From NCBI RefSeq assembly GCF_947241125.1, contig NZ_OX365700.1, positions 744,001-808,000 of the forward strand: a stretch of DNA of 64,000 bases. Reading direction: 5' to 3'. Both the position numbers and the translations under genes were made by a program. The notes beneath the pieces are model-generated. The model was not told the origin of the DNA. It ran no database searches and saw only the letters and a list, made by a program, of their open reading frames with translations. Shown one piece after another: positions 1 through 64,000 of this stretch (positions are counted from its first letter, which is position 1; each line of letters opens with the position of its first letter). The DNA is from Nitrospira tepida (GTDB taxonomy: Bacteria > Nitrospirota > Nitrospiria > Nitrospirales > Nitrospiraceae).

Positions 1-2
1 AC

Positions 3-557
3 GCGCAGAGCCATCCGGACGAGGATTTCGCCGAGACCTTCGCGGTTTGGCTGGACCCCTCGTCGCTCTGGCGCCGGCGTTATGCGGGCTGGCCGGCAAT
101 GAAGAAGCTCCAGTACATCGAGGAAGTGATGAAGGAATTGGCGGCAATGCCGCCGAACGTCACGTCGCGACGCCGCATCGATCCGCTCGAACGGCTGAAC
201 AAGACCCTGCGCGAGCACTATCTCCAAAAACGGGCCCATTATGACGTGGACCATGCCAAGGCCTATGACATGTGGCTGCTGCGGCTGTTCTCCGCAAAGC
301 CCCGCCGTCCCGGCGGCATGGGCGCGGCCGAGTTCCTGGCCAGCATCAGGGGCGAGGTGCGCCGGACCGTCGCCTTGTGGACGGGCCAATATCAATACAC
401 GATCGACCAGGTCATCGAGGACATGATCGAACGGTGCCGGACGCTCAATCTCCGGGTGGCGACGCCGCTGGATCAGGCCAAGCTGGGGTTCACGGTCCTG
501 TTGACCAGGCAGTCGATGAATTACCTGCACAGTGGCCGGCATCGGGTGGCGGTATGA
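3..557 (+). CDS. Putative zinc-binding metallopeptidase, C-terminal part (cut by left edge)
   Basis: The frame is open from base 3 with no start, so only about 184 C-terminal residues are present. The fragment opens with HPDEDFAETFAVWLDP, a motif I associate with the putative zinc-binding metallopeptidase family (PF15887/COG4307 type); the HExxH-type zinc site would lie upstream of the window. The ATG at 99 is internal, because the family similarity runs through it. The stop overlaps the next start (ATGA, 554-557), so it is probably translationally coupled to the ATP-grasp gene. The family's substrate is not known to me; the coupling suggests a peptide or peptide-like substrate, which is inference. 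Confidence 0.75.
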   Translation, partial: AQSHPDEDFAETFAVWLDPSSLWRRRYAGWPAMKKLQYIEEVMKELAAMPPNVTSRRRIDPLERLNKTLREHYLQKRAHYDVDHAKAYDMWLLRLFSAKPRRPGGMGAAEFLASIRGEVRRTVALWTGQYQYTIDQVIEDMIERCRTLNLRVATPLDQAKLGFTVLLTRQSMNYLHSGRHRVAV

Positions 558-1576
558 AGAAGCTCCGTGTGCTGGTGCTCATGCACGAAGACCTGGTTCC
601 CCCCGACGAGCTGAACGGGCAGGATCCGGCCGCGGCCGAGTGGAAAACCGAATACGACGTCGTCTCGACTCTGCGCAAGCTGGGCCATGAGGTCCGCCCG
701 CTTGGAGTGAAGAGCGACCTCGGCGTCATTCGAGCGGCCGTGGAGGAGTGGCATCCGCACATCGCGTTCAATCTGCTCGAGGAATTTGACGGCGTGGCCG
801 TCTACGACCAGAACGTCGTCTCCTATCTCGAATTGCTGCGCGTGCCCTATACGGGCTGCAACCCGCGCGGCCTGATGCTGGCGCGGGACAAGAGCCTGTC
901 CAAGAAGCTGCTGTCGTTCCATCGCATTCCCTTTCCGGACTTCGCCGTCTTTCCAATGGGCCGGTCGGTCAAGCGCCCCGCCTATCTGGGCTTTCCGCTG
1001 ATCGTCAAGTCGGTCACCGAAGAAGCGTCGCTGGGAATCTCCCAGGCCTCCATCGTGAACGACGAGGAAAAGCTGTGCGAGCGCGTGGCCTTCATTCACG
1101 AGAGCGTCGGCACGGGCGCGTTGGTGGAACAGTACATCGAAGGGCGCGAGCTGTACGTCGGGGTCATGGGCAACGGCCATCTGCGCGTGCTGCCCGTGTG
1201 GGAGCTGGTCATGGACCGGATGCCGGAGGAGGCCTGGCGGATCGCGACCGAGCGGGTGAAGTGGAGCCGGACGTATCAGAACAAGTACGGCATCCGGTCC
1301 GGCGAGGCCCGGAATCTTCCCGACGGGATGGAAGAGAAGATTCAGCACCTGGCGCGCCGCGTGTACCGGGCCTTGGGGCTCAGCGGCTACGCCCGGATCG
1401 ACTTGAGGATGGATCAATCGGGACGGGTGTACGTGCTCGAAGCCAATCCCAACCCACAGATCTCGCGCGATGAGGATTTTGCCGAATCCGCCCTGAAGGC
1501 CGACTGGACCTACGGGGACTTGCTGCAAGAGCTGTTGAATCTCGGCCTGCGCTGGTGTCCCGCCAAGGCCGCGTGA
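554..1576 (+). CDS. ATP-grasp ligase, D-Ala-D-Ala ligase-like
   Basis: A 340-residue ATP-grasp protein. The N-terminal part (MKKLRVLVLMHEDLVPP) is a Rossmann-like pre-ATP-grasp domain. The central part carries GFPLIVKSV (ATP lysine region). The C-terminal metal-binding strand is YVLEANPNPQI near residue 295, with the Glu and Asn expected for Mg-ATP ligation. Ligases of this family join a carboxylate to an amine via an acyl-phosphate. The ATG at 554 is chosen over the longer open frame because it sits in an ATGA overlap with the metallopeptidase stop. I do not think this is the housekeeping Ddl: it lacks a cell-division context and is paired with a peptidase. The substrate is unknown. Confidence 0.8.
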   Translation: MKKLRVLVLMHEDLVPPDELNGQDPAAAEWKTEYDVVSTLRKLGHEVRPLGVKSDLGVIRAAVEEWHPHIAFNLLEEFDGVAVYDQNVVSYLELLRVPYTGCNPRGLMLARDKSLSKKLLSFHRIPFPDFAVFPMGRSVKRPAYLGFPLIVKSVTEEASLGISQASIVNDEEKLCERVAFIHESVGTGALVEQYIEGRELYVGVMGNGHLRVLPVWELVMDRMPEEAWRIATERVKWSRTYQNKYGIRSGEARNLPDGMEEKIQHLARRVYRALGLSGYARIDLRMDQSGRVYVLEANPNPQISRDEDFAESALKADWTYGDLLQELLNLGLRWCPAKAA

Positions 1577-1841
1577 CCACGAACCTTGTCAGACGTGAGG
1601 CGATAAACGGACTGTACAGTTTCGGTCCGGTCGACGTGTTCACGCTCACCGAGGTTCGCAATGGGGGAACCGCAAGATCATTTCCCGAGCCGCATGACAG
1701 AGGTCGCGATTGCCGTGATGGAGTCGGGTGTGGATCAGACTCGTTGCAACGCGACGAACCATCACGAAGAGTGTGAGCCGGAGGCCAACCGCTCGGTCCC
1801 ATCCCAGTCTCGTAGCGATTCGAACCTAGACGATCCTCGGG

Positions 1842-2723
1842 TCACTGCACAAGGATTCCTCGTACGGCGGCCGACACGGCCGCTATCAGAGGGTCTTGCG
1901 CACGCCGGCATAGGTAGGCGAAGAGCAATCGCACCTCTTGCTGCACACCGCTGAGCAACTCCACCTCGCCTTTCGCCTCCGCCTCCCGGGCCGTCTCGGC
2001 GTGCAACAGTCCGACGCCGACTCCGCCGGCAATCAGCGTTCGCGTCACACTCTCCTGGTCGACGCTGACGAGCTTCTCCGGGCGGAATCCGTTCCGCTCG
2101 AACACACTTTCCGCCGCACGTCCGCAGCACGTATTCGACGCCGCGCAGATCCATGGCATGCGCGCCAGTTTCTGCCAGTCGGGGCGCCCTGGATTGTCGA
2201 TCCATCCACGCGGGGCGGCCAGGAAGATGCCGAACCGCTCCACCGCTATGGTCTCCAGTTCCGCATCGGCCTTGCCGTCATCGGTATAGAAGCCCGCATC
2301 CAGCGTGCCACTGCGGATGGCACGCTGGATCTCAGCAGAGCTGCCGTATTCCAGCGCCATCTCAACCTCCGGACATGTTTCGGAAAGCCTGGTCAACAAC
2401 TTTCCCATCACCTGCGCACTGGCACTGCGGTTCGACCCAAGACGGAGTTTTCCGCTCACTTGGCTCTTGATCCGCCGTGCTTCGTCGAGGAGGTCCCGGT
2501 GCATGGCGAGCATCTGCTCCGCCTTGGCCAATAACTTCGTTCCGTTGTCGGTCAGGCTCATGCCACGGGGCGTACGCTCGAACAATACCAGCCCGAGTTC
2601 ATCTTCCATGGCCTTGATATGCGCGCTCACAGCCGGCTGGCTGAGAAACAGGAGTTCCGAGGCACGCGTGATGCTACCCTCTCGGGCGACAGTTGCGAAC
2701 GTTTTCAACTGATAGATCTCCAT
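1842..2723 (-). CDS. LysR family transcriptional regulator
   Basis: A 293-residue LysR regulator. The N-terminal winged helix (residues 1-60) has the typical pattern FATVAREGSITRASELL then LSQPAVSAHIKAMEDELG and LFERTPRGMSLTDNG. It is followed by a linker helix and a periplasmic-binding-like effector domain (FYTDDGKADAELETIAVE, GVGVGLLHAE). The start at 2723 (MEIYQLKTF) is the usual LysR N-terminus; the frame stays open far upstream but that part overlaps the neighbouring membrane gene. It lies just downstream of two small membrane-protein genes on the same strand and probably controls them. The effector cannot be read from the sequence. A CxxC-like pair (NTCCGRA) in the effector domain might be redox sensitive; that is speculation. 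Confidence 0.9.
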   Translation of the reverse strand: MEIYQLKTFATVAREGSITRASELLFLSQPAVSAHIKAMEDELGLVLFERTPRGMSLTDNGTKLLAKAEQMLAMHRDLLDEARRIKSQVSGKLRLGSNRSASAQVMGKLLTRLSETCPEVEMALEYGSSAEIQRAIRSGTLDAGFYTDDGKADAELETIAVERFGIFLAAPRGWIDNPGRPDWQKLARMPWICAASNTCCGRAAESVFERNGFRPEKLVSVDQESVTRTLIAGGVGVGLLHAETAREAEAKGEVELLSGVQQEVRLLFAYLCRRAQDPLIAAVSAAVRGILVQ

Positions 2724-2761
2724 CGTTCTTGCCTCAAGAAGGTGTCTGTTGCTGGTGACGG

Positions 2762-3271
2762 CTACGCATAGGCGTGCATCAAGTAACGCCACAGAATCGC
2801 AGAGAGGTAGAGCCCGACACCAAACGCTGTATGGGTCATCAAGCTTTTCATTCTGGCTTGGGTTGGATGCGGCGTCTTGCCTGAAGCTACTCCAAGCCCC
2901 AAGGCCGGCTGCACAATGAAATACGGGATGACCACGGTCCCGACACCGACCAGCAAGGCCGGGAAGAGAGACGGCTGTTCCAGCCAACCGCCCGACGTTG
3001 GAATGACCAGTACCAGAGCAAAGGCCACGCCGATAAGAAAGTGTGCGGTCCAACCGATCACACATTCCGCCGGTCGCTTCGGGGCGGCTGCAATCCGAGC
3101 GTGCGTGAAGGTGCCGAGAAGCATATGGCTCAGCCAACGCCCGACGAAACAATAGTCCAGCGAGGCGATGTTAAAGGCACGTTTCAAGAAGAGGTTCCAG
3201 AGATCCATGATCAAAGCGGCACCCATTCCCACAAACACTGCACCACCAATGTAACTCTGTTCTATACTCAT
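2762..3271 (-). CDS. DUF2938 family integral membrane protein
   Basis: 169 residues with four predicted hydrophobic segments (GGAVFVGMGAALIMDLW, WTAHFLIGVAFALVLVI, LFPALLVGVGTVVIPYF, AFGVGLYLSAILWRYL). The overall pattern matches the DUF2938 family, inner-membrane proteins of unknown role. ATG 3271 is chosen because a GGAGG lies seven bases upstream; the longer frame to 3340 lacks such a site. It sits between the DUF2798 gene and the LysR gene on the same strand, with 38 bases to the regulator. DUF2938, DUF2798 and LysR genes are, to my knowledge, common neighbours, so they probably share one regulon. Confidence 0.75.
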   Translation of the reverse strand: MSIEQSYIGGAVFVGMGAALIMDLWNLFLKRAFNIASLDYCFVGRWLSHMLLGTFTHARIAAAPKRPAECVIGWTAHFLIGVAFALVLVIPTSGGWLEQPSLFPALLVGVGTVVIPYFIVQPALGLGVASGKTPHPTQARMKSLMTHTAFGVGLYLSAILWRYLMHAYA

Positions 3272-3372
3272 CACAATGCCTCCATATCTGTCCTCCACGT
3301 GCGGCATGGAGCGGGGTGGGTCACAACGGCCGGGCCGCACCGAGCGGCGGCGATCGGCCCGTTGCGTGTCCG

Positions 3373-3603
3373 TCAGTCCCTATCTTCGACGACCAGGGAC
3401 ACGAGCGTACGAACCAGGGGCGTGATCACGGTCAGTGTAGGGAAGGCGACGGCAAACGCCAGCGCCCAGGCTTTGAGCCAGATGACGATGATGCCGTTGA
3501 TCAAACCCACGTTAACAACGGAAATGATGGACGACATGATGCTCGACATGAGCAGGGCCATAAAGAATGAAAAGACATAGCCAGTGTGCTTCTTCGGAAT
3601 CAT
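3373..3603 (-). CDS. DUF2798 family small membrane protein
   Basis: 76 residues with two transmembrane segments (VFSFFMALLMSSIMSSIISVV and a second centred on IVIWLKAWALAFAVAFP) and the basic start MIPKKH. This two-helix hairpin with the AWALAFAVAFP-type second helix is typical of DUF2798. A strong ribosome site (AAAGGAGG) lies 8-14 bases before the ATG. It is the first gene of a minus-strand trio with DUF2938 and LysR genes. Function unknown. Confidence 0.75.
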   Translation of the reverse strand: MIPKKHTGYVFSFFMALLMSSIMSSIISVVNVGLINGIIVIWLKAWALAFAVAFPTLTVITPLVRTLVSLVVEDRD

Positions 3604-3937
3604 GGCAAATCCTCCTTTCTGATAACCGGTTGAGTGGCTATCGAATGGCCCGGGGAATTCCCGAGAGGCTCATCGGATAGTGTCCCGCGGCAGGGCGGGA
3701 TCATCGCGTTGGTATATAGGACTATTCCTGCCACCCGTCCAATTGAATGTTCGGAGGGCCACCTCAGCATTGCTGAGGGTCGGCGTCGCCTTCCCGCGCA
3801 TTCCAGCTCTGATTCAGGGCTCTCGAGCCGCCTACCGCCCTGTGATGGTCGATGAACGGCCTTGTCATGCAGGTTGGTAATCGCTACGGTGAACGGTTGG
3901 CTGGTTACGGGAATGACGTGATGGATCTCAATGTCGA
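3604..3937. other. Noncoding region, 334 bp
   Basis: This stretch separates the start of the DUF2798 gene from the stop of the UshA-like gene. Short open frames here have no ribosome site and poor codon use. On the minus strand a weak promoter-like arrangement can be read around 3705-3745 (TTGGAC, 18 bases, TATATA), a candidate promoter for the DUF2798/DUF2938/LysR trio. I see no RNA gene or clear terminator. Confidence 0.4.
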
Positions 3938-5554
3938 TCAGGGAGAGGATGGAGTCGTCGGGAGTTTTTCGTCAAATGGGGCGCCGGTATTGGCAGGTTC
4001 CGCGAAACGAATCCGTCCGTCCAGCGAAGCTTTCAGAGGTCGCTCCTTGAGGGCTTGCAACAACAGGTCGCGTAGGGGAACCTGCCGCTCGATCCGATCC
4101 TGAGCCTGTTGCAACATCGTATAGCCGTCCCCGCCGTCAGCGATGAATGAATCGGTCGTGACCCTGTATCGGCGGAATTCGTCCAACGGTTTGTCCCCCA
4201 CCATCACAACCTTCACCCGCGATCCGATCGGCGCCTGCGGATCATAGGTCACGGTCAGGCCGGAGACTTGAAGAAACCGGCCGTTGGTGGCGGGCAGCCG
4301 GCTGGCGCTGTTCTCCAGCGCCGCCCGCAGTTCCTGTCCCGAGATCGAGAGCGTCACCAGCGTGGAGCTGAAGGGCAAGACCCGCAGCACTCGCGTCAAA
4401 TCGACCGGACCGGCCGGGATACTGTCCCGAATCTGTCCGCCGTTCACCAAGGCCAGGTCGGTTCCAAACTCCGCTCTCGCCAGATCGGCCAGCAGGTTTC
4501 CCAAATTACTCTCTCTGGTCCGCACCGTCGCGGTCTCGCCGTCCAAATTCACCAACGCTCGTCCGACCATCATCGCGCCGAGTGCATCCATCCTGCGCAC
4601 ATAGTCCTGGATCAGCTCGTTCACGGACTGGTCCGGCTGGATGTCCTCGCCGATGGACAGGTTCTTGGCCCGGGCCTTCACTACCGTGACCTTTGTCGGA
4701 TCACCGGGCATTCGATCGAGCGTCAGATCGAGCCGCCCGATCGTCCGGCCCTGGCGATGGGTCTTGACGAAGACGGGACCGGGGATGGTCGCTTCGGCAA
4801 CCGGTTCAGCCGATCTTGCCGTGCGGAGTCCATCGAAGCCCGGCGTATGGCCGCCGATCACGGCGTCGATCTCCGGGGCTTTCGACAGCAGGGCCAGATC
4901 CTCCTCGTCCTCTTGATGGGTGACGGCTAGAACCAGATGGGCCCCTTCTTGCTTGAGGGTCCGGGCGGAATCGCGGGCGGTTTCGATCGGATCGCGGAGG
5001 TTCAGCAACCGGACGACTTCACGGTTGAAGGTGTCGGGAAAGTTTCTCCGTCCGAGCAGGCCGATCAATCCGATCGAAAGGTCTCCGACAGAAACGACGG
5101 CGGAGGTCCGGCAGGGCAACTCGACCCCCTTGCCGGTCAGATTGCTGCACAGGAGGGGAAAACGCGCGAGGGCCTGCAACGCGCGAAGGTGGTCCAGGCC
5201 GAAATCGAATTCGTGGTTCCCGGCCGCCATCGCCTGATACCCCATCAGGTTCATGGCCTTGATGTCCGGCTCGCCCCGAAACACCGACGACATCGGCGTG
5301 CCGATCAGCAGGTCGCCCGAATCCACCAACAGGAGGGCTGAGGCGGCTGTTCTGATCTCAGCGATCACGCTGGCGCGGGAGGCCATGCCGCCCTCCCGCT
5401 TCTGCCCCATCCGTTCGATCGGCAGCACCTGTCCGTGGTGCTCGCTGGTATGGAGGATCGTCAGGGTCTGTTCGGCTCCTTCGCCAGGGGCAGGCCATAG
5501 GAAACAGACCGTCAGCAGGAGAGCCAGCCCAATCAAGCGCCTGTCACAATTCAT
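3938..5554 (-). CDS. UshA-like 5'-nucleotidase / UDP-sugar hydrolase, exported
   Basis: 538 residues with a signal peptide (residues 1-27, hydrophobic LIGLALLLTVCFLW, cleavage after GEGA). The N-terminal metallophosphatase domain shows VDSGDLLIG, AAGNHEFDFG, VTHQ and IGGHTPG, the di-metal ligands of this family. The C-terminal 5'-nucleotidase domain has NGGQIRDSIPAG and SFIADGGDGY, the substrate-binding part. The first metal motif reads HTSEHHG rather than the usual HTNDxHG, so an Asp ligand is replaced by Glu. It likely hydrolyses extracytoplasmic nucleotides or UDP-sugars for salvage. It stands alone: the next gene upstream on the strand starts 58 bases before it and encodes a small cytochrome. 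Confidence 0.85.
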   Translation of the reverse strand: MNCDRRLIGLALLLTVCFLWPAPGEGAEQTLTILHTSEHHGQVLPIERMGQKREGGMASRASVIAEIRTAASALLLVDSGDLLIGTPMSSVFRGEPDIKAMNLMGYQAMAAGNHEFDFGLDHLRALQALARFPLLCSNLTGKGVELPCRTSAVVSVGDLSIGLIGLLGRRNFPDTFNREVVRLLNLRDPIETARDSARTLKQEGAHLVLAVTHQEDEEDLALLSKAPEIDAVIGGHTPGFDGLRTARSAEPVAEATIPGPVFVKTHRQGRTIGRLDLTLDRMPGDPTKVTVVKARAKNLSIGEDIQPDQSVNELIQDYVRRMDALGAMMVGRALVNLDGETATVRTRESNLGNLLADLARAEFGTDLALVNGGQIRDSIPAGPVDLTRVLRVLPFSSTLVTLSISGQELRAALENSASRLPATNGRFLQVSGLTVTYDPQAPIGSRVKVVMVGDKPLDEFRRYRVTTDSFIADGGDGYTMLQQAQDRIERQVPLRDLLLQALKERPLKASLDGRIRFAEPANTGAPFDEKLPTTPSSP

Positions 5555-5611
5555 GCCCGGTTTGCGCCTCGATTGTGGCGGTTCGTCAGTCCGGTTCGAC
5601 AGCTCGCCCGC

Positions 5612-5980
5612 TCACTGTGCCAAACTCCGGATGTAGGCCAAGACTCGCCGGCGATCCTCGTTCGAGAGGCGATCCTTCCAGGCCGGCATCCCCTGTTGGC
5701 CCTCGTGGATCGACTCCAGCAGGTCCTCATCCGATTTCTCCTGTGTCTGCCGCGAGGTCAGATTGGCGGGGTCGGCGCCGAGCAATCGGTAGCCCTCGCC
5801 GGTGCCTTCGCGGCCGTGGCAGCCGGCGCAGTATCGTTGAAAGATCCGTTTGCCCTGTTCCTCCTGGGTTGTATGAGACTGCTCGGCCGCCGCCGCCGTC
5901 CAGACGCCGGCTGCGATCACCAAGCTCAGGTGCCACCAGCGGCCGAATCGCCGTCGTGCGGGAGGGATCATCATCGGCAT
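5612..5980 (-). CDS. Small c-type cytochrome
   Basis: 122 residues. A signal segment (WWHLSLVIAAGVWTAAAA) is followed by a single class I cytochrome c domain: haem motif CAGCH near residue 55, a likely axial Met in GMPAWKDRLS, and the closing helix VLAYIRSLA. The start at 5980 (MPMMIPP) is chosen because GAGGAG lies just upstream; the frame continues to 6247 but that portion overlaps the next small gene and has no signal-peptide logic. It should be a periplasmic, possibly membrane-anchored electron carrier. Redox partners cannot be inferred from the neighbours. Confidence 0.85.
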   Translation of the reverse strand: MPMMIPPARRRFGRWWHLSLVIAAGVWTAAAAEQSHTTQEEQGKRIFQRYCAGCHGREGTGEGYRLLGADPANLTSRQTQEKSDEDLLESIHEGQQGMPAWKDRLSNEDRRRVLAYIRSLAQ

Positions 5981-5996
5981 GTGCTCCTCTCGTTGC

Positions 5997-6230
5997 TCAC
6001 TCCTGCGGGCGGTCTGTCTTGTCGCTACGGGAATCATCTCGCTCCGGCCCGACGGACTCCTGTGACGAAGTGGCATCGGCAGCAGCCGAAGCCGGGAGGC
6101 TCGCCAGGATACGATCGAGTTCGGCACGCAGTTCTCCCAAGAGTCGCAACAAAGCTCCCTGTTGAGAGCCGGTGTCGTCGGCAGGGCTATCGAGCCCGGG
6201 CGAGTCCGGTTTCTGTTGTTCTTCAGCCAT
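5997..6230 (-). CDS. Small coiled-coil protein, paralogue of 12243-12461
   Basis: 77 residues: a flexible acidic N-terminus, a short amphipathic helix LLRLLGELRAELDRILASLP (residues 27-46), and a polar, probably disordered tail. A second gene in this window (12243-12461, same strand) encodes the same layout with LLRLLQELRKELEQLL, so this is a real protein family rather than a chance frame. A weak GGAG precedes the ATG. It lies 16 bases before the cytochrome gene and may be co-transcribed with it. I do not recognise a named family; oligomerisation through the helix is inferred. Confidence 0.65.
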   Translation of the reverse strand: MAEEQQKPDSPGLDSPADDTGSQQGALLRLLGELRAELDRILASLPASAAADATSSQESVGPERDDSRSDKTDRPQE

Positions 6231-6247
6231 GCTCCAGGTCCTAGCAA

Positions 6248-6601
6248 TGTGATCGACTAGGGAATCGCCGGAGCCCGAAACCGTCGGCGGCGTCCTCTAC
6301 TCTCTGACGGATATGGATGGGCTTGTCAATCACGAATCGCGCCGTCACATACCTCATACATACCATACATACCGCCACTCACCCCTTTGATGATCCAATC
6401 ATCCTGAGGCCAAAAGGATACAGCGCTGTATCTTTCTCGATACGTTTTCGATCTTGCGTCATGCTAAAGCGTTGCGGAATGTGCCGGATCCTGCACGTGG
6501 TTCGCCATTTGCACTGTAAAAGACAGGATGGTGCTAGGGGAGCTCCCAGTACAGGAGAGAAGCAAGAGGCCTATACTGGCAGAGGGTTGTTGAAACTTTC
6601 C
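6248..6601. other. Noncoding region with palindrome, 354 bp
   Basis: No convincing gene. It contains a short tandem of CATACC/CATACATACC units at about 6347-6373 and a perfect 16-bp palindrome at 6417-6432. The longest frame here (plus strand) has poor codon use and no ribosome site. The region should hold the promoter of the small coiled-coil and cytochrome genes reading leftwards. Confidence 0.4.
6417..6432. promoter_or_regulatory. Perfect 16-bp palindrome GATACAGCGCTGTATC
   Basis: The two 8-base arms are exact reverse complements with no spacer and are followed by CTTT, preceded by AAAAG. It sits about 190 bases upstream of the small coiled-coil gene start at 6230. The shape fits a homodimeric repressor operator; no regulator is identified, and a chance palindrome cannot be excluded. 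Confidence 0.35.
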
Positions 6602-6886
6602 TTAGATGCGCGCGTCTTGGACGAGTTGTGAATGTGAATGAGGGTGATGATGAACGGGTCCTCCAGCCAGGTCGTCCAACGTCATGAAGGAGATGACCCC
6701 TCGGTCGGGACGGTTTTCGCTGGCAGGCCTCCGCTTTGTCCAAGCCGCGCCTGCCTGCGTTCCATGCGACCGGATCCGGATGCTCACAGCGATGAAGCCC
6801 CGCTCCAGCCGGTCGTATGTCTCCATTGCGGACAGCGAGGGATTGTCGCGACGAACGGCGTGCTTGTATTGTTCGGCTTCCGCCAT
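6602..6886 (-). CDS. Hypothetical protein, 94 aa
   Basis: Starting at the ATG at 6886 the frame encodes MAEAEQYKHAVRRDNPSLS and continues with codon use like the neighbours (GAG CGG GGC TTC ATC). The frame is also open upstream to 7138, but that part is better explained by the opposite-strand gene at 6923-7147. The C-terminus is His-rich (HHHPHSHS), possibly metal binding. I see no good ribosome site and recognise no family. It may well be a spurious frame. Confidence 0.35.
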   Translation of the reverse strand: MAEAEQYKHAVRRDNPSLSAMETYDRLERGFIAVSIRIRSHGTQAGAAWTKRRPASENRPDRGVISFMTLDDLAGGPVHHHPHSHSQLVQDARI

Positions 6887-6922
6887 GAATTTCTGATCGG
6901 TTATGGGGCGTCCCTCTCCACG

Positions 6923-7147
6923 ATGAGGGTCAAGCTTTCCGAATCGGCCGTGACCCTGTTCGGCCAACATGGCCTGACTCCGAATCAACTCGCGGCCTAT
7001 GCGGCGGAGTGGGCGTTGCTCTCCGGCTCCACCCAGGGCATTCTGCGACTCTCCCCCGATCAGCCGGCCCTCATGGATTGCTATGAGCATTTTCGGCGAT
7101 CCGTCTTGGAAGCAGGGTTGAGGACCGGCTCCGTCCAAGCGGCCTGA
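6923..7147 (+). CDS. Hypothetical protein, 74 aa
   Basis: The frame has strongly G/C-ending codons and a protein-like composition (MRVKLSESAVTLFGQHGLT, WALLSGSTQGILRLSPDQPA). The frame is open upstream to 6638, so the true start is uncertain; the ATG at 6923 is the last plausible one and lacks a clear ribosome site. It is convergent with the histidine kinase gene and divergent from 6602-6886. No family recognised. Confidence 0.45.
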   Translation: MRVKLSESAVTLFGQHGLTPNQLAAYAAEWALLSGSTQGILRLSPDQPALMDCYEHFRRSVLEAGLRTGSVQAA

Positions 7148-7227
7148 TCTTCATCCGGCTGTCGCGTCAACGATCAAGTGGCGATCGTCATTCGATCAGG
7201 AGGACCGCGACTGACGGTCCGTTGGCC

Positions 7228-8781
7228 TCAACGAGTGATGGTTGACGATTGACGGGTTCCCTGGGTTTGCGTGGAAGAGGCGGAGAGCAGCTCGTTGACC
7301 TTTTCCGTCAGGGCGGAGGGGAGAAACGGCTTCTGGAGAAAGGCGGCTTGGTCATCGACCCCGTTGGCCGACAGGGTTTCGCCGGCGTAACCCGAGATGT
7401 AGAGGACTTTGATGGCAGGGACCATGGCGCGGACTCCCTGGACCAGCACGGCGCCCTTCATGCGGGGCATCACGACATCGGCGATGAGCAGATCGCAATG
7501 GCCCCGGCGGAGCTGGAGCATCTTGAGCGCCTCGTTGCCGTCCCCCGCTTCAAGCACCTCAAACCCCTCATCGCGCAGGACCGCTCCCATGAGGTGGCGG
7601 ATGCCTTCATCATCTTCCACGATCAGGATCGTCCCACGGTAGATCGGCTTCGCGGCGTCGTCCGTCGGCTGGTCGGGTTCCGCGTCCTCCTTGACGATGC
7701 GCGGGAGCAGCACGGTGAAACGGGAACCTCGGCCAGGCTGGCTGGCCACGTCGATGTAGCCGCCGCTCTGTTTCACGATGCCGTAGACCGTCGCCAACCC
7801 CAGCCCGGTGCCCTTGCCGAATTCCTTGGTGCTGAAAAATGGTTCGAAGATATGGGCGAGGGTGTCCGCGTCGATCCCGCAACCCGTGTCCTCGACCACG
7901 AACTTGATATGCGGTCCGACCTTTGATCCGGGATGGCGGCGGACGAACTCCTCGTCCACGTCCATGTTGCCGGTCTCGATCGTCAGAATACCCCCGTCCG
8001 GCATTGCATCGCGCGCGTTCAACGCCAGATTGAGCATCACCTGCTCCACCTGGACCGGATCGCCGAGGAAGTGTCCCGCCTTGGGGTCCAGCACGATCAC
8101 GATCTGAATCTGCTCGCCGATCAGGCGGCGGAGAATGTCTTCCATCTCGCGAAGCAGGCTGTTGGGGTGGAGTTCGCGCTGTTCGAGGACCTGATGGCGG
8201 CTGAACGTCAAGAGCTTCTTCGTCAGCGCCGCGGCGCGCGTCCCCGCCTGGCTGATGAATTCCAGCTCGTGACGGCTGGGATGCGAGGCGAGCTGCTGGA
8301 TCAGCCGCTGCGCATGGCCGATCACGACCATCAGCAGGTTGTTGAAGTCATGCGCGATCCCTCCCGCCAGCCGTCCGATCGCCTCCATTTTTTGGGCCTG
8401 GCGCAGGCTGTGTTCGATCCGTTTGTGCTCGGAGACATCGGCAATGGTCTCGATGACGTGAACCCGCCCATCGGCCGTCCGGGCCTGGGACCAGTGGATG
8501 AGGAGGTATTGATTGTTGGGGAGCGCCACTTCGCTCGAAACGATGCCGCCGGTGGCCAGGGCCTCGGGCATGCGGCAAAAGGCGCAAGGCGAGGCGTTGC
8601 CTGCGATCTTCTCGTAACAGGGGTGGCAGGCGATGTCTCCGAACTTCCTGAGCCCCGTCTCGTTCTGAAACTGCACGCGATGCGTTTCCGGATCGATGAC
8701 CGAGACGATGACCGGCTGCGAATTGAGCAAGGTCTGCGGGTCGTACTGGGGAAGATTCGGCGGAGAGGACGAAGCGGCCAT
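7228..8781 (-). CDS. Hybrid sensor histidine kinase with receiver domain
   Basis: 517 residues and no transmembrane segment, so a cytoplasmic sensor. Residues 15-120 form a PAS-like domain with four cysteines (C52, C55, C66, C69; CHPC and CAFC), which could bind metal or sense redox state. The dimerisation helix carries the phosphoacceptor His in GGIAHDFNNLL. The ATPase domain has NLALNARDAMPDGG, VEDTGCGI and GTGLGLATVYGI. A C-terminal receiver (from about residue 385, ILIVEDDEG, phosphoacceptor Asp in IADVVMP, Lys in LQKPF) completes it. The ATG at 8781 has AAGGGG upstream. No separate response regulator is adjacent, although a sigma-54 activator lies about 1.5 kb away. Confidence 0.9.
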   Translation of the reverse strand: MAASSSPPNLPQYDPQTLLNSQPVIVSVIDPETHRVQFQNETGLRKFGDIACHPCYEKIAGNASPCAFCRMPEALATGGIVSSEVALPNNQYLLIHWSQARTADGRVHVIETIADVSEHKRIEHSLRQAQKMEAIGRLAGGIAHDFNNLLMVVIGHAQRLIQQLASHPSRHELEFISQAGTRAAALTKKLLTFSRHQVLEQRELHPNSLLREMEDILRRLIGEQIQIVIVLDPKAGHFLGDPVQVEQVMLNLALNARDAMPDGGILTIETGNMDVDEEFVRRHPGSKVGPHIKFVVEDTGCGIDADTLAHIFEPFFSTKEFGKGTGLGLATVYGIVKQSGGYIDVASQPGRGSRFTVLLPRIVKEDAEPDQPTDDAAKPIYRGTILIVEDDEGIRHLMGAVLRDEGFEVLEAGDGNEALKMLQLRRGHCDLLIADVVMPRMKGAVLVQGVRAMVPAIKVLYISGYAGETLSANGVDDQAAFLQKPFLPSALTEKVNELLSASSTQTQGTRQSSTITR

Positions 8782-8906
8782 AGTGGACCCCTTGCCGGCG
8801 AAGCGGCTCCTCTGGACTGCTCTTTTCCTTCTACACCATCGCGAAAGAGAGTCAAGCAGATGCGGCTTTGCGAGGCGGAGTCGGAGAGGCGGACGACGGA
8901 TGACGA

Positions 8907-10025
8907 CTAACTCAGCCCGTGCTGCGCTCGCCCGATGCGGCCGTCATAGCGAGTGGTGGACTTGAACAGCTCATACTGGCCGTCCTCGGCGTAGGCCGCC
9001 GTGCGAGCGCGGAGGGCCTGCATCTCGGCGGTTGTCATCGGCGTGAATCGCCGGACAATCTCGAGGTTCTGTTTCAGCACCGCGGCCGAATCGATCCCGC
9101 TCACCAATGAAGCGATCGGCAGGCTCAACACGTAGCGGAGCGCCTCTTCCACCGTGACGATGCCCTCGGTGATTGGAGCCGCATTGCCGCTCAGGCTCTT
9201 CATGCCGAGCGGCGCGATGCCGCGTTGGTTGAGCACCGGCAAGACCTCGCGCTCGAAGCTTCGATAGGTGCCGTCGAACACGTTCAGCGGCATCTGACAG
9301 GCGTCGAAGGGGAAGTCGTATTGCAACATTTTCAGGTGGATCTTGGGATCCTTGTGGCCGGTGAAGCCGATGAACCGGACCTTGCCCTGGCGTTTGGCCT
9401 CCAGCAACGCCTCGACCGCCCCGTTGGGCGCGAAATGGCGCTCCGGATCGTCCGGATAGACGACTTCATGGATCTGCCACAGGTCGAGATAATCCGTCCG
9501 CAAGCGGCGCAATGAATCCTCCAATTGCTGGAGGGCCACCTTCTTGTCTCGTCCGTGCGAACAGACCTTGGTCATCAGGAACGCCTGTGGCCTACGCCCC
9601 ATCAACGCGCGACCCATCAATTCCTCTGACCGGCCGCCGTTGTATTCCCAAGCATTGTCAAGAAACGTCACGCCCGCGTCGATGGCTTCGTGCAAGAGCT
9701 GAATCGCCTCGGCCTCGTCCTTGATTCGGCCCCAGTGAGCCCCGCCGAAACAGAGCGCCGAAACCTCCACGCCGGTCTTGCCCAATGCGCGTCTCGGGAC
9801 TTCTCCGGTTGAGGGCGGCACGGAGGCGACGGAGGTATCGGCCTCGGCAGCAACTCCCGCCTGTTCCTGCGCCAGGGCCCGCGCCCATTGGCTGGGACCG
9901 GTCAGGGCCAGGATCGATCCGGCCATGCCGATGGTTTTGAGCAGCTCCCGGCGGTCAAGACGACGGTTCCAGATCTGTTTCTGGGCATCGGGATGCATGG
10001 GGGGCCTCTTCTTGTTCCGGCTCAT
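8907..10025 (-). CDS. Tat-exported aldo/keto reductase
   Basis: 372 residues. A twin-arginine signal (DRRELLKTIGMAGSILALTG) precedes an aldo/keto reductase domain starting at PRRALGKTGVEVSALCFGG. The catalytic tetrad is visible: Asp and Tyr in FLDNAWEYNGG, Lys in LMTKVCSHG, His in LWQIHEV. The C-terminal part resembles the PA1127/YajO-type NADP reductases. The start at 10025 is preferred over 10082 because GAGGGA precedes it. Export of a folded NAD(P)-type reductase by the Tat route is unusual but recurs in this family; the substrate is unknown. It is transcribed away from the sigma-54 activator. Confidence 0.85.
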   Translation of the reverse strand: MSRNKKRPPMHPDAQKQIWNRRLDRRELLKTIGMAGSILALTGPSQWARALAQEQAGVAAEADTSVASVPPSTGEVPRRALGKTGVEVSALCFGGAHWGRIKDEAEAIQLLHEAIDAGVTFLDNAWEYNGGRSEELMGRALMGRRPQAFLMTKVCSHGRDKKVALQQLEDSLRRLRTDYLDLWQIHEVVYPDDPERHFAPNGAVEALLEAKRQGKVRFIGFTGHKDPKIHLKMLQYDFPFDACQMPLNVFDGTYRSFEREVLPVLNQRGIAPLGMKSLSGNAAPITEGIVTVEEALRYVLSLPIASLVSGIDSAAVLKQNLEIVRRFTPMTTAEMQALRARTAAYAEDGQYELFKSTTRYDGRIGRAQHGLS

Positions 10026-10239
10026 CGCGGTTCCCTCATCGGCCTGTTGCATCGAGTCAACGGCATGTTGAGCATCAATCAACCTTAGGCCGCCCGCCGG
10101 GCCGAGTCAACCGGGCCTGACGGCCTTTCAAGAGGGTGAGGGAGAGGGGCCGTTCCCTCGACCTGTCGCCCCCTTGCGCACCTCCTCGTACCTGTCCATA
10201 CTACTGTCGCGATTCGGTCCGTTCACCGGCATCGTGCCT

Positions 10240-12186
10240 ATGTCCAGTCCCGCCACAAATACTCCGCTCCACGGGTTGGAACCTGACTCGGCCTTGCGGG
10301 CGATTCTTGAAGGCACCGCCACCGAAACCGGCGAGCGGTTTTTCCAGTCGCTGGTCCAGAATCTGGCCCGCGCGCTGAACACCCACGGTGCCTGGGTGAC
10401 GGAATACTTTGCAGATACGCGCCGCCTGCGCGCCCTGGCCTTCTGGATGGACGGGCGATGGGTGCAGAATTATGAAGTGGACATCGCGGGGTCGCCCTGC
10501 GAGCGCGTGATCGACACCAAGCGATTGGTGCATTTCCCCGATCGGCTGCTGGAGCTCTATCCCAACGAGCCGGACGTGCTTGCCATCGGCGCGGTGAGCT
10601 ACATGGGAGTGCCGTTGGAGGACACGGACGGGACGATCCTCGGGCATCTGGCGGTCATCGATCGGCGTCCGCTTCCGGAAGAGCCGCGCATCCATGCCAT
10701 TTTCCAGATCTTCGCGGCGCGCGCCGCGGCGGAACTCCGGCGGCTCCGTTCGGAGGCTCAGGTCCGGGAACGCGAGGAGAAATTGTCCGGTCTGGTGAGG
10801 AGCGCGCTTGATGCCATCATCGAATTGGACGACGCCCTGACGGTGACGCGGTTGAACCCGGCGGCCGAGGACATCTTTTCGAATAGGGGACCGGATCTCA
10901 TCGGCCGGCACGTGTCCGCCTTACTGACGGTCGAGAGTTCGAAGACCCTCACCAAGCTCATCGACGAGCTGCGCACCATGCCGGAAGGCCGACGCTCGCT
11001 CTGGATCGCTGGCGGATTGACCGCCCGGCGCGGCGCCGGCGCGGAGTTTCCCGCCGAAGCGACCCTGTCGCAGTTCGAATTGCGGCGCCGGACCTTTTAC
11101 ACGCTGATCCTGCGCGATGTGAACGAGCGCCTCGAAGCCGAGCGGAAGATCCGATCGCTCACGGCCGAAACCGAGCTGTTGCGCCAGGAATTGCAGGCGC
11201 TGCAGCAGTACGACGCGATCATCGGGGAGAGCGCGCCGCTTCGGCATGTGCTCCGGGATGTCGCGCAGGTGGCCGAAACGGATGCGACCGTGCTGATCAT
11301 GGGCGAGACGGGGACCGGGAAGGAACTGATCGCCCGCGCGATCCACGGCGCCAGCCGGCGCCGCGAGCGGCCCTTGGTCACGGTGAACTGCGCGGCGATC
11401 CCCTCGTCGCTGATCGAGAGCGAATTCTTCGGGCATGAGCCGGGCGCGTTCACCGGCGCGACCAAGCGGCGGGAGGGGCGGTTCGCCCTGGCGGACAAGG
11501 GAACGATCTTCCTCGACGAGATCGGCGAATTGCCGTTGGATCTCCAGGGGAAGCTGCTGCGTGTCCTGCAGGAAGGGGAGTTCGAGCCGGTCGGCAGTTC
11601 GTACACCAAAAAGATCGATGTGCGGGTGCTGGCCGCGACGAACCGAGACCTGGCGAAGGCTGTACGCGAGGGCAAGTTTCGGGAGGACCTGTTTTACCGC
11701 TTGAACGTGTTCCCGATCCCACTGCCGCCGCTCCGCGAACGTGGCGACGATGTGATCAGAATCGCCCAGGCCTTCGCGCAGCGTTTTGCCCAACGGATGG
11801 GAAAGACGATCGCGCCGCTGACCCCCGAGTGCATCCGCCGGTTGAAGGCTTACAGTTGGCCCGGCAACGTGCGCGAACTCCAAAACGTGATAGAGAGGGC
11901 CGTGATCACGGCCCGGGACGGGCGGCTGAACTTGGACCGGGCGTTGCCGGAAGTCGCGCCCTCCCCTGTTGACGAACCGATATCCTGCAGGGATGGAAGC
12001 AGGCCTCCCATACGGACCATGAAAGAGCTGGAGGCGATGGAGCGGGAGAATATTCTCCGCGCGCTCGAGACCGCCGATTGGAAGGTCTCGGGCGACAAGG
12101 GGGCTGCCAGGCTCCTCGGGATGAATCCATCGACCTTGGCTTCCCGCATGAAAGCGTTGGGTATCTCCCGCCGTTCCCGTTCATAA
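10240..12186 (+). CDS. Sigma-54-dependent transcriptional activator with GAF and PAS sensors
   Basis: 648 residues from the ATG at 10240 (a TTG at 10174 is possible). Domains in order: GAF-like sensor (about 30-180), PAS (about 190-300), coiled coil (ETELLRQELQALQQYD), AAA+ domain with Walker A GETGTGKELIARAIH, the sigma-54 contact loop GAFTGA, Walker B IFLDEIGELP, and R-finger region, then a Fis-type HTH (WKVSGDKGAARLLGMNPSTL). It activates RNA polymerase with sigma-54 in response to a cytoplasmic signal. The genes downstream (from 12805) run in the same direction, but I could not find a correctly spaced -24/-12 promoter before them. Confidence 0.9.
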   Translation: MSSPATNTPLHGLEPDSALRAILEGTATETGERFFQSLVQNLARALNTHGAWVTEYFADTRRLRALAFWMDGRWVQNYEVDIAGSPCERVIDTKRLVHFPDRLLELYPNEPDVLAIGAVSYMGVPLEDTDGTILGHLAVIDRRPLPEEPRIHAIFQIFAARAAAELRRLRSEAQVREREEKLSGLVRSALDAIIELDDALTVTRLNPAAEDIFSNRGPDLIGRHVSALLTVESSKTLTKLIDELRTMPEGRRSLWIAGGLTARRGAGAEFPAEATLSQFELRRRTFYTLILRDVNERLEAERKIRSLTAETELLRQELQALQQYDAIIGESAPLRHVLRDVAQVAETDATVLIMGETGTGKELIARAIHGASRRRERPLVTVNCAAIPSSLIESEFFGHEPGAFTGATKRREGRFALADKGTIFLDEIGELPLDLQGKLLRVLQEGEFEPVGSSYTKKIDVRVLAATNRDLAKAVREGKFREDLFYRLNVFPIPLPPLRERGDDVIRIAQAFAQRFAQRMGKTIAPLTPECIRRLKAYSWPGNVRELQNVIERAVITARDGRLNLDRALPEVAPSPVDEPISCRDGSRPPIRTMKELEAMERENILRALETADWKVSGDKGAARLLGMNPSTLASRMKALGISRRSRS

Positions 12187-12242
12187 AGATCGGCCGCAGA
12201 CTTTTCCCTCCTATCATGATGTGCCCCGCCTTGTCGAACGGT

Positions 12243-12461
12243 TCACGACTCGGACGATTTCGAGTCGGCGACGTCCTGCGTCGATTCGTGTGGACTGACC
12301 CCGGCTGCATCCTGCGGATCCTTGGGGCGAGTCCTCGCGCGATCCCGGTTTTGGTCGGAAGCTGGGAACCCTCGTAGAAGCTGCTCCAGTTCTTTCCGCA
12401 ATTCCTGCAACAATCGGAGCAGTTCGTCCGGCTGACGAGGCATCCCCTTCGGCTCCGACAT
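12243..12461 (-). CDS. Small coiled-coil protein, paralogue of 5997-6230
   Basis: 72 residues with the helix LLRLLQELRKELEQLLRGFP (residues 15-34) followed by a polar tail rich in D, R, S and P. The core matches the 5997-6230 product at the leucines and at the shared PAS that follows. AGGAAGAG precedes the ATG. It is convergent with the sigma-54 activator (56 bases between stops). Function unknown; the short leucine helix suggests self-association or binding to a partner. Confidence 0.6.
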   Translation of the reverse strand: MSEPKGMPRQPDELLRLLQELRKELEQLLRGFPASDQNRDRARTRPKDPQDAAGVSPHESTQDVADSKSSES

Positions 12462-12804
12462 CTTCTCTTCCTTTCGTCAAGTCGTCGGTTGTCCTACAAG
12501 AGATTCTACGAGACCACGACATCCCCTCCCACTCGGAAGATCCCTGGTGCGACCTTCCGGGGGATGCCCCTTTGATCAGCCAGCCGAACCCCTTTGTCAC
12601 CGGCTCATGAAGATTCACTCACGAATCTTCGCGAAGTACCTCGCGAGATCTCAGGAATTGCGAAATCTCACGTGCCAGATGGTCCTGGTGTCAAATTCAT
12701 AACTTATTGATTCAGAATAAAAAATGTCCAGAACGCTCACTGGCATCGTTCATGCTCAAGTCCGAGCCGTCGATAGGGTCTGGCAGAGAGATCAGGAGGA
12801 ATCC
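12462..12804. other. Noncoding region with inverted repeats, 343 bp
   Basis: This region separates the small coiled-coil gene from the membrane-protein gene at 12805. Its second half is AT-rich (12690-12723) and carries a cluster of inverted repeats at 12609-12647, listed separately. It should hold divergent promoters. I see no credible gene; the frame starting at 12724 is the same frame as the 12805 gene, with a better ribosome site at the later ATG. Confidence 0.45.
12609..12647. promoter_or_regulatory. Cluster of inverted repeats upstream of the OsmC/MddA gene run
   Basis: GAAGATTC (12609-12616) and GAATCTTC (12623-12630) are exact inverted arms separated by six bases. The right arm runs into two further 8-bp palindromes, TTCGCGAA (12628-12635) and CTCGCGAG (12640-12647). 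The density of symmetry just upstream of the plus-strand gene run suggests an operator region or an mRNA hairpin. No bound regulator can be named. Confidence 0.4.
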
Positions 12805-13236
12805 ATGAAGAAGGTTCACGACCTTGGATGGCGGTACTGGCTGGCGACGGTTTTTCTGCTAGCCGGTTGGTTGTCGGGCTGGACCCCTGGCATTTGGCTG
12901 GCCATTGCCCTCTGCATCGTCCAGATCGCTCACTTCGCGAAGCGCACCGGCAGCCTCACGAGCTTCTTGGTACAGGTGCGAATGGCGTATCTCGTCCTGT
13001 TGATCGCCGGGCTCTGGCCGCCGCTCATCTGGATTCATGTCCTCCAGTTGGTCGGCACCACGGCCCGAGTGGTCTTCAATTACTGCCTCTTGGCCAGGAC
13101 CCTGTCCCTGGCTCCGTGGAACCGCTTCGAACCCTGGTCACTGGACCTGTTGCGCCGAACCTATTTCTCGTTTCCCGCCGGAGTCTCGCCCTGCGCCGGG
13201 GCAGGAGATCCGGCGTTGAGGAGTTGGCTCGCATGA
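12805..13236 (+). CDS. Small integral membrane protein, first gene of sulfur-related run
   Basis: 143 residues with three or four hydrophobic helices (YWLATVFLLAGWLSGW, GIWLAIALCIVQIAHFA, MAYLVLLIAGLWPPLIWIH). The ATG at 12805 follows a textbook AGGAGGA; the frame extends to 12724 but that part overlaps promoter-like DNA. The C-terminus (ARTLSLAPWNRFEPWSLDLL) is probably cytoplasmic. I do not recognise a named family. Its position ahead of OsmC and MddA genes suggests a role in the same process. Confidence 0.7.
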   Translation: MKKVHDLGWRYWLATVFLLAGWLSGWTPGIWLAIALCIVQIAHFAKRTGSLTSFLVQVRMAYLVLLIAGLWPPLIWIHVLQLVGTTARVVFNYCLLARTLSLAPWNRFEPWSLDLLRRTYFSFPAGVSPCAGAGDPALRSWLA

Positions 13237-13322
13237 ACTGGGAAGCCCTCTGTCGATCGGCGGACCAATGGTTGTTTCGCCGGATGATGATCAACCAACA
13301 GACGCACAAAGGAGAATCCATC

Positions 13323-13898
13323 ATGTCACAAAGCATCGTCAGTCAAACGGTGAACGGAGTGGATGTGGCCCGGCTGGGCCAGACGGTCGAGGCGGTGCGG
13401 CAACAGCCGAGTCTGGCCACCTTTCAATTCCGCGCGGCTAACCGATGGATCGAGGGCGGCCACAATCGCTCGACGATTCAAGGTTTCTATGGGGCAGGTG
13501 AGGAGGACAGGACGCGTGCCACGGCGTTTGTTCTCGATGCGGACGAACCCCCGGTGTTGCTCGGGAAGGATCAAGGGGCGAATCCCGTGGAGTTCGTCCT
13601 GCATGCCCTGGCCGCCTGTTTGACCACCTCGATGGTCTATCACGCGGCGGCCCGCGGCATCAGGATCGATTCGGTGGAGTCGCGCCTGGAGGGCGACCTT
13701 GACCTGAGAGGATTTCTGGGGACCTCCGACAAGGTTCGGCCAGGCTATAAAAACATTCGGGTGCACTTTCAGGTTGCATCCGATGCACCGGCCGAGGAGT
13801 TGCAGCAGTTGACGACCTATTCGCCGGTCTTTGACATCGTGTCGAATCCCGTTCCCGTGTCGGTCTCAATTGAGGTGCAGCGGTCCAAGGCCGGATGA
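13323..13898 (+). CDS. OsmC family protein
   Basis: 191 residues. The OsmC fold is visible with the helix NPVEFVLHALAACLTTSMVYHAAARG, in which AACLTT carries the first redox Cys of this family; the second conserved Cys usual in peroxidatic OsmC/Ohr (in a VCPY-like motif) is not present, the equivalent stretch reading YSPVFDIVSNPV. So a peroxidase role is doubtful and a persulfide or acyl-thiol type role is possible. The start at 13323 has AAAGGAG upstream; the frame is open further but overlaps the previous gene. It lies 57 bases before the MddA gene. Confidence 0.85.
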   Translation: MSQSIVSQTVNGVDVARLGQTVEAVRQQPSLATFQFRAANRWIEGGHNRSTIQGFYGAGEEDRTRATAFVLDADEPPVLLGKDQGANPVEFVLHALAACLTTSMVYHAAARGIRIDSVESRLEGDLDLRGFLGTSDKVRPGYKNIRVHFQVASDAPAEELQQLTTYSPVFDIVSNPVPVSVSIEVQRSKAG

Positions 13899-13955
13899 AC
13901 CACGGATTCCGACAACATTCACACACATGCAACCAAACGGAAAGGAGGCCTTGTC

Positions 13956-14726
13956 ATGAACCGGATACTCGCCTTCAGCTATGGAACCCTGTGCTACGTC
14001 ATTTTCTTGGCCACGTTTCTCTATGCGATCGCCTTCATCGGCAACATCGGGGTGGCACAAACGATCGACGGGGAGCCTCAACGGCCGCTCGGCCAAGCGC
14101 TTGCCATCAATCTGTTGTTGCTGGGCCTGTTTGCGGTACAGCACAGCGTCATGGCCAGACCGGCCTTCAAACGCTGGTGGACGAGATTCATACCGAAGCC
14201 GGTCGAGCGGAGCACCTATGTGTTGTTCTCAAGCGCGGCGCTGCTCCTGTTGTTTCATGCCTGGCAGCCGATGGGCGTGGTGCTGTGGGATGTGCAGCAT
14301 CCGATCGGCCGTGGAGTCCTGCACGGCCTCTTCGCCGGGGGCTGGCTCCTGGTCTTAATCGCGACGTTCCTGATCAACCACTTCGACCTGTTCGGGCTGC
14401 GGCAGGTGTGGCTGTATCTCCGGGGCCGGGACTATGTGCCGCTGGCGTTCAAGACTCCCGGACTCTACAGGCATGTCCGGCATCCGCTCTATGTCGGGTG
14501 GTTGTTCACGTTCTGGGCCACGCCGACCATGACGATCGCTCACCTGGTCTTTGCGCTGGCGACCACGGCCTATATTTTGATTGCGATTCGGTTTGAGGAG
14601 CAAGACCTGGTGACCATGCACGGCCGAGCCTATGCCGACTATCGTCAACAGGTGCCGATGTTGGTGCCGAGCTTCGGCCGTTCGGCGACAGCGGAGATGC
14701 GGACCCGGACGGCGTCGGCTGCCTAA
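13956..14726 (+). CDS. mddA: Methanethiol S-methyltransferase, MddA type
   Basis: 256 residues, five or six membrane helices. The C-terminal half has the isoprenylcysteine methyltransferase-like SAM motif (LYRHVRHPLYVGWL, then RFEEQDLVTMHGRAYADYR). The N-terminal YGTLCYVIFLATFLYAIAF, the AVQHSVMARPAFK and ERSTYVL motifs and NHFDLFGLRQVWLYLRG match what I know of MddA, the inner-membrane enzyme that methylates methanethiol with SAM to give dimethyl sulfide. NnrU/ICMT-like proteins are the alternative, but the HSVMARPAFK and FDLFGLRQV motifs favour MddA. AAAGGAGG precedes the ATG. Its neighbours (OsmC, sulfite-oxidase-type enzyme) fit sulfur handling. Confidence 0.82.
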   Translation: MNRILAFSYGTLCYVIFLATFLYAIAFIGNIGVAQTIDGEPQRPLGQALAINLLLLGLFAVQHSVMARPAFKRWWTRFIPKPVERSTYVLFSSAALLLLFHAWQPMGVVLWDVQHPIGRGVLHGLFAGGWLLVLIATFLINHFDLFGLRQVWLYLRGRDYVPLAFKTPGLYRHVRHPLYVGWLFTFWATPTMTIAHLVFALATTAYILIAIRFEEQDLVTMHGRAYADYRQQVPMLVPSFGRSATAEMRTRTASAA

Positions 14727-14737
14727 TGGAACGGGGA

Positions 14738-14759
14738 GGGGCACGACTGGCCGTGCCCC
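14738..14759 (+). terminator. GC-rich hairpin between mddA and the 49-aa gene
   Basis: GGGGCACG (14738-14745) pairs exactly with CGTGCCCC (14752-14759) around a six-base loop, 12 bases after the mddA stop. No T-run follows, so it is not a classical intrinsic terminator; it may be an mRNA stabiliser, an attenuator or a rho-assisted pause. Confidence 0.4.
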
Positions 14760-14787
14760 CTTGCCCCATAACAATGGAGACACGACC

Positions 14788-14937
14788 ATGCGGAACTCCC
14801 TGAGCCTCAATCACGCACACACAGGACAAGGGAGCCATTGGATGAAACGTGCCGGCTACGCGGGATTTGGTTTCTTCCTCGTGAAGGGGCTGCTTTGGCT
14901 CCTCGCGCCGGCGCTGCTCTATTGGATTCGACCATAG
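14788..14937 (+). CDS. 49-aa single-span membrane peptide
   Basis: The product is a basic, His-containing N-terminus (SLNHAHTGQGSHWMKR) followed by one hydrophobic helix (FGFFLVKGLLWLLAPALLYW) and ends IRP. GGAG lies before the ATG. Peptides of this shape (short polar head, KRAGYAGFxFFLVKGLLWL helix) are frequent in high-GC bacteria beside membrane genes. It lies between mddA and the sulfite-oxidase gene, both on the same strand. Function unknown. Confidence 0.6.
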   Translation: MRNSLSLNHAHTGQGSHWMKRAGYAGFGFFLVKGLLWLLAPALLYWIRP

Positions 14938-14995
14938 AACGAAGCGAAGACCGCCATATTCGGTTGGAGAGTATGGACCAAAGGAGGGATCACAG

Positions 14996-16231
14996 ATGAC
15001 CGATTTGGACGTTCGAACAAAGGAACATGATGAAGGTGGAAAAAAGCTGAGAGAAGGCCAGCCCCGCTCCGTTTCGCGGCGCGAGTTCCTTGTCCAGGGC
15101 AGTTCGACGTTGGCGCTCCTGGCTGTGATGAACTCGCCGCTGTTGGCCCGGTTCGCCCAGGCTGAGGAAGGGACGCAGCTCATCCCGTTTCTTGACCGGC
15201 CGCCCGCCCCGCCGGAACAGGCCATCAAGGCCTATGGCGAACTGAACAAACATGACTGGCAACGGTCGACTTCCTGGATCACCCCTGCCAAGGATTTCTT
15301 TACGGTGTCGCACTATAACCGGCCTCAGATTCGGGAAGAAGACTGGCGGCTGACGATCGGTGGCCTGGTGGAGCGACCCGTGACCTTCTCGCTGGATCAA
15401 TTGAGGGCGTTGCCGAGGCAGGAGGTTGTCTTCACCCTCGAATGCGCCGGCAACCACGGGTTCGATTGGTTCACCGGCGGCATCGGGACCGCAAAATGGA
15501 CGGGCACCCCGTTGGCTCCAATCTTGAAACAGGCAGGGATCAAGCACCGTGCGGTGGACGTGGTCTTCTTTGGAGCCGACGAGGGAGAGGAGGAGGTCCG
15601 CGAGATCAAGATGAGGCAGTGCTTCAGCCGCAGCCTCTCCGTGCCGGAAGCGCTGGACCCCTCCGTGCTCCTCTGTTACGAGATGAATGGAGAGCCGTTG
15701 CCTCATCTGAACGGGTACCCGGCGAGATTGATCGTCCCCGGCTGGTACGGAGTGGCCAACGTAAAATGGCTGACTCGCATCGAGGTTATCGACCGGCGAT
15801 GGGCCGGGCGGTTCATGAGTAAGGACTATGTCACGATTCGCGAGGAGAAGGGCTCGAACGGCGAGACGGTCTGGACTCAAAAGACCGTTGGGCGGTCCCT
15901 GATCAAGTCGGCGCCGGCCCGGGTGATCGTGCGCAACGGCAAATACCGGATCGAGGGTGTTGCCTGGGGGGCGCCGGTTCAACGGGTGGAGGTCCAGATC
16001 GACGACGGGCCTTGGCTGCCGGCCACGATCGATCGGGGACAGGATCACGACTACGCCTGGAAGTTCTGGCATCTGGATTGGGAGGCGAGATCCGGAGAAC
16101 ATCGGGTCACGTCCCGCGCCGTCGATCGAGAAGGAAACGTTCAGCCCGCGTTGACCGATCCCGTGATCGCGAACAAGCGAACCTACTGGGAGAGCAACGG
16201 CCAGATCACGAGAAGGGTGCGCATCGCGTGA
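14996..16231 (+). CDS. Sulfite oxidase family molybdoenzyme, Tat-exported
   Basis: 411 residues. The Tat signal is SRREFLVQGSSTLALLAVM. The oxidoreductase molybdopterin domain has the molybdenum-ligating Cys in FTLECAGNHGFDW and the ends HLNGYPARLIVPGWYGVANVKWL typical of the sulfite oxidase fold; the C-terminal Mo-co dimerisation domain follows (VRNGKYRIEGVAWGAPVQ to DREGNVQPA). These enzymes oxidise sulfite to sulfate in the periplasm, or reduce related S/N-oxides. No haem domain is fused and no cytochrome subunit is adjacent. AAGGAGG lies upstream of the ATG. It fits with mddA and OsmC in the same run. Confidence 0.88.
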   Translation: MTDLDVRTKEHDEGGKKLREGQPRSVSRREFLVQGSSTLALLAVMNSPLLARFAQAEEGTQLIPFLDRPPAPPEQAIKAYGELNKHDWQRSTSWITPAKDFFTVSHYNRPQIREEDWRLTIGGLVERPVTFSLDQLRALPRQEVVFTLECAGNHGFDWFTGGIGTAKWTGTPLAPILKQAGIKHRAVDVVFFGADEGEEEVREIKMRQCFSRSLSVPEALDPSVLLCYEMNGEPLPHLNGYPARLIVPGWYGVANVKWLTRIEVIDRRWAGRFMSKDYVTIREEKGSNGETVWTQKTVGRSLIKSAPARVIVRNGKYRIEGVAWGAPVQRVEVQIDDGPWLPATIDRGQDHDYAWKFWHLDWEARSGEHRVTSRAVDREGNVQPALTDPVIANKRTYWESNGQITRRVRIA

Positions 16232-16289
16232 GGCGCGATGTCGCTCAGGCAGGTCCGTGGGGTGACCGGTGACAGAGAGGATGGCGACG

Positions 16290-17315
16290 ATGATGCAGGA
16301 TAGTCGATCGCGGCATCACATCCGGCCCCGTATGGCGGAGCGGGTTGAGGTACAGGTGTTGGTCGATAACGTCACCGACCAACTGTCAACCAACCCGCAG
16401 CAGGTCCATTCTGAGCTGAGTTGCCTGTTGCACGCCGGGATGGTCGAGTGGTCCGGCGAAGCCATTTGCTGCGCCCACTTCGGACTTTCCCTGGTGGTGA
16501 CGGCCTACGCAGAAGGCCGAGCTTACCGAGTTCTGTTCGACGCTGGGCCGGAAGGGTATGCAGTGGAACGGAACGGCCGGCGGCTCGGCATCCAGTTCGG
16601 TTCTATTGGGGCCGCGGTCTTGTCCCATGGGCATTGGGATCACGGGGGAGGATTGCCTCGAGCGGCGGAACTCATTCGGGAATCCGGAGGGCGGCGGGTT
16701 CCGTTGTACCTGCATCCTGGGGTGTTCCGCCGCCGTGCTCTGCGGCTGCCGAATGGGGGAATCGTTCCATTCAAACCCATCCCGTCCTGCGACGAACTCA
16801 GTGCAAGGGGGACAGACGTACAATATTCTTCCGAGCCTCGCCTGTTGCCGGATGGGCTGTTTTGCCTGAGTGGAGAGATCCCGAGGGTCACGGCATATGA
16901 GCGGGGATTTCCCAGCCATCTTCGACAGCGGGAAGACGGGGCGGGGTGGGATCCCGATCCGCTCATCCTGGATGAACAGTTCCTCGCGGTCTGCGTCGAG
17001 GGCAAGGGGGTGGTGGTCTTCACCGCCTGCTCCCATGCCGGGGTGGTCAACGTGCTCACCCGGGCGCACACCCTGTTCCCCGATATGCCCCTATATGCGG
17101 TGATGGGCGGGCTGCATCTGTCCGGTCCTGGTCCGGAGCAGATCATTCCAGAGACGGTGCGCGACCTGAGCCGGTTCGGGCTCACCATGATCATTCCGGC
17201 CCACTGCACCGGGTGGCGGGCGGTCGCGGCCCTCGTCAACGCATTCGGTGAAGGGGTGGTGGTGCCGTCTGCGGTCGGGAAGCGCTATCACTTTTCACGA
17301 TCCGACCGATGCTGA
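16290..17315 (+). CDS. Metallo-beta-lactamase-fold hydrolase, COG1237 type
   Basis: 341 residues. The metal motif SHGHWDHGGG (HxHxDH) near residue 115 and later CSHAGVVN, GGLHLSG and PAHCTGW place it in the COG1237 branch, which includes the archaeal dihydropterin RFA-P synthase-like proteins and many uncharacterised bacterial members. The start at 16290 (MMQDSR) has GAGAGG nine bases upstream; GTG 16269 and ATG 16281 are alternatives. It is the last gene of the plus-strand run from 12805 and converges on the large phosphotransferase gene (23 bases between stops). The substrate is unknown; an organic thioester or pterin-like molecule is possible. Confidence 0.8.
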   Translation: MMQDSRSRHHIRPRMAERVEVQVLVDNVTDQLSTNPQQVHSELSCLLHAGMVEWSGEAICCAHFGLSLVVTAYAEGRAYRVLFDAGPEGYAVERNGRRLGIQFGSIGAAVLSHGHWDHGGGLPRAAELIRESGGRRVPLYLHPGVFRRRALRLPNGGIVPFKPIPSCDELSARGTDVQYSSEPRLLPDGLFCLSGEIPRVTAYERGFPSHLRQREDGAGWDPDPLILDEQFLAVCVEGKGVVVFTACSHAGVVNVLTRAHTLFPDMPLYAVMGGLHLSGPGPEQIIPETVRDLSRFGLTMIIPAHCTGWRAVAALVNAFGEGVVVPSAVGKRYHFSRSDRC

Positions 17316-17338
17316 CGGAGCACTTGGCGACGGTCCGG

Positions 17339-20008
17339 TCATCCCCTTCGTCTGACCTCGCCGCGCTCGGCGTCGAGGTCCAGGCGGTCTCCCGTTTGGA
17401 TGATCTGCAAGGCGTTGCACACGTTGGCAACGGTGGGAAGGCCGTACTCGCGGGCGATGATCGCCCCGTGAGAGAGGGTCCCGCCCATTTCGGCGATCAG
17501 GCCGCCGGCCAGGGCAAACAGCGGGGCGAGTCCCGGATCGATGACCGGCACGATCAGGATGTCGCCTCGTTCCACTGCCTGCAGATCCTCGGGCGATCGA
17601 ATGAGCCGCGCTGGGCCCCGTATCCGACCGGTGGAAATGGGAATGCCTCGCAGGATCGCCGGTGAGAGGCCGGTCGGCTCTCCCTCTGTCTGCTCCTTGC
17701 TGTGCGGTTCGACCAGGTCCGGGACTGAGGCGCGCAGGTGAGTCTCTCGCTCCTCCCGGCGCAATTTCACCAGCGGCCGCCAATCCCGCAGAGGGTCTGT
17801 CCCTAACTGGCGGATCTCGCGGGCTGTGAGAAAAAACACCTCCTCCCGTCGCTCAAGCTTCTCCATCGCCACAAGCCGGTCGCCGAGAGCCAGCACCAGG
17901 TCCCGGACCATCACAGAAAAGTACATGACGAAATGCCGGTTGGCTTCCCTGAGCGAGAGGCAGTGGGTGAGGCGCCGGTATGCCCAGGTAGCAAGGAGCC
18001 GGTGAGCCCATCTCCACCCAAGGCGCCGGCGGATTTCCAGCAGCGCTTCGCTGCGCGCCTGCTCCTGGCGAGCCATGAGGTCCGGTGGCTCCTGATCGAC
18101 CGAGCCGTGGAGGTGGTTCCGGATAACGGTCAAGAGATAGTCCGGGCGATCCGCATGTCGCGGAGTCGAAAAGTCGCTTTCGCCGATCCCACGATGGCCG
18201 TACTCCTGAAGAAAGGCTTCGAATTCGCGTAGGAAGGTTGTGCCGGCCAGCCTGGTCCGGAAGTCGCTCCAGTCGGTCCGTTCGGGGTGAAAGTACAAGC
18301 GGGCCGAGGGTTCGCGCGCCGCGATCAAGGCCAGACGTTTCACCTCCGCGATTTGCCTCGCGCTGATGATCGTACCCTGTCCCTGTAAGGCGCGGTTCAG
18401 CAGCGAGCGCCAGTCGTGACCGATCGCGCCGGGCAGCAACGTGCCCAAGATTCGAAGGCCCTGCCCCACGCCGGCGACGATGGCGAAGGTCAGATCGCGG
18501 TTCTTCAAGATGTCGCCGAGCGACTGCAATCGCTGCAACAGGGCTTCTGTCGGAAACATGGAATAGTCTCGGGCCTCCCGCGCCCTTGTGGCCGCGAGCT
18601 GCCTAATTTCAGCAAACCAGGTAGGGGCCGTGCGGATGGTCCGGCGGATCGCAGTTTCGACCATGAAGCCGGCCCGGATCACTTTCCAGAGCGGGAGGCG
18701 GGGAGGCAGCTGTTCCGATACAGCCCCTTGCCCTCCCATTTGTTCGGTGACGTCTCGCGGATCTCCTCCCAATTGCGCCATCAAGGATTGAAAGAGGGTG
18801 ACGTTGATGAACGGTCGGCCTTGGATGACGCGCACCGGTGTCAGCTCGGGCGGGATGACGCATCCCAGGGCCCTGTAGTGCGTCAGGATGTTGTCCTCCA
18901 TGTATTCTTCCAGAAACGACGCGCTCAGGAGGCTCGGAACCTCCGGCAGTGTTTCCTTAAAGTTCGCACGCGACCACACGCTCGTCAGATTGTTCAACAC
19001 AGGCTGGGTAGGCTTGCTGGAACCTTCCGTTTGCTTCTCTACCGGAGCAGGATCGCTTCCCATTGCGGTGATCGGCCTGGCCTGGAGCAACCAGAGGCCC
19101 TGACTGTCGAAGGTCCATTCGAGATCGACCGGATAGCCCATCGCGCGTTCAACCGATCTCCCGGTTGCGGCCAATTCGAGCAATTCCTGCTCGGTAAGGG
19201 TCGAGGTGGTGGCCGCGCTGTTCTCGATCGACTCCTCGATCACGCCCTGTTCTCCCAGCCGCAACGCCCGGGTCTTGGCTTGGATCCGGTGCTCCGCAAC
19301 CGACCACTGTCCGCCCTGCTCGGCAACGAGGTACTCATCCGGTGCGATCGTCCCCGCCACCAGCGGAGCGCCGAGTCCGGGGACGGCGTTGATCAGCACG
19401 AGGTTGTTTCGTGGATCGACCGGGGACCGTGAAAAGAGGACGCCCGCCGCCCTTGCCGCGATCATCGGTTGGAGGAGCACCGCCATCTTGGGGACTTGGC
19501 TCATACGCCCTGACCGGATGAGATAGTCAACCGCCCGTTCGCTCCACAGCCCGGCCCATTGCTGGAGGATCGCCTCACGCAGGTTTGCGGATGAAAAACC
19601 GAGCGCCGTCTCGTACAACCCCGCCATGCTGCGCCGCGCGCGATCTTCCGCGGTGCCGGACGAGCGGACCGCCCACCAATTTATCCGCCCCCAGGGTACA
19701 CGCTGCAATTCTTCGTTGAGCAGGGAAGCCACGAGGTCTGGGAGATCATTGCGTAGGATGATCCTGCGGCATTCGGCCAGGAGGCTCGATCGTTCATGGC
19801 CCTTCGCGCGGGAAGCTCCCTGCCAACTCGCTTCAGCGTCGAGTCCGGCCTCACGGCAATGTTCGTCGTACGCGGCGGTCGTGAGACAAATGCCGGGCGG
19901 CACCGGGAAGCCGTGCCGGATCAACTGCCCGAGGCCGACCGCTTTGCCTCCGACCAGCGGAAAGTCCAGCGAGGCAGCAAGCGGGAGCACGAAGGGACGA
20001 TCGCCCAT
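17339..20008 (-). CDS. PEP synthase-like phosphotransferase with rifampin phosphotransferase layout
   Basis: 889 residues. The N-terminal pyruvate-phosphate-dikinase ATP-binding domain (about 1-320) has VGGKAVGLGQLIRHGFPVP and WAVRSSGTAEDRARRSMAGL, ending LEWTFDSQGLWLLQARPIT. A middle helical domain of about 450 residues follows. The C-terminal phosphohistidine domain has GGTLSHGAIIAREYGLP with the swivelling His near residue 847 and stops soon after. True PEP synthases carry a C-terminal PEP-binding barrel; its absence gives the ATP-grasp, substrate, His order of rifampin phosphotransferase. The reaction would be ATP-driven phosphoryl transfer to an unknown acceptor. It follows the glycerate kinase gene by four bases, which leaves a carbohydrate or phosphoglycerate link open. 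Confidence 0.82.
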   Translation of the reverse strand: MGDRPFVLPLAASLDFPLVGGKAVGLGQLIRHGFPVPPGICLTTAAYDEHCREAGLDAEASWQGASRAKGHERSSLLAECRRIILRNDLPDLVASLLNEELQRVPWGRINWWAVRSSGTAEDRARRSMAGLYETALGFSSANLREAILQQWAGLWSERAVDYLIRSGRMSQVPKMAVLLQPMIAARAAGVLFSRSPVDPRNNLVLINAVPGLGAPLVAGTIAPDEYLVAEQGGQWSVAEHRIQAKTRALRLGEQGVIEESIENSAATTSTLTEQELLELAATGRSVERAMGYPVDLEWTFDSQGLWLLQARPITAMGSDPAPVEKQTEGSSKPTQPVLNNLTSVWSRANFKETLPEVPSLLSASFLEEYMEDNILTHYRALGCVIPPELTPVRVIQGRPFINVTLFQSLMAQLGGDPRDVTEQMGGQGAVSEQLPPRLPLWKVIRAGFMVETAIRRTIRTAPTWFAEIRQLAATRAREARDYSMFPTEALLQRLQSLGDILKNRDLTFAIVAGVGQGLRILGTLLPGAIGHDWRSLLNRALQGQGTIISARQIAEVKRLALIAAREPSARLYFHPERTDWSDFRTRLAGTTFLREFEAFLQEYGHRGIGESDFSTPRHADRPDYLLTVIRNHLHGSVDQEPPDLMARQEQARSEALLEIRRRLGWRWAHRLLATWAYRRLTHCLSLREANRHFVMYFSVMVRDLVLALGDRLVAMEKLERREEVFFLTAREIRQLGTDPLRDWRPLVKLRREERETHLRASVPDLVEPHSKEQTEGEPTGLSPAILRGIPISTGRIRGPARLIRSPEDLQAVERGDILIVPVIDPGLAPLFALAGGLIAEMGGTLSHGAIIAREYGLPTVANVCNALQIIQTGDRLDLDAERGEVRRRG

Positions 20009-20012
20009 GGGA

Positions 20013-21350
20013 TTAGAGTACGAGCAGCAGGTAGAGGTCGTTGACGTTGGTTCCGGTTGGACCCGTGATGATGAGCTGCTTCAAGGATTTCAGGAGGGGA
20101 TAGGCATTGTTACCCGATAGCGCCCGGGAGACGTTGAGCCCGCGTTTCGAGGCCCGCGTGACCGTCTCCCCGTCGACGACGGCGCCGGCCGCATCGGTCG
20201 GGCCGTCGGTGCCGTCTGTGCCGAACCCGACCACATAGACGTTCGGGAGTCCCCGGATCTCTTTCGCCGCCGCTAAGGCAAATTCCTGGGCGCGGCCGCC
20301 CGTTCCTTTTCCCCGGACCGTGACCGTCAACTCGCCGCCCGCGATCAGGCAGCAGGGCCGCTTCGCCGGCCGTCCCCGCAAGACCACCTGCCTGGCCAGC
20401 GATCCGAACCAGCGGGCCGCTGTGCTGGCCTCGCCGACCAGTTCCGTTGTCAGCACGAGCGGTGTGACACCTTCGGCCGAGCAGACTTTGGCGGCGGTGT
20501 CGACGGCCGCGCGATTGTTGCCGATGAGATGGTGCGTGACGCGGCGGAAGATTGCCGAACCAGGCTTGGGAGTTTCCTTTACGGAACCTCGGCGACCTTT
20601 CAACAGGTGGCGGCGCACCGAGGCCGGGACCTTGTTCCACACGCCATAGGCCTGAAGAATCCGGATGGCGTCTCGATAGGTGGCGGCGTCCGGCGCGGTG
20701 GGGCCGGACCCGATCGTACCCAGGTCGTCTCCTATCACGTCGGACAGAATGAGGCTGACCACACGAGCCTTGGTCGAGGCCGCAAGCTGGCCGCCCTTGA
20801 GTCTGGACAGATGCTTCCGGACCGTGTTCATTTCATGAATCGTCGCGCCGCTTCGCAGTAGAAGACTGGTCGTCTTCTGCTTGTCCTTAAGGCTGAGGCC
20901 TACCGCGGGGGCCGGGAGCAGCGCCGACGCCCCTCCGGAGAGGAGGACCAGGAGCAGATCGTCGCTGGTGAGGCTCTGGACCAGGTGAAGGAGCCTGTTC
21001 GCCCCTTCCTCTCCCGTCTGATCCGGCACCGGGTGTCCCGCCTCCATGACCCGTGTCTTGCGGGTGGGGCCACCGTGCCCGTACTTCGTGATGATTAAGC
21101 CTGTCTCGAGGTATCGGCCGAGAATATCCTCCATTGCCCGAGCCATCGGTAGGGCGGCCTTGCCGGCTCCGATGACGATGACGCGCCGATAGCGGCGGAG
21201 ATCCAATCGATCTGAGCCGATGGAAAGGATGGAGCCGCGCCGTTGCGCGTGACGCTCGATTGCCTCGCGCGGATCAACCGCCTGGAGGACGGAAGTGAAC
21301 AGGCGGGTCAAGAGACGGCGAGCGCGAGTCTGCCTGACTCCGACCTGCAT
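20013..21350 (-). CDS. Glycerate 2-kinase (MOFRL family)
   Basis: 445 residues. It matches the two-domain GckA/TtuD kinase: VIGAGKAALPMARAME and SGGASALLPAP in the N-terminal half, NTVRKHLSRLKGGQLA and LSDVIGDDLGTIGSGPTAPD in the middle, and the C-terminal MOFRL domain with GGELTVTVRGKGTGGRAQE and GFGTDGTDGPTDAAGA. It phosphorylates D-glycerate to 2-phosphoglycerate, feeding lower glycolysis. The ATG at 21350 is chosen because it forms a TGATG overlap with the transglycosylase stop; the TTG at 21386 lies inside that gene. Translation is probably coupled. Confidence 0.9.
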   Translation of the reverse strand: MQVGVRQTRARRLLTRLFTSVLQAVDPREAIERHAQRRGSILSIGSDRLDLRRYRRVIVIGAGKAALPMARAMEDILGRYLETGLIITKYGHGGPTRKTRVMEAGHPVPDQTGEEGANRLLHLVQSLTSDDLLLVLLSGGASALLPAPAVGLSLKDKQKTTSLLLRSGATIHEMNTVRKHLSRLKGGQLAASTKARVVSLILSDVIGDDLGTIGSGPTAPDAATYRDAIRILQAYGVWNKVPASVRRHLLKGRRGSVKETPKPGSAIFRRVTHHLIGNNRAAVDTAAKVCSAEGVTPLVLTTELVGEASTAARWFGSLARQVVLRGRPAKRPCCLIAGGELTVTVRGKGTGGRAQEFALAAAKEIRGLPNVYVVGFGTDGTDGPTDAAGAVVDGETVTRASKRGLNVSRALSGNNAYPLLKSLKQLIITGPTGTNVNDLYLLLVL

Positions 21351-22441
21351 CAACGCACGGGAGCAGCCGTCTCTTGCTTGAAGCAACGCTGCGGGCAGGT
21401 TTGGCGCGGAACCTTGACGGTGTAGACGCCCCGGGGCAGGTATTCCTTTTTGAACTCCGGATTGAGCATCTTCAGTTCAAGGTAATAGGTGCCGTACTCC
21501 TCGGCAATCGAGACCAGCGAGCGCTGAGCCTCCTTGATCGTCACGGTCACCGATTCGGTCTCCAACGGAGCGTAGAGATCTTTCTTCGACAGGCCGAGGT
21601 ACCGTTCCGGCTGGGAGTAGATTTCCTTTGCCGCGATGATCCGGGGCACATAGCGCATGGTTTCACGCGGGCCGTGCAATTTCCAGTAATCGGCGACCTT
21701 CTGCTCCTTCATCAGCTTTCTGATACGGTCCTCGCCGGCGTTGTACGAGGCCATGGCGAGAAACCAATCCCCCTGTTGGAAGTCCCGCAGGTGCCGCAAG
21801 TACTTCACCGCGGCGTCGGTGGACATTTCCAGATTCCGCCGCTCGTCCAGCACGCGGTCGTTATGCAACTTGTAGCGCCGGCCGGTCGAGTTGATGAACT
21901 GCCAGGGGCCCGAGGCCTTGGCTTTCGAGTAGGCGGCGGCGATGCATTTGCTTTCGACCAGAAGCATGTACTTGAGATCGTCCGGCAGTCCCGCGTCGGT
22001 CAGTTGCTTCTCGACGGGAGGGAAGCAACGGCCGGTCCGCTTGGCCATGATGATGCTTTCGCCTTGATCCTCCAGAAACGTGTAGAACTCATACTCGATC
22101 CGTTCCCGGACTTGCCAATTATCGAGCGGGACCGGCTGCCCGGCAAAGGTGAGCTTGTCCGGGAGCTTAAAGCTGCTGAGGTAGAACCGTTCCCCTTCAC
22201 GCTTGATCTCCGGAAGCACAACCAACCGATCCTCGACCTCGGTGTTCGCTTCTTCGATTTCCGAAGCTGTGGGGTCTCCGGTTCCGTTGGGGGGCTGGGG
22301 CGATTCCAAGGACTTGTCCGGGACCACGGCCGGTTTGGGGTGGGGCGGGAGTTGCGCCGGTTGCGCCCGGAGGTCGACCCAAGGGACAAGGAAAAACCAG
22401 GTGAATCCGATCAGAACTGCGGCGGCAAACCCTCGCATCAT
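21350..22441 (-). CDS. Lytic transglycosylase, MltD-like
   Basis: 363 residues with a signal peptide (FAAAVLIGFTWFFLVPW). The SLT domain has the catalytic Glu in LLVESKC, followed by AYSKAKASGPWQFINSTGR and MASYNAGEDRI, and the family end RYVPRIIAAKEI. A C-terminal segment (TIKEAQRSLVSIAEEYGTYY to YLPRGVYTVKVPRQ) looks like a degenerate LysM or peptidoglycan-binding module. It cleaves peptidoglycan strands to 1,6-anhydro-muropeptides in the periplasm. It heads the minus-strand operon with the glycerate kinase and phosphotransferase genes, an odd functional mix. Confidence 0.88.
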   Translation of the reverse strand: MMRGFAAAVLIGFTWFFLVPWVDLRAQPAQLPPHPKPAVVPDKSLESPQPPNGTGDPTASEIEEANTEVEDRLVVLPEIKREGERFYLSSFKLPDKLTFAGQPVPLDNWQVRERIEYEFYTFLEDQGESIIMAKRTGRCFPPVEKQLTDAGLPDDLKYMLLVESKCIAAAYSKAKASGPWQFINSTGRRYKLHNDRVLDERRNLEMSTDAAVKYLRHLRDFQQGDWFLAMASYNAGEDRIRKLMKEQKVADYWKLHGPRETMRYVPRIIAAKEIYSQPERYLGLSKKDLYAPLETESVTVTIKEAQRSLVSIAEEYGTYYLELKMLNPEFKKEYLPRGVYTVKVPRQTCPQRCFKQETAAPVR

Positions 22442-22557
22442 GCGTCAACCCCTTCCATCATTGGCGGCTCATGTCGGGATGTCAGGCCCGATGCTAGCAG
22501 CAAGTCAGGAGCGCAGCAAGCGGGATTGCGGTTTGGGTTCGTGGTAGACTGCGCCCC

Positions 22558-23238
22558 ATGCGGGCCTTGGCCATTCTGAACCGGGAAATCGTGGCCTGCA
22601 CGAGCTGCCCCCGGCTTGTGGACTATCGGACCCGCGTGGCGGCGGACAAGCGCCGACAGTACCGCGAATGGACTTATTGGGGGAAACCGGTGCCCGGTTT
22701 TGGAGATCCCGCGGCCCGCCTGTACGTGCTGGGCCTCGCGCCGGCTGCCCACGGAGGGAACCGGACCGGACGGGTGTTCACCGGAGATCGGAGCGGCGAC
22801 TGGCTGTACGAAGCCCTGCATCGATTCGGGTTTGCCAACCAGGCCGCGTCCCTGCATCGGGACGATGGGCTCAAGCTCTCGGACTGCTATATCGGGGCGA
22901 CTGTCCGCTGCGCGCCGCCCGGCAACAAGCCGAAGCCGAACGAGTTCTTAGCCTGCCGGCGGTTTCTGCTCCAGGAGATTCAATCGCTCAGGAGGGTCTG
23001 CGTGGTGGTGACGTTGGGCAAAATTGCGTTCGACCACTACCTGAAAGCGAGGACGGAACTCGGATGGGAGGTTCCGAAACCGGTTCCTCGCTTTGCGCAT
23101 AAGACGGTCTGCCGGCTACCGGCCGGCGTAACGCTCATCGGCTCCTATCACCCCAGCCAGCAGAACACCTTCACCGGCAAGCTCACGAGACCGATGTTCC
23201 ACTCGGTGTTTGAAGAGGCGCGGCGGATTCTCTCTTAA
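22558..23238 (+). CDS. Uracil-DNA glycosylase, family 5 (UdgB type, Fe-S)
   Basis: 226 residues. Cysteines C14 and C17 (ACTSCPRL) and two more at VRCAPPGNKPKPNEFLAC ligate a 4Fe-4S cluster in families 4 and 5. The motif GLAPAAHGGNRTGRVFTGDRSGD has Ala rather than a polar residue at the general-base position, the family 5 mark, and HPSQQNTFTG is the second active-site motif. These enzymes remove uracil and other deaminated bases from DNA and are best known from thermophiles and actinobacteria. The gene is divergent from the transglycosylase operon and convergent with the transaldolase gene. Confidence 0.88.
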   Translation: MRALAILNREIVACTSCPRLVDYRTRVAADKRRQYREWTYWGKPVPGFGDPAARLYVLGLAPAAHGGNRTGRVFTGDRSGDWLYEALHRFGFANQAASLHRDDGLKLSDCYIGATVRCAPPGNKPKPNEFLACRRFLLQEIQSLRRVCVVVTLGKIAFDHYLKARTELGWEVPKPVPRFAHKTVCRLPAGVTLIGSYHPSQQNTFTGKLTRPMFHSVFEEARRILS

Positions 23239-23257
23239 TCGAAAGAAGGGCCCCGGG

Positions 23258-23905
23258 CTATTTCTGCCCGCGGGATTCCCAGTCGGCCAAAAATTTCTTG
23301 AGGCCGACGTCGGTGAGCGGATGCTTGACCAATTGCTGGAATACCGCATACGGCATCGTGCAGATATGGCCGCCGGCCAGCGCCGCCTCGACGACATGCT
23401 GGGGATGCCGCACACTGGCCACGAGCACGTAAGTGGCGTAGGAATAATTCTTGTAGATGGCGATGATCTGGCGGATCAACGCCATGCCGTCCGAGCTGAC
23501 GTCATCCAGCCGCCCGATAAAAGGGGAGACGCACCAGGCGCCCGCCTTGGCGGCCAGCAGCGCCTGGGTCGGCGAGAAGCACAATGTGACGTTGACTTTG
23601 ATGCCTTCGCTAGACAGCCGTTTCGTGGCTTTGAGGCCTTCCGGAATCAAAGGCACCTTGACGACGATGTTCTTGTGGATTTTGGCGAGGTCGCGCCCCT
23701 CTTTCACCATCGCGTCGGCTTCAACGGCCACGACTTCCGCGCTGACCGGACCATCGACGATGCGGCAAATTTCCTCGAGCACGTCACGGAAGCTGCGCCC
23801 TTCCTTGGCCACCAGCGACGGATTCGTCGTCACGCCGTCGAGAAGACCCAAGCTGGCGGCCTCCTGAATTTCCTTTACATTGGCTGTGTCGAGAAAGAGT
23901 TTCAT
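23258..23905 (-). CDS. Transaldolase / fructose-6-phosphate aldolase family
   Basis: 215 residues, the size of the short transaldolase subfamily. The start [13 protein letters not shown] is typical; [11 protein letters not shown], the Schiff-base Lys in [33 protein letters not shown] and SPFIGRLDD follow. It transfers dihydroxyacetone units between sugar phosphates in the nonoxidative pentose phosphate pathway. AAAGGAT precedes the ATG at 23905; the frame to 24043 is not needed. Whether it acts as transaldolase or as fructose-6-phosphate aldolase cannot be told from motifs alone. Confidence 0.9.
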
Positions 23906-24114
23906 GGCATGATCCTTTCGTCGAATGGACTGATCGTCGGCGTCACTCAGCCATTCTAAAAAGAACCGAATCTGAATGCAAACGGTGCAGAAAACCGATG
24001 CGTCGTTTGCAGAATGTTCACGCGGCCGGTACAATTTTTTCATTGGCCGCGCGTTCGTCCGCAGCGTTGTTGGCTACGAATGCGCTGAGAGTCATGACAC
24101 GGGAGGACTCAGGC

Positions 24115-24420
24115 ATGAGAGGAAGAAGCTGGCTGCTCGCTCTGGTGTTGCTCGTCGGCTGCAGCAGCAACCCCTATCTGGAGCAGTCGCTCAAACCGGC
24201 CGAACTGGAAGGAAAGGACAAGGCCTGGTTCGAGCAAAACTGGGGAACGCCCAATGCCAAGGCGCCACGATTTTTTGGGGGAGAGACCTGGACCTATTAC
24301 CGGATCGCTGGAGGGAGAACGAGCCTGCCGTTGTTCAACTTCAAACCCAATGAGTGCGCCATCACGTTGAAGTTCGACAAGGAAGACAAGCTGACCGATT
24401 ACAGCTACTCCGGCTGCTAG
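24115..24420 (+). CDS. Small lipoprotein
   Basis: 101 residues. The signal peptide ends in the lipobox LLVGC (Cys near residue 16), so it should be lipid-anchored. The mature part (EGKDKAWFEQNWGTPNAKA, GGETWTYYRIAGG, CAITLKFDKEDKLTDYSYSGC) has the strand pattern of small outer-membrane-associated BamE/SmpA-like folds, where a GTP or GxP turn precedes a W-x-Y strand; that is a tentative suggestion. GGGAGG precedes the ATG. The stop overlaps the next gene, which is on the other strand, by four bases. Confidence 0.7.
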   Translation: MRGRSWLLALVLLVGCSSNPYLEQSLKPAELEGKDKAWFEQNWGTPNAKAPRFFGGETWTYYRIAGGRTSLPLFNFKPNECAITLKFDKEDKLTDYSYSGC

Positions 24421-24659
24421 CCGGAAAGCTGTCGCTCAAACTTCGTCGCGCAATCGGAGCTGCAGAAATAATAGGTTTGGCCTCCGATTCGAGCCGGGAC
24501 GGCCGTTCCTCTCGGGATGAAGACGCGGCACATGGGGTCCTGGACCATTTGTCTGGGGTCGGATAATTCACCTGGCGGCCGTCCCCACTGGCGGATCGCC
24601 GACCGTACCAGCAGGTACATGACGATCAGTAACCCCGCGACAATAAAGAGTCTCAACAT
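24417..24659 (-). CDS. Small membrane protein with YHS-like metal site (PP0621 type)
   Basis: 80 residues: an N-terminal membrane helix (LFIVAGLLIVMYLLV) and a cytoplasmic domain with DPMCRVFIPRGTAV and TYYFCSSDCATKFE. The DPxC ... YYFCSxxCAxKF pattern is the YHS-domain signature, a metal-binding module found in copper and iron proteins. Small proteins with this single helix plus YHS layout are often filed as PP0621 family. Function not established; metal handling is inferred from the Cys residues. Confidence 0.75.
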   Translation of the reverse strand: MLRLFIVAGLLIVMYLLVRSAIRQWGRPPGELSDPRQMVQDPMCRVFIPRGTAVPARIGGQTYYFCSSDCATKFERQLSG

Positions 24660-24861
24660 CCTGCCCCCATCCTGAAGTCATCCTATGAAGGTCTTCCACC
24701 ACTGTCAAGGTCGTGCGTGCCGCCCGCAGCATATGGGGATGGCCTAGCCATTACCGGCCGAAGGACCCAGAGATGTCGCAGAAGAAAAGGGTCCTTTGCC
24801 CGCGTGTGACCAGTACTTCAGATGGATGGTTCGCGATGGCAGCCGATGTTACTGTGAGGCC

Positions 24862-25014
24862 ATGCAAACCTGTGACAAATGCCGCGGTACCATGATTCCG
24901 GAGCGAGCGGTCGACCTGGATGCAGGTCTCGCCATCAACGTCTACGCCTGTCTGAACTGCGGGAGACGGAAAATGGTGGATCCTGAACCACGTCCCTTAA
25001 CCTCACGGCATTGA
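24862..25014 (+). CDS. Small zinc-ribbon protein, 50 aa
   Basis: The product begins MQTCDKCRGTMIPER and ends with CLNCGRRKMVDPE; CxxC pairs 30 residues apart form a zinc ribbon. The ATG at 24862 is used; ATG 24823 and TTG 24796 in the same frame are possible. Its stop overlaps the next start (TGATG), so the two are coupled. Function unknown; nucleic acid or protein binding is typical of such ribbons. Confidence 0.6.
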   Translation: MQTCDKCRGTMIPERAVDLDAGLAINVYACLNCGRRKMVDPEPRPLTSRH

Positions 25015-25229
25015 TGACCGGACAAACCACAAGACCTCTGACCAACGACGAACGGAAAGCCGCCGAAGCTGCGTTCCGTGGCGAGCCCTTCAATCCCGAG
25101 TGGTCTCACTCTGCGCGGGAGATGTACGACGGGATCGCCGCCGTCCTCGCCCTCCGCACCTCTGCTGAAAAGCCGTCCTCGTCAGAACAATCCGAAGAGT
25201 TTCCGCTCGAACCGGCCCATACGCGCTAG
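25014..25229 (+). CDS. Conserved hypothetical protein, 71 aa
   Basis: Starts at the ATG within the TGATG overlap with the zinc-ribbon gene. The sequence LTNDERKAAEAAFRGEPFNP then EWSHSAREMYDGIAAVL is charged and helical, with the GxPFNPxWSxSARxxYDGI pattern that I associate with small conserved proteins of nitrifiers and methanotrophs. No transmembrane segment. Convergent with dapB. Function unknown. Confidence 0.6.
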   Translation: MTGQTTRPLTNDERKAAEAAFRGEPFNPEWSHSAREMYDGIAAVLALRTSAEKPSSSEQSEEFPLEPAHTR

Positions 25230-25347
25230 TCGTCGGATCTTCCACATGGAAGCCTCTGCGGGAGTTTCCTCCCTGATGTTCCATCGTCTGATGGTCTCGG
25301 CGCAGGCTTCAGGCAGGTCTTGAACACGATCGGGCGGCTCAGGCCCG

Positions 25348-26151
25348 CTATCGGAGCCTCAGTACATCCAGCATGTCGTACAGACCCGGAGGCTGGGCGA
25401 CGACCCACTGGGCGGCTCGGAGCGCCCCGCGGGCGAAGGCATCGCGGCTGTGCGCGCGGTGGGTGACTTCGATGCGTTCGCCCAGGCCGCCGAAGAGGAC
25501 CGTATGGTCCCCGACGATGTCGCCGGCGCGGATGGTCTGGACCCCGATCTCCTGACGCGTCCGTTCCCCGATCATGCCATGGCGTTCATACACGCCGACC
25601 TGACCGAGATCCCGATTCATGGCGCGGGCCAAGACTTCGGCGATCTTCATCGCCGTCCCGCTCGGCGCGTCTTTCTTCAGCCGGTGGTGAGCCTCGATCA
25701 CTTCGATATCGTATTCCTCGCCCAACGTCTTGGCGATCTCCGCCAAGACCTTGAAGAGCACGTTCACGCCGACGCTCATGTTAGGTGAGAAGACGCAGGG
25801 CACCTGCTGCGCCAGGCGTTTCAATTCGCCTGTTTCTTGTGGAGTGAAGCCGGTGGTGCCGATCACCATGGCCCGCTTTCGTTTCGAGACCTCTCCAAGG
25901 TTCGCGAGGCTTGAAGCAGGAGATGAAAAGTCGATCACCACCTCGCCTTGCTCTAAAAGCGCAGGGAGATGATCGGTAATCGCAACGCCGAGGCGACCAC
26001 ATCCGGCCTGCTCACCGGCGTCTTCTCCAAGGGCGCGATGCCCTGCGGTTTCAACAGCGCCGCTCAGCGTGAGCGATGTGGAGTCCTTGATCAACGAGAT
26101 CAAGCGGCCCCCCATGCGACCGGCTGCTCCGACCACGATGGTGTTAATCAT
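25348..26151 (-). CDS. dapB: 4-hydroxy-tetrahydrodipicolinate reductase
   Basis: 267 residues. The NAD(P) motif VVGAAGRMGGR is at the N-terminus, GTTGFTPQE in the middle, and the substrate motif EAHHRLKKDAPSGTA contains the catalytic His and Lys. The enzyme reduces 4-hydroxy-tetrahydrodipicolinate to tetrahydrodipicolinate in lysine synthesis. The start at 26151 (MINTIVVG) is chosen because the Rossmann strand begins there; ATG 26181 would add ten residues without a ribosome site. It is the last gene of the arg/lys operon, 87 bases after dapA. Confidence 0.95.
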   Translation of the reverse strand: MINTIVVGAAGRMGGRLISLIKDSTSLTLSGAVETAGHRALGEDAGEQAGCGRLGVAITDHLPALLEQGEVVIDFSSPASSLANLGEVSKRKRAMVIGTTGFTPQETGELKRLAQQVPCVFSPNMSVGVNVLFKVLAEIAKTLGEEYDIEVIEAHHRLKKDAPSGTAMKIAEVLARAMNRDLGQVGVYERHGMIGERTRQEIGVQTIRAGDIVGDHTVLFGGLGERIEVTHRAHSRDAFARGALRAAQWVVAQPPGLYDMLDVLRLR

Positions 26152-26238
26152 GGCTGACCGGGCTGGAGCATGGTGCTGCATGTGTGTGCAATGATGGGGA
26201 ACGGGGTCTGGTCGAGGACCATTGACGGGCTGGCTCGA

Positions 26239-27111
26239 TCAGATGAGGCCGTAATCCTTGAGCACCCGCGTCAGACGATCCCGGTTGTCGGGCAGGAGCG
26301 GACAGAGAGGCAACCGCAATTCCGGATCAATCTTCCCCATGAGACCAAGGGCTTCCTTCACGGGGATCGGGTTGGTTTCCAAAAAGAGCGCCGCAAAGAG
26401 CGGGGACAGTTTGTAGTGCAGCCGCCGAGCCTCATCCCAGCGGTTCGCCAAGGCCGCTGCGGCCATCGCCGACATGTCCTTGGGAAGAAGGTTGGCGGTG
26501 ACGGTGATGACCCCCTTGCCGCCCAAGGCCATGATCGGCAAGGTCAAGGGGTCGTCCCCCGATAAGACCGTGATGCGCTCCCCGCACATCTGCACGATAT
26601 CGGACGTCTGCTGGACCGATCCGCTGCCCTCCTTGATCCCGACGATATTGGAACAAGCAGTCAGGCGCGAAACCGTGACCGGCAGCAGGTTGACCCCCGT
26701 CCGGCCGGGGATGTTGTAGAGCACCAGGGGAAGATCGACGGCCTCCGCCACGGCCTTATAGTGACGGAACAGCCCCTCCTGTGTGGGTTTGTTGTAATAG
26801 GGGGTAATCAACAGTGCCCCGTCCGCTCCCGCCTGCTTGGCGTGTTTAGTCAGGGCAATGGCCTCATCCGTGCTGTTTGAGCCGGTTCCGGCAATGACCG
26901 GCACCCGGCGCTTCACCACCTCCACGGTCAACGCCACGACGCGATCATGTTCCTCGTGCGAGAGCGTGGCGGACTCGCCGGTCGTCCCGCAGGGCACAAT
27001 GCCGGCCGTGCCGTTGACGATCTGAAATTCGATCAAGTCGCCGAGCGCGCGCTCGTCAACCTTGCCGTTCCGAAACGGCGTGACGATCGCGACGATGGAT
27101 CCGGTAAACAT
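26239..27111 (-). CDS. dapA: 4-hydroxy-tetrahydrodipicolinate synthase
   Basis: 290 residues, full length for the family. GTTGESATLSHEEH, ITPYYNKPTQEG (catalytic Tyr) and NIVGIKEGSGS (Schiff-base Lys) are all present, as is the feedback-site region near residue 50-80. It condenses pyruvate with aspartate semialdehyde, the committed step to diaminopimelate and lysine. GGAGG precedes the ATG. It is 22 bases downstream of lysA in the operon. Confidence 0.97.
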   Translation of the reverse strand: MFTGSIVAIVTPFRNGKVDERALGDLIEFQIVNGTAGIVPCGTTGESATLSHEEHDRVVALTVEVVKRRVPVIAGTGSNSTDEAIALTKHAKQAGADGALLITPYYNKPTQEGLFRHYKAVAEAVDLPLVLYNIPGRTGVNLLPVTVSRLTACSNIVGIKEGSGSVQQTSDIVQMCGERITVLSGDDPLTLPIMALGGKGVITVTANLLPKDMSAMAAAALANRWDEARRLHYKLSPLFAALFLETNPIPVKEALGLMGKIDPELRLPLCPLLPDNRDRLTRVLKDYGLI

Positions 27112-27133
27112 AGCGCTGCCTCCGTCCTTGGCG

Positions 27134-28396
27134 TCAATTCAGGAACGCCGGTATAGCTTCTCCCTTGACCAGGTCCTCATAGGTCTCGCGCGCGCGGATG
27201 AGGTGCGCCTCGCCGCCCCGGACCAGGACTTCCGGCGAGCGAGGCCGGGAATTGTAGTTCGACGACATCACAAACCCATAGGCGCCCGCGCTCATGACGG
27301 CTAAAAATTCGCCGGGGGGCACCTCCGGCAAGGTACGATCCTTGGCGAGGAAATCGCCGGATTCACAGACCGGCCCGACCACGTCGACCATATGGGTGGC
27401 GGCTTGGACAAACCGTTGCTGCACAGGCCTGATCTCATGGTAGGCCCCGTACAGGCTGGGACGGATCAGGTCGTTCATCGCGGCGTCCACGATCACGAAG
27501 CGTTTGGCTTCGCCCTGTTTGGTATAGAGGATGCGGGTGATGAGCGAGCCGGCGTTGCCGACGATGTTCCGTCCCGGTTCCATGATCAGCGTGCAGTTCA
27601 AGTGCTGCACGAGCGGCGCGATCGCGGCGGCGAGATCCTGCGGCTTTGGCGGCTTCTCGTCGGAATAGGTGATCCCGAGCCCGCCGCCGATATTGATATA
27701 ACGGATATCGGTGCCGTGAGCCTTCACCTGCTGGACCAAACCCAGAATCTTTTTCAAAGCCTCCACGAAGGGCGTGACCTCGGTCAGTTGCGAGCCGATA
27801 TGTTTGTGGACTCCCACCACCTCGATATGCTTGAGCGAGGTCGCGAGCTTGAACTCCTCCAGCGCTCGGTCCGCCGCGATGCCGAATTTGCTCTTCTTGA
27901 GACCGGTCGAGATGTAAGGGTGGGTCTTGGGATCGATGTCCGGGTTGATCCGCAGCGCGACCCGGGCCCGAACACCCATCGAAGCCGCCACGTCGTTGAT
28001 CGCCTGCAGTTCGGCCGACGATTCGACGTTGAACATCAGGATATCCGTCTTGAGCGCGTCGCGGATTTCGTCCGGATTCTTCCCGACGCCGGCAAAGACG
28101 ATCTTCTGGGGCGGGACGCCTGCGCGCAGGGCTCGGAACAGCTCGCCGCCCGAGACGATATCCACGCCGCTGCCTTCCTTGGCCATCAATCGCAGGATGG
28201 CTAGGTTGGAATTGGCCTTCATCGCGAAGGCGATGATGTGGGGGATGCCGGAGAAGGCGCTGTCGTAGGCCCGGTACTGCCGCAACAACGAGGCGTGACT
28301 GTAAATGTAGCAGGGAGTTCCGTATTCCTTGATGATCCGGCTGACCGGAACGTCCTCGCAATACAATTCCCCCTCGCGGTATTGGAAATCTTCCAT
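27134..28396 (-). CDS. lysA: Diaminopimelate decarboxylase
   Basis: 420 residues. PLP Lys in AFAMKANSNLAIL, GGGLGITYSDEKP for phosphate binding, EPGRNIVGNAG, and the C-terminal CESGDFLAKDR with the catalytic Cys all match LysA. It converts meso-diaminopimelate to lysine. The order lysA-dapA-dapB follows on from argH and the small lipoprotein gene on the same strand. Confidence 0.97.
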   Translation of the reverse strand: MEDFQYREGELYCEDVPVSRIIKEYGTPCYIYSHASLLRQYRAYDSAFSGIPHIIAFAMKANSNLAILRLMAKEGSGVDIVSGGELFRALRAGVPPQKIVFAGVGKNPDEIRDALKTDILMFNVESSAELQAINDVAASMGVRARVALRINPDIDPKTHPYISTGLKKSKFGIAADRALEEFKLATSLKHIEVVGVHKHIGSQLTEVTPFVEALKKILGLVQQVKAHGTDIRYINIGGGLGITYSDEKPPKPQDLAAAIAPLVQHLNCTLIMEPGRNIVGNAGSLITRILYTKQGEAKRFVIVDAAMNDLIRPSLYGAYHEIRPVQQRFVQAATHMVDVVGPVCESGDFLAKDRTLPEVPPGEFLAVMSAGAYGFVMSSNYNSRPRSPEVLVRGGEAHLIRARETYEDLVKGEAIPAFLN

Positions 28397-28456
28397 GGCG
28401 CGTATCCTTCGTATCCGACGTATCCTTGTTGGTGCGTCTCGGGTGGGGTTTGGTCG

Positions 28457-28723
28457 TTATCGTGTCCCAATCGGCCGGAGGGGCGGGAGTTCCGCTTCGT
28501 CAGGCACCACGGCCGGCTGCTGCCGAGACTCTTCTGCGGAAAATTTCCGCTCCTGGGCCTGCTGCTCCTTGGCCTTGGCCGCCTGTTGCTCCCGCTGCAA
28601 CCGGGGGCCGATTCCCACGTCTTCCGGCGCTATCGGTGAGCCGATGGTGCCACATCCTACTCCGGCAAGCAGCCAGAGGGCCAGAGGGATCATGGCCGAC
28701 CTGTGCGCCCCCGTTCCGTTCAT
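28457..28723 (-). CDS. Small lipoprotein between argH and lysA (LptM-like position)
   Basis: 88 residues. The signal IPLALWLLAGVGC ends in a lipobox and the mature protein begins CGTIGSPIAPEDVGIGP, followed by a long charged helix (REQQAAKAKEQQAQER) and a Pro-rich end. The start at 28723 forms an ATGA overlap with the argH stop. A lipoprotein with a CGxxGPxxxP-type head placed beside lysA recalls LptM (YifL), which helps mature the LPS transporter LptD in proteobacteria. The head matches only loosely, so the identification is a suggestion. Confidence 0.7.
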   Translation of the reverse strand: MNGTGAHRSAMIPLALWLLAGVGCGTIGSPIAPEDVGIGPRLQREQQAAKAKEQQAQERKFSAEESRQQPAVVPDEAELPPLRPIGTR

Positions 28724-30146
28724 GCCAGGCGCTTCTCCCATGCCACCAGCCGGGCCGCGACGGCCTGCCGGCCCGTGCCGCCGGTCTGGCTTTTCCGTTC
28801 GATCGCGCCCTGCACGGTCAGCCGTTCCATGACGTCGGCTTCGAATTGCTTCGCGAACCGCTTGAGCTCGCCGAGCGAGAGATCGGCCAGCTCGCGGCGC
28901 TTCTCGATGCAGTACCGGACGATCTGTCCGACAATCGCGTGGGTCTCGCGGAAGGGAAGGCCCTTGAGCACGAGATAATCCGCCAGCTCCGTGGCCAACA
29001 TGCCCCCGACCTCCGCTGCCTGCTCGACGACAGGGCGGTTTACGCGGAGTCCCTGGACCAACTCGGCGAGCACCTCCACCGACGCCTGGGCCGTGTCCAG
29101 CGCGTCAAACAAGGCCTCCTTATCTTCCTGCATATCGCGGTTGTAACTCAACGGCAGGCCCTTGAGGGTCGTCAGCATCCCCATCAGATGGCCGTACACC
29201 CGGCCGGTTTTCCCGCGCACCAGCTCCGGAACGTCGGGGTTCTTTTTCTGCGGCATCATGCTGCTGCCGGTGCAAAACCGATCGGGAAGATCCACAAAGC
29301 GGAACTCCTGCGAGGCCCAGAGGATCAGTTCTTCGCTGAGCCGGGACAGATGCATCATCAGCACCGCCAAGGCAGCCAAGACTTCGACGACGAAGTCCCG
29401 GTCCGAGACGGCGTCCAGGCTGTTCTGTGATACAGCCGGGAACGAAAGGAGCTGAGCCGTGTACTGCCGATCAACGGGATAGTTCGTGCCGGCCAGCGCC
29501 CCGGAGCCAAGGGGCATCACATTTAGGCGAACAAGGGCGTCGGCCAGCCGTCCCTTGTCCCGCTCCAACATTTCGACGTAGGCCAGCCAGTGGTGCGACA
29601 CCAGCACCGGCTGAGCCCGCTGCAAGTGGGTATAGCCCGGCATGACGATGCCGAGATTGGCCCGAGCCTGAGAGACAAACGCGCGCTGCAGGGCTTCCAG
29701 CCTGCTGCGAAGGGTTGCAAGCATGTCGCGCAGATACAGGCGCAGGTCCGTGGCCACCTGGTCGTTACGGCTGCGCCCGGTATGGAGCTTGCCGCCCACC
29801 GGACCCACCAGCTCGGTCAGCCGCCGCTCGATGGCCATGTGGATGTCCTCGTCGCCGGGATGAAACCGGAAGCGCTTCCGGTCCAATTCGGCTTGCACCT
29901 GTTCGAGCCCCCGGATCAGGGTCTTGGCCTCTGTGGCCGTGAGGATGCCGGCGCGTTGGAGCGTCCGGCAATGGGCCAGGCTGCCTTGAATGTCCCAGGA
30001 GTAGAGCCGTTGATCGAACTGCACGGAAGCGGTAAAGGCTTCCACGAGGCGATTCGTCTCTTCGCCGAACCGCCCGGCCCAGGCCTTCAGACCCTTGGTG
30101 CTGGCTCTGGCTTTCGGTTTGGTCGATCCTCTCCGGCGGGTGGATT

Positions 30147-30150
<4 letters not shown>
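28720..30150 (-). CDS. argH: Argininosuccinate lyase
   Basis: 476 residues. [20 protein letters not shown], the [16 protein letters not shown] motif, [13 protein letters not shown] and the signature [16 protein letters not shown] are all present. It splits argininosuccinate to arginine and fumarate. The GTG at 30150 is chosen because it overlaps the argG stop (GTGA); it adds a short basic N-terminus ([16 protein letters not shown]) before the family start. The longer frame to 30411 lies inside argG. Confidence 0.95.
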
Positions 30151-31367
<1,217 letters not shown>

Positions 31368-31380
31368 CCTTGGTTCTCTC

Positions 31381-32370
<990 letters not shown>

Positions 32371-32398
32371 GGAGACCGTCGTCCGGTATCGGGGTTGG

Positions 32399-33610
32399 TT
32401 AGTTATGGTGACCGGCCTGTGTCGCGGCCGGAATGAGGTGGGGCAGGACATCGAGCAGGCGATCGATCTCGGCCTGCGTGATCACCAGCGGCGGAACGAA
32501 CCGGAGCACCCGATCCATCGTACAATTGAGGAGCAACCCTCTCGACTGGGCCTTTTCCACCACCGCCTTTCCATCCACGGCCAGCTCCATCCCTTGGAGG
32601 AGTCCCAGGCCTCGCACTTCCTTCACGCTCGGCTGGCGGTCCTTGCAGTCCTGCAGGCCCTTGGCCAGATAGTCCCCCATGCGCTTGGCATGGTCAAGGA
32701 CCCGGCCCTCCAAGAGGACCTGCATGACCGTCAGTCCCGCCGTGCAGGCCAAGGGGTTCCCGCCGAAGGTCGAGGCGTGGGAGCCGGGCGTGAAGGCTTT
32801 GGCTACCGCATTGGTCGCCAGGCAGGCGCCGATAGGAACGCCGCCCCCCAACCCTTTAGCCAGGGTCATGATATCCGGCTGAACCCCCAACTGTTCGTAG
32901 GCGAAGAGGGTGCCGGTCCGGCCCATGCCGGTCTGTACTTCATCGAAGATCAACAGGATGTCCCGCTCCCGGCAGAGTTCGCGGACGCGGGCGAGATAGG
33001 CCTGATGGACAACGTGGACGCCGCCTTCTGCCTGTACCGGTTCCAGCATGATCGCCGCCGTCTGATCGGAGAGCGCCTGCTCTAGCGCCTCCAAATTGTT
33101 GAAGGGCACGTAAGTGAAGCCCGGCATCAACGGCTCGAAGCCCTTCTGGACCTTCTCTTGGCCGGTCGCCGTCAGGGTCGCGAGCGTCCGTCCGTGAAAG
33201 GAGTTCTTCATCGTGATGATCTGGAAGCGGCCCGAACCGTGCTTGTCGTGGGCGTACCGGCGGGCCAGCTTGATCGCCGCTTCGTTCGCTTCGGCGCCGC
33301 TGTTACAGAAAAAGACCTTGTCGGCAAAGGAGTGCTCGACGAGGGCCTTGGCCAGCTTCACCTGTGGCTCGGTGTAATAGAGGTTGGAGGCATGGATCAA
33401 ATGGACCACCTGCTTTTGAATGGCCAGCACAAGGTCAGGATGGCCGTGCCCGAGCAGATTGACGGCGATGCCCCCCACAAAATCGATATACTCGCGCCCT
33501 TCCAGGTCGTAGACTCTGGCGCCGCGACCCCGCGCAATCGAGAGCGGCAGCCGCGCGTAGGTGTTCATCAGATACTGATCGGCTTCCCGCCGAACTTCTT
33601 CCGTCAACAT
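32399..33610 (-). CDS. argD: Acetylornithine aminotransferase
   Basis: 403 residues, class III PLP aminotransferase. NSGAEANEAAIKLARRY, SFHGRTLATLTATGQ, IFDEVQTGMGRTGT and the PLP Lys in TLAKGLGGGVPIGA are present. It transaminates N-acetylglutamate semialdehyde in arginine synthesis. Related enzymes also serve the succinylated lysine route, but dapL at 57.6 kb makes that unnecessary here. AGAGGGA precedes the ATG at 33610. It is the first gene of the arg/lys operon. Confidence 0.94.
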   Translation of the reverse strand: MLTEEVRREADQYLMNTYARLPLSIARGRGARVYDLEGREYIDFVGGIAVNLLGHGHPDLVLAIQKQVVHLIHASNLYYTEPQVKLAKALVEHSFADKVFFCNSGAEANEAAIKLARRYAHDKHGSGRFQIITMKNSFHGRTLATLTATGQEKVQKGFEPLMPGFTYVPFNNLEALEQALSDQTAAIMLEPVQAEGGVHVVHQAYLARVRELCRERDILLIFDEVQTGMGRTGTLFAYEQLGVQPDIMTLAKGLGGGVPIGACLATNAVAKAFTPGSHASTFGGNPLACTAGLTVMQVLLEGRVLDHAKRMGDYLAKGLQDCKDRQPSVKEVRGLGLLQGMELAVDGKAVVEKAQSRGLLLNCTMDRVLRFVPPLVITQAEIDRLLDVLPHLIPAATQAGHHN

Positions 33611-33788
33611 GGTGTGGTGATCCCTCTTCGTGAAGCGGTGCCGTGGCTCGGCTGTTTTCACAGCAGACCGAGCAGCCCATGGGAAGAGCGGAACGGTAGC
33701 ATAGGAATCCGGTGAAAGCAATAAAGCGACTGCGTCGAACAGAAGCCGGCAACGGCAGGGTCCGCCCGCTGAGCGGCGCGCCCGTTTC

Positions 33789-33817
33789 TTGTGAGCCTAC
33801 TAGCGCTGTGTTATAAG
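33789..33817 (+). promoter_or_regulatory. Candidate promoter of the zinc-ribbon/DUF2628 gene
   Basis: TTGTGA (33789-33794), 17-base spacer, TATAAG (33812-33817). Transcription would begin at about 33824, only a couple of bases before the ATG at 33826, and there is no ribosome site in between. If real, the message is nearly leaderless. Confidence 0.4.
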
Positions 33818-33825
33818 CTGACGCG

Positions 33826-34533
33826 ATGGGCCTCTGTCCTCAATGCGGCAACAGCAACGCCGACGACGCGAAGTTTTGCAGCCAATGCGGCGTGGGACTC
33901 GGCGGTCCGGCGCCGGCTGCTCCAACCGCCACGGTAAGCGATCCGGCCCTGGCGGAACAGGAACAGGCCTGGCGGCAGTTCATCGGTCCTAAAGCCGACC
34001 ACTATCTCAAAAAATTCACCAAGTTCACCTCACCCTCCGGCCCGAAATTTGCGCTGACCTGGAACTGGCCGGCCTTTGTGTTCGAGCCCTTTCTCTGGTT
34101 CCTCTACAGAAAAATGTATCTCTACGCCCTGGTCTACGCGATCGGCCCGGTGCTGGCGTTTTACTTCACGCAGGATTGGTCTGCCGACATGGTGTGGCGG
34201 ATCATGGCGGGCGCGAGCGCGAACTATCTCTACTTCTGGCACATCAAGGAACAGTTGGCCGACATCCGGCGACAGGCGGGGTTCGACAATACCTTGCGGG
34301 ATCGGTTGATTCGCGATGCCGGCGGCGTGCAGGCCTATGTGGTCTGGGTGGGCGTCGGCCTACTGGTATTGAAGTTCGCCCTGGTCCTGTTCATGTTGCA
34401 GCAGGGGCGGGCCGGCGACGGCAGTTTCCCGATTCCGAAACCGTCCGGCGCGCCCGCCCGGTCCGTGTCCCTCTCTCCGGCCTCCATCGTTCAGGACTCC
34501 GATCAGGCGCGGCGTCCAGGGGCCAGCGGATAG
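33826..34533 (+). CDS. Zinc-ribbon protein with DUF2628-like membrane domain
   Basis: 235 residues. An N-terminal zinc ribbon (CPQCGNSNADDAKFCSQCG, residues 4-22) is followed by a linker and a membrane domain with about three helices (WPAFVFEPFLWFLYRKMYLY, LVYAIGPVLAFYF, AYVVWVGVGLLVLKFALVLF). The WPAFxFxPxWFLYRKMY start is the DUF2628 pattern. The C-terminal 40 residues are polar and Pro/Ser-rich. Function unknown. The 3' end overlaps the convergent hypothetical gene by 31 bases. Confidence 0.78.
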   Translation: MGLCPQCGNSNADDAKFCSQCGVGLGGPAPAAPTATVSDPALAEQEQAWRQFIGPKADHYLKKFTKFTSPSGPKFALTWNWPAFVFEPFLWFLYRKMYLYALVYAIGPVLAFYFTQDWSADMVWRIMAGASANYLYFWHIKEQLADIRRQAGFDNTLRDRLIRDAGGVQAYVVWVGVGLLVLKFALVLFMLQQGRAGDGSFPIPKPSGAPARSVSLSPASIVQDSDQARRPGASG

Positions 34534-35387
34534 CGCGCTCGCTGCCAGGCGATCCAGGCCTGAAACCAAGTATAGTCGTGCTGATAGGCGGCCCCGGTCA
34601 GGTCGCCCGTCGCCTGGCCCTGCTCCAGTTGGGTGTAGGTCCGCGGCCAGTTCTTTTGCCACCAGGACTTGAGGTCGTCGGCGCTGTAGGGTTGGCCCGA
34701 GGGCTGCACGATCGCGGCCGACGCGCAGACCTCTGCCACGACCGGCCAATAGCGGTCCTTGCCGAGTCCCAGCGCGCGCAGGTGCTCGCGCAGCAAAAAC
34801 ACCACCCACAGTTCCGCGCTGTGCTTCTTGTTGTGCTTGAAGGGCTGGCTTTGGCGAAGCGGAACCGGGTCGAATTGCTTGATGACGGAGGTGTAGTCCG
34901 GACCGCCGTAGCTCCCGGCCGCTTCGGCGATGCCCTCCAACATGCGCGCCAGGTCCACCTCGACGGCCGGTTGTCTCGATTCGGTCCCTTCCGCGGGCGG
35001 CGCGCCGAGCGGATTCTGCGCCGTCAGCAACTCGATCAAGGGCTTCAACTCGCGCAATCGCGCGACGGCCGCCTTGAGGATCTGCTCCGACTCCAGCCAA
35101 TAGTCGAGATCACCCTTCGAGAGCCGTTCCCGTCCGGAAGGAGGCAGCACCACCGGCAGCCAGTAGCGCACGAGCACGAACAGGAGGTAATCGACCTGTC
35201 CGCCGAGTTGCTCCACCCGGTTCAGGCTGTTCAGTGCAATCGCCTGTTGGAAGAACGAGTCGCACCGTTCGCCGACGCCCAACCGTTCGGCCAGGCTGAT
35301 CCACCAGGAGGCGAGCAGCGGGGAATGAGTCGCCCACCGGAATGGGGACTCATTGGGCAAGCCTGACACGGGCTGCTCCTGTTTCAT
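34503..35387 (-). CDS. Hypothetical protein, 294 aa
   Basis: Soluble, helical, Trp-rich protein (LLASWWISLAERLG, LKSWWQKNWPRTYTQLEQG, YTWFQAWIAWQRARYP). No signal peptide or transmembrane segment. The ATG at 35387 (MKQEQPVSGL) is used; the frame continues to 35516 without a better start. I do not recognise a family. It overlaps the convergent zinc-ribbon gene at its 3' end. Codon use matches the neighbours, so it is a native gene. Confidence 0.7.
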   Translation of the reverse strand: MKQEQPVSGLPNESPFRWATHSPLLASWWISLAERLGVGERCDSFFQQAIALNSLNRVEQLGGQVDYLLFVLVRYWLPVVLPPSGRERLSKGDLDYWLESEQILKAAVARLRELKPLIELLTAQNPLGAPPAEGTESRQPAVEVDLARMLEGIAEAAGSYGGPDYTSVIKQFDPVPLRQSQPFKHNKKHSAELWVVFLLREHLRALGLGKDRYWPVVAEVCASAAIVQPSGQPYSADDLKSWWQKNWPRTYTQLEQGQATGDLTGAAYQHDYTWFQAWIAWQRARYPLAPGRRA

Positions 35388-35583
35388 GGCGAGGGCATGG
35401 AGCTGATCGAGGTGCGGCGCCCGGCGACAGCTCTCACGAAGAGCCCGCCGCCCGACGGAACGATCGCATCGTACTGGCCGAAAGGGGGGATTGCAAGGTA
35501 TGCTCGGCTCGGGCACGATGCCTCGCGCTTACATCTGACGAGAGGCAACCTGACACATCTACCCGCAGCGGAGGCAAGCGATC

Positions 35584-36189
35584 ATGGGCATGGCGGTATT
35601 GATCCGGCACGGCGAGTCTCAGTGGAATCTGGAGAACCGGTTTACCGGATGGGTCGATGTGCCCTTGTCTCCACGCGGCGAGGAAGAGGCGAAGAAGGCC
35701 GGGGCGAAGCTCAAGGGCTATCGCTTCGACGTCGCCTTCGTTTCGGCGCTCAAGCGGGCGCAGGATACGCTCGCGATCGTGTTGCGCGAGCTGAATCAGA
35801 CCGATATTCCGACCTACCAGGACCAGGCCTTGAACGAGCGGCATTACGGCGACCTGCAGGGGCTCAACAAGGCGGAGACGGCGCAGAAGTTCGGCGAGCA
35901 GCAGGTGAAGATCTGGCGCCGGAGCTTCGATATCAAACCGCCGGGCGGGGAAAGTCTGAAAGATACGGCCGAGCGGGTGCTGCCCTACTATGAGGCGAAC
36001 ATCAAGCCGCACATCGTCGCGGGACGATCCGTCATCATTGCCGCCCACGGCAACAGCCTGCGCGCCCTGGTCATGCACCTTGACCGGCTCACGCCGGAGC
36101 AGGTGCTGGAACTGAACATCCCCACCGGCGCCCCGCTGCTCTATGAGTTTGATTCCGCGGGCGTCCCGTTAGCTCACCGCTATCTCTAA
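35584..36189 (+). CDS. gpmA: 2,3-bisphosphoglycerate-dependent phosphoglycerate mutase
   Basis: 201 residues. The phosphohistidine motif [50 protein letters not shown] and the second His in [12 protein letters not shown] are complete. The length is short for GpmA (about 230-250) and matches the compact bacterial dPGM form. It interconverts 3- and 2-phosphoglycerate. The glycerate kinase at 20-21 kb feeds the same 2-phosphoglycerate pool. Confidence 0.93.
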
Positions 36190-36740
36190 TAGGTTGCGGA
36201 CCCCTGCGCCTCGGGCGGCGGGACCAGTTCCAGCGCCTCGACGAACTTGCCGATCGCTTCCATCGGAACCAGATCCACGATCAGGGAGAGGAGCGCGGCT
36301 TTCTGTTCGGGCCGGATGGTCCAGTCCGACTCCATCCGCGCGACGGCCCGGTTGCCAATGTCGATCTGGCCGCCGCCTTGCTCCGCCACCTCAAGATAGT
36401 CCCGCCGGCGCGCCTCCGCCTCCGGGAGAAACGTCCGCCACCCGGCCGCCGGCATGCGAAACACCGTCGTCCATCGCTCGCGGAGCAGCCGGTGCAGCTC
36501 CGGCGTCACGAGCACGTCCCCGATGTCTTTATAATGGGCGGTGAGCGCCGCCTGGATCCAGTACAGGCTCAAGGACAGCAGTTCCCTGGAAACCTGCTGC
36601 GCCTGCTCCGTGGTGAGTGAGAGCCCGTATTGATCTAATGTCTTTGGCGTGAGGCTCTTCGGCAGGAGCGCGAAGAGCGCCTCCGCCGCATGAAGCGGCG
36701 TGAGCGGTTGTTTCGGCTGGCTCCCCCCCTGTTGAAACAT
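36186..36740 (-). CDS. Conserved hypothetical protein, 184 aa
   Basis: Soluble helical protein ([52 protein letters not shown]). No signal or membrane segment. It overlaps the gpmA stop by four bases in convergent orientation. No recognised domain. Codon use is typical of the region. Confidence 0.7.
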
Positions 36741-36888
36741 GGGCGGCAGAATAGCGCAACTGATCGACCGGCGACAATGCCCGCGGTCGCTTTGCCGGTG
36801 AATTGGCTCCTGTGCTAGATTCGCCGTTCAACCCAACCCTGGAGTCATTCATGTACGAGGCCGGAAGAGGCAGCGGGACCGACGGCGA

Positions 36889-37431
36889 ATGGGATCTCGC
36901 ATGATGACGGCATTGCGAGGACTTGCCCTCTGGCTCACTCTCTGGGCGCTGTTGTCGGGGGTTGCTTCCGCTCAGGCTCAGGAGTCACGGTTCGGGTTTA
37001 CGACCGATCTGGGCCTGCTCAGCGGTTCGCCGGACGGCACCATGTTCGCGGTAAGCTTTGGACTGGACTATTACGTCGATCCGTCGTTCTCATTCGGCCT
37101 CCTGACGCTCTTTACCCCGGCCAGCGATCTCAATACCTACGGTTTTGCCGGTGTCGCGAAATATCACATTCGACTGGATCGAGTGACCCTGGTCCCGTTC
37201 GCCGGATTGGGTTTCATGCACATGAGCCTGGATGCCGGCGGGCCTCCCCGGGTCGATGCCAGCGACACGAGCCACTGGATTCCGCTCGGGATCAGCGCCG
37301 AATATCCGGTCACGTCCGGTATTGCGCTCTCCACGACCGTGATGGTGAACCTCCACGCCGTCCGCCTCTCGCCCCTTGAACGAGACGATACCAGCATCGC
37401 AGCCCTCTTCGGCGTGCACTTCGGTCCGTGA
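36889..37431 (+). CDS. Small outer-membrane beta-barrel protein
   Basis: 180 residues with a signal peptide (LALWLTLWALLSGVASAQA). The mature part alternates strands typical of OmpW/OmpX-like eight-stranded barrels: FAVSFGLDYYVDPSFSFGLL, VTLVPFAGLGFMHMSL, SIAALFGVHFGP, ending in aromatic-poor GVHFGP. The starts at 36889 and 36901 are both possible. Function unknown; such proteins often respond to envelope conditions. Confidence 0.75.
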   Translation: MGSRMMTALRGLALWLTLWALLSGVASAQAQESRFGFTTDLGLLSGSPDGTMFAVSFGLDYYVDPSFSFGLLTLFTPASDLNTYGFAGVAKYHIRLDRVTLVPFAGLGFMHMSLDAGGPPRVDASDTSHWIPLGISAEYPVTSGIALSTTVMVNLHAVRLSPLERDDTSIAALFGVHFGP

Positions 37432-37503
37432 GACCGTCCGCGTAAGCTGAACGCAGGGACGGGCGCCGGTTGCCGGCGTCGTACCGTTGGCTCTTTGTGT
37501 CGG

Positions 37504-38979
37504 TCACTGCTGCAGCTCGGCCTCACGCCATTGGATCGCACCGCCAATCCAGGTTCCTTCCAACTCCACGATCAGGCCCGGGGCGAGGGAATTGAAGAAC
37601 GCGATCCGTCCAATCGGTGAGTCGCTCGCGTCTCTGAATCCGGAGTCCGGTATGGCGGAAGTATCGATTGCGCTGTTGAGAATCATCAATAGGGGATTGG
37701 CGGCCGAATCCAGCGGCCCTTGAAAGACAACCGAGGCGGAGGCGAGCAGGACCGTGATCTCCGTGGCCAGCGCCCCTCCGTTGAGCGGTTCTCCTCGAAC
37801 CGTGATGTGAGCGCCGACCTGTAGATCCCCCAATCGGGCGGGCGCGCCTTGGCCCTTGAACCGGGTTTGGCTGTTGACGCGGATGATCGTGTCGGGGAAG
37901 CCGGCCAACGTCACCGTTCCGCTGGCGCCGTCCTGGCTGTTGATGGTCGCGACGTCGGACTCCAGCTTGATCCGATCATTGAACTCGACCCGGGCGGCGG
38001 TGAGGATGTTGTTGCTCAGGAGTCCGTCGACTTCCAATCGCACGCCGGGCCCGATGTCGCTCGGCGTGCCGCCCTCGAATTGGGTGTCGGCGTCGATACG
38101 GACCCGAATGTTGCCGACGAAAAACTCGCTCGGGCTGAGAACCTGGGTCACAAAACCTTCAATTTCGGCCAGCCTGGTGTCCTGATTGCCGATCGTTTCG
38201 GGAGCGATCCTGGTCGCCGTTAGGACCCCGTCGGGTTGCCCAGGTTGCGGTAGGCTGAACGCGCGTCCGAGCGCGTCGATCGGGAGCCCGTTCCAGGCAT
38301 TGCCGTTGGGGCTCGGCATGAGGCTGATGTCCGCTCCGCCATAGTGAACCGTGAGCGCTCCGATCTGGAACAGGGCGCGGTCGGCATCGTGGTTCTTGAC
38401 GAACCCCTTGATCTCGTAATCGGGCGAGCCGGCCTTTCGCTCGATCAGCGTCGCCACGATCACTCCGTCGCCGAGCACGAACCCGCTGATCTCGAGCAGG
38501 TCCACCTCGGGCGTCAAGCTGGTGACATCCTGGCCCGGTACGCTGCCGTCGATGATGGTCGTTCCGGTCACGAGCACGGTCTGTCCGAGCGCCACCAGGC
38601 TGTGGCCGTCCGGGGCGACGGCCTGAACCGGCCCCTCCACCGTGTCCGTATAGACGATCCGATTCGCCGTCCGCTGGAGAATTTTTTTGCTGGCATCGTC
38701 TTGCAGCACGCTGGCCTCGACGACCACGACCATCCCCTTCTTGAGCTGATTCTGGTCGGCCCCTGCCTGCCGATCGACCTGGAACAACGTGTTGGTGGTG
38801 TCGTATTCATCCCCCGAAACAAAGACGCTCCCGAATCCGGTGACGGGTCCGGTAGACACGCTGGCGATGCCGCCGGTCCCGCCGATGCCCCCGCCTTGCT
38901 GCGCGCCGGGGCCGCAGGCGGTCAGCGCGACGGCGATGAATAAGAGCAAAGAGCGGGGGCGCAGCCGGGACTGTGTCAT
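37504..38979 (-). CDS. DUF5666 lipoprotein
   Basis: 491 residues. The signal LLLFIAVALTAC is a lipobox; the mature part begins with the Gly-rich GGGIGGTGGIASVSTGPVTG seen in DUF5666 lipoproteins. Several OB-like beta repeats follow, each with a VxGxV or IxVxxxTxF pattern (IRVRIDADTQFEGG, IIRVNSQTRFKGQ), the repeated unit of DUF5666. Its ATG overlaps the stop of the DUF6502 gene (ATGA), so they are coupled. Surface or periplasmic location is likely; the role is unknown. Confidence 0.85.
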   Translation of the reverse strand: MTQSRLRPRSLLLFIAVALTACGPGAQQGGGIGGTGGIASVSTGPVTGFGSVFVSGDEYDTTNTLFQVDRQAGADQNQLKKGMVVVVEASVLQDDASKKILQRTANRIVYTDTVEGPVQAVAPDGHSLVALGQTVLVTGTTIIDGSVPGQDVTSLTPEVDLLEISGFVLGDGVIVATLIERKAGSPDYEIKGFVKNHDADRALFQIGALTVHYGGADISLMPSPNGNAWNGLPIDALGRAFSLPQPGQPDGVLTATRIAPETIGNQDTRLAEIEGFVTQVLSPSEFFVGNIRVRIDADTQFEGGTPSDIGPGVRLEVDGLLSNNILTAARVEFNDRIKLESDVATINSQDGASGTVTLAGFPDTIIRVNSQTRFKGQGAPARLGDLQVGAHITVRGEPLNGGALATEITVLLASASVVFQGPLDSAANPLLMILNSAIDTSAIPDSGFRDASDSPIGRIAFFNSLAPGLIVELEGTWIGGAIQWREAELQQ

Positions 38980-39815
38980 GACGGCTTTCGTTTCGTCTCG
39001 GGATCGAGGGACTCTTCAAAATGGTAGATGCCGATTCCAAGACGAACTCGGCCGGTCCCCTTGACGGCTGGGTTCACGTCACGGTCTCGATGCGCCAACC
39101 AGCGGTCCAAGGCTTCCAACAACTCCTGTCCGCGGGCGGCGGCGATGGCGTGGAACTCCTTCGCCGTGTCGGCCGGCACGTTGTCGTACATCACCTTGCG
39201 CTGGAAGCGGGGCTTCTGGGGGTTGACGTACAGGTTATGTTCGATCGTGGCGATCAAATCGGCGGTATCGGCGCCGAGGATATTGAGCTTCTGCGCGATG
39301 CCCCTTTCAGGCACGTACGCCCGCTCAACCAGACAGACGCGGCCATCCTTGATCCGCTTGACGGCTCCCACCCGGAGCAATTCGTCCAGCATGGCGCGCG
39401 GCGGCATGTCCCCGCTGTACCGTCTGACCAACTCCGAGAACGCACGGCGCTCGCCTTCGACCGGAAGGGGGGCCGGATGCCCCTTGTGGTCGCTGAAATC
39501 CTCGTCCTTTAACCAGCCCGCGATCACGCGGGCGGCCCGATTGTACTGTTCCGACATCGCCGCCTCGTCCCGGTGAGGAGCGGCCAACAGCCGCTGGACA
39601 TCCTTGCGGGTGAGTCCGGTCAGGATGGCGATGCGCGAGGTCGTGGCCGCCTTCCCCCCGATGCCGAATTCCGTTTTCGCCACCTCGACATACACCTGTT
39701 TCGCCAGGTCGAAGAAGGCCTTCGCGGGCAGGCCATGCCGCAGGAATATGCGGATGAGGGGGCGGAGCAACACCCGCGTGGCGACGCACAGGGCCTCAGT
39801 TTGCGATGAAGGCAT
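38976..39815 (-). CDS. DUF6502 family protein, probable DNA-binding regulator
   Basis: 279 residues. The N-terminus (LLRPLIRIFLRHGLPAKAF) and the helix-turn-helix-like stretch TSRIAILTGLTRKDVQRLL (residues 59-77) are followed by a second winged-helix-like region (LLRVGAVKRIKDGRVCLVE). The overall pattern is DUF6502. The start at 39815 is at the edge of two 16-bp palindromes in the divergent promoter region, which fits autoregulation. It is coupled to the DUF5666 gene by an ATGA overlap. No catalytic motif is visible. Confidence 0.8.
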   Translation of the reverse strand: MPSSQTEALCVATRVLLRPLIRIFLRHGLPAKAFFDLAKQVYVEVAKTEFGIGGKAATTSRIAILTGLTRKDVQRLLAAPHRDEAAMSEQYNRAARVIAGWLKDEDFSDHKGHPAPLPVEGERRAFSELVRRYSGDMPPRAMLDELLRVGAVKRIKDGRVCLVERAYVPERGIAQKLNILGADTADLIATIEHNLYVNPQKPRFQRKVMYDNVPADTAKEFHAIAAARGQELLEALDRWLAHRDRDVNPAVKGTGRVRLGIGIYHFEESLDPETKRKPS

Positions 39816-39844
39816 TGACGTGGGATTTTTTTCCCATGTATAGT
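39815..39844 (+). promoter_or_regulatory. Promoter of the phosphatase gene
   Basis: TTGACG (39815-39820) and TATAGT (39839-39844) are each five of six matches to the sigma-70 consensus with an 18-base spacer. The spacer holds the first palindromic operator (39821-39836). The gene it would drive starts at 39921. Confidence 0.55.
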
Positions 39845-39863
39845 GAATGGGAATTTGTTCCCA
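39821..39863. promoter_or_regulatory. Pair of 16-bp palindromic operators TGGGA-N6-TCCCA
   Basis: TGGGATTTTTTTCCCA (39821-39836) and TGGGAATTTGTTCCCA (39848-39863) are two copies of one inverted-repeat pattern, 27 bases apart centre to centre, in the divergent space between DUF6502 and phosphatase genes. The first fills the spacer of the plus-strand promoter and lies 5 bases from the DUF6502 start codon. A dimeric repressor bound here would block both directions; DUF6502 itself is the obvious candidate. Confidence 0.6.
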
Positions 39864-39920
39864 TATACCAGGAACGGCGATCGGCGGCAACTGCGGCTGG
39901 GGGGAGGCGACGTCAGCCTT

Positions 39921-40520
39921 ATGCGCATCGGTTTTCGCTCCAACAGCCATCCGGGAACAGTCGCGTTCAAGAAGTGCGTGCTCGTTTGCCTGGCCGTCAT
40001 CCTCATCGCGCCGGCTGCGTACGGGGTCTACCGCTGGGAGCAGGGGAATTTCGCCGTCGTGTCAGCCGAGGCCGTCTACCGCTCCCGGCAATTGGACGCG
40101 CATGAATTGGCGGACATCATTCGGCATTACCGCATCCGCAGTATCCTGAATCTCCGCGGAAAGAATCATGGCGCCGACTGGTACCGCGAGGAGGTATGGG
40201 CCGCGGGCATCTTGAACGTGCACCTGTACGACTACGGCATCTCCGCGAATCGCGATTTGGATGAGGCCGAGATTGCGGACCTCATCGCGATCCTGCATGA
40301 CGCGCCCAAGCCCCTCTTGATTCATTGCAAATCCGGAGCGGATCGAACCTCGCTGGTCGCCGCCCTCTATTTGTACGAAGTCGAAGGGATCAGTTCCTCG
40401 ACGGCGTCGAACCAACTCTCCCTCCTCTACGGCCATCTCCCCGCCCTCCTCGGCAGCTCCACCCAAGCCATGGACCGAACCTTCTGGCGGCATGTGGGCG
40501 GGTATAGGCTGCTGCGGTAA
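39921..40520 (+). CDS. Membrane-anchored dual-specificity/tyrosine phosphatase
   Basis: 199 residues. An N-terminal membrane anchor (VLVCLAVILIAPAAYGVY) precedes a phosphatase domain: SILNLRGKNHGADWYREE and the P-loop HCKSGADRTSLVAALY (HCx5R, catalytic Cys near residue 137). An Asp in YDYGISANRDLDE may be the general acid. The domain sits outside or inside depending on topology; the basic N-terminus suggests an N-in, C-out anchor. The ATG at 39921 has GGGGAGG upstream. It is divergent from DUF6502. Substrate unknown; phosphoinositide-like, protein or polyphosphate substrates are all possible. Confidence 0.82.
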   Translation: MRIGFRSNSHPGTVAFKKCVLVCLAVILIAPAAYGVYRWEQGNFAVVSAEAVYRSRQLDAHELADIIRHYRIRSILNLRGKNHGADWYREEVWAAGILNVHLYDYGISANRDLDEAEIADLIAILHDAPKPLLIHCKSGADRTSLVAALYLYEVEGISSSTASNQLSLLYGHLPALLGSSTQAMDRTFWRHVGGYRLLR

Positions 40521-40699
40521 CCGGCTCGCGATTCCCTGTTCCGGCTCGCCCCGTTTTGTGCGACCGAGCCGACAACGAATCTCTGGCAACAGGGTCCGCC
40601 GAATGCGCCCCTTGCAAGGACCTCCCCCCATCGCTATACAAATGAAGGAAATGATAAGTACGAGGCAGGATCGAAGGACGGCGTTCTCGTGGACGAGGG

Positions 40700-41647
40700 A
40701 TGGACGGGACTGTGGTTGTGAAGGTGGAGAGGCGAGGATCACCGGTTGGATGGAACGGCGCCGTGCGCCTTGGACTATGGTTGTGCCTGTTCATCCTGCT
40801 GGGAAGACCGGCCGTGAGTCCGGCGGAAACGCCCGCGCCCAGCGTGCATTGGGGCGCGCTCGCCTATCCGGATCAACAGCGCACGCTCTCGACGGGCTTC
40901 ACGATGAACCGATTCACCCAGTTCAATGTGAAGGGGGAAGCCTACCCTTCCACGATCGATGAGACGATCGGGTTGAACTTCGCGACCCTGTCGTGGACGG
41001 AGCGCATCGGGAAGTGGGGCACGAATCTGACCGTTGGAGCCGGACCGACCTCGGATCAGCCGAGCCGGTTTCTCCAAAACGATTTTGCCCATCGCAAAAT
41101 TCTGCATCAGGAGCCAATTCCGGTGGGCCAAACGCGAGAAACCACCGATGCCATGGTCGGGGGGTCCGTGACCTATTGGGGAGAATGGCTCAACGTTCCG
41201 GACGTCGGCTTCGTCGGCCTTGGGATCGACTCCGGAACGCTGTACCACGAAGCCTATGCCCGGATCGGTCTGCGGCGCGCGCCGGTGCCCTTCGTTCCCT
41301 TCATGAGGGTTTCGGCCATGGGACGCTACGGGCAGCTCGCCCCTGGCTCAGGATTTCAACAGGTGGCGGGGCAATCCTATCTGGGGCAGGTCTCGTTGAG
41401 CATCGGCGATTACCGCTCCGGCTCGCCTCCGAGATGGGAACTGGAAGTGGGCGCGTCGATCGATTCAGGCCTCTTTGTTGATCGGCGAGGTAACTCCATT
41501 GAACAGACGTACGGCACTATCGCGCTGCGCGGCCCGGGTATCCATATTGAATTATGGGATGACGTCATCGCGGACAAGGATCAGGGACCGACCTTCGGCA
41601 CCACGATTCTCATCGACCTGTTTCACGTGATCGAGCTGTTTCGTTAA
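40700..41647 (+). CDS. Exported beta-barrel-like hypothetical protein
   Basis: 315 residues with a signal peptide (AVRLGLWLCLFILLGRPAVSPA). The mature protein alternates amphipathic strands and ends HVIELFR, with an aromatic near the end as in outer-membrane barrels (FGTTILIDLFHVIELFR). Features such as GLGIDSGTLYHEAYARIGLR suggest a lipid A-type or other outer-membrane protein, but no catalytic motif is certain. Its 3' end overlaps the convergent ABC-F gene by 38 bases. Confidence 0.65.
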   Translation: MDGTVVVKVERRGSPVGWNGAVRLGLWLCLFILLGRPAVSPAETPAPSVHWGALAYPDQQRTLSTGFTMNRFTQFNVKGEAYPSTIDETIGLNFATLSWTERIGKWGTNLTVGAGPTSDQPSRFLQNDFAHRKILHQEPIPVGQTRETTDAMVGGSVTYWGEWLNVPDVGFVGLGIDSGTLYHEAYARIGLRRAPVPFVPFMRVSAMGRYGQLAPGSGFQQVAGQSYLGQVSLSIGDYRSGSPPRWELEVGASIDSGLFVDRRGNSIEQTYGTIALRGPGIHIELWDDVIADKDQGPTFGTTILIDLFHVIELFR

Positions 41648-43484
41648 GGATTGCGCCCCGCTTCTCGTCCAACTCGGCCCAGCGCGCATAGAGCCGTTCG
41701 ACCGTCACTTGGGCCGACTCCAGCGCGACGCATCGCTCCTGGAGCGCCGCCGCATCCGAGGCCACGTCGGGGTCCTGGAGCGCCGCCTGACAGTCGGCGA
41801 GACGCCGCTCCGCTTCGAGGATGTGGTCTTCCATGGCCTCCCATTCCCGTTGCTCCCGGTACGACAGGCCTTTGCGTTTTGGGGCGGGCGGCGCTGTCGG
41901 CAACGCCGCCCCTGTGACAGGGGAATCGTCGGCCGCGGTCTCAGGCCGGCCGGCTGGTTCCGCTCGGTGGCGTTGCGCCCCTTCCCACTGATCGTAATCC
42001 GCATACAGATCCGCACGGCCGTGTCCGTCCAGCGCCAGCAAGGACGTGGAGACCCGGTCCAACAACCAGCGGTCATGCGTGACCAGCACCAGCGCGCCGG
42101 GAAACTCCATCAGGCTTTCCTCCAGCACGTCGAGGGTGGGGATATCGAGGTCGTTGGTCGGCTCGTCCAGAATCAGCAGGTCGGCCGGTTGCAGCATCAG
42201 CCGGGCGATCAGCAACCGGGCCTGCTCACCGCCGGACAGGCGAGAGACCGGCAGATCCAGTTGCTCAGGACGAAAGAGAAAGCGCTTGGCCCAGGAGATC
42301 GGATGGATCGCCCGGTCCCGATAGATGACCGCATCGCCGGCCGGCGCAAGGGATCGACGGAGTGTCGCCGATGGATCCAGCGAGTCGCGGTGCTGCTCAA
42401 ACGTCACGACCCTCAGGCCCTCCGCATGGACGACGCGTCCTGCGTCCGGCTCCAGCCTGCCGGCCAGGAGTTTGAGAAGCGTGGTCTTGCCGCTGCCGTT
42501 GGGCCCGAGGAGCCCAAGCCGATGGCCTGGGCCAAGGTGCAGGTCCAGGCCGCTCACGATCGGGCGGCCGCCGAGCGATTTGCCGAGCCCGTTCACGACG
42601 ACCAATTGCTTGGACTTGCGTCCGGATCCGACAAAGTCGATGTCGGCGGCGCTCTGTGTCGCCCGCTCCTCGATCGCAGACAATTCGTCGATCATCCCCC
42701 GGGCGGCGTCCACGCGGGCCTTGGCCTTGGTCGTGCGGGCTTTCGGTCCGCGCCGCAGCCAGTCAATCTCGCGCCGGACGCGATTCGCCAGCGACGCCTG
42801 GTAGTCGGCCTGCGCTTGCAGGGCGGCGTCGCGCTGTTCCAGGAAGTCGCTGTAGCGGCCCTTGGCGGTGAAGACCCCGGCGGGATAGCACCGATTCAAC
42901 TCGATCATCCGGGTGGCGACCGATTCCAGAAACCGGCGGTCGTGGCTGATGGCGAGAAAGGCCCGCGGCTCCTCCTTGAGGAGCGATTCCAGCCACAGGA
43001 TCCCCTCCAGGTCCAAATGATTGGTGGGTTCATCCAGCAAGAGGACGTCCGGTTCCAACATGAGCGCGCGGGCGATAGCCAGGCGCTTGCGCCATCCGCC
43101 GGAGAGCGTGCAGACGGCCTGCTCTCCGTTGCGAAACTCCCCGATGCCGAGTGCCTGTGCAAGACGGCCCGCCTGTTCAAGCGGGTCCAGGCCCGCCGCC
43201 TTCACGGCCTGGACAAGCACCTCCTCCACCGTAAGGTCCGGGTCGAAGGTCGGCTCTTGGGCGACGTGTCCGATACGAAGGTGGCGGCGGACGGATCTCG
43301 TCCCGCTGTCCGGCTGCTCGATGCCGGCCAGAATCTTCAGCAGGGTGGATTTCCCTGACCCGTTCGGACCGACAAGGCCGACATGGTCGCCATCGAACAG
43401 GGCCAGGGAGAGGTCCTGGAATAGAGGAGTCACCCCGTAGCGCTTGCCGATGGATTCACAACTCAGCAGGATGGTCGGAGGCAT
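41610..43484 (-). CDS. ABC-F family ATPase, Uup-like
   Basis: 624 residues with two ABC cassettes: Walker A GLVGPNGSGKSTLLKIL and GLLGPNGSGKTTLLKLL, signatures LSGGWRKRLAIARAL and LSGGEQARLLIARL, Walker B VLLLDEPTNHLDL and LLILDEPTNDLDI. There is no membrane domain. The inter-domain linker is the Uup/EttA-type helical hairpin (ANRVRREIDWLRRGPKARTT), and the C-terminus is a coiled coil (HILEAERRLADCQAALQ). ABC-F proteins act on the ribosome; the Uup branch is linked to DNA transposition and ribosome assembly phenotypes. Confidence 0.92.
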   Translation of the reverse strand: MPPTILLSCESIGKRYGVTPLFQDLSLALFDGDHVGLVGPNGSGKSTLLKILAGIEQPDSGTRSVRRHLRIGHVAQEPTFDPDLTVEEVLVQAVKAAGLDPLEQAGRLAQALGIGEFRNGEQAVCTLSGGWRKRLAIARALMLEPDVLLLDEPTNHLDLEGILWLESLLKEEPRAFLAISHDRRFLESVATRMIELNRCYPAGVFTAKGRYSDFLEQRDAALQAQADYQASLANRVRREIDWLRRGPKARTTKAKARVDAARGMIDELSAIEERATQSAADIDFVGSGRKSKQLVVVNGLGKSLGGRPIVSGLDLHLGPGHRLGLLGPNGSGKTTLLKLLAGRLEPDAGRVVHAEGLRVVTFEQHRDSLDPSATLRRSLAPAGDAVIYRDRAIHPISWAKRFLFRPEQLDLPVSRLSGGEQARLLIARLMLQPADLLILDEPTNDLDIPTLDVLEESLMEFPGALVLVTHDRWLLDRVSTSLLALDGHGRADLYADYDQWEGAQRHRAEPAGRPETAADDSPVTGAALPTAPPAPKRKGLSYREQREWEAMEDHILEAERRLADCQAALQDPDVASDAAALQERCVALESAQVTVERLYARWAELDEKRGAILNETARSRETGR

Positions 43485-43667
43485 GCGGATTTCATGCAGC
43501 GGACGAAAAGGTTCCGGTTGAGCGGTCGATCAGCGTCGTCATGAACGACAGAAGTCACGACGGGCTCAGTATACGAGGTTCGGGCGCATGAGAGCCACGA
43601 GGATTTTCGTGTGCTTCGATGGCAAGCCGAGGGCGCGGAGGATGGCGATCGTCTGGATGTGGCGCGC

Positions 43668-44159
43668 TCAGAACAGAATGCTGAGAAGCGTGAGATTGCG
43701 GGACCAGAACCAATAGCTGAGGAGGGCGACGGCGGTCCACACCGGCGCCGTCAGAAGGAGTATCAGCCCGAGATCAGCCAAGCTAAGCGAGGGAGCTTCC
43801 AGCGGGCAGACCCCGGCCTCGCCGCGCTTGACCCTGCGCACCAACAAGGCCGCATTCTTGGCGTTGCTCTTATAGGTGAATGAAAACAGGTCCCCGAACA
43901 GCGGCACGCTCCCGAGGAGCCCGTTCACCGATTGGTAATAGGCCATGCGCAAGAGCAGACCCGTGGGGACGCCCAGTTGCCGGGCCGCCACGAGCACGAA
44001 GGACCCGGCGATCGTTGCGGCGACATCTCCCACGATCGGCACCAATCCGATGATCGGGTCCAGACCGAACCGGATCCTGGTGTGGGGCAGATGCACCGCG
44101 TCATCCAGGAGATGAGCGATCCACTCGGCCTGCTCTTCCTTGGCTCGGACAGACGCCAT
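43668..44159 (-). CDS. DUF4112 family membrane protein
   Basis: 163 residues. FGLDPIIGLVPIVGDVAATI and GSVPLFGDLFSFTYKSNAKN are the DUF4112 signature (DPxxGxxPxxGD ... P..GDxFD.xxKxNxRN). There are two or three membrane segments, the last at LGLILLLTAPVWTAVALLSYWF. Function unknown. Stands alone. Confidence 0.85.
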   Translation of the reverse strand: MASVRAKEEQAEWIAHLLDDAVHLPHTRIRFGLDPIIGLVPIVGDVAATIAGSFVLVAARQLGVPTGLLLRMAYYQSVNGLLGSVPLFGDLFSFTYKSNAKNAALLVRRVKRGEAGVCPLEAPSLSLADLGLILLLTAPVWTAVALLSYWFWSRNLTLLSILF

Positions 44160-44236
44160 GCGGGCATTTTATCATTCATTCAGACCCTGCCGAGGCGGTC
44201 AACGATTGACTCCCATCATCGTAATCGGTAGCCTCC

Positions 44237-44440
44237 GTGCGCCTGTATCGGCGAGGCGCCGACGGGTGGATGGGTGGACGGAAGCGGAAAGGATCGGAGG
44301 TCAAGGCGGGGCAGGCCGTGATCACCTCTCGTGGAGAGTGGATTCGATACAGCACGCCGGGCCCGGAGGGAGCGGCATACCTGGCCATCTGTCTGCCGGC
44401 CTTTTCGCCGGAAGCCGTGCATCGGGATTGGACTGAATGA
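44237..44440 (+). pseudogene. Remnant of a cupin-domain gene
   Basis: The C-terminal half of this frame (KAGQAVITSRGEWIRYSTPG then AYLAICLPAFSPEAVHRD) reads like the second conserved motif and end of a small cupin protein, in which AGxAVxIxxGEWxRYxxPxPEGAEYxAICLPAFSPxxVHRD is typical. The first cupin motif, with the metal-binding His residues, is missing, and the upstream residues (RRGADGWMGGRKRKG) are not cupin-like. So either an upstream deletion has left a fragment or the frame is shifted. It overlaps the next gene's upstream region. Confidence 0.4.
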
Positions 44441-44505
44441 TCGGTTGGGTCGTGCGGCCTGTGCGGCGGGCGGCCAGGGGCGCAGGCACCCGATCGAGGA
44501 GCGCC

Positions 44506-44961
44506 ATGAATCGCATTCCGTTCCTCGAGATTCTGCTGCTCGCCTGGCTCAGCGTCCCCGGCGCGACCGGCTGCGCGACGGTCGAGGTGGTCCCGGCCGA
44601 GCAGTTGCGCGGACAGCAATTGGCCGCCGCATCGACGCCGGTTGCCCATATCTATGCCGACAACTGGGGGATCTATCTGTTCAAGTACATTCCGCTCGTG
44701 ACGGGGAACTTGAACAGGTCGGGCGGGCTGAGGCCACCCAACCTGTTCACCAATACCGTCCGCGTGGATCAGTTGGTGGAATGCGTGGCGGAGGAAGCCC
44801 GGCGGCAGGGGGGCACCTTGCTCACCGACCTGCGCGTGCGGGACCGCTCCTATTGGCTGCCCTGGACGCTCTTCTTCTGGCTCAACGAGTTCGAAGTCTC
44901 CGCCAACAGTTCGATCCCGGAGGAGCCAAGGGGATCTCCCGGCCCGCACCTGCCCAAGTAG
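44506..44961 (+). CDS. Lipoprotein, 151 aa
   Basis: Signal peptide (FLEILLLAWLSVPGATGC) with lipobox, Cys near residue 20. The mature protein has HIYADNWGIYLFKYIPLVTG, VRVDQLVECVAEEARRQGG and WTLFFWLNEFEVSAN: a conserved small lipoprotein type often with a DxxV..L...A...GA pattern. GAGGAG precedes the ATG at 44506. No enzyme motif. Probably outer-membrane anchored. Confidence 0.7.
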   Translation: MNRIPFLEILLLAWLSVPGATGCATVEVVPAEQLRGQQLAAASTPVAHIYADNWGIYLFKYIPLVTGNLNRSGGLRPPNLFTNTVRVDQLVECVAEEARRQGGTLLTDLRVRDRSYWLPWTLFFWLNEFEVSANSSIPEEPRGSPGPHLPK

Positions 44962-45005
44962 AGTGCCATTGGCCGGAGTCAGATCAAGCGGCCGGCACCG
45001 GTTTC

Positions 45006-46485
45006 CTACTCCGATTGAGGCCGGACCTGTTCCGGCTCCTGCCGTGATTCCGTGCCGGCCGGCGAGGACGGCGCCTGCGGCTGTTCCTCCTCCGCCTGTC
45101 CCGAGAATCGACCGCTCGCGCTCGCCGTTCCTTCGAACAACACGTTGGCGACGAGCGCTTGCGGGGTGGAAAAGGCGCTGGCGGACCGTTGGCGCGCCAA
45201 CGCCATGTTGAGCGCGAGATCGCCGAGCTGATGGCGGCCGCTCAGGGAGGATTTCATCTTGCTCACCTGCTGGCTCATGTCCGTCTTAAGGGCGTTTTGG
45301 ATCCGGTCCTTCAGCTTGTCGTCCACGCTGTGCCAATAGCCGATCTTGATGCCGTCCAATGCTTTCTTGGATTCGTTGGCCATCTGAAGGTCCGGAACCG
45401 TCACCATCGTGCCATCATCGCCCAGATGAGGCGTGCCCCAGTAGTACAGGGTGCCGTTGACGTCGCCGCTGGTCTCCACCGTAAGGAGCATGCGTCCGTT
45501 GGCGTCCGATGCGAACGCTCGCTCGATCATCAGGGAGTCGCCGCCGGCCGTGACGATCTGCTGATGGAAGAGCTTGCTTTGCAGGTCATGGTTGATGGTT
45601 TCGTAGGGAACGGTCATGGACCCGAGAATTCTGAACGGCTTGTCCTCGGCCACCGTGGCGCCGTTCTTCACCTGGAGCGGGGTGGCCGGAACCGGATGGG
45701 CACAGTCCGGTTCGTAGGCCGCCATGGGTTTCCCCCTTACGGCCCCCTTGATCGTGCTCTCTTCCACGGTCCCACTCACGCCGCCGATCTGGATCTCCAG
45801 GGGGGTGCCGTAGAGGCACAGGGCGCTGGCCGGAGATCCGGCCGGCAGATTGATCGGGCCTTGAAGTGCCTGCCATACCTGCGCGATGGGGATACGGAAC
45901 GTGCCAGGCGTAATGGCCTGGGCAATCTGCCGTTCCAATCCATCCCGGTCCAGCAGATCATTCAGTTGATCCTTGACCGGCAGCGCAAACAGGTTGCACT
46001 TGGCCTCGCTCTCCGGCTTGAGCACGGTGGTCAGATGCGGTTGGTCCATGGCAAAGACGAGAAAGGAGCCGTCTTGGCGGACCTGGAGCGGCCCGCCGCC
46101 TTCGAAGACCGGATAGAGCGGACCGAGACGGCAGGATTGCGCCAGCTCCCGCGCCTCGATGTCGCCCCGATACGTCGCCCGAATGGTCACGAGCCCGTCC
46201 TGAATGGTTACCTCCGGCAGGCCGTCACGCACGAAGGTCCAACGATAATCGCGCCCCAGGGGATGGGTGGCATCGGTGAAACGTTCCGGCAAGGAAGCCT
46301 GGATGGCCCGTTGGATCGGACGCAGATCTGCCTTGACGGCGAGGGGCCACTGAGCTTCCGGCGGCTGAGCGACCGGTTGACCCGTGGCGGTGAACGACGG
46401 CGGGGATCGTGTGGCTGCATCCGAGGGCCGATGCGAGCAAGGTCCAGGCTGCGGCGGCCGCGATCATCCGTGTGGTCGTAGACAT
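45006..46485 (-). pseudogene. DUF4403 lipoprotein gene with an apparent frameshift
   Basis: The main frame (45006 to about 46410) encodes a DUF4403 protein: RPIQRAIQASLPERFTDATH, FVRDGLPEVTIQDGLVTIRA, and repeats of this large beta-rich periplasmic family. No start codon with a ribosome site exists in this frame. A different frame starting at ATG 46485 (GAGGA upstream) supplies the missing signal peptide and lipobox (AAAAAWTLLASALGC). The two frames must switch between about 46395 and 46415, next to a GGGG run (46402-46405). Joined, they give a normal lipoprotein of about 490 residues. Either a true one-base indel or a sequencing error explains this. Confidence 0.75.
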
Positions 46486-46550
46486 GGGGTCCTCGCTTCC
46501 AGGCCGGCGGCGCCTGGGCCGCCTGCCTGGGTCAACAGGTCATGAAGGTG

Positions 46551-47024
46551 TTATCGACTGGACGCTGAACTCGCCTGCCCGGCGGAGCCGGGTGAAGACA
46601 ACCCCGTTCGCAGGAGCGCGATGGATTCGCGGGCGCCTCGCGCCTCTTCCGGGAAGAGGCTGTCGTACCGGCTCTGCCAGTAAGCCGGCATCGCAGCCTG
46701 GTCCTGGGGCGGCACATCGAGCAGCACCCCAAGGGAGGTGACGTACTCGCCTTGTCCGCGCGCGATGTCCTGTTGGATGCTTTCCCAGGCGACCGCGGTA
46801 TAGAGGTTCATTTGCTGATCCTTCGCCACCAGCCCATCCTGCGTGAACAGCGACTGCGGGGAGGTGCTGGAGGAAAAATTGACCGTCGTGTCGATGGTGG
46901 CCTTGGTCGTATTGCACGCGGCCATCAACCCTGAGACCGCCAGGAGGGCGATCGCCCATACCCACGACGTCGTTCCCTGCTGGTTTCCTTGACTCATGCC
47001 GACGTTGCCGATCGGATGCTTCAT
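46551..47024 (-). CDS. DUF3015 lipoprotein
   Basis: 157 residues. The signal VWAIALLAVSGLMAAC ends in a lipobox. The mature part has TTVNFSSSTSPQSLFTQDGL, then DIARGQGEYVTSLGVLLDVP and YDSLFPEEA, which is the DUF3015 pattern (SPxSLFTxDGxx, GEYLxSLAxLLGxP, YxxLF). GGAGGAAG lies seven bases before the ATG at 47024. It precedes the DUF4403 gene by 65 bases on the same strand, so they may be co-transcribed. Function unknown. Confidence 0.82.
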   Translation of the reverse strand: MKHPIGNVGMSQGNQQGTTSWVWAIALLAVSGLMAACNTTKATIDTTVNFSSSTSPQSLFTQDGLVAKDQQMNLYTAVAWESIQQDIARGQGEYVTSLGVLLDVPPQDQAAMPAYWQSRYDSLFPEEARGARESIALLRTGLSSPGSAGQASSASSR

Positions 47025-47506
47025 GATGTGCTTCCTCCCTCTCTACGATAATGAAGTGGGCTCGACCGAGCCGGTGGTCCCTACTCGATTTCTTTTCGAT
47101 TCCTTCGGATCTCGATGTCGATCATCCAGCCAGTCGCATCAACAGGTCTGGCCGGCAGAATCAGGCTGATGCAGGGAGCGAGCGTCAGGCTCCTTCTCGA
47201 CCCACTCGCTCGGGCACTCGGCCTCTGCCGTATCCTGTTCGACACTTATCGCGGAGGCATGAGCCCCTGCACTGGGCGATTCCCTAGCCTTAGGAGGGAA
47301 TGTCCCCAATCGGTGAGCGCAGGCCGGCGCCGGCGCACGCATAGTAGTAAGTGGGCATCGAACCCCCCTTCATACAGCCGTTCCTGTCTGACCCCCACTC
47401 TTGTCATGGAGGTGGAGCCCTTGCTATAGCGATGCCCATTCTGCCTGCCGCCATGAAGGGTGATGGCCGGAGGGAACGGCGCGGGGAAAGAAGGAGACGG
47501 GCGACC
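47025..47506. other. Noncoding region, about 480 bp
   Basis: Divergent space between DUF3015 and GNAT genes. Frames on either strand here have poor codon use and no ribosome sites. AT-richer at 47080-47120. No repeat, tRNA or clear RNA structure recognised. Confidence 0.4.
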
Positions 47507-47992
47507 ATGCCGAATCGGCCGGTTCACATAGACCCAGCTCGACCGGAAGATGCGCGGGCGCTTGCGCGGATGGTCGGCGAGCTGCTGGGCGAAATCATGG
47601 CGGCCGTCGGCGCCCGAGTGTTCGAGTATCACGAACAGGAAACCGTCGCTCGTGCGCAGACCTGGCTGGCTGAGCGGACCTATACGGTCTTTCTGGCTCG
47701 TGATCAGGCGGATGGCTCGATCTGCGGATTCCTTGCGCTTGGCGAGAGCCGTGCCCTCTACGCAGGGGGCGTCTTCGGCACGATCCCGGAACTGTTCGTC
47801 CGTCCCGCCTATCGCTGCTTCGGGGTCGGAGGACAATTGATCGCGCGTGCAAGGCAATGGGGCCGGTCACGCGGATGGACCAGGCTCGAAGTCACGACGC
47901 CCCCGTTGCCTCAGTTCGATCGCACCCTGCGTTTCTATGAACGGCAGGGGTTCAACCTGTCCGGCGGGCGCAAATTGAAGCTCGATCTGTGA
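47507..47992 (+). CDS. GNAT family acetyltransferase
   Basis: 161 residues. The GNAT fold is shown by IDPARPEDARALARMVGELL (first strand and helix), the strand-loop PELFVRPAYRCFGVGGQLIARA with the acetyl-CoA loop (R..GVG..L), and FYERQGFNLSGGRKLKLDL at the end. The ATG at 47507 has AAGGAG upstream. The substrate cannot be predicted. Stands alone. Confidence 0.88.
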   Translation: MPNRPVHIDPARPEDARALARMVGELLGEIMAAVGARVFEYHEQETVARAQTWLAERTYTVFLARDQADGSICGFLALGESRALYAGGVFGTIPELFVRPAYRCFGVGGQLIARARQWGRSRGWTRLEVTTPPLPQFDRTLRFYERQGFNLSGGRKLKLDL

Positions 47993-48089
47993 TCGGCCGC
48001 ATGGTCCCGACGCCGGGCTTCTCGCCGCACAATTCCGGTTCCGCCCTTGCGCGGTTGACTCACGATGCGAAGCGGAGTAAACAGGAGTC

Positions 48090-48203
48090 ATGGCCGACGG
48101 ATGGTCCAAGATCAAGACCCATCCGGGTTCCTGCCCCATTCCCTTCGATCCGTATCGTCACGGATATGATCCTCCTGCGCATCAGGCGTTCGAGAGCGTG
48201 TAA
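48090..48203 (+). CDS. Possible 37-aa peptide
   Basis: ATG 48090 to TAA 48203 encodes MADGWSKIKTHPGSCPIPFD and continues with YRHGYDPPAHQAFESV. AGGAG lies two bases before the ATG, which is closer than usual. Codons are typical of the region and the peptide is rich in Pro, His and aromatics, unlike random GC-rich translation. No family recognised. It lies in an otherwise empty 380-bp stretch (47993-48370). Confidence 0.4.
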   Translation: MADGWSKIKTHPGSCPIPFDPYRHGYDPPAHQAFESV

Positions 48204-48370
48204 ACGATTGTCGAGACATCGGTCGGATGCTGTCGTCTGACCGCTTGCGCTGAACAGGTGCTGCGACTCATGGCCTCCGGCCACGGATCGCGTGTTTGTC
48301 GCGTCCGCCTCCGTGACAGGACCACAGCGCCAGCGGCAAAGGATGACGTGGATGTGAAGGAGAGGGTCCC

Positions 48371-49120
48371 ATGAATCGACATATCATGGCCAATCGAGAA
48401 CCGGTCAAACGGTTGCAGTTGATGCCGCAAGGCGTCGTGGCCAAGTATCCCTGTGCCTCCCGTTCGTCCCGAACAGGGTTGAGATGGCGGCAGATCGGGA
48501 CCGCGCTCCTTTCGGTGGGCTGCGCCTTGGCTGCCGGCGCGACGAGGATGGCGCGAGCCACCGGCAGGCTGATCGTGGCGACGTTCCAGCGCCTTTCGTT
48601 GGGAACTAACCTGCTTCGGTTTGGGAGGGCAGCGGGGTCAGGGTTTTCCTGGACGGTGTGCGCGGCCGGTCGCGGAGCGGCGGCGACAGGCCGATGGCTT
48701 GGCCGAACCTCCCGGGCGGGGATGAGGCAGGGTCTGGCCCGTCTGCACGGCTGGTTGTCCACACGCGCGCATCAAGCCGAAGTGCCAGCGGCGCCGTCGT
48801 CCATCCCGTGGAACGGGTTGACGGACAACTTCTACGATTCCACCTACTGGCAGGAGCGGTCCCTGGTCCGGAACCAGGCGCTGCGGCATGAGATCGGCGT
48901 GGTCCGCGCGCATTTGGCGGCTCAGGAAAAGGAGCTGGCGCGTGCGGCGGCGCATATCGCGCGGCTGCGCGGGCTGGTCCGGAGCCAGCAATTGGCGTTG
49001 GAAGACGCGGCCAAGGAACTCCAAGATCGAGACGAAGGAGCCGAGGTGAGGGACGATCTCCTGATCGCCGTGACGGAGGAGTCGGCGGAACAACAGTTCG
49101 GCCGAGGCCGGTTGTTCTGA
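48371..49120 (+). CDS. Hypothetical protein with C-terminal coiled coil
   Basis: 249 residues. The N-terminal half is basic and Gly/Ala/Arg-rich with a weak hydrophobic segment (IGTALLSVGCALAAGATRMA). After a central LTDNFYDSTYWQERSLVRN, residues 170-225 form a strong coiled coil (LRHEIGVVRAHLAAQEKELA). GGAGAGGG precedes the ATG. No recognised domain; a scaffolding or envelope-associated role is possible but not shown. Confidence 0.65.
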   Translation: MNRHIMANREPVKRLQLMPQGVVAKYPCASRSSRTGLRWRQIGTALLSVGCALAAGATRMARATGRLIVATFQRLSLGTNLLRFGRAAGSGFSWTVCAAGRGAAATGRWLGRTSRAGMRQGLARLHGWLSTRAHQAEVPAAPSSIPWNGLTDNFYDSTYWQERSLVRNQALRHEIGVVRAHLAAQEKELARAAAHIARLRGLVRSQQLALEDAAKELQDRDEGAEVRDDLLIAVTEESAEQQFGRGRLF

Positions 49121-49423
49121 CTGCCGGCTGCCGCCTCTCGTGGGACGGACGGACATCCGTCATTCGCCACTTCGTCAAACGTAGAGGAGCGGCGAGTTTT
49201 TTACCTGTCCCCTTCATTGCCTTGCGATTGACGACCACGCATGACGCTTGACGCATGTCCATTGACGAAGGCGGCATCCCGATGATAGATGCGAACGGCC
49301 CTGACCATTAGAGGACAGGAGCACTGTCTTGACCTGCCGGAGCGTTTTCCGTAAGCTCGCCAACATTCCTCGACGCATTCCTGCCCTGTTGTCGCAGCGC
49401 ATCACCGTGAGGGACCGCTCGAA
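49121..49423. other. Noncoding region with TTGACG repeats, 303 bp
   Basis: Separates the coiled-coil gene from rmuC. It contains several copies of a short TTGACG/TGACGC motif between 49224 and 49270, also found at other intergenic sites in this window. The rest shows no gene or structure I can support; the rmuC promoter must lie in it. Confidence 0.45.
49224..49270. repeat. Intergenic ATTGACG/CTTGACG repeat cluster
   Basis: Three (A/C)TTGACG units plus an ATGACG unit lie within 47 bases (GATTGACGACC, CATGACGCTTGACGC, CATTGACGAAGG). The same unit occurs at 57441-57566 and 63596-63709. The spacing is irregular, so it is not a CRISPR or a simple tandem repeat. Confidence 0.5.
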
Positions 49424-50824
49424 ATGACCGACATCACCGCGTTGACGGTGGGGGCCGGTGTTGGAATCCTGGCAGGGGCGCTGATCGCGGGCTGGTGGGT
49501 CGCGGCGCACCTGCGCCGGCGTTTCCACGATCAGGTGATGGAGGCGGCGGAGCGCGCCCAAAAGGCGGAAACCGTTGTAGCCGAGCTGAGGCGACGCGCC
49601 GAACTGGAGCAGGCGGAGATCGTCCGGTTGCGGGCCTCGCTCAGTGAATCCCAACAGGCCTTCGTGGCGGCGGAGACGAGGCGCGAAGAAGCGTTGAAGC
49701 GGGTGGAGGAACAGCAGGCCATCCTGGCTCAGGCCCGGCTTGAATTAGCGGAAACCTTTCAGGCCCTCTCGGGGACGGCCTTGCAGCGGAACAACGAGGC
49801 CTTTCTCAATCTCGCCAAAACGACCTTTCAAGCCATACAGGCCGAGGCCAAGGGCGAATGGTCTCGACGGCATCAGGCGATCGACGACCTGGTGAAACCG
49901 CTCCACGATCAGCTCGGCCGGTATGCCGACCAGTTGCAGCAACTGGAACAGTCTCGACAGGCCGCCTATGGGGGGCTCGACCAACATCTGCGGCTGCTGG
50001 CCGAGTCGCAGCAGCGGTTGCAGCAGGAAACCGGGCAGCTCGTCAACGCCTTGCGGACGCCGGCCGTCCGGGGGCGCTGGGGAGAGATGACGCTCAGACG
50101 GGTGGCGGAGCTGGCCGGCATGGTGCCGCATTGCGACTTCTTCGAGCAGGAGAGCGTGGTCTCGGAGGAGGGCCGCGCGCGGCCGGACATGCTGGTGCGG
50201 TTGCCGGGCGGCCGGCAGATCGTCATCGACGCGAAGGCCGTCTTGAGCGCTTATCTCGAAGCCCATGACGCGCCGAATGACGACCAGCGGGCGGAGCGGC
50301 TGAAGCGACACGCCGCGCAGATCCGCGCCCGAATGGAGGAGCTGAGCCTCAAGGCCTACTGGACCCAGTTCAATCTGGCGCCGGAGTTCGTGGTGTTGTT
50401 CCTGCCAGGCGAGCAATTTCTGGGCGCGGCCCTCGAACAGGACCCGACCCTGATCGAGGACGGGTTTTCCCGGGGCGTGGTGGTGGCCACGCCGACGACG
50501 CTCATGGCGCTCCTGCGGGCGGTGGCCTACGGCTGGCGGCAGGAACAGTTGACCGCGCATGCGCAGGAGGCCGGTCGCTTGGGAAAGGACCTCTACGAGC
50601 GGATGGCCCTGCTCGCGCAGTATCTCAACGAGATCGGCGCGGCGCTGGGAAAAAGCGTCGCGGCCTACAATCGCGCGGTCGGGTCGCTGGAAAGCCGGGT
50701 CTGGCCGGCTGCGCGCAAATTCAAGGACCTGGGTATTGCCACGGAAAAAGAGGTGCCGCTGATCGAGCCGGTGGAGGTTTTCCCGCGACAATCTTCACAG
50801 ATCGAAGCGGAGAAGATCATTTAG
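49424..50824 (+). CDS. rmuC: DNA recombination protein RmuC
   Basis: 466 residues. An N-terminal hydrophobic anchor (LTVGAGVGILAGALIAGWWV) is followed by a long coiled coil (about 35-200) and the RmuC nuclease-like core: VRGRWGEMTLRRVAELAGM, RPDMLVRLPGGRQIVIDAKA with the PD-(D/E)xK-like Asp and Lys, and FVVLFLPGEQFLGAAL. RmuC limits recombination at inverted repeats and has recently been linked to anti-plasmid or phage effects in some bacteria. It sits immediately left of the AT-rich nucleotide cassette. Confidence 0.93.
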   Translation: MTDITALTVGAGVGILAGALIAGWWVAAHLRRRFHDQVMEAAERAQKAETVVAELRRRAELEQAEIVRLRASLSESQQAFVAAETRREEALKRVEEQQAILAQARLELAETFQALSGTALQRNNEAFLNLAKTTFQAIQAEAKGEWSRRHQAIDDLVKPLHDQLGRYADQLQQLEQSRQAAYGGLDQHLRLLAESQQRLQQETGQLVNALRTPAVRGRWGEMTLRRVAELAGMVPHCDFFEQESVVSEEGRARPDMLVRLPGGRQIVIDAKAVLSAYLEAHDAPNDDQRAERLKRHAAQIRARMEELSLKAYWTQFNLAPEFVVLFLPGEQFLGAALEQDPTLIEDGFSRGVVVATPTTLMALLRAVAYGWRQEQLTAHAQEAGRLGKDLYERMALLAQYLNEIGAALGKSVAAYNRAVGSLESRVWPAARKFKDLGIATEKEVPLIEPVEVFPRQSSQIEAEKII

Positions 50825-50885
50825 ACGGTAACAGCAGCAGGAATTTCTTGCGCGACGTTCATCTTTGAACAGGTCGCGGAGAAAC

Positions 50886-50915
50886 TTTACATTCAGTATC
50901 TGACTAGTCTACATT
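50886..50915 (+). promoter_or_regulatory. Candidate promoter of the nuclease/PurZ-like cassette
   Basis: TTTACA (50886-50891; five of six to TTGACA), 18-base spacer, TACATT (50910-50915; four of six to TATAAT). It lies about 55 bases before the GTG at 50972, in a locally AT-rich stretch just after rmuC. It is the only promoter-like pair I see before the cassette. Confidence 0.4.
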
Positions 50916-50971
50916 CCGACCGATCAACGGCGGAGACGCTATTCACGGGTTGTGCTGCGAAGGACTTGATA

Positions 50972-52558
50972 GTGTCGACGACCAATGAAATTCTTCCTCG
51001 TACATTCCTTCACGCGCCTCGGGTAGGACAGAAAACCGAGAAAGCGCTCTGGGAGAGCGGTATCACTTCCTGGGGCAAGTTTCTCAATTCTTCTTCAACC
51101 CTGCTTAAGCCACTGCGTTCACAACCCCAAGTTTTCCGGATCATCGAGCAGTCGGCGGAAGCCCTCGAGAAGAAGAACGTCACATTTTTTTCTCGGGCTC
51201 TAGCTCCCGAGGCGTGGTGGCGCCTCTATCCAAGCTTTGAATCAAGGACTGTTTTTTTGGACATTGAGACGACGGGTCTCTCTCACTACTACGATGAAAT
51301 CACGCTCGTGGGGCTCTATGACGGCAATCGGGTGCGGACCTTGCTGTCGGGTCATAACCTGAAGCAGTTGCCGGAACTCCTCGCCCAGTACGACATCGTC
51401 GTCACCTTTAACGGGACATTGTTTGACCTCCCATTCCTGAGGGCGAAACTGCCATCTCTTCGTCTGCCATCGGTGCATCTCGACCTGCGTTATCTCCTCA
51501 AGCGACTAGGCTATTCGGGTGGGCTTAAAGACATTGAGCAAAGACTGGGTATTCGGCGGGGTCCTGAGGCACGGGCCGTGAATGGCTATCTGGCCACCGT
51601 ATTGTGGGCGCGCTACAAACGAGGCGACATGTCGGCCTTGGAACAGCTCGTCAAATACAATATCGCGGATGTGATGAGCCTTCGCCCTCTCATGCGGTTT
51701 GCCTGCCGCGAGCTGACGGCGGGCCTGTTGTTCAGAGAGAAGCAGCGGATACCGACGATCACATCAAAACCTCTCAAAGCCGTCCCAGTCCATGTCTCCA
51801 AGGTCAATGGCAACGGGGTTACCCTGATTGTTGGTGGTGCCGCGGTCTTGCTTCGTAAACGCCCGCTCGAACGGTCGCCTATCAGGCTGAGCAATCTATT
51901 AGAGAACATTCAGTGCTCAGGAGGGGCTCCCAGGGTTGTTGGAATCGATCTACGCGGAAGTGAGGTGAGACCGACGGGATGGGCCTTGCTTGAAGGTGAG
52001 CAAGCCTACACCAGATTGGTGAAATCGGATGCCGAAATCGTGCAGGAAACAATCCGCCACCGTCCGGACCTTATCTCAATCGATTCTCCATTAGGCATTC
52101 CATACGGACGCTGCTGCACTCAGGATTCATGTCGATGTCGAAGCAAAGGAATCTTGAGGGAGTGCGAACGAGTGCTGTGGAGACGAGGTGTCAAGGTGTT
52201 TCCCTGCCTGCTCCCGAGTATGCAGAAGCTGACCGAGCGCGGCATCCGTCTCGCCAAAGAGTTCCGCGAACGGGGCTTCCGCGTCATCGAAAGTTACCCT
52301 GGGGCGGCCCAAGACATCATGCGTATTCCGAGAAAGAGATCGAGTGTGCATGAACTGGCTCAGGGGTTAGCCGCCTTCGGCATCAAGGGGCCGTTTACAT
52401 CTGTCCCCTGCAGCCATGATGAGTTGGACGCCATCACGTCCGCTGTCGTCGGCGACTTCTACCTTGCCGGGATGTATGAACCACTCGGTGATCAGCGCGA
52501 GGAGTGCTTGATCGTCCCAAAACTGGATAAGCTCATGTCTCACAACCCCGACAGCTAA
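50972..52558 (+). CDS. Two-domain nuclease: DEDD-type RNase H-like exonuclease fused to DUF429
   Basis: 528 residues from GTG 50972 (GAAGGA seven bases upstream; TTG 50966 is possible). Residues 1-90 form a helical N-terminus with ESGITSWGKFLN-type helix-hairpin-helix flavour. About 90-250 is an RNase_H_2/YprB-like exonuclease domain: VFLDIETTG, VVTFNGTLFDLPFLRAKLP and YNIADVMSLRPLM supply the DEDD acidic residues. About 320-510 is a DUF429 domain: VVGIDLRGSE, LISIDSPLG, RVIESYPGAAQ and HDELDAITSA give a second RNase H-fold acidic site. CCTQDSCRCRSKG in the middle is Cys-rich. It is followed six bases later by the PurZ-like gene, so the two are surely co-expressed. Confidence 0.8.
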   Translation: MSTTNEILPRTFLHAPRVGQKTEKALWESGITSWGKFLNSSSTLLKPLRSQPQVFRIIEQSAEALEKKNVTFFSRALAPEAWWRLYPSFESRTVFLDIETTGLSHYYDEITLVGLYDGNRVRTLLSGHNLKQLPELLAQYDIVVTFNGTLFDLPFLRAKLPSLRLPSVHLDLRYLLKRLGYSGGLKDIEQRLGIRRGPEARAVNGYLATVLWARYKRGDMSALEQLVKYNIADVMSLRPLMRFACRELTAGLLFREKQRIPTITSKPLKAVPVHVSKVNGNGVTLIVGGAAVLLRKRPLERSPIRLSNLLENIQCSGGAPRVVGIDLRGSEVRPTGWALLEGEQAYTRLVKSDAEIVQETIRHRPDLISIDSPLGIPYGRCCTQDSCRCRSKGILRECERVLWRRGVKVFPCLLPSMQKLTERGIRLAKEFRERGFRVIESYPGAAQDIMRIPRKRSSVHELAQGLAAFGIKGPFTSVPCSHDELDAITSAVVGDFYLAGMYEPLGDQREECLIVPKLDKLMSHNPDS

Positions 52559-52564
52559 AGAACA

Positions 52565-53614
52565 ATGCCTCTCACGGTGGTGGTCGGTGGACAGTTTGGA
52601 TCGGAAGGGAAGGGCAAGGTAACTTCTTACCTTGCCCTGCGGGACCGCGTTGACATCGTGGTGCGCTGCGGGGGACCGAATTCGGGCCACACGGTGGATG
52701 TGGACGGCCAGCGTTACGAGCTACGCCTGCTCCCATGTGGGTTCCTTAATCCTAACACCCGCCTCCTGCTCGCCGCTGGTTCGTTGATCGCTCCGGACAT
52801 CCTGTTAGCGGAGATTAAGGCGGCTGGGATCGATGCCAGCCGAGTGGGGGTAGACCGTAATGCAGGCATCATCTCAGGCGATTACGCTGAAGAGGAGAAG
52901 AAGCTGCTCTTAAGAGATCGTCTCGGGTCAACCTTATCTGGGACAGGGATCGCGGTGGCCTATCGCGTCTTACGGAAACCCGATTTCAAGCTTGCCAAGG
53001 ATATCCCAGAACTGAAGCCATTTCTCACGGATGTGTCTGCAGAGGTCAATGGGGTGCTGGATAAAGGCGGGAAGGTCATCATTGAAGGGACGCAAGGATT
53101 CGGCCTCTCCGTCTACCATTCGCCACACTATCCCTATGCCACGAGCCGGGATACGACAGCGAGTGGGTTTCTGAGCGAAGTCGGGGTGAGCCCGCGGTTA
53201 GTGACCGACATCGTGATGGCGGTCCGTACCTATCCCATTCGAGTCGCTGGTAGTTCCGGGCCGCTGCTGAATGAGGTTACGTGGGAGGAAGTCCGCCGGA
53301 GAAGTGGATATCCAACTGATATTCGCGAATTCACAACGACGACCAAGAAACTTAGAAGGGTAGGCCTATTCGATCTTGAGTTGGTACGGCGGGCTGTAAT
53401 GGTGAACAGGCCAACTCAAATTGCTCTCCACGGAGCAGATTATCTTTCGTACTTGAACAAGTCTGTGAGGACACATGAGGAGCTAGATCATCTTACGCGC
53501 TCCTTTATCACAGACCTGGAGAATGCAACCGGCGTTCCTGTGTCAATAACAGGAACGGGGCCAGCGAACGAAGAATTGATAGATAGAGGCAATCACTTTC
53601 ATGGAGCTTCCTGA
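52565..53614 (+). CDS. Short adenylosuccinate synthetase homologue, PurZ-like
   Basis: 349 residues, about 80 fewer than housekeeping PurA. The P-loop reads GGQFGSEGKGK: Ser13 stands where PurA has its catalytic Asp13, while His42 (NSGHT) is kept. Other motifs: RLLLAAGSLIAPD, IEGTQGFGLSVYH, YPYATSRDTTASG and a substrate loop TTTTKKLRRVG (257-267) in place of the PurA VTGRxRRxGW. The Asp-to-Ser change, the short length and the TKKxRRV loop are, as I know them, marks of PurZ, which condenses dGMP with aspartate on the way to 2-aminoadenine. The compact form is shared with archaeal PurA. Substrate dGMP or another purine nucleotide is inference. Its 3' end overlaps the next gene by 14 bases. Confidence 0.82.
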   Translation: MPLTVVVGGQFGSEGKGKVTSYLALRDRVDIVVRCGGPNSGHTVDVDGQRYELRLLPCGFLNPNTRLLLAAGSLIAPDILLAEIKAAGIDASRVGVDRNAGIISGDYAEEEKKLLLRDRLGSTLSGTGIAVAYRVLRKPDFKLAKDIPELKPFLTDVSAEVNGVLDKGGKVIIEGTQGFGLSVYHSPHYPYATSRDTTASGFLSEVGVSPRLVTDIVMAVRTYPIRVAGSSGPLLNEVTWEEVRRRSGYPTDIREFTTTTKKLRRVGLFDLELVRRAVMVNRPTQIALHGADYLSYLNKSVRTHEELDHLTRSFITDLENATGVPVSITGTGPANEELIDRGNHFHGAS

Positions 53615-54710
53615 GTCCTACAAGCAACCGAAGCCAGAAGTGAAAGAAGAAGATTTCTGGCTGGATCCTGACAAGGATTCTCCTGCTGGTCTCCTACTTT
53701 CTGACCGCATTAAGTTCTACAGGGAAAAAGTAAATCTAATCTATCCATTCGATGAGAAGTTTCTAGAGCCTGCCTCTTATACGCTTCATGCAGGTGGTGA
53801 GTATCTAATTCATGACGAGAGTGGCAAGAGAATCTCAGGAGTTTTGGGGGCAGCCGGCAAAGTCATAATTCCCCCGAATGGCCTCATCTATATAAGATTT
53901 CTTGAGGAAGTTAATATTCCCCACTACATGATTGCTAGGTTCAATCTCCGAGTAAAACAAGTTTATCGTGGATTGCTTCTGGGAACCGGACCTCAGGTAG
54001 ACCCGGGCTTCAGGGGGCACCTCGGCTGTCCATTACATAACTTCACAAATGAAGAAAAAGCGATCGAGTTTTTTGAAAAGTTAGTAACCATAGATTTTGA
54101 AAAAACTACTCCGCTGGGCCAGAAGTATTTTGCGGACAAAAATCCTGAGAAATTGGGTGCTCAAGACTTCGGTCAGATGCGACACGGGTTAATTACGGTG
54201 ACCGGACTTAGCAATTACCCGTGCAAGATATACAACAAAGAACAAGATCGCCCACTAAGAGATTATTTGCCGCAGGGTGAAAGTGTCCAAAGCTCAGTGT
54301 TCGAACTTCAGACTGAAGTGAAGCATCTGCGAGACGAGGTGAAGGAATTTGGAAGTACCATCCAGAGATACAGAAATATCGGTATTTGGTCCCTAATTGG
54401 AACAGCTCTTACGCTTGTAGGTGGTTTGGTGACGCTCGACTTGTATCTGCACCAGAGCTTGGAAAGCAAATACTTGAACTTGGAAACCAACTTTTTTAGC
54501 GGCTACATGAATCTGAAAGACAATTACCAGAATATTAAAGATAGCATTTCTGAAATTAACAAGACGTTGGGTCACCTTGAGGCTGTAAAGGATATCAGCA
54601 TAACAGCACGAGGCGAATCAGCGACAAGCTCAATGGCCAAAGAGTCCCCAAAGTTAAAGGAGCAGAGCACTAAAGCTAATAGCGGCAAGAAGCAGGCAGG
54701 GAGAGATTAG
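53601..54710 (+). CDS. Membrane-tethered dCTP deaminase/dUTPase-fold protein
   Basis: 369 residues. Residues 28-190 have the dCTP deaminase/dUTPase fold: FLEPASYTLHAGGEYLI, IIPPNGLIYIRFLEEVNIP, then GTGPQVDPGFRGHLGCPLHN with the VDPGFRG turn that carries the nucleotide-site Asp near residue 133. A coiled coil (SSVFELQTEVKHLRDEVKEF) leads to one membrane helix (IGIWSLIGTALTLVGGLVTL, about 259-280), then a second helical, polar tail rich in Lys and Ser. The dCTP deaminase catalytic Glu is not obvious in the PLHNFTN stretch, so catalysis is uncertain. The gene is the most AT-rich of the cassette. It starts inside the PurZ-like gene and ends two bases before the NUDIX-like gene. Confidence 0.72.
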   Translation: MELPESYKQPKPEVKEEDFWLDPDKDSPAGLLLSDRIKFYREKVNLIYPFDEKFLEPASYTLHAGGEYLIHDESGKRISGVLGAAGKVIIPPNGLIYIRFLEEVNIPHYMIARFNLRVKQVYRGLLLGTGPQVDPGFRGHLGCPLHNFTNEEKAIEFFEKLVTIDFEKTTPLGQKYFADKNPEKLGAQDFGQMRHGLITVTGLSNYPCKIYNKEQDRPLRDYLPQGESVQSSVFELQTEVKHLRDEVKEFGSTIQRYRNIGIWSLIGTALTLVGGLVTLDLYLHQSLESKYLNLETNFFSGYMNLKDNYQNIKDSISEINKTLGHLEAVKDISITARGESATSSMAKESPKLKEQSTKANSGKKQAGRD

Positions 54711-54712
54711 TT

Positions 54713-55381
54713 ATGGGGCAGTTGGTTCTTGTGTGTGAAACTTCGCTCATCAGAAAGTTCGGTGGATTCCAGGGTTATTCTCTTGACCTTGCAGTTGGGC
54801 TAGTAACGGTCCTTAACCCTATGAATAATTTCTTCGTCGAACGAGATCGTGCTGAGAAAGATCCTGCATACAAACAACTCATACCTTATGTTGTCCTGAG
54901 ATGTGGAGACTACGTCTTTAGCTATGTTCGAGGCAGGAACTCCAGTGAGTCTCGCCTTGTAGCAATGAGATCTATTGGCGTTGGTGGGCATATCGAGCCG
55001 GCCGATCAAAGCCTGTTCTCGTCAGATCGTGAGATGTACTTGGATGCTGCACGGCGCGAAGTACGTGAGGAAGTGAAAATCGACACACCCTACGTTGAGT
55101 ACGTTGTGGCGCTCATCAACGATGATTCAACCGACGTGGGAAAAGTTCATCTCGGTATCATGCATATCTGGGATTTGGCTGAGCCCAAGGTGACGAAGCG
55201 TGAAGGTCTTATCACCCAAGCGGGATTTGTTCCCATTGCGAGACTGAAGAACGCTCGCGAGGAATTGGAAACGTGGTCCCAGATTGCCCTGGATGTTCTT
55301 GAGGATCCGCGAGTCCCTGGTTGGAGTGAGCCCAATATGATGCAGAAAGGTGTTGCATCCTCGAAGGCGGTTGAGAAATGA
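54713..55381 (+). CDS. NUDIX-like hydrolase
   Basis: 222 residues. FQGYSLDL and AYKQLIPYVVLRCGDYVFSYVRG precede SIGVGGHIEPADQ and, after an insertion, AARREVREEVKI, which together form a modified Nudix box (G...REVxEEV). VALINDDSTDVGKVHLGIMH and LITQAGFVPIARL complete the fold. This resembles a phage- and bacteria-borne NUDIX subfamily with the RxSIGVGGHI motif. Such enzymes hydrolyse nucleoside diphosphates linked to another group; in the Z-nucleotide pathway a dGTP pyrophosphohydrolase (MazZ) supplies dGMP, and a NUDIX enzyme could play that part here, which is inference. It is the last gene of the cassette. Confidence 0.75.
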   Translation: MGQLVLVCETSLIRKFGGFQGYSLDLAVGLVTVLNPMNNFFVERDRAEKDPAYKQLIPYVVLRCGDYVFSYVRGRNSSESRLVAMRSIGVGGHIEPADQSLFSSDREMYLDAARREVREEVKIDTPYVEYVVALINDDSTDVGKVHLGIMHIWDLAEPKVTKREGLITQAGFVPIARLKNAREELETWSQIALDVLEDPRVPGWSEPNMMQKGVASSKAVEK

Positions 55382-55448
55382 GACCTGGTCTTGTGGTGTT
55401 CTGCTTTCGGCTACCAAGTGGGCAAAACGGTTTCTTGCGGTTAGGTCG

Positions 55449-55961
55449 ATGAAAGAGCCCCATTGCCCCGAGTGTGGAACCACATTTGTGCGAGTCATTC
55501 ACCAGGCGACGATGGCCGACTCGCTCCTGCAACTGCTTCGGGTCTATTCGTTCCGGTGTCAGCTCTGCACGGCGCAGTTTCGGGCCTTCCGCCCGGCGGC
55601 GCGCGACCTGACGCAGGCCTTTGACCGCCGGCAATACAAGCGACTCCCCACCTCCTGCATGGCGACGCTCGTCACCGACCTGCTCAGTCCGCGGGAAATG
55701 GTCACGGACATCTCGATGGGCGGGTGCAGCGTGCGGATGGAAAGCCCGCTCCCGCTGGGGACGTTTCTGGGGTTGCAGTTCCAGACCGCCGAACGGGGAG
55801 CCGGCATCACCGTCTCGACCGCGATGGTCCGTTCGGTGCGTGAGCGCTCGGTCGGCATTCAATTTCTGGAGATCGAGCGCGATCAAAAAACCAAGCTGAG
55901 CCAGTACGTCCATGGCCTGCTGCTGAGCCAGGGACTGGCGGCGGAGGCATCCCCTTCCTGA
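55449..55961 (+). CDS. PilZ domain protein with zinc-ribbon-like N-terminus
   Basis: 170 residues. HCPECGTTFVRV and FRCQLCTAQFRAF are CxxC pairs of a zinc ribbon (residues 5-45). The PilZ domain follows with the c-di-GMP motif RRQYKRLP (RxxxR) and DISMGGCSVRM (DxSxxG). It probably binds cyclic di-GMP and reports to an unknown partner. The ATG at 55449 is used; the frame upstream runs into the NUDIX gene. High-GC codon use resumes here, marking the end of the AT-rich cassette. Confidence 0.85.
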   Translation: MKEPHCPECGTTFVRVIHQATMADSLLQLLRVYSFRCQLCTAQFRAFRPAARDLTQAFDRRQYKRLPTSCMATLVTDLLSPREMVTDISMGGCSVRMESPLPLGTFLGLQFQTAERGAGITVSTAMVRSVRERSVGIQFLEIERDQKTKLSQYVHGLLLSQGLAAEASPS

Positions 55962-55974
55962 ACGGTGAGAGCGC

Positions 55975-56877
55975 TCACGCTCCGCTACGTCCCGCTCGGC
56001 GAGTCACCAGCAGATTATCGATCAATCGGACCGTCCGGACCGTCCGCTCCGTTTTCTTCGGAGTTTCCGCGCCGATCCTGACCGCTCCCAACAGCAGCGC
56101 GTTCCGAGTGATCCGATGCAGCGGCTCCAGCGTGTCCGGATCGCACACGGCCAGATAGTCGATCGCGATCAACGGCTCTTTTCGGATCACTCGGACCATC
56201 CCCTGACGCACGAGCGCGCCTGAGGAGACGCCTCGCTTGACGGTTGCCGCGCCGGTCTGCAAGGCCCGGTACAACAGCGGAGCCAGACGGCGTTGCCGCT
56301 CGGTGAGGTAGGCATTCCGAGAGCTGAGGGCGAGGCCGTCCGGCTCGCGCACCGTCGGGTGGACTACAATGGAGGTGCCGAGGTTCAGGTCGGCGACCAG
56401 CCGCCGGATCACGCAAACCTGTTGATAATCCTTCTGTCCGAAAATCGACTGATCCGGACGAACGATGCCGAACAGTTTGGTGACGACCGTGGCAACGCCC
56501 GAGAAATGCTGCGGCCTCTGTTCTCCCTCCCACCGTTTCGAAATCTCCGGAACCACCACGACCGTCTGAAAACCGGCCGGATACATGGCGGAGGCGCTCG
56601 GGGCAAAGAGGACGTCGATGCCCTCTTCCCGGCACAGGCGGGCATCCCGTCGGAACGGGCGGGGGTAGCGGGCATAGTCTTCGCGCGGACCGAATTGCGC
56701 TGGATTCACGAAGATGCTGACGACCACGGCGTCGCAGGTCAATCTAGCGCGGCGGATCAGCGCCCGATGTCCTTCGTGCAAGGCGCCCATCGTCGGCACG
56801 AAGCCGATGGTGCCTCCCTCGCGTTGAACCGAACGGCTCCATGCGGTCATGGCCGCCGGGGATCGCAGGATCAGCAT
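55975..56877 (-). CDS. panC: Pantothenate synthetase
   Basis: 300 residues. VPTMGALHEGHRALIRRA (HxGH), VSIFVNPAQFGPREDY, FGQKDYQQVCVIRRLV and ALSSRNAYL are complete. It joins pantoate and beta-alanine with ATP. The ATG at 56877 overlaps the folK stop (TGATG). The C-terminus runs some 15 residues past the usual end, rich in Arg. Last gene of the folK-panC pair. Confidence 0.96.
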   Translation of the reverse strand: MLILRSPAAMTAWSRSVQREGGTIGFVPTMGALHEGHRALIRRARLTCDAVVVSIFVNPAQFGPREDYARYPRPFRRDARLCREEGIDVLFAPSASAMYPAGFQTVVVVPEISKRWEGEQRPQHFSGVATVVTKLFGIVRPDQSIFGQKDYQQVCVIRRLVADLNLGTSIVVHPTVREPDGLALSSRNAYLTERQRRLAPLLYRALQTGAATVKRGVSSGALVRQGMVRVIRKEPLIAIDYLAVCDPDTLEPLHRITRNALLLGAVRIGAETPKKTERTVRTVRLIDNLLVTRRAGRSGA

Positions 56878-57440
56878 CAGTGACGGCCGGATGGAGATGA
56901 AGCGCAGGAAGGGCGCATCCTATTGAGGATGGACGGCTGTGGGTCGAGCTTGCGGACCTGCGCCGGATCCTCGAGCGCTTGCAGCAACTCGGTGACCGAT
57001 CGCCCGAGCACCGGATGGACCCAGGCTGGCTCGACCTCGGCGAGCGGGACCAGCACGAATCGGCGGCGATGGAGCCGGGGATGGGGGATCACGAGCCCCC
57101 CGTCGTCGATGGTCCTGGTCCCATAGGACAGAATATCCAGGTCTATCGTGCGCGGACCCTTGCGATTCTCCTGGTCGCGCCCGAGCGCTGATTCGATCTC
57201 GCGGCAGACATTCAACAGGCTCCGCGGCGTGATGTCCGTGTCGAGCCGCACGACGCCGTTGAGGACCCAGGTCGATCCCGGATCGCCGCCGTCGGGAATC
57301 GGTTCCGTCTCGTACAACGACGAGAGACCGGTCAATTCTGAATGGGGCAACAGGCTCAACAATGTCACCGCGCGGGAACAGTAGTCCACCCGGTCGCCGA
57401 CATTGGACCCGAATCCGATGAAGACTGTTTCGCGTGACAT
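56877..57440 (-). CDS. folK: HPPK, folate biosynthesis
   Basis: 187 residues, 6-hydroxymethyl-7,8-dihydropterin pyrophosphokinase. FIGFGSNVGDRVDYCSRAV, LNGVVRLDTDI, RKGPRTIDLDILSYG and IPHPRLHRRRFVL are family motifs. It pyrophosphorylates hydroxymethyl-dihydropterin before dihydropteroate synthase. It precedes panC with a TGATG overlap, a common pairing of folate and pantothenate genes. Confidence 0.95.
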   Translation of the reverse strand: MSRETVFIGFGSNVGDRVDYCSRAVTLLSLLPHSELTGLSSLYETEPIPDGGDPGSTWVLNGVVRLDTDITPRSLLNVCREIESALGRDQENRKGPRTIDLDILSYGTRTIDDGGLVIPHPRLHRRRFVLVPLAEVEPAWVHPVLGRSVTELLQALEDPAQVRKLDPQPSILNRMRPSCASSPSGRH

Positions 57441-57566
57441 AGGTCAATCGTCAACCACATAAACGTCAAACGTCAGCTGTCAAGCGTCAACCGGCAAATG
57501 CCGAGCGCCATCGAGCAGAAGGCTCTGTTTTTCTGTCGCTTGACGAATGACTCATGACGAATGACG
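57441..57566. repeat. Intergenic repeat cluster, CGTCAA/TTGACG units
   Basis: Between folK and dapL the DNA carries at least six copies of (T/A)CGTCAA or its complement in about 125 bases, for instance GTCAATCGTCAACC, AACGTCAAACGTCAG and CTTGACGAATGAC. The same unit is found at 49224-49270 and 63596-63709. The copies are irregularly spaced and partly inverted, so a dispersed intergenic repeat family is the best description. Confidence 0.55.
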
Positions 57567-57572
57567 TCTCTA

Positions 57573-58748
57573 TCAGAACCCCGTCTTGCGCATCCGCTCC
57601 AGCGCTTCCGCCAGACGCTCCTTGCTCGTGGTGAGCGTCATGCGGATATAGCCCTCGCCCGGCTCGCCGAACCCATTCCCCGGCGTGCTGACGATGCCGG
57701 TCTTCTCCAGCAGGTGGGCGGTGAAGGAGGCGGAGGTATAGCCGTTCGGCACGCCGATCCAGACGTAGAAGGCCGCGGGCGGCAATTCCACGTCGAGCCC
57801 GAGCTGGCGCAGGCCAGGGACGAACACGTCCCGCCGTTCCTGATAAATCTTGCGCAGGCCGTCCACGAGGTAGTCGCCGGATTCGAGCGCCGTGATCCCG
57901 GCCTCCTGCACCGCCTGGAACACGCCGGAGTCGAGGTTGCTCTTGACCTTGCCCAGGCCGGCCAAGACCTGCTTGTTCCCGACCGCGAACCCGATGCGCC
58001 ATCCGGTCATGTTGAAGGTCTTCGACAGCGAGTGAAACTCGACGCCTACTTCTTTGGCCCCCTCGACTTCGAGGAAGCTCGCGGGAGGCTGGCCGTCGTA
58101 ATAGATTTCCGAATAGGCCGCGTCGTGACAGACGATGATCTGATGTTCCTGCGCGAAGGCCACGACCTTCTTGAAATAGTCCTTGTCGGCCACCACGGAG
58201 GTGGGGTTGTTCGGGGAGTTGAGGAACAGCAGCTTGGCCTGCTTGGCGATGTCCTTCGGGATCGCCGCCAAATTGGGCAGGAAGCGGTGCTCCTTCTTCA
58301 GCGGCATGATGTAGGAGGTGCCGCCGGCAAAGCCGGTCGCGACCGGGTAGACGGGATAGCCAGGGCTCGGCACGAGCACCACGTCGCCCGGATCGATGAA
58401 GGCCAACGGCACGTGCCCGATGCCCTCCTTGGAGCCAATTAAGGTCAGCACTTCCGTCGCCGGATCGAGCGTGACGCCGAAGCGCCGTTTGTACCAGCCG
58501 GCGACGGCCTGGCGAAAGCTCAACAGGCCTTCATAGGAGGGATATTGATGGTTGCGTGCTTCGGCCGCCGCGAGCTTCATCCGCTCGATGATCGGCGCGG
58601 GGGTCGGCAGATCGGGGTCGCCGACGCCCAGATTGATGATGTCCACCCCGCGCGCGATCGCCTCCTGTTTCATCTTGTCGATCGCCGCAAAGAGATAGGG
58701 GGGTAAGGTCTTGATACGTGTGGCAAATTCAATGGGAAACCCAGCCAT
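57573..58748 (-). CDS. dapL: LL-diaminopimelate aminotransferase
   Basis: 391 residues, class I/II PLP aminotransferase. INLGVGDPDLPTPAPI, QYPSYEGLLSFRQAVAGWY, FLNSPNNPTSVVADKDYF and the PLP Lys in HSLSKTFNMTGWRIG are present. Its closest family pattern is the DapL group, which converts tetrahydrodipicolinate directly to LL-diaminopimelate and bypasses the acylated route. That fits dapA, dapB and lysA in the same window. AGGAAAGGA precedes the ATG. An aspartate/alanine aminotransferase is the alternative. Confidence 0.88.
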   Translation of the reverse strand: MAGFPIEFATRIKTLPPYLFAAIDKMKQEAIARGVDIINLGVGDPDLPTPAPIIERMKLAAAEARNHQYPSYEGLLSFRQAVAGWYKRRFGVTLDPATEVLTLIGSKEGIGHVPLAFIDPGDVVLVPSPGYPVYPVATGFAGGTSYIMPLKKEHRFLPNLAAIPKDIAKQAKLLFLNSPNNPTSVVADKDYFKKVVAFAQEHQIIVCHDAAYSEIYYDGQPPASFLEVEGAKEVGVEFHSLSKTFNMTGWRIGFAVGNKQVLAGLGKVKSNLDSGVFQAVQEAGITALESGDYLVDGLRKIYQERRDVFVPGLRQLGLDVELPPAAFYVWIGVPNGYTSASFTAHLLEKTGIVSTPGNGFGEPGEGYIRMTLTTSKERLAEALERMRKTGF

Positions 58749-58867
58749 GCGTTGTTCCTTTCCTGTCCTTGAATCAACTGAGAGGTTCGATTTGGAAAAT
58801 GTGCGTCAGTAGAGTACAGCAGGAGAAGCGCGGCAATCAACGTGACTAGCGGCTCAGGACGAGCGGA

Positions 58868-59542
58868 TCAGCGGATCAGATGGGCGATAAGCCGATCGGC
58901 CCATTGGTGGAGCTGCGGAAGGGCCGGGACCGCGCGGTGTCTGAGTTCATCGATCGTCTGCCTGGCGCGGGCCACGTCGCCGGCGCATTCGCGGCAGAGG
59001 GCCTCCATGCCAGGCTGGTCCATTTCCAGATGAAAGAGCAATCCGTAGGCCCGGTCGCCGTAACGGAAGGCCTGCACCGGGAACAGATCCGAAGCGGCGA
59101 GCGTCACGGAGCCGGGCGGGCAGCCGTACCCCTCGCCGTGCCATTGAAAGACTTCTAACGAGGTCGGGAGCGTTCCGAACACCGGGTCCTTTCGGCCCTC
59201 ATCGGTCACGTGAATAGCCGTCATGCCGATTTCGACCCCGCGGCCAGGCTGCACCGTCGCGCCGAGGGCTTTGGCCATGAACTGGCTGCCGAGGCAGACG
59301 CCGAGCGTCGGGACTCCGGCCTGCATCGCGCGTTGAATGAAGGCCGTCTCTTCCGCAATCCAGGGATCGGGGTCGTTCACCGACATGGGCCCGCCCATCA
59401 CGATCAGCAGATCGCCGGGCTCGTCCGGAAGGCCTTCGCGCGGGACGAGGACTTGCCTGAGTTCAACGTCGTGGCGCTTCAATGAGGCAGCAAAAGCGCC
59501 CGGTCCTTCGAAGGGCACATGTTGAAGACAAACGGCGCGCAT
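58868..59542 (-). CDS. Class I glutamine amidotransferase-like protein
   Basis: 224 residues. The nucleophile Cys is in TLGVCLGSQFMAKALG, and the His/Glu pair in LLFHLEMDQPG. LIVMGGPMSVND is the oxyanion strand. The domain stands alone, as in the GMP-synthase-like GATase family that cleaves or transfers the gamma-amide of glutamine-like substrates (for example gamma-glutamyl compounds). No synthetase partner is adjacent. The start at 59542 is preceded by AT-rich DNA of the next insert. Confidence 0.88.
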   Translation of the reverse strand: MRAVCLQHVPFEGPGAFAASLKRHDVELRQVLVPREGLPDEPGDLLIVMGGPMSVNDPDPWIAEETAFIQRAMQAGVPTLGVCLGSQFMAKALGATVQPGRGVEIGMTAIHVTDEGRKDPVFGTLPTSLEVFQWHGEGYGCPPGSVTLAASDLFPVQAFRYGDRAYGLLFHLEMDQPGMEALCRECAGDVARARQTIDELRHRAVPALPQLHQWADRLIAHLIR

Positions 59543-59657
59543 AAGATAGGTCGGATCTTAAGGTTGACAGAAGGTAGCTATACGTTTAGCCTTCCCGCCC
59601 AAATTGATAGTCGGACAAACCTCTATACACGAACGATGTATATCTCAGGTAATTAGT

Positions 59658-60233
59658 ATGTTAACTGAGCCGCCGATGCAAGAAGTTGGAAAACAAACAC
59701 AGGCTCAAGTGTCTTATGGTTACCGTGGATCATACCGTGTCTCGAAGGTAAGTCCATGCACAATAACTATTGAAGATTTATGTAAGTTATACTCGCGCTT
59801 AAGTGGCAAAACATCGGAAGCGCTAGAAATGTATCTCGGGTCAATTGTTCCTCAGCCCGGGCAAGATGCGGCACAATTTGAAAAAATCAAAAATGAGGCT
59901 CGAAGGATGGGTCATCTGGCAGTGATCATCATCGGCGCGAATGGTGAACAAATTGTAGACTCACGTGTGGAGGCATTGGCGCAGAACGATCTCCCAGACA
60001 AGATTGTTTCCATAACTTTTGACAGCGCTTCCGCTCTAAAGGGGTTCAACATCATATTGCCTAACAGTTTCCGCTTAAACCTGGACTTCACAGAACCGCC
60101 CGGGTTCCATGCATACAATCCGTGGGATCAACCAACACCTAACAACAGTGTCCTGGAGGTTGCTGGTTCAAATGTCACTGCTCGTGTTCAGAGGCATAAT
60201 GGCCGGTTTCCGTTGGACTTTCCCAGTGGTTGA
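59658..60233 (+). CDS. Hypothetical protein in an AT-rich insert
   Basis: 191 residues from ATG 59658 (CAGGTAA upstream). A:T-ending codons (ATA, TTA, AAT, GAA) differ sharply from the neighbours. The sequence has the polar N-terminus VGKQTQAQVSYGYRGSYRVS, ITIEDLCKLYSRLSGKT, and MGHLAVIIIGANGEQIVDSR, then SITFDSASALKGFNIILPN. No family recognised. The frame ends in LDFPSG just where another frame continues with hydrophobic sequence, so a frameshift is possible. Likely acquired by transfer. Confidence 0.55.
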   Translation: MLTEPPMQEVGKQTQAQVSYGYRGSYRVSKVSPCTITIEDLCKLYSRLSGKTSEALEMYLGSIVPQPGQDAAQFEKIKNEARRMGHLAVIIIGANGEQIVDSRVEALAQNDLPDKIVSITFDSASALKGFNIILPNSFRLNLDFTEPPGFHAYNPWDQPTPNNSVLEVAGSNVTARVQRHNGRFPLDFPSG

Positions 60234-60429
60234 ATTGCAAGGTGCAAGAAGCAAAAAAGTCCGCACAGCTCTAGTCACAGTTCTAAGTAGCCTGCTGTTG
60301 GCATTGCTTTACGATATATTAAAAGCTCTCCTTAAATCAGAAGGTATCTACAGCTCTTTCTCGTCGTGCAGTTCGCACTCACCTTTCATGGTCAGGTCTT
60401 GCAATCGCACTTACGGTTGCGATGGGTGA
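60205..60429 (+). other. Possible frameshifted C-terminal membrane segment of 59658-60233
   Basis: In the frame one base forward from the hypothetical gene, the DNA reads TFPVVELQGARSKKVRTALV and then TVLSSLLLALLYDILKALLK, a membrane helix with a basic lead and no start codon of its own near. The fit is what would be expected if the original protein ended in a membrane anchor and a one-base change near 60224-60232 split it. A separate gene starting at ATG 60109 is less likely, as it would overlap most of the other frame. Confidence 0.35.
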
Positions 60430-60507
60430 ACCGATCAGGTCATTTGGGTTTGCCTGATGGAAGATTCCACCGAGATTAACCATGTCCCGCTTGACGAGTG
60501 AGTTGCG

Positions 60508-60891
60508 GTGAAGTGGTTGCAAGGCTGCACAGCAGCCGTGCTTGTATGTCTGGTTGCGCTCGGAACGATCGCCGGGGCTTCCGAGCTGAGCGAGCAGCAG
60601 AAGATCGAGGCGCTCCTCGATTCTCTAAAGGAGATCCCCGGCGCCGTCTTTGTCCGCAACGGCACGGACTATACCGCCGATCAAGCGGTGGACCATCTGA
60701 GACGTAAGCTCACGGCGGCCGGTGGGCGCGTGAAAACCGCGGAAGATTTCATTGCCTGTTGCGCGTCCGGCTCCTCAATCAGCGGCGAGCCCTATCGCAT
60801 CAAATTCCCCGACGGTCGCATGGTGAACAGCGCGGACTATTTCCGCGCGAAATTGAACGACCTGAACTATCTGAGCGAACCGCGCCGGTAA
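60508..60891 (+). CDS. DUF5329 family exported protein
   Basis: 127 residues from GTG 60508. A signal peptide (AAVLVCLVALGTIAGAS) precedes SEQQKIEALLDSLKEIPGAV, FVRNGTDYTADQAVDHLRRK, VKTAEDFIACCASGSSISG and PYRIKFPDGRMVNSADYFRA, a pattern I know from DUF5329. It should be periplasmic. Function unknown. High-GC codon use returns here after the AT-rich insert. Confidence 0.8.
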   Translation: MKWLQGCTAAVLVCLVALGTIAGASELSEQQKIEALLDSLKEIPGAVFVRNGTDYTADQAVDHLRRKLTAAGGRVKTAEDFIACCASGSSISGEPYRIKFPDGRMVNSADYFRAKLNDLNYLSEPRR

Positions 60892-60994
60892 CCCGCTCCG
60901 ACGCTCGCTCATCGTCACGCGCGGTCGCCCGACCGTCCATTGCTATTTCTCTCCCGCAGTAGTCTTTCCCTCTCCACCGCGTTACAATTTGCGC

Positions 60995-61867
60995 ATGGCG
61001 CATCGTATCCAGACGATCGAGGACGTGGCCTGGCTCCTCCGGCACACCCGCGGGTTTCGCGGCGGGCAGGTAACGGACGTGCACGTCGCGCGGCGACACC
61101 TATTCGACGAGAACGATTGCTGCGAAGTGCTCGCCGAGACCACCGTGACGGTCGTGATCCGCTACTTCATCGACGTCAACGCCGAGGGCCACCCCCAGCG
61201 CCTGCTGCGTCTTGCGCGGTTTCGGATGATGGGCGTGACGGACTTTTCGATCTTCGAGCAGGAGGGGACCAACAGTGCCGCGATCGACGCGCTTCAGGCG
61301 GAAATTCAGGAGGGGCGCCTGCGGTTCTGGTTCGATCAATACGGCGAAATCTATGTGATCTGCGAGTGGGCCGAGTTGGAAGAGGTCGCCTATCCCGATG
61401 CGTTGCCGGAGAGGCAGGGGGCCACCCAGTGGCTGTTTCAGGCCAGGGACGCCGACGCCCCCAGCGTCGCCTGGCTGTTGGAGCAGCTCGATCGAGCCGG
61501 CGTGCCCTGCGTGTGGAAACACCGGTCGCGCACCAATGCGACCAATGCGAATGGAACGGGGAAGGGGAAGGAGTCTCATCTGCTCTGGGCCGGTGAACTC
61601 CAGGTCAGCCCGTCACGGGCCTTCCTGTCCGGCGACTGTCTGGAGGTGCAGGCCTATGGTCCGCTCGATGGCCGATCCTTTGGCGTGATGTTGCGCGCTC
61701 AGGAATCCGAGCGGGATACAGGAGGGCGACTGCTTTCGGCCGTGGCCGAGATCCTGACGAGCCATTTTGCCGGCGAAAGCATCGCCGGCCGGGCGCTCCT
61801 TCCCGAGGAGCCCCCGTTCCCTCGCGTGACCGGAAGAGGGAAGCGGAATGGACAGGCCAACAGTTAG
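60995..61867 (+). CDS. Hypothetical protein, 290 aa
   Basis: Soluble protein with no signal peptide. The N-terminal domain (MAHRIQTIEDVAWLLRHTRG, VTVVIRYFIDVNAEGHPQRL, FDQYGEIYVICEWAELEEVA) is followed by a low-complexity linker (NATNANGTGKGKE) and a second beta-rich domain. No known motif. ATG 60995 is used; the TTG at 60989 is possible. Codon use is native. Confidence 0.65.
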   Translation: MAHRIQTIEDVAWLLRHTRGFRGGQVTDVHVARRHLFDENDCCEVLAETTVTVVIRYFIDVNAEGHPQRLLRLARFRMMGVTDFSIFEQEGTNSAAIDALQAEIQEGRLRFWFDQYGEIYVICEWAELEEVAYPDALPERQGATQWLFQARDADAPSVAWLLEQLDRAGVPCVWKHRSRTNATNANGTGKGKESHLLWAGELQVSPSRAFLSGDCLEVQAYGPLDGRSFGVMLRAQESERDTGGRLLSAVAEILTSHFAGESIAGRALLPEEPPFPRVTGRGKRNGQANS

Positions 61868-61907
61868 AATAAGATCGAAAACGGAAACGGGGAGGTGAGT
61901 GATCCGT

Positions 61908-62624
61908 TTACACGGAGGCGACCGAGGCGGAGACAGCCAGTTTGTGTCGGCCGTTTCCGTTGAGGGACCCGTTGAGGTGGTGCCCGTGGCTGCCGTTGAC
62001 GGCGGTGGGCTTGGCGTTGACGCACTCGACGAGGTGCCAGAGACGGAGCGGATTAACGGCCTGCTTGCGGGAAACCTGGAGGGTCGTGCCTTCGAGCACC
62101 GTGTGGAGGGAGAGATCGGTCCGCCAGCCGAGATGCTTCGTCAAGGGTGAGATGACTTTCTCCATGGCGGCGATGATCTTGTTCCCGTTGCGGAAGTGGT
62201 TGAGCATGATGATGCGCCCGCCTGGCCGGCAGACGCGGATCATTTCGTTCACGACGCTGCGGTAATCCGGCACCGCCGTGACGACATAGGCCGCGACCAC
62301 GGTATCGAAGGTATTGTCCGAAAACTCCATCGCGCCGGCATCCATCCGGTGCAGCTCGACATGATCCATCCCGTAGATCTGGGCCCGTTCGCGGGCCTTG
62401 GCAAGCATCCCCTCCGAGAGGTCGATGCCCACGATTCGGCAATGCCGCGGATACATCGGTAACGCCAGCCCGGTGCCGACCCCGACTTCCAGGACCAGCT
62501 CGTTTTCCCGCAAGGCCAGGTTTCTGATGGCCGATTCGCGGCCTTCATGGAACACTTTGCCAAAGACCCGGTCGTAAACCCCGGCGTAGCTGGTGTAGAC
62601 GCGCTCAACTTTCTTCAGATCCAT
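61908..62624 (-). CDS. Class I SAM-dependent methyltransferase, PmtA-like
   Basis: 238 residues. VLEVGVGTGLALPMYPRH (SAM motif I), VGIDLSEGMLAKARERAQ, FDTVVAAYVVTAVPDYRSVV and CRPGGRIIMLNHFR are typical. The start YTSYAGVYDRVFGKVFHEGR recalls the Rhodobacter-type phosphatidylethanolamine N-methyltransferase group, which suggests a lipid substrate; ubiquinone/menaquinone-type methylation is the alternative. The C-terminal 40 residues are Gly/Asn/His-rich and probably flexible. Stands alone. Confidence 0.82.
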   Translation of the reverse strand: MDLKKVERVYTSYAGVYDRVFGKVFHEGRESAIRNLALRENELVLEVGVGTGLALPMYPRHCRIVGIDLSEGMLAKARERAQIYGMDHVELHRMDAGAMEFSDNTFDTVVAAYVVTAVPDYRSVVNEMIRVCRPGGRIIMLNHFRNGNKIIAAMEKVISPLTKHLGWRTDLSLHTVLEGTTLQVSRKQAVNPLRLWHLVECVNAKPTAVNGSHGHHLNGSLNGNGRHKLAVSASVASV

Positions 62625-62918
62625 TCACACCCTCCCTGGCTCACAGGAGCGCCCCCGGCGCACGCCGAGCAGGAACCCTCTCACCGCGCGTTGAAACTTG
62701 GAAATCAGGGGACAACTGACGGCGGGAACCCACTGGAGCTGGTTGTTGAAGCACGCCCGCCAAACCAAGCGGAGCTACTGTAGCCAACTCTCCTACGTGA
62801 GTCAACTCCTGGCCTCACTTTTCATGCGGTTGCGTCTCGTGAATCGCGGTCCGTTCGTGGGAAGAATGCTCGGTCGCCCCATTTTCCGGATGCGCGCGGC
62901 TATGCTATCGTGCTCGGC

Positions 62919-63590
62919 ATGATCGCGGCGGGCCTGTTCATGTTCGTGCTGGTGCTGGGGTTCATCGTACTCGACTGGTGGTATTTTGCGCAGGGCCGGA
63001 GCGACGCCACCCGCTATGGATGCCGTGTCGCCGCGGTGGCGCAGCCAGTGGCCGTCCCGTCGGCGAGCGAGTTGGCGGCCCGCTTCCATCCATCCGGCAT
63101 CCTTCCGTTGCCGCACGGCGCCGCGCGGCTGTTTCCCAACGAGCGCCGGATGGTGCTGCAGCCGGACTGCCGGCGCTTTGCTTCGCGATTTCGAACCGCC
63201 TGGCCGATGAAGGGCTCGATCGACATTGCGTCCGGGGAAGGCGGCGTCGAGCTTGTCTGCACCAAACGGATTCCCTGGTCTTCTGCCATCGTCACCCTGC
63301 TCTGGTTCGCGCTGGTCGGATTGGGCACGGCCGGGTTTCTCATCTCGTATCTGCTTCAGGGCGGATTCACGTCGTTGTCCGGGATCCTCATGGGAGTCGG
63401 CGTGGCGGGGCTTGGCACGCTGGTCTTCGCGTTTGGATTGGTGACGGTGTCGCTGGCCTATCGGTTGGAAAATACGAGATTGATGCAGGTGTGGGAGGAG
63501 CTGCGCCAGGCGTTGCGGGGAGCGGATGCGGACGACAGGACGAGCGTGTCGAGCGGCGACGTGAGGCAATCGGAACCGTCGCGGGCGTGA
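62919..63590 (+). CDS. Hypothetical membrane protein, 223 aa
   Basis: An N-terminal helix (GLFMFVLVLGFIVLDWWYFA), a soluble region (about 25-120) and two further helices (IVTLLWFALVGLGTAGFLIS, LMGVGVAGLGTLVFAFGLVT) before a charged cytoplasmic tail. No recognised family. The ATG at 62919 is used. The downstream DNA carries the TTGACG-type repeats. Confidence 0.65.
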   Translation: MIAAGLFMFVLVLGFIVLDWWYFAQGRSDATRYGCRVAAVAQPVAVPSASELAARFHPSGILPLPHGAARLFPNERRMVLQPDCRRFASRFRTAWPMKGSIDIASGEGGVELVCTKRIPWSSAIVTLLWFALVGLGTAGFLISYLLQGGFTSLSGILMGVGVAGLGTLVFAFGLVTVSLAYRLENTRLMQVWEELRQALRGADADDRTSVSSGDVRQSEPSRA

Positions 63591-63595
63591 TCACG

Positions 63596-63709
63596 GTCGT
63601 CGTCAATTGTCATTCGTCAATGGTCATGCGTGAAGGATCGCCCGGCCTTCGCGCCTTGATCCGGCGTGACTCTTGGTACGGTGAACGATTGACGGTTGAC
63701 GTTTGACGG
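63596..63709. repeat. Intergenic repeat cluster, TTGACG units
   Basis: GTCGTCGTCAATTGTCATTC near 63600 and GATTGACGGTTGACGTTTGAC at about 63688-63708 are dense copies of the unit seen at 49224-49270 and 57441-57566. They occupy the space between two convergent genes. Confidence 0.55.
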
Positions 63710-63714
63710 GGCGG

Positions 63715-64000
63715 CTACGTCAGGAACGTGTCCAGCAGGCAATGATACTCCGCCGGAAGATCCAGGGTCTCGCGGCGGCGGGCCAGACCGGCCAGAATCC
63801 CGCGATGTTTCATGTTCAGCCCCGATGCGACGAAGGCCTCACGGAAACAGGTCCACTGAGCGGCGGGATCGTTCGCGATCCGCTGCCGTTCCTCGACCGG
63901 CAAGGCGTTGAGGATTCTGGTCAGGTGGAGAATCCCCTGCTCGACGCTATGGTAAGGTGGGGCCAGCTTGAGCGTGGCGTAGAACGTGTCCAAGTGGCGG
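63715..64000 (-). CDS. Hypothetical protein, C-terminal part (cut by right edge)
   Basis: The frame runs off the right edge. The fragment includes FYATLKLAPPYHSVEQGILH, LPVEERQRIANDPAAQWTCF and LARRRETLDLPAEYHCLLDT. A TTG at 63993 could be a start but lacks a ribosome site, and the frame is still open beyond it, so this is probably a C-terminal fragment. Soluble and helical; no domain recognised. Confidence 0.5.
   Translation of the reverse strand, partial: RHLDTFYATLKLAPPYHSVEQGILHLTRILNALPVEERQRIANDPAAQWTCFREAFVASGLNMKHRGILAGLARRRETLDLPAEYHCLLDTFLT

Follow-up and report, generated by a model that had tools for sequence, protein, structure and literature searches.

Genes A, B, and C of a cassette in the Nitrospira tepida genome, which encode a nuclease, a PurZ-type synthetase, and a membrane protein with a DCD fold, form a conserved module that recurs across 13–14 phyla. 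We propose, with confidence somewhat short of even, that the N. tepida cassette represents a hitherto undescribed, multi-phylum system in which a nuclease (or nuclease-kinase), the synthetase, and the membrane protein provide defense through a nucleotide signal.

Organization and Recurrence of the Cassette

Within the window (the whole 64,000-nucleotide stretch of DNA that was analyzed), four genes lie head to tail on the forward strand with gaps of 6, -14, and 2 bases, exactly as an earlier sequence-only reading had described them. Gene A (50966..52558; 530 aa; start at TTG 50966 or GTG 50972) combines HhH, a DEDDy 3'-5' exonuclease (MrfB/YprB-like), and a DUF429 RuvC-like nuclease, and gene B (52565..53614; 349 aa) encodes a short, archaeal-like, PurZ-type adenylosuccinate synthetase. 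Gene C (53601..54710; 369 aa) encodes a DCD/dUTPase-fold domain, a transmembrane segment, and a long C-terminal helix, and gene D (54713..55381; 222 aa) encodes a Tm1382-like NUDIX hydrolase. Together they occupy a low-GC insertion (50825..55448) between RmuC (49424-50824) and a PilZ gene (start ~55449), a segment that is empty in most relatives; gene C has a GC content of 44% versus 55% for genes A and B. The cassette is a sporadic insertion, carried by 5 of the 118 genomes in the family of N. tepida at one fixed site, and this site is unoccupied in relatives.

Seventy-seven loci were found through gene C, of which 75 carried B and 67 carried A, B, and C. These counts are conditional on C, the only gene through which loci were sampled, and prevalence is a lower bound. 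The phylum count is given as 13–14 because two identical loci (L034 and L035), counted once, were recovered from MAGs of two phyla and were probably mis-binned. The order A-B-C on one strand was observed in 64 of the 77 independently fetched C-positive loci, with gaps of ≤60 bp between A and B in 62 and between B and C in 53 of these ordered loci; A was absent from 10 of the 77, some of which were cut by contig ends. Mantel tests show that the divergence of the three genes is correlated (A-B, r = 0.74; A-C, r = 0.59; B-C, r = 0.68; N = 72), and 0 of 999 permutations gave values as high. Recurrence outside close relatives, the lack of which would have refuted the sequence-only reading, was recovered together with this correlated divergence, and the A-B-C system appears to have spread horizontally across multiple bacterial phyla.

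The four-gene unit that had been suggested was not borne out, as the core comprises A-B-C and D is a local add-on. Gene D matches NUDIX (5e-4) and the Tm1382 structure (3e57; 7.5e-24), and among the loci examined it was seen only in N. tepida and two genomes of the same family (L021 and L133), which rules it out as a core component. Accessory genes at cassette loci comprise deoxynucleoside kinases (20 loci), HD nucleotidases, and NUDIX proteins. The HD protein of some cassette versions resembles YfbR/Atu1052 and was rejected as DatZ, to which it had no match. A protein family of ~249 aa (comp 0) had no match in Pfam or PADLOC.

Characteristics of the Core Proteins

Gene A matches RNase_H_2 (DEDD; 1.9e-32) and DUF429 (4.3e-5) in Pfam, and its nuclease residues (D99, E101, D154, Y231, and D235, together with D328, D373, E442, H484, D485, E486, and D488) are invariant in all 57 aligned A proteins. 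The folds matched by an AlphaFold model of A (pLDDT 88) are those of NrnC/diDNase, polymerase exonuclease, and RuvC. A C-terminal nucleotide kinase domain with a P-loop is present in 55 of the 57 proteins and, among relatives of A, matches the PADLOC dCTPase model (6e-8 to 6e-13). The N. tepida protein is without this domain, and no kinase gene substitutes for it at the locus.

Gene B matches Adenylsucc_synt (7e-56) and the NCBIfam PurZ model NF038379 (7.3e-69). The N. tepida protein scores 232 bits against the curated NF038379 PurZ cut-off of 300 bits, and B exceeded this cut-off in none of the 12 other genomes checked; we therefore refer to B as PurZ-type rather than filing it as PurZ, and for the same reason its substrate could differ from dGMP. 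Changes at Asp13, an insertion, and the Arg303 loop are diagnostic of PurZ (PMC8342488). At the position of the catalytic Asp13 of PurA, which is kept in PurA references, cassette B proteins have Ser (80, including N. tepida) or Gly (4) and never Asp (n = 84). The N. tepida protein also has the PurZ-type RVAGSSG insertion after a conserved Val and an altered Arg303 loop (TTTTKKLRR), a pattern that phage PurZ shows as well and that is absent from PurA. Phylogenetic reconstruction groups cassette B with phage PurZ, separated from PurA (99*), and nests phage PurZ among the cassette B sequences. B is not the genome's own PurA, since a separate housekeeping purA is located at ~3.75 Mb (G000:C1), and all 12 genomes checked encode a housekeeping PurA in addition to cassette B. 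B likely has PurZ-type chemistry and may convert dGMP and Asp to succino-2-amino-dAMP.

Gene C matches Pfam DCD above the cut-off (1.1e-7) and TIGR02274 (2.3e-9) below it (37 bits against 92.8 bits). The DCD domain (residues ~30–170) is followed by one predicted transmembrane segment (~260–280) and a long helix, and apart from these C showed no recognizable pore or toxic domain of a known type; the transmembrane helix is predicted in 80 of 82 C proteins, the remaining two being cut off by contig ends. The AlphaFold model (pLDDT 81) matches Dcd/dUTPase structures with Z of 17–19, the best being the Thermococcus dUTPase 8y1w (Z 18.8), an archaeal protein with which C shares 33% identity over 142 columns. 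R113, N115, T129, D134, H146, and N147 are invariant among aligned C proteins. In all 75 proteins the catalytic Glu of dCTP deaminase (E138 in Escherichia coli) is an invariant Pro144, and C was rejected as a dCTP deaminase on this ground; the Asp134 of the dUTPase/DCD family is kept in 75 of 75, and the phosphate-loop Ser (RS[SG]) is Phe in 72 and His in 3. The earlier domain calls of a nuclease, a PurZ-like protein, a DCD fold with a membrane segment, and a NUDIX protein stand, but C is not a recognizable dCTP deaminase and is probably not a classical dUTPase.

C is also the most variable of the cassette genes. Identities between N. tepida and L021 are 68% for A, 84% for B, and 26% for C; those between L080 and L098 are 86%, 79%, and 34%, respectively; and L060 and L082 share 72% in B and 25% in C. 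From these comparisons, C looks to have been swapped between close relatives or to be fast-evolving.

Defense Neighborhood and Proposed Function

Genes flanking the cassette are enriched in defense functions, an association that had been put forward for checking. Specifically, 118 flank genes matched 247 PADLOC families versus 23 matched by 116 control genes from the same genomes, and of 37 genomes, 7 had HsdR of type I restriction-modification in the retrieved flanking DNA, against 0.22 expected, a signal that derives in part from related alphaproteobacterial loci and represents about 4 independent neighborhoods. No relative of C was detected in 50,697 phage records and none was confirmed in IMG/VR at the sensitivities used, and a phage home for the cassette was rejected on this basis. 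PADLOC-DB 2.0.0 (2023) contained no full-length match of the set, with partial domain matches in A only (DEDDh and PDC-S44) and no match for B, C, or D, and a full-text literature search, with most subscription journals outside its reach, returned no publication on such a gene set. The A-B-C system probably has a role in defense, presumably against phage.

In the working that we propose, A would engage invading or damaged DNA and degrade it from 3' ends to 5'-dNMPs, including dGMP, which B would join with aspartate to form N6-succino-2-amino-dAMP. Host PurB could turn this compound into dZMP, and further phosphorylation could come from host kinases, from an accessory deoxynucleoside kinase, or from A itself through its kinase domain. 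C, with a fold that binds deoxynucleoside triphosphates and with the deaminase residue lost, would recognize the non-canonical nucleotide and act at the membrane as an effector, leading to growth stop or death of the infected cell, while the NUDIX protein D in N. tepida and the HD nucleotidase in other versions might clear the nucleotide or by-products. That a nucleotide signal passes from A and B to a membrane effector is possible, if somewhat doubtful. The broader suggestion that a Z-type (2-amino-adenine) deoxynucleotide is an immune messenger in many phyla, and that phage PurZ was derived from this immune enzyme, is speculative and on balance improbable.

Alternative Explanations

Depletion of the nucleotide pool is an established means of defense, as in dCTP deaminase and dGTPase systems. 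The cassette might similarly drain deoxyguanylate rather than signal, with B consuming dGMP, C acting as a membrane dNTP diphosphatase that feeds dGMP to B, and A destroying DNA and blocking salvage. C keeps the family Asp and is most like archaeal dUTPases, so it may hydrolyze nucleotides instead of sensing them, and a supply of this kind is provided in phage S-2L, where MazZ produces dGMP for PurZ (PMC8342488). However, every C protein has Phe or His in place of the phosphate-loop Ser and Pro in place of the Glu, and depletion alone leaves the membrane anchor, the nuclease-kinase fusion, and the swapping of C unexplained. Because B is PurZ-type, the making of a 2-amino-purine nucleotide is favored over plain depletion, which we consider unlikely.

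The similarity of the DEDD part of A to the structure of MrfB (8un9), which functions in mitomycin repair, raises the possibility of a nucleotide-salvage or DNA-repair operon, as does the fact that every part is a nucleotide or DNA enzyme inserted at a fixed site within the family. Such a housekeeping role is difficult to reconcile with the presence of the cassette in so few family genomes when a stand-alone DEDD paralogue occurs in nearly all 118, with its low GC content and defense-gene neighborhood, or with the separate PurA and the divergence of C, and is quite unlikely.

It is very unlikely that the operon places 2-aminoadenine into host or plasmid DNA while A degrades DNA without it, in a form of base-substitution restriction-modification. 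This scheme would accommodate a PurZ-type B, the two nuclease domains and HhH of A, and the HD nucleotidases of some cassette versions, and E. coli expressing the Z-cluster does place Z in chromosomal and plasmid DNA, although expression is toxic (PMC8342488). Yet the core is without a DatZ-, MazZ-, or DpoZ-like gene, the HD protein matches Atu1052/YfbR rather than DatZ, and the scheme has no place for C. Finally, while D is lineage-specific and C appears to be exchanged independently of A and B, it is hardly credible that these are functionally separate neighbors, given the shared order, short gaps, and correlated divergence over 13–14 phyla, and chance adjacency is dismissed because the order recurs in 64 of 77 loci.

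Comparison With Known Systems

The nuclease families of A are held in common with MrfB/YprB DEDD exonucleases and DUF429 proteins (PADLOC candidate PDC-S44), but A joins them in a single protein, usually along with a kinase, and occurs in association with B and C. Likewise, C has the fold of the archaeal DCD-type dUTPase 8y1w but differs in its loop (RFNL rather than RSSL) and in the addition of a membrane segment and long helix. AvcID/dCTP-deaminase defense is also nucleotide-based, and the PADLOC dCTPase model recognizes the kinase domain found in most A proteins. C, with its membrane anchor, differs in fold from AvcD, a zinc-dependent deaminase, and has no deaminase residues.

The active-site hallmarks of PurZ from the phage Z-cluster are present in B, and phage PurZ sequences branch from within the cassette B proteins in the tree. 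In contrast to the Z-cluster, the cassette is chromosomal in bacteria, its core is without DatZ, MazZ, and DpoZ (Pfam identified no HD or MazG domain in A–D), and B is under the PurZ cut-off. PurZ-type enzymes have been regarded as a tool with which phages build Z-genomes, in a PurZ group that included only four cellular sequences, all archaeal (PMC12884076). In the cassette, which occurs in at least 13 bacterial phyla, such an enzyme is a core part of an operon that also encodes a nuclease, a membrane protein, and in most cases a kinase.

In the Kongming system (KomABC), dITP is made from dAMP and sensed by KomB, and NAD is depleted by KomC (PMC12948488, review). The logic reported for Kongming and proposed here for A-B-C is alike, in that a purine-modifying enzyme generates a non-canonical deoxynucleotide, kinases raise it, and another protein senses it. 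Domain searches detected no Kongming-type deaminase and no SIR2 domain in the A–D proteins; A-B-C instead combines a synthetase of the PurZ type with a nuclease(-kinase) and a membrane protein of the DCD fold. If the proposed working is true, base-modified-nucleotide immunity would extend from dITP to Z-type nucleotides, and the cassette would offer an origin for phage PurZ.

Locus Organization and Insertion Site

Four ORFs lie in tandem on the + strand of the 4.73 Mb host genome (window positions 50966-55381), with intergenic gaps of 6, -14, and 2 bases; together with domain matches, they confirm the arrangement first read from sequence alone. These encode A, which combines HhH, a DEDD exonuclease domain (PF13482, 1.9e-32), and DUF429; B, an adenylosuccinate synthetase family member; C, a DCD domain with a transmembrane (TM) segment; and D, a Tm1382-like NUDIX protein. 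GC content is 55% in A and B, 50% in D, and 44% in C, distinct from and below the rest of the cassette; adjoining genes are at 64-66%.

The cassette is an insertion. Of 118 genomes in the host family, 5 encode full-length A, while a stand-alone DEDD protein of ~280 aa is present in nearly all. RmuC precedes the cassette in all five carriers, and PilZ-panC-folK lies downstream in all three with downstream flank sequence (the window and loci L021 and L133). In eleven relatives, PilZ follows RmuC after ~0.4-0.5 kb, indicating that the insertion site is empty there.

Recurrence Across Bacteria

A profile search for C over 84,980 species genomes recovered 79 loci (77 after removing two redundant loci) from hosts in 13-14 phyla. 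B was present in 75 of the 77 loci, A, B, and C together in 67, and A-B-C were ordered on a single strand in 64; among these ordered loci, gaps were ≤60 bp for A-B in 62 and for B-C in 53. The neighborhood that the sequence-only reading proposed to seek elsewhere thus recurs as A-B-C, and D is one lineage-specific accessory. The three core genes also show correlated divergence (Mantel correlations of 0.74, 0.59, and 0.68, with none of 999 permutations as high), although this partly mirrors shared host history. Searches of phage records and viral contigs recovered no relative of C. L034 and L035, from MAGs classified as Dehalococcoidia and Binatia, share an identical cassette, probably through mis-binning.

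Properties of the Cassette Proteins

The acidic residues of DEDD and DUF429 in A are all invariant, and its predicted structure (pLDDT 88) resembles the folds of NrnC/diDNase, polymerase exonucleases, and RuvC. A P-loop nucleotide kinase (AAA_18), absent from the A of the window, forms the C-terminus in 55 of 57 aligned proteins; its best solved relative is AdkA-like 3lw7, and it also matches the PADLOC dCTPase model. At L040:5114-7891, HhH_8 and a PHP phosphoesterase replace the DEDD exonuclease in an A of ~920 aa, a length shared by those at L075:1978-4728 and L076:208-2961.

By sequence diagnostics that separate PurZ from PurA (PMC8342488), B is PurZ-type, a label we limit to "type" since B scores under the NCBIfam PurZ cut-off. 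The Asp13 position is Ser in 80 cassette proteins and Gly in 4, and B carries an insertion after Val and an altered Arg303 loop. Cassette B and phage PurZ group together versus PurA (support 99), with phage PurZ nested inside cassette B with moderate support. One ordinary PurA was encoded besides B in 12 of 12 genomes checked.

The predicted fold of C is that of DCD/dUTPase (best match 8y1w, a Thermococcus dUTPase, Z 18.8). The deaminase Glu position is an invariant Pro and Phe/His replaces the phosphate-loop Ser, while all 75 proteins compared keep the pocket set R113, N115, G128-P131, D134, P144, H146, and N147 unchanged. Of 82 C proteins, 80 have a predicted TM segment; contig ends truncate the remaining two. 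C is the most variable part of the cassette, and several loci carry extra copies. Identity between the window and L021 is 68% for A, 84% for B, and 26% for C, with similar drops at C in L080/L098 and L060/L082. At L021:9012-10441 (genome G127), C is of a different subtype from that of the window, and ~410 bp lie between C and D, consistent with replacement of C within an otherwise orthologous cassette.

Accessory Genes and Related Gene Sets

A deoxynucleoside kinase adjoins C in 20 loci, and an HD gene (YfbR/Atu1052-like) lies upstream of a few B-C pairs. A family of ~249 aa (L090:10014-10748 and 22 relatives), with an invariant DPDNG motif and a conserved QxRYxxDxGD start, is the other neighbor of C and occurs in 23 cassette loci at varying positions and strands; it matched neither Pfam nor PADLOC.

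A second set on Rhizobium/Agrobacterium plasmids comprises a P-loop kinase::PurZ-type fusion (~534 aa), a DUF7002 protein, an HD (YfbR-like) gene, and a ~457-aa protein without a Pfam match (L009:8960-13427, L013:4812-9096, L014:4796-9106, L016:5443-12471, and L017:5443-9908). SIR2, AbiE, AbiJ-NTD4, or RelA/SpoT genes adjoin some of these sets, and relatives of the fusion occur in actinobacteria (L041 and L042). HTH, ImmA/IrrE, and C1-peptidase genes lie near DCD-domain proteins at L008:3182-8871 and L011:5167-9031; the L011 protein has a predicted TM segment, and in L008 the DCD-domain gene is followed by one whose annotation reads 'putative DNA base hypermodification protein'. A folE-purA-purB-queE-IMPDH-nitrile hydratase-queC cluster on a R. 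leguminosarum plasmid (L012:5375-12904), in which PurA keeps Asp13, looks like 7-deazapurine nucleoside biosynthesis.

Defense Neighborhood and Proposed Role

HsdR (PF04313; 49 matches in 190.5 Mb from 37 carrier genomes) fell inside the ~19-kb locus in 7 of the 37 genomes versus 0.22 expected (P 4e-9; P 8e-5 when counted as about four independent neighborhoods). Across 30 genomes, PADLOC matches (threshold 1e-10) covered 247 families for 118 flank genes versus 23 for 116 controls, which were similarly sized genes taken from the beginning of contig 1 in those genomes; these are family rather than gene numbers because PADLOC models overlap. The most-matched family had 8 members in flanks versus 3 in controls.

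The cassette is a conserved, unassigned operon with cellular PurZ-type enzymes that is probably defensive, which partly supports and sharpens the earlier suggestion of a defense or modified-nucleotide role; its mechanism is a proposal. Domain content suggests each link: the exonuclease of A would free dGMP, from which B would make succino-2-amino-dAMP; kinases would raise this nucleotide product; and C, as a dNTP-fold membrane protein, would respond. Among alternatives, depletion with an active C may account for the cassette and carries the most weight, followed by a possible housekeeping role; DNA marking may also apply and ranks last. For the nucleotide-signal line that we favor, the closest precedent is Kongming, in which dITP is the messenger (PMC12948488).

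Follow-up and report, generated by a model that had tools for sequence, protein, structure and literature searches.

The window, by which we mean the whole 64,000-nucleotide stretch of the Nitrospira tepida genome that was analysed (positions 744,001 to 808,000 of NZ_OX365700.1), contains three consecutive genes between rmuC and PilZ-panC: an exonuclease-DUF429 fusion, a PurZ-like homologue of adenylosuccinate synthetase (PurA) and a protein with the dUTPase/dCTP deaminase (DCD) fold (Table 1). The catalytic base of PurA is Asp13, and it is this residue that the PurZ-like protein replaces with serine, in the P-loop GQFGSEGKGK. The open reading frame begins with ATG, encodes 349 residues and overlaps the DCD-fold frame by 14 bp. 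A first-pass annotation had described a PurA homologue of this length carrying GSEGKGK and neighboured by nuclease and dNTP-fold genes. Both descriptions were borne out, the former by the open frame, the Pfam family PF00709 (E = 7e-56) and the codon for residue 13, and the latter by Pfam matches in the two adjoining genes.

Table 1. Coordinates of the features in the window, with strand and supporting evidence
Feature	Position	Strand	Evidence
rmuC, left boundary of the insertion, outside the system	49424..50824	+	PF02646; rmuC near PilZ-panC in operon-free relatives
Fusion of a DEDD-type exonuclease (RNase_H_2) with DUF429, an RNase H-like predicted nuclease; opens the operon	50966..52558	+	PF13482, E 1.9e-32; PF04250, E 4e-5
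Short adenylosuccinate synthetase homologue with Ser13, PurZ-like (PurZ0-type)	52565..53614	+	Profile matches, trees, alignment, model
Ser13 codon TCG, in place of PurA catalytic Asp13	52601..52603	+	Sequence, alignment
dUTPase/dCTP-deaminase-fold protein, long coiled coil, putative membrane helix (about residues 260-280)	53601..54710	+	PF22769, E 1.1e-7; Foldseek; hydropathy
Nudix-like hydrolase (phrog_8902)	54713..55381	+	PF00293, E 5e-4, just under cut-off; phrog_8902, E 4e-33
PilZ gene (+) and panC (-), right boundary of the insertion	55449..56877	.	PF07238; relatives

The PurZ-like enzyme

The PurZ-like frame is a real gene under purifying selection, since the window copy and the 83% identical copy in a related genome (G002) differ mainly at third codon positions (0.138, 0.103 and 0.511 at positions 1, 2 and 3), since this identity exceeds that of the flanking rmuC (69.5%) and panC (64%), and since homologues in other genomes and in many viral contigs share the substitution of Asp13. 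It was also doubted at first pass that this could be the housekeeping PurA, and a search of the genome (4.73 Mb, single contig) did find a separate, full purA with the normal GDEGKGK (C1:3749973-3751226, a 445-aa open frame, 614.8 bits). The genome also encodes purB and a two-domain dCTP deaminase. Elsewhere in the window, a lyase-family frame on the reverse strand (28825-29856) has weak similarity to PurB, its 78.5 bits falling below the cut-off.

In profile searches the protein matches phrog_1211, a phage family named '2-aminooxy adenylosuccinate synthetase' (E = 4e-75), scores just under the cut-off of the archaeal short PurA model PRK04293 (357.7 bits against 368), and reaches 232.2 bits with the curated phage PurZ model NF038379 (cut-off 300), so that it is not filed as phage PurZ. 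In the alignment the IMP-binding loop is rebuilt, as had been proposed, to FTTTTKKLRRVG, a T-K-K-x-R-R pattern that phage phiVC8 PurZ also has; the ribose loop reads PIRVAGSSG where PurA has TRVGAG; and lysine stands at the position of PurA Arg303. An insertion in the ribose loop near the conserved Val, with the pattern PIRV[AG]GxSG, is common to the window protein, PurZ and PurZ0, and this loop has been linked to tighter packing against the sugar C2' (PMC8342488). At the guanine-nucleotide site the protein keeps Asp292, as does PurZ0, where classical phage PurZ has Asn. Serine occupies position 13 in 147 of 147 phage PurZ/PurZ0 proteins, and four basal relatives from archaea have Ser or Gly there (PMC12884076).

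The nearest described enzymes are those of the PurZ0 phages (PDB 7vf6; Ghobes, Wayne), which share with the window Ser13, the lysine at the Arg303 position, the Asp at the guanine-nucleotide site, a corresponding ribose loop (PIRVAGNSG) and a dUTPase-fold gene in the neighbourhood. They differ in their P-loop (GSEAKG rather than GSEGKG), with about 36-40% identity overall, and in context: the window gene lies in a bacterial chromosome without phage, DpoZ or DmtZ genes, and is accompanied by a nuclease and by a partner with a membrane/coiled-coil tail. Classical PurZ (phiVC8, S-2L) shares Ser13, the ribose loop and T-K-K-x-RR, whereas its P-loop is of the GST form and its nucleotide-base site is of the ATP type, at about 29-33% identity among the phages compared. 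The archaeal short PurA of P. horikoshii (PH0438; 2d7u/5k7x) resembles the window protein in length, fold and identity (40%), but has Asp13 and Arg303 and lacks the ribose-loop insertion. The label PurZ-like stands as to branch and is refined as to type, the protein being nearer to PurZ0, with its GTP-type guanine pocket, than to the ATP-using classical PurZ, whose cut-off it does not reach.

Two trees of PurZ/PurA proteins, of 91 and 45 sequences, both recover a single Ser/Gly13 clade that holds the window protein, phage PurZ and PurZ0 (SH-aLRT 100; bootstrap/SH-aLRT 100/100) and excludes P. horikoshii PurA, the PurA of a Rhizobium deazapurine cluster and housekeeping PurA. As an AU test rejected a union of the window clade with two short, archaeal-type Asp13 PurA rows (p = 0.001), the window protein is not an archaeal PurA as sampled here, with one true archaeal PurA in the trees. 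The looser alternative, which takes the window clade away from the other Ser13 proteins and joins it to all Asp13 PurA, was not rejected (p = 0.061). Within the Ser13 clade the window protein forms a separate branch, not inside the PurZ0 clade of phages proper. Most members of the clade are viral, in a sample biased towards Ser/Gly13 because the pattern used to scan viral contigs contained G[SG]EGKG. Outside Nitrospira, the PurZ-like sequences nearest to the window protein (55% and 51%) come from large uncultivated viral contigs, L052 (188 kb) and L053. Most likely, then, the adenylosuccinate synthetase branch with Ser/Gly13 (PurZ/PurZ0) has here a bacterial member that is encoded in an operon, very probably PurZ0-like in class rather than PurZ0 itself.

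An AlphaFold model of the protein is confident (pLDDT 86.7, pTM 0.89); the alignments behind this and the other structure models were built from window, genome and viral-contig sequences only. Foldseek ranks P. horikoshii PurA first, followed by PurA generally and PurZ0. This order is expected for a short form and does not discriminate between substrates. It is the PurZ-type ribose loop that makes a purine deoxynucleotide a plausible substrate, as the first-pass annotation had supposed; among such nucleotides dGMP is probably the main one, and by analogy with PurZ0 the phosphate donor would be GTP.

Operon composition, distribution and insertion site

The complete order exonuclease-DUF429, PurZ-like, DCD-fold is present in G000, G002 and G341 (Nitrospira-type), in the distant Nitrospirota genome G294 and in the Bacillota genome G702, and loci cut by contig ends retain its first two genes (L006) or its first gene (G017). 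In G294 and G702 the PurZ-like protein carries Gly13 and a deoxynucleoside kinase (PF01712) is added, while on S. medicae plasmids a PurZ/DCD pair occurs with a divergent HD protein of the dNMP-phosphatase type. The full-length exonuclease-DUF429 fusion was seen only in genomes that have the operon and in loci truncated by the end of a contig; its single domains are widespread, DUF429 being a predicted nuclease (PMC3985635). No DpoZ-type polymerase, MazZ or DatZ was found in the operon. Ser/Gly13 proteins were detected, at the threshold used, in 4 of 396 Nitrospirota and 2 of 398 Bacillota genomes. The enzyme had been called unusual for a bacterial chromosome; it is indeed rare, but not unique to this one, and the genes around it very likely form a real, conserved and so far undescribed operon. 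Its conservation in two phyla is a weightier finding than the enzyme by itself.

The operon is flanked by rmuC and PilZ-panC-folK, and occupies the interval between rmuC and PilZ-panC in G002, in G341 and in the window. Among the relatives examined, about half show an empty site, with rmuC close to PilZ-panC, and the remaining loci are too short to tell. In the three genomes with the insertion, the operon genes have a GC content of 0.44-0.58, against 0.60-0.67 for rmuC and panC. No phage structural or replication genes and no DpoZ, DatZ or MazZ were identified near the operon, in agreement with the earlier remark that phage structural genes are missing from a chromosomal neighbourhood. The Nudix gene that follows may be a resident neighbour rather than part of the operon, because G016 has it at this site while lacking the other genes, and because its GC content is like that of its surroundings (0.597); the same two observations rule it out as a certain operon member.

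The third protein has its best Foldseek match in the Thermococcus dUTPase 8y1w (E = 2e-10), followed by bifunctional DCD-dUTPases; the model used for this search is of low confidence, though better in its core. It shares with this family the fold, a conserved Asp and, as in 8y1w, the absence of the deaminase Glu, and differs from it in its long coiled coil, its putative membrane helix and a Pro at the deaminase-Glu position. Since this proline (Pro144) is invariant among the DCD-fold proteins aligned, where the M. jannaschii deaminase has Glu145, deamination seems unlikely. Because 8y1w, a dUTPase, also lacks that Glu, the protein may still hydrolyse or bind dNTPs, and for the same reason we do not read the protein as a catalytically dead sensor. 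The putative membrane helix shows only moderate hydropathy in the window protein (1.76, with PurZ controls reaching 1.67) and stands out clearly in the Bacillota homologue (2.63). The window and G002 copies are only 32% identical, compared with 83% for the PurZ-like proteins; the greater similarity of the G002 copy to its G294 counterpart (48%) suggests that this gene has been exchanged. A dUTPase-fold protein, DutZ, accompanies PurZ0 in 98 of 98 PurZ0 phages, and both DutZ enzymes assayed hydrolyse dATP and dGTP (PMC12884076). We regard the two pairs, DutZ with PurZ0 and the DCD-fold protein with the PurZ-like enzyme, as a parallel in function rather than as demonstrated homologues. In two further Bacillota genomes, a DCD-fold protein whose membrane helix is strong (L151 4047-6889 in G662; L152 6182-9143 in G525) adjoins an FAD-type oxidoreductase and a 3-methyladenine-glycosylase-like gene, followed in G525 by a dGTPase-like HD gene, these neighbours being named by eye.

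Defence-gene neighbours and candidate roles

Cousin loci of the PurZ-like gene, some of them plasmid-borne, adjoin known or predicted defence genes: IetA/IetS in G702, PDC-S01 in G294, SIR2 with DUF87 and AbiE genes in CB3171, and PDC-S32 with a RelA/SpoT gene in Kim5. Close to the S. medicae PurZ/DCD pair lies BilD of the bacterial ISG15-like system (L008 10612-11943, 550 bits). Beside the window operon itself no other defence genes were identified; PADLOC models gave no match for the PurZ-like or the DCD-fold protein and a weak PDC-S44 match for DUF429, and a literature search for adenylosuccinate-type enzymes in anti-phage defence returned nothing relevant. This link through the cousins' neighbours is guilt by association and suggestive only, and we put an anti-phage role of the operon at even chances. 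Bacteria possess nucleotide-based anti-phage systems, among them dCTP deaminase, dGTPase and Kongming dITP signalling. The window operon may be likened to these in its nucleotide-modifying enzyme, effector-like partners and patchy distribution, and differs in that its PurZ-like and DCD-fold proteins have no counterpart among the PADLOC models.

Based on these findings, we lean, with somewhat better than even confidence, towards a PurZ0-type enzyme acting within an undescribed, probably anti-phage, deoxynucleotide operon that would be small and horizontally acquired. The enzyme would condense a guanine deoxynucleotide (dGMP or, less probably, GMP) with aspartate, spending GTP, to yield N6-succino-2-amino-dAMP, which the host's own PurB could turn into dZMP. 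The DCD/dUTPase-fold partner, probably membrane-tethered, would bind or hydrolyse deoxynucleotides; loci of other lineages add a deoxynucleoside kinase or an HD-type protein resembling dNMP phosphatases. The likeliest role is phage defence through depletion or alteration of the purine deoxynucleotide pool or through a nucleotide signal, with the nuclease and the membrane protein as effectors. More tentatively, and at less than even confidence, we propose a new anti-phage system in which the PurZ-type enzyme makes 2-aminoadenine-type deoxynucleotides, or their succinyl precursors, to poison, to deplete the pool or to signal, with the membrane-bound dUTPase-fold protein as the sensor and a coupling to the nuclease.

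The accessory genes, all of families that act on deoxynucleotides (DCD/dUTPase fold, Nudix, deoxynucleoside kinase, HD dNMP phosphatase), also suit a metabolic operon that makes or clears 2-aminopurine deoxynucleotides, in salvage or in sanitation of the dNTP pool, with dGMP supplied by the dUTPase-fold protein, the Nudix enzyme or the kinase. The best structural match of the third protein, a dUTPase itself devoid of the deaminase Glu, and the precedent of phage DutZ (PMC12884076) point the same way. A rare, patchy, low-GC insertion with a nuclease in first place, a fast-changing third gene and cousins beside defence genes is nevertheless untypical of housekeeping metabolism, and we think this explanation unlikely. 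The partners' deoxynucleotide families, together with an insertion tied to deoxyribose selection, argue against a ribonucleotide substrate, in which case the enzyme would turn GMP into a 2-amino-adenine ribonucleotide destined for a small molecule or for signalling. We give that idea a low probability, although a Paenibacillus homologue (46%) without the PurZ ribose-loop insertion does lie in a biosynthesis-like cluster.

Two further explanations concern the origin of the enzyme. It could be a paralogue of ordinary archaeal-type adenylosuccinate synthetase, still acting on IMP and tolerating Ser13, as its near-threshold archaeal PurA score, its best Foldseek match and the retained GTP-site Asp would allow. 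However, the catalytic base is lost, the ribose loop is of the PurZ type, lysine stands at position 303, union with archaeal-type Asp13 PurA was rejected and the genome holds a full housekeeping purA elsewhere, which together disfavour an ordinary PurA and make the IMP paralogue improbable. The viral contigs that contain the closest sequences outside Nitrospira, and the largely viral membership of the clade, would fit a remnant of a Z-genome phage, domesticated or passively acquired and without host function. Against this prophage or Z-phage relic stand the lack of phage genes at the site, purifying selection, a gene order shared across two phyla, and a DCD-fold partner for which no relatives were found in viral contigs (one pattern scan) or in phage records, and we consider it very unlikely.

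PurZ is known as the hallmark of phages whose DNA carries 2-aminoadenine in place of adenine. An operon built on a PurZ0-like enzyme, conserved in two phyla and related to loci that adjoin defence genes, would mean that Z-type nucleotides have a role in bacteria, and would indicate a nucleotide-based immune system that is as yet undescribed and directly testable. If the proposed anti-phage system is real, the Z-genome enzymes of phages and bacterial defence are perhaps of shared origin. The bacterial PurZ-like proteins would moreover offer candidates for the step between archaeal PurA and phage PurZ.

Other homologues in bacterial and viral contigs

Several homologues recovered alongside the operon have other architectures or contexts. 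Proteins of about 520-560 residues, with an extra N-terminal region before the Ser13 PurZ-like domain, occur in L009, L011, L012, L136 and L137, and likewise in the viral contigs L063, L066, L075-L077, L083, L087 and L119; the one in L009 has a P-loop kinase-like domain, and a DUF7002 partner is present in L009, L011 and L012. On a plasmid of R. leguminosarum (L010 8001-9008), a short PurA with Asp13 lies in a cluster of folE, purB, QueE, IMP dehydrogenase-like, nitrile hydratase, QueC, HAD, PRT and QueD genes that resembles 7-deazapurine nucleoside biosynthesis. The Ser13 homologue of Paenibacillus (L007) clusters with Nudix, PRTase-like, aminotransferase-like, amino acid kinase and HisA-like genes, and a second PurA, of the normal type, is encoded about 15 kb away.
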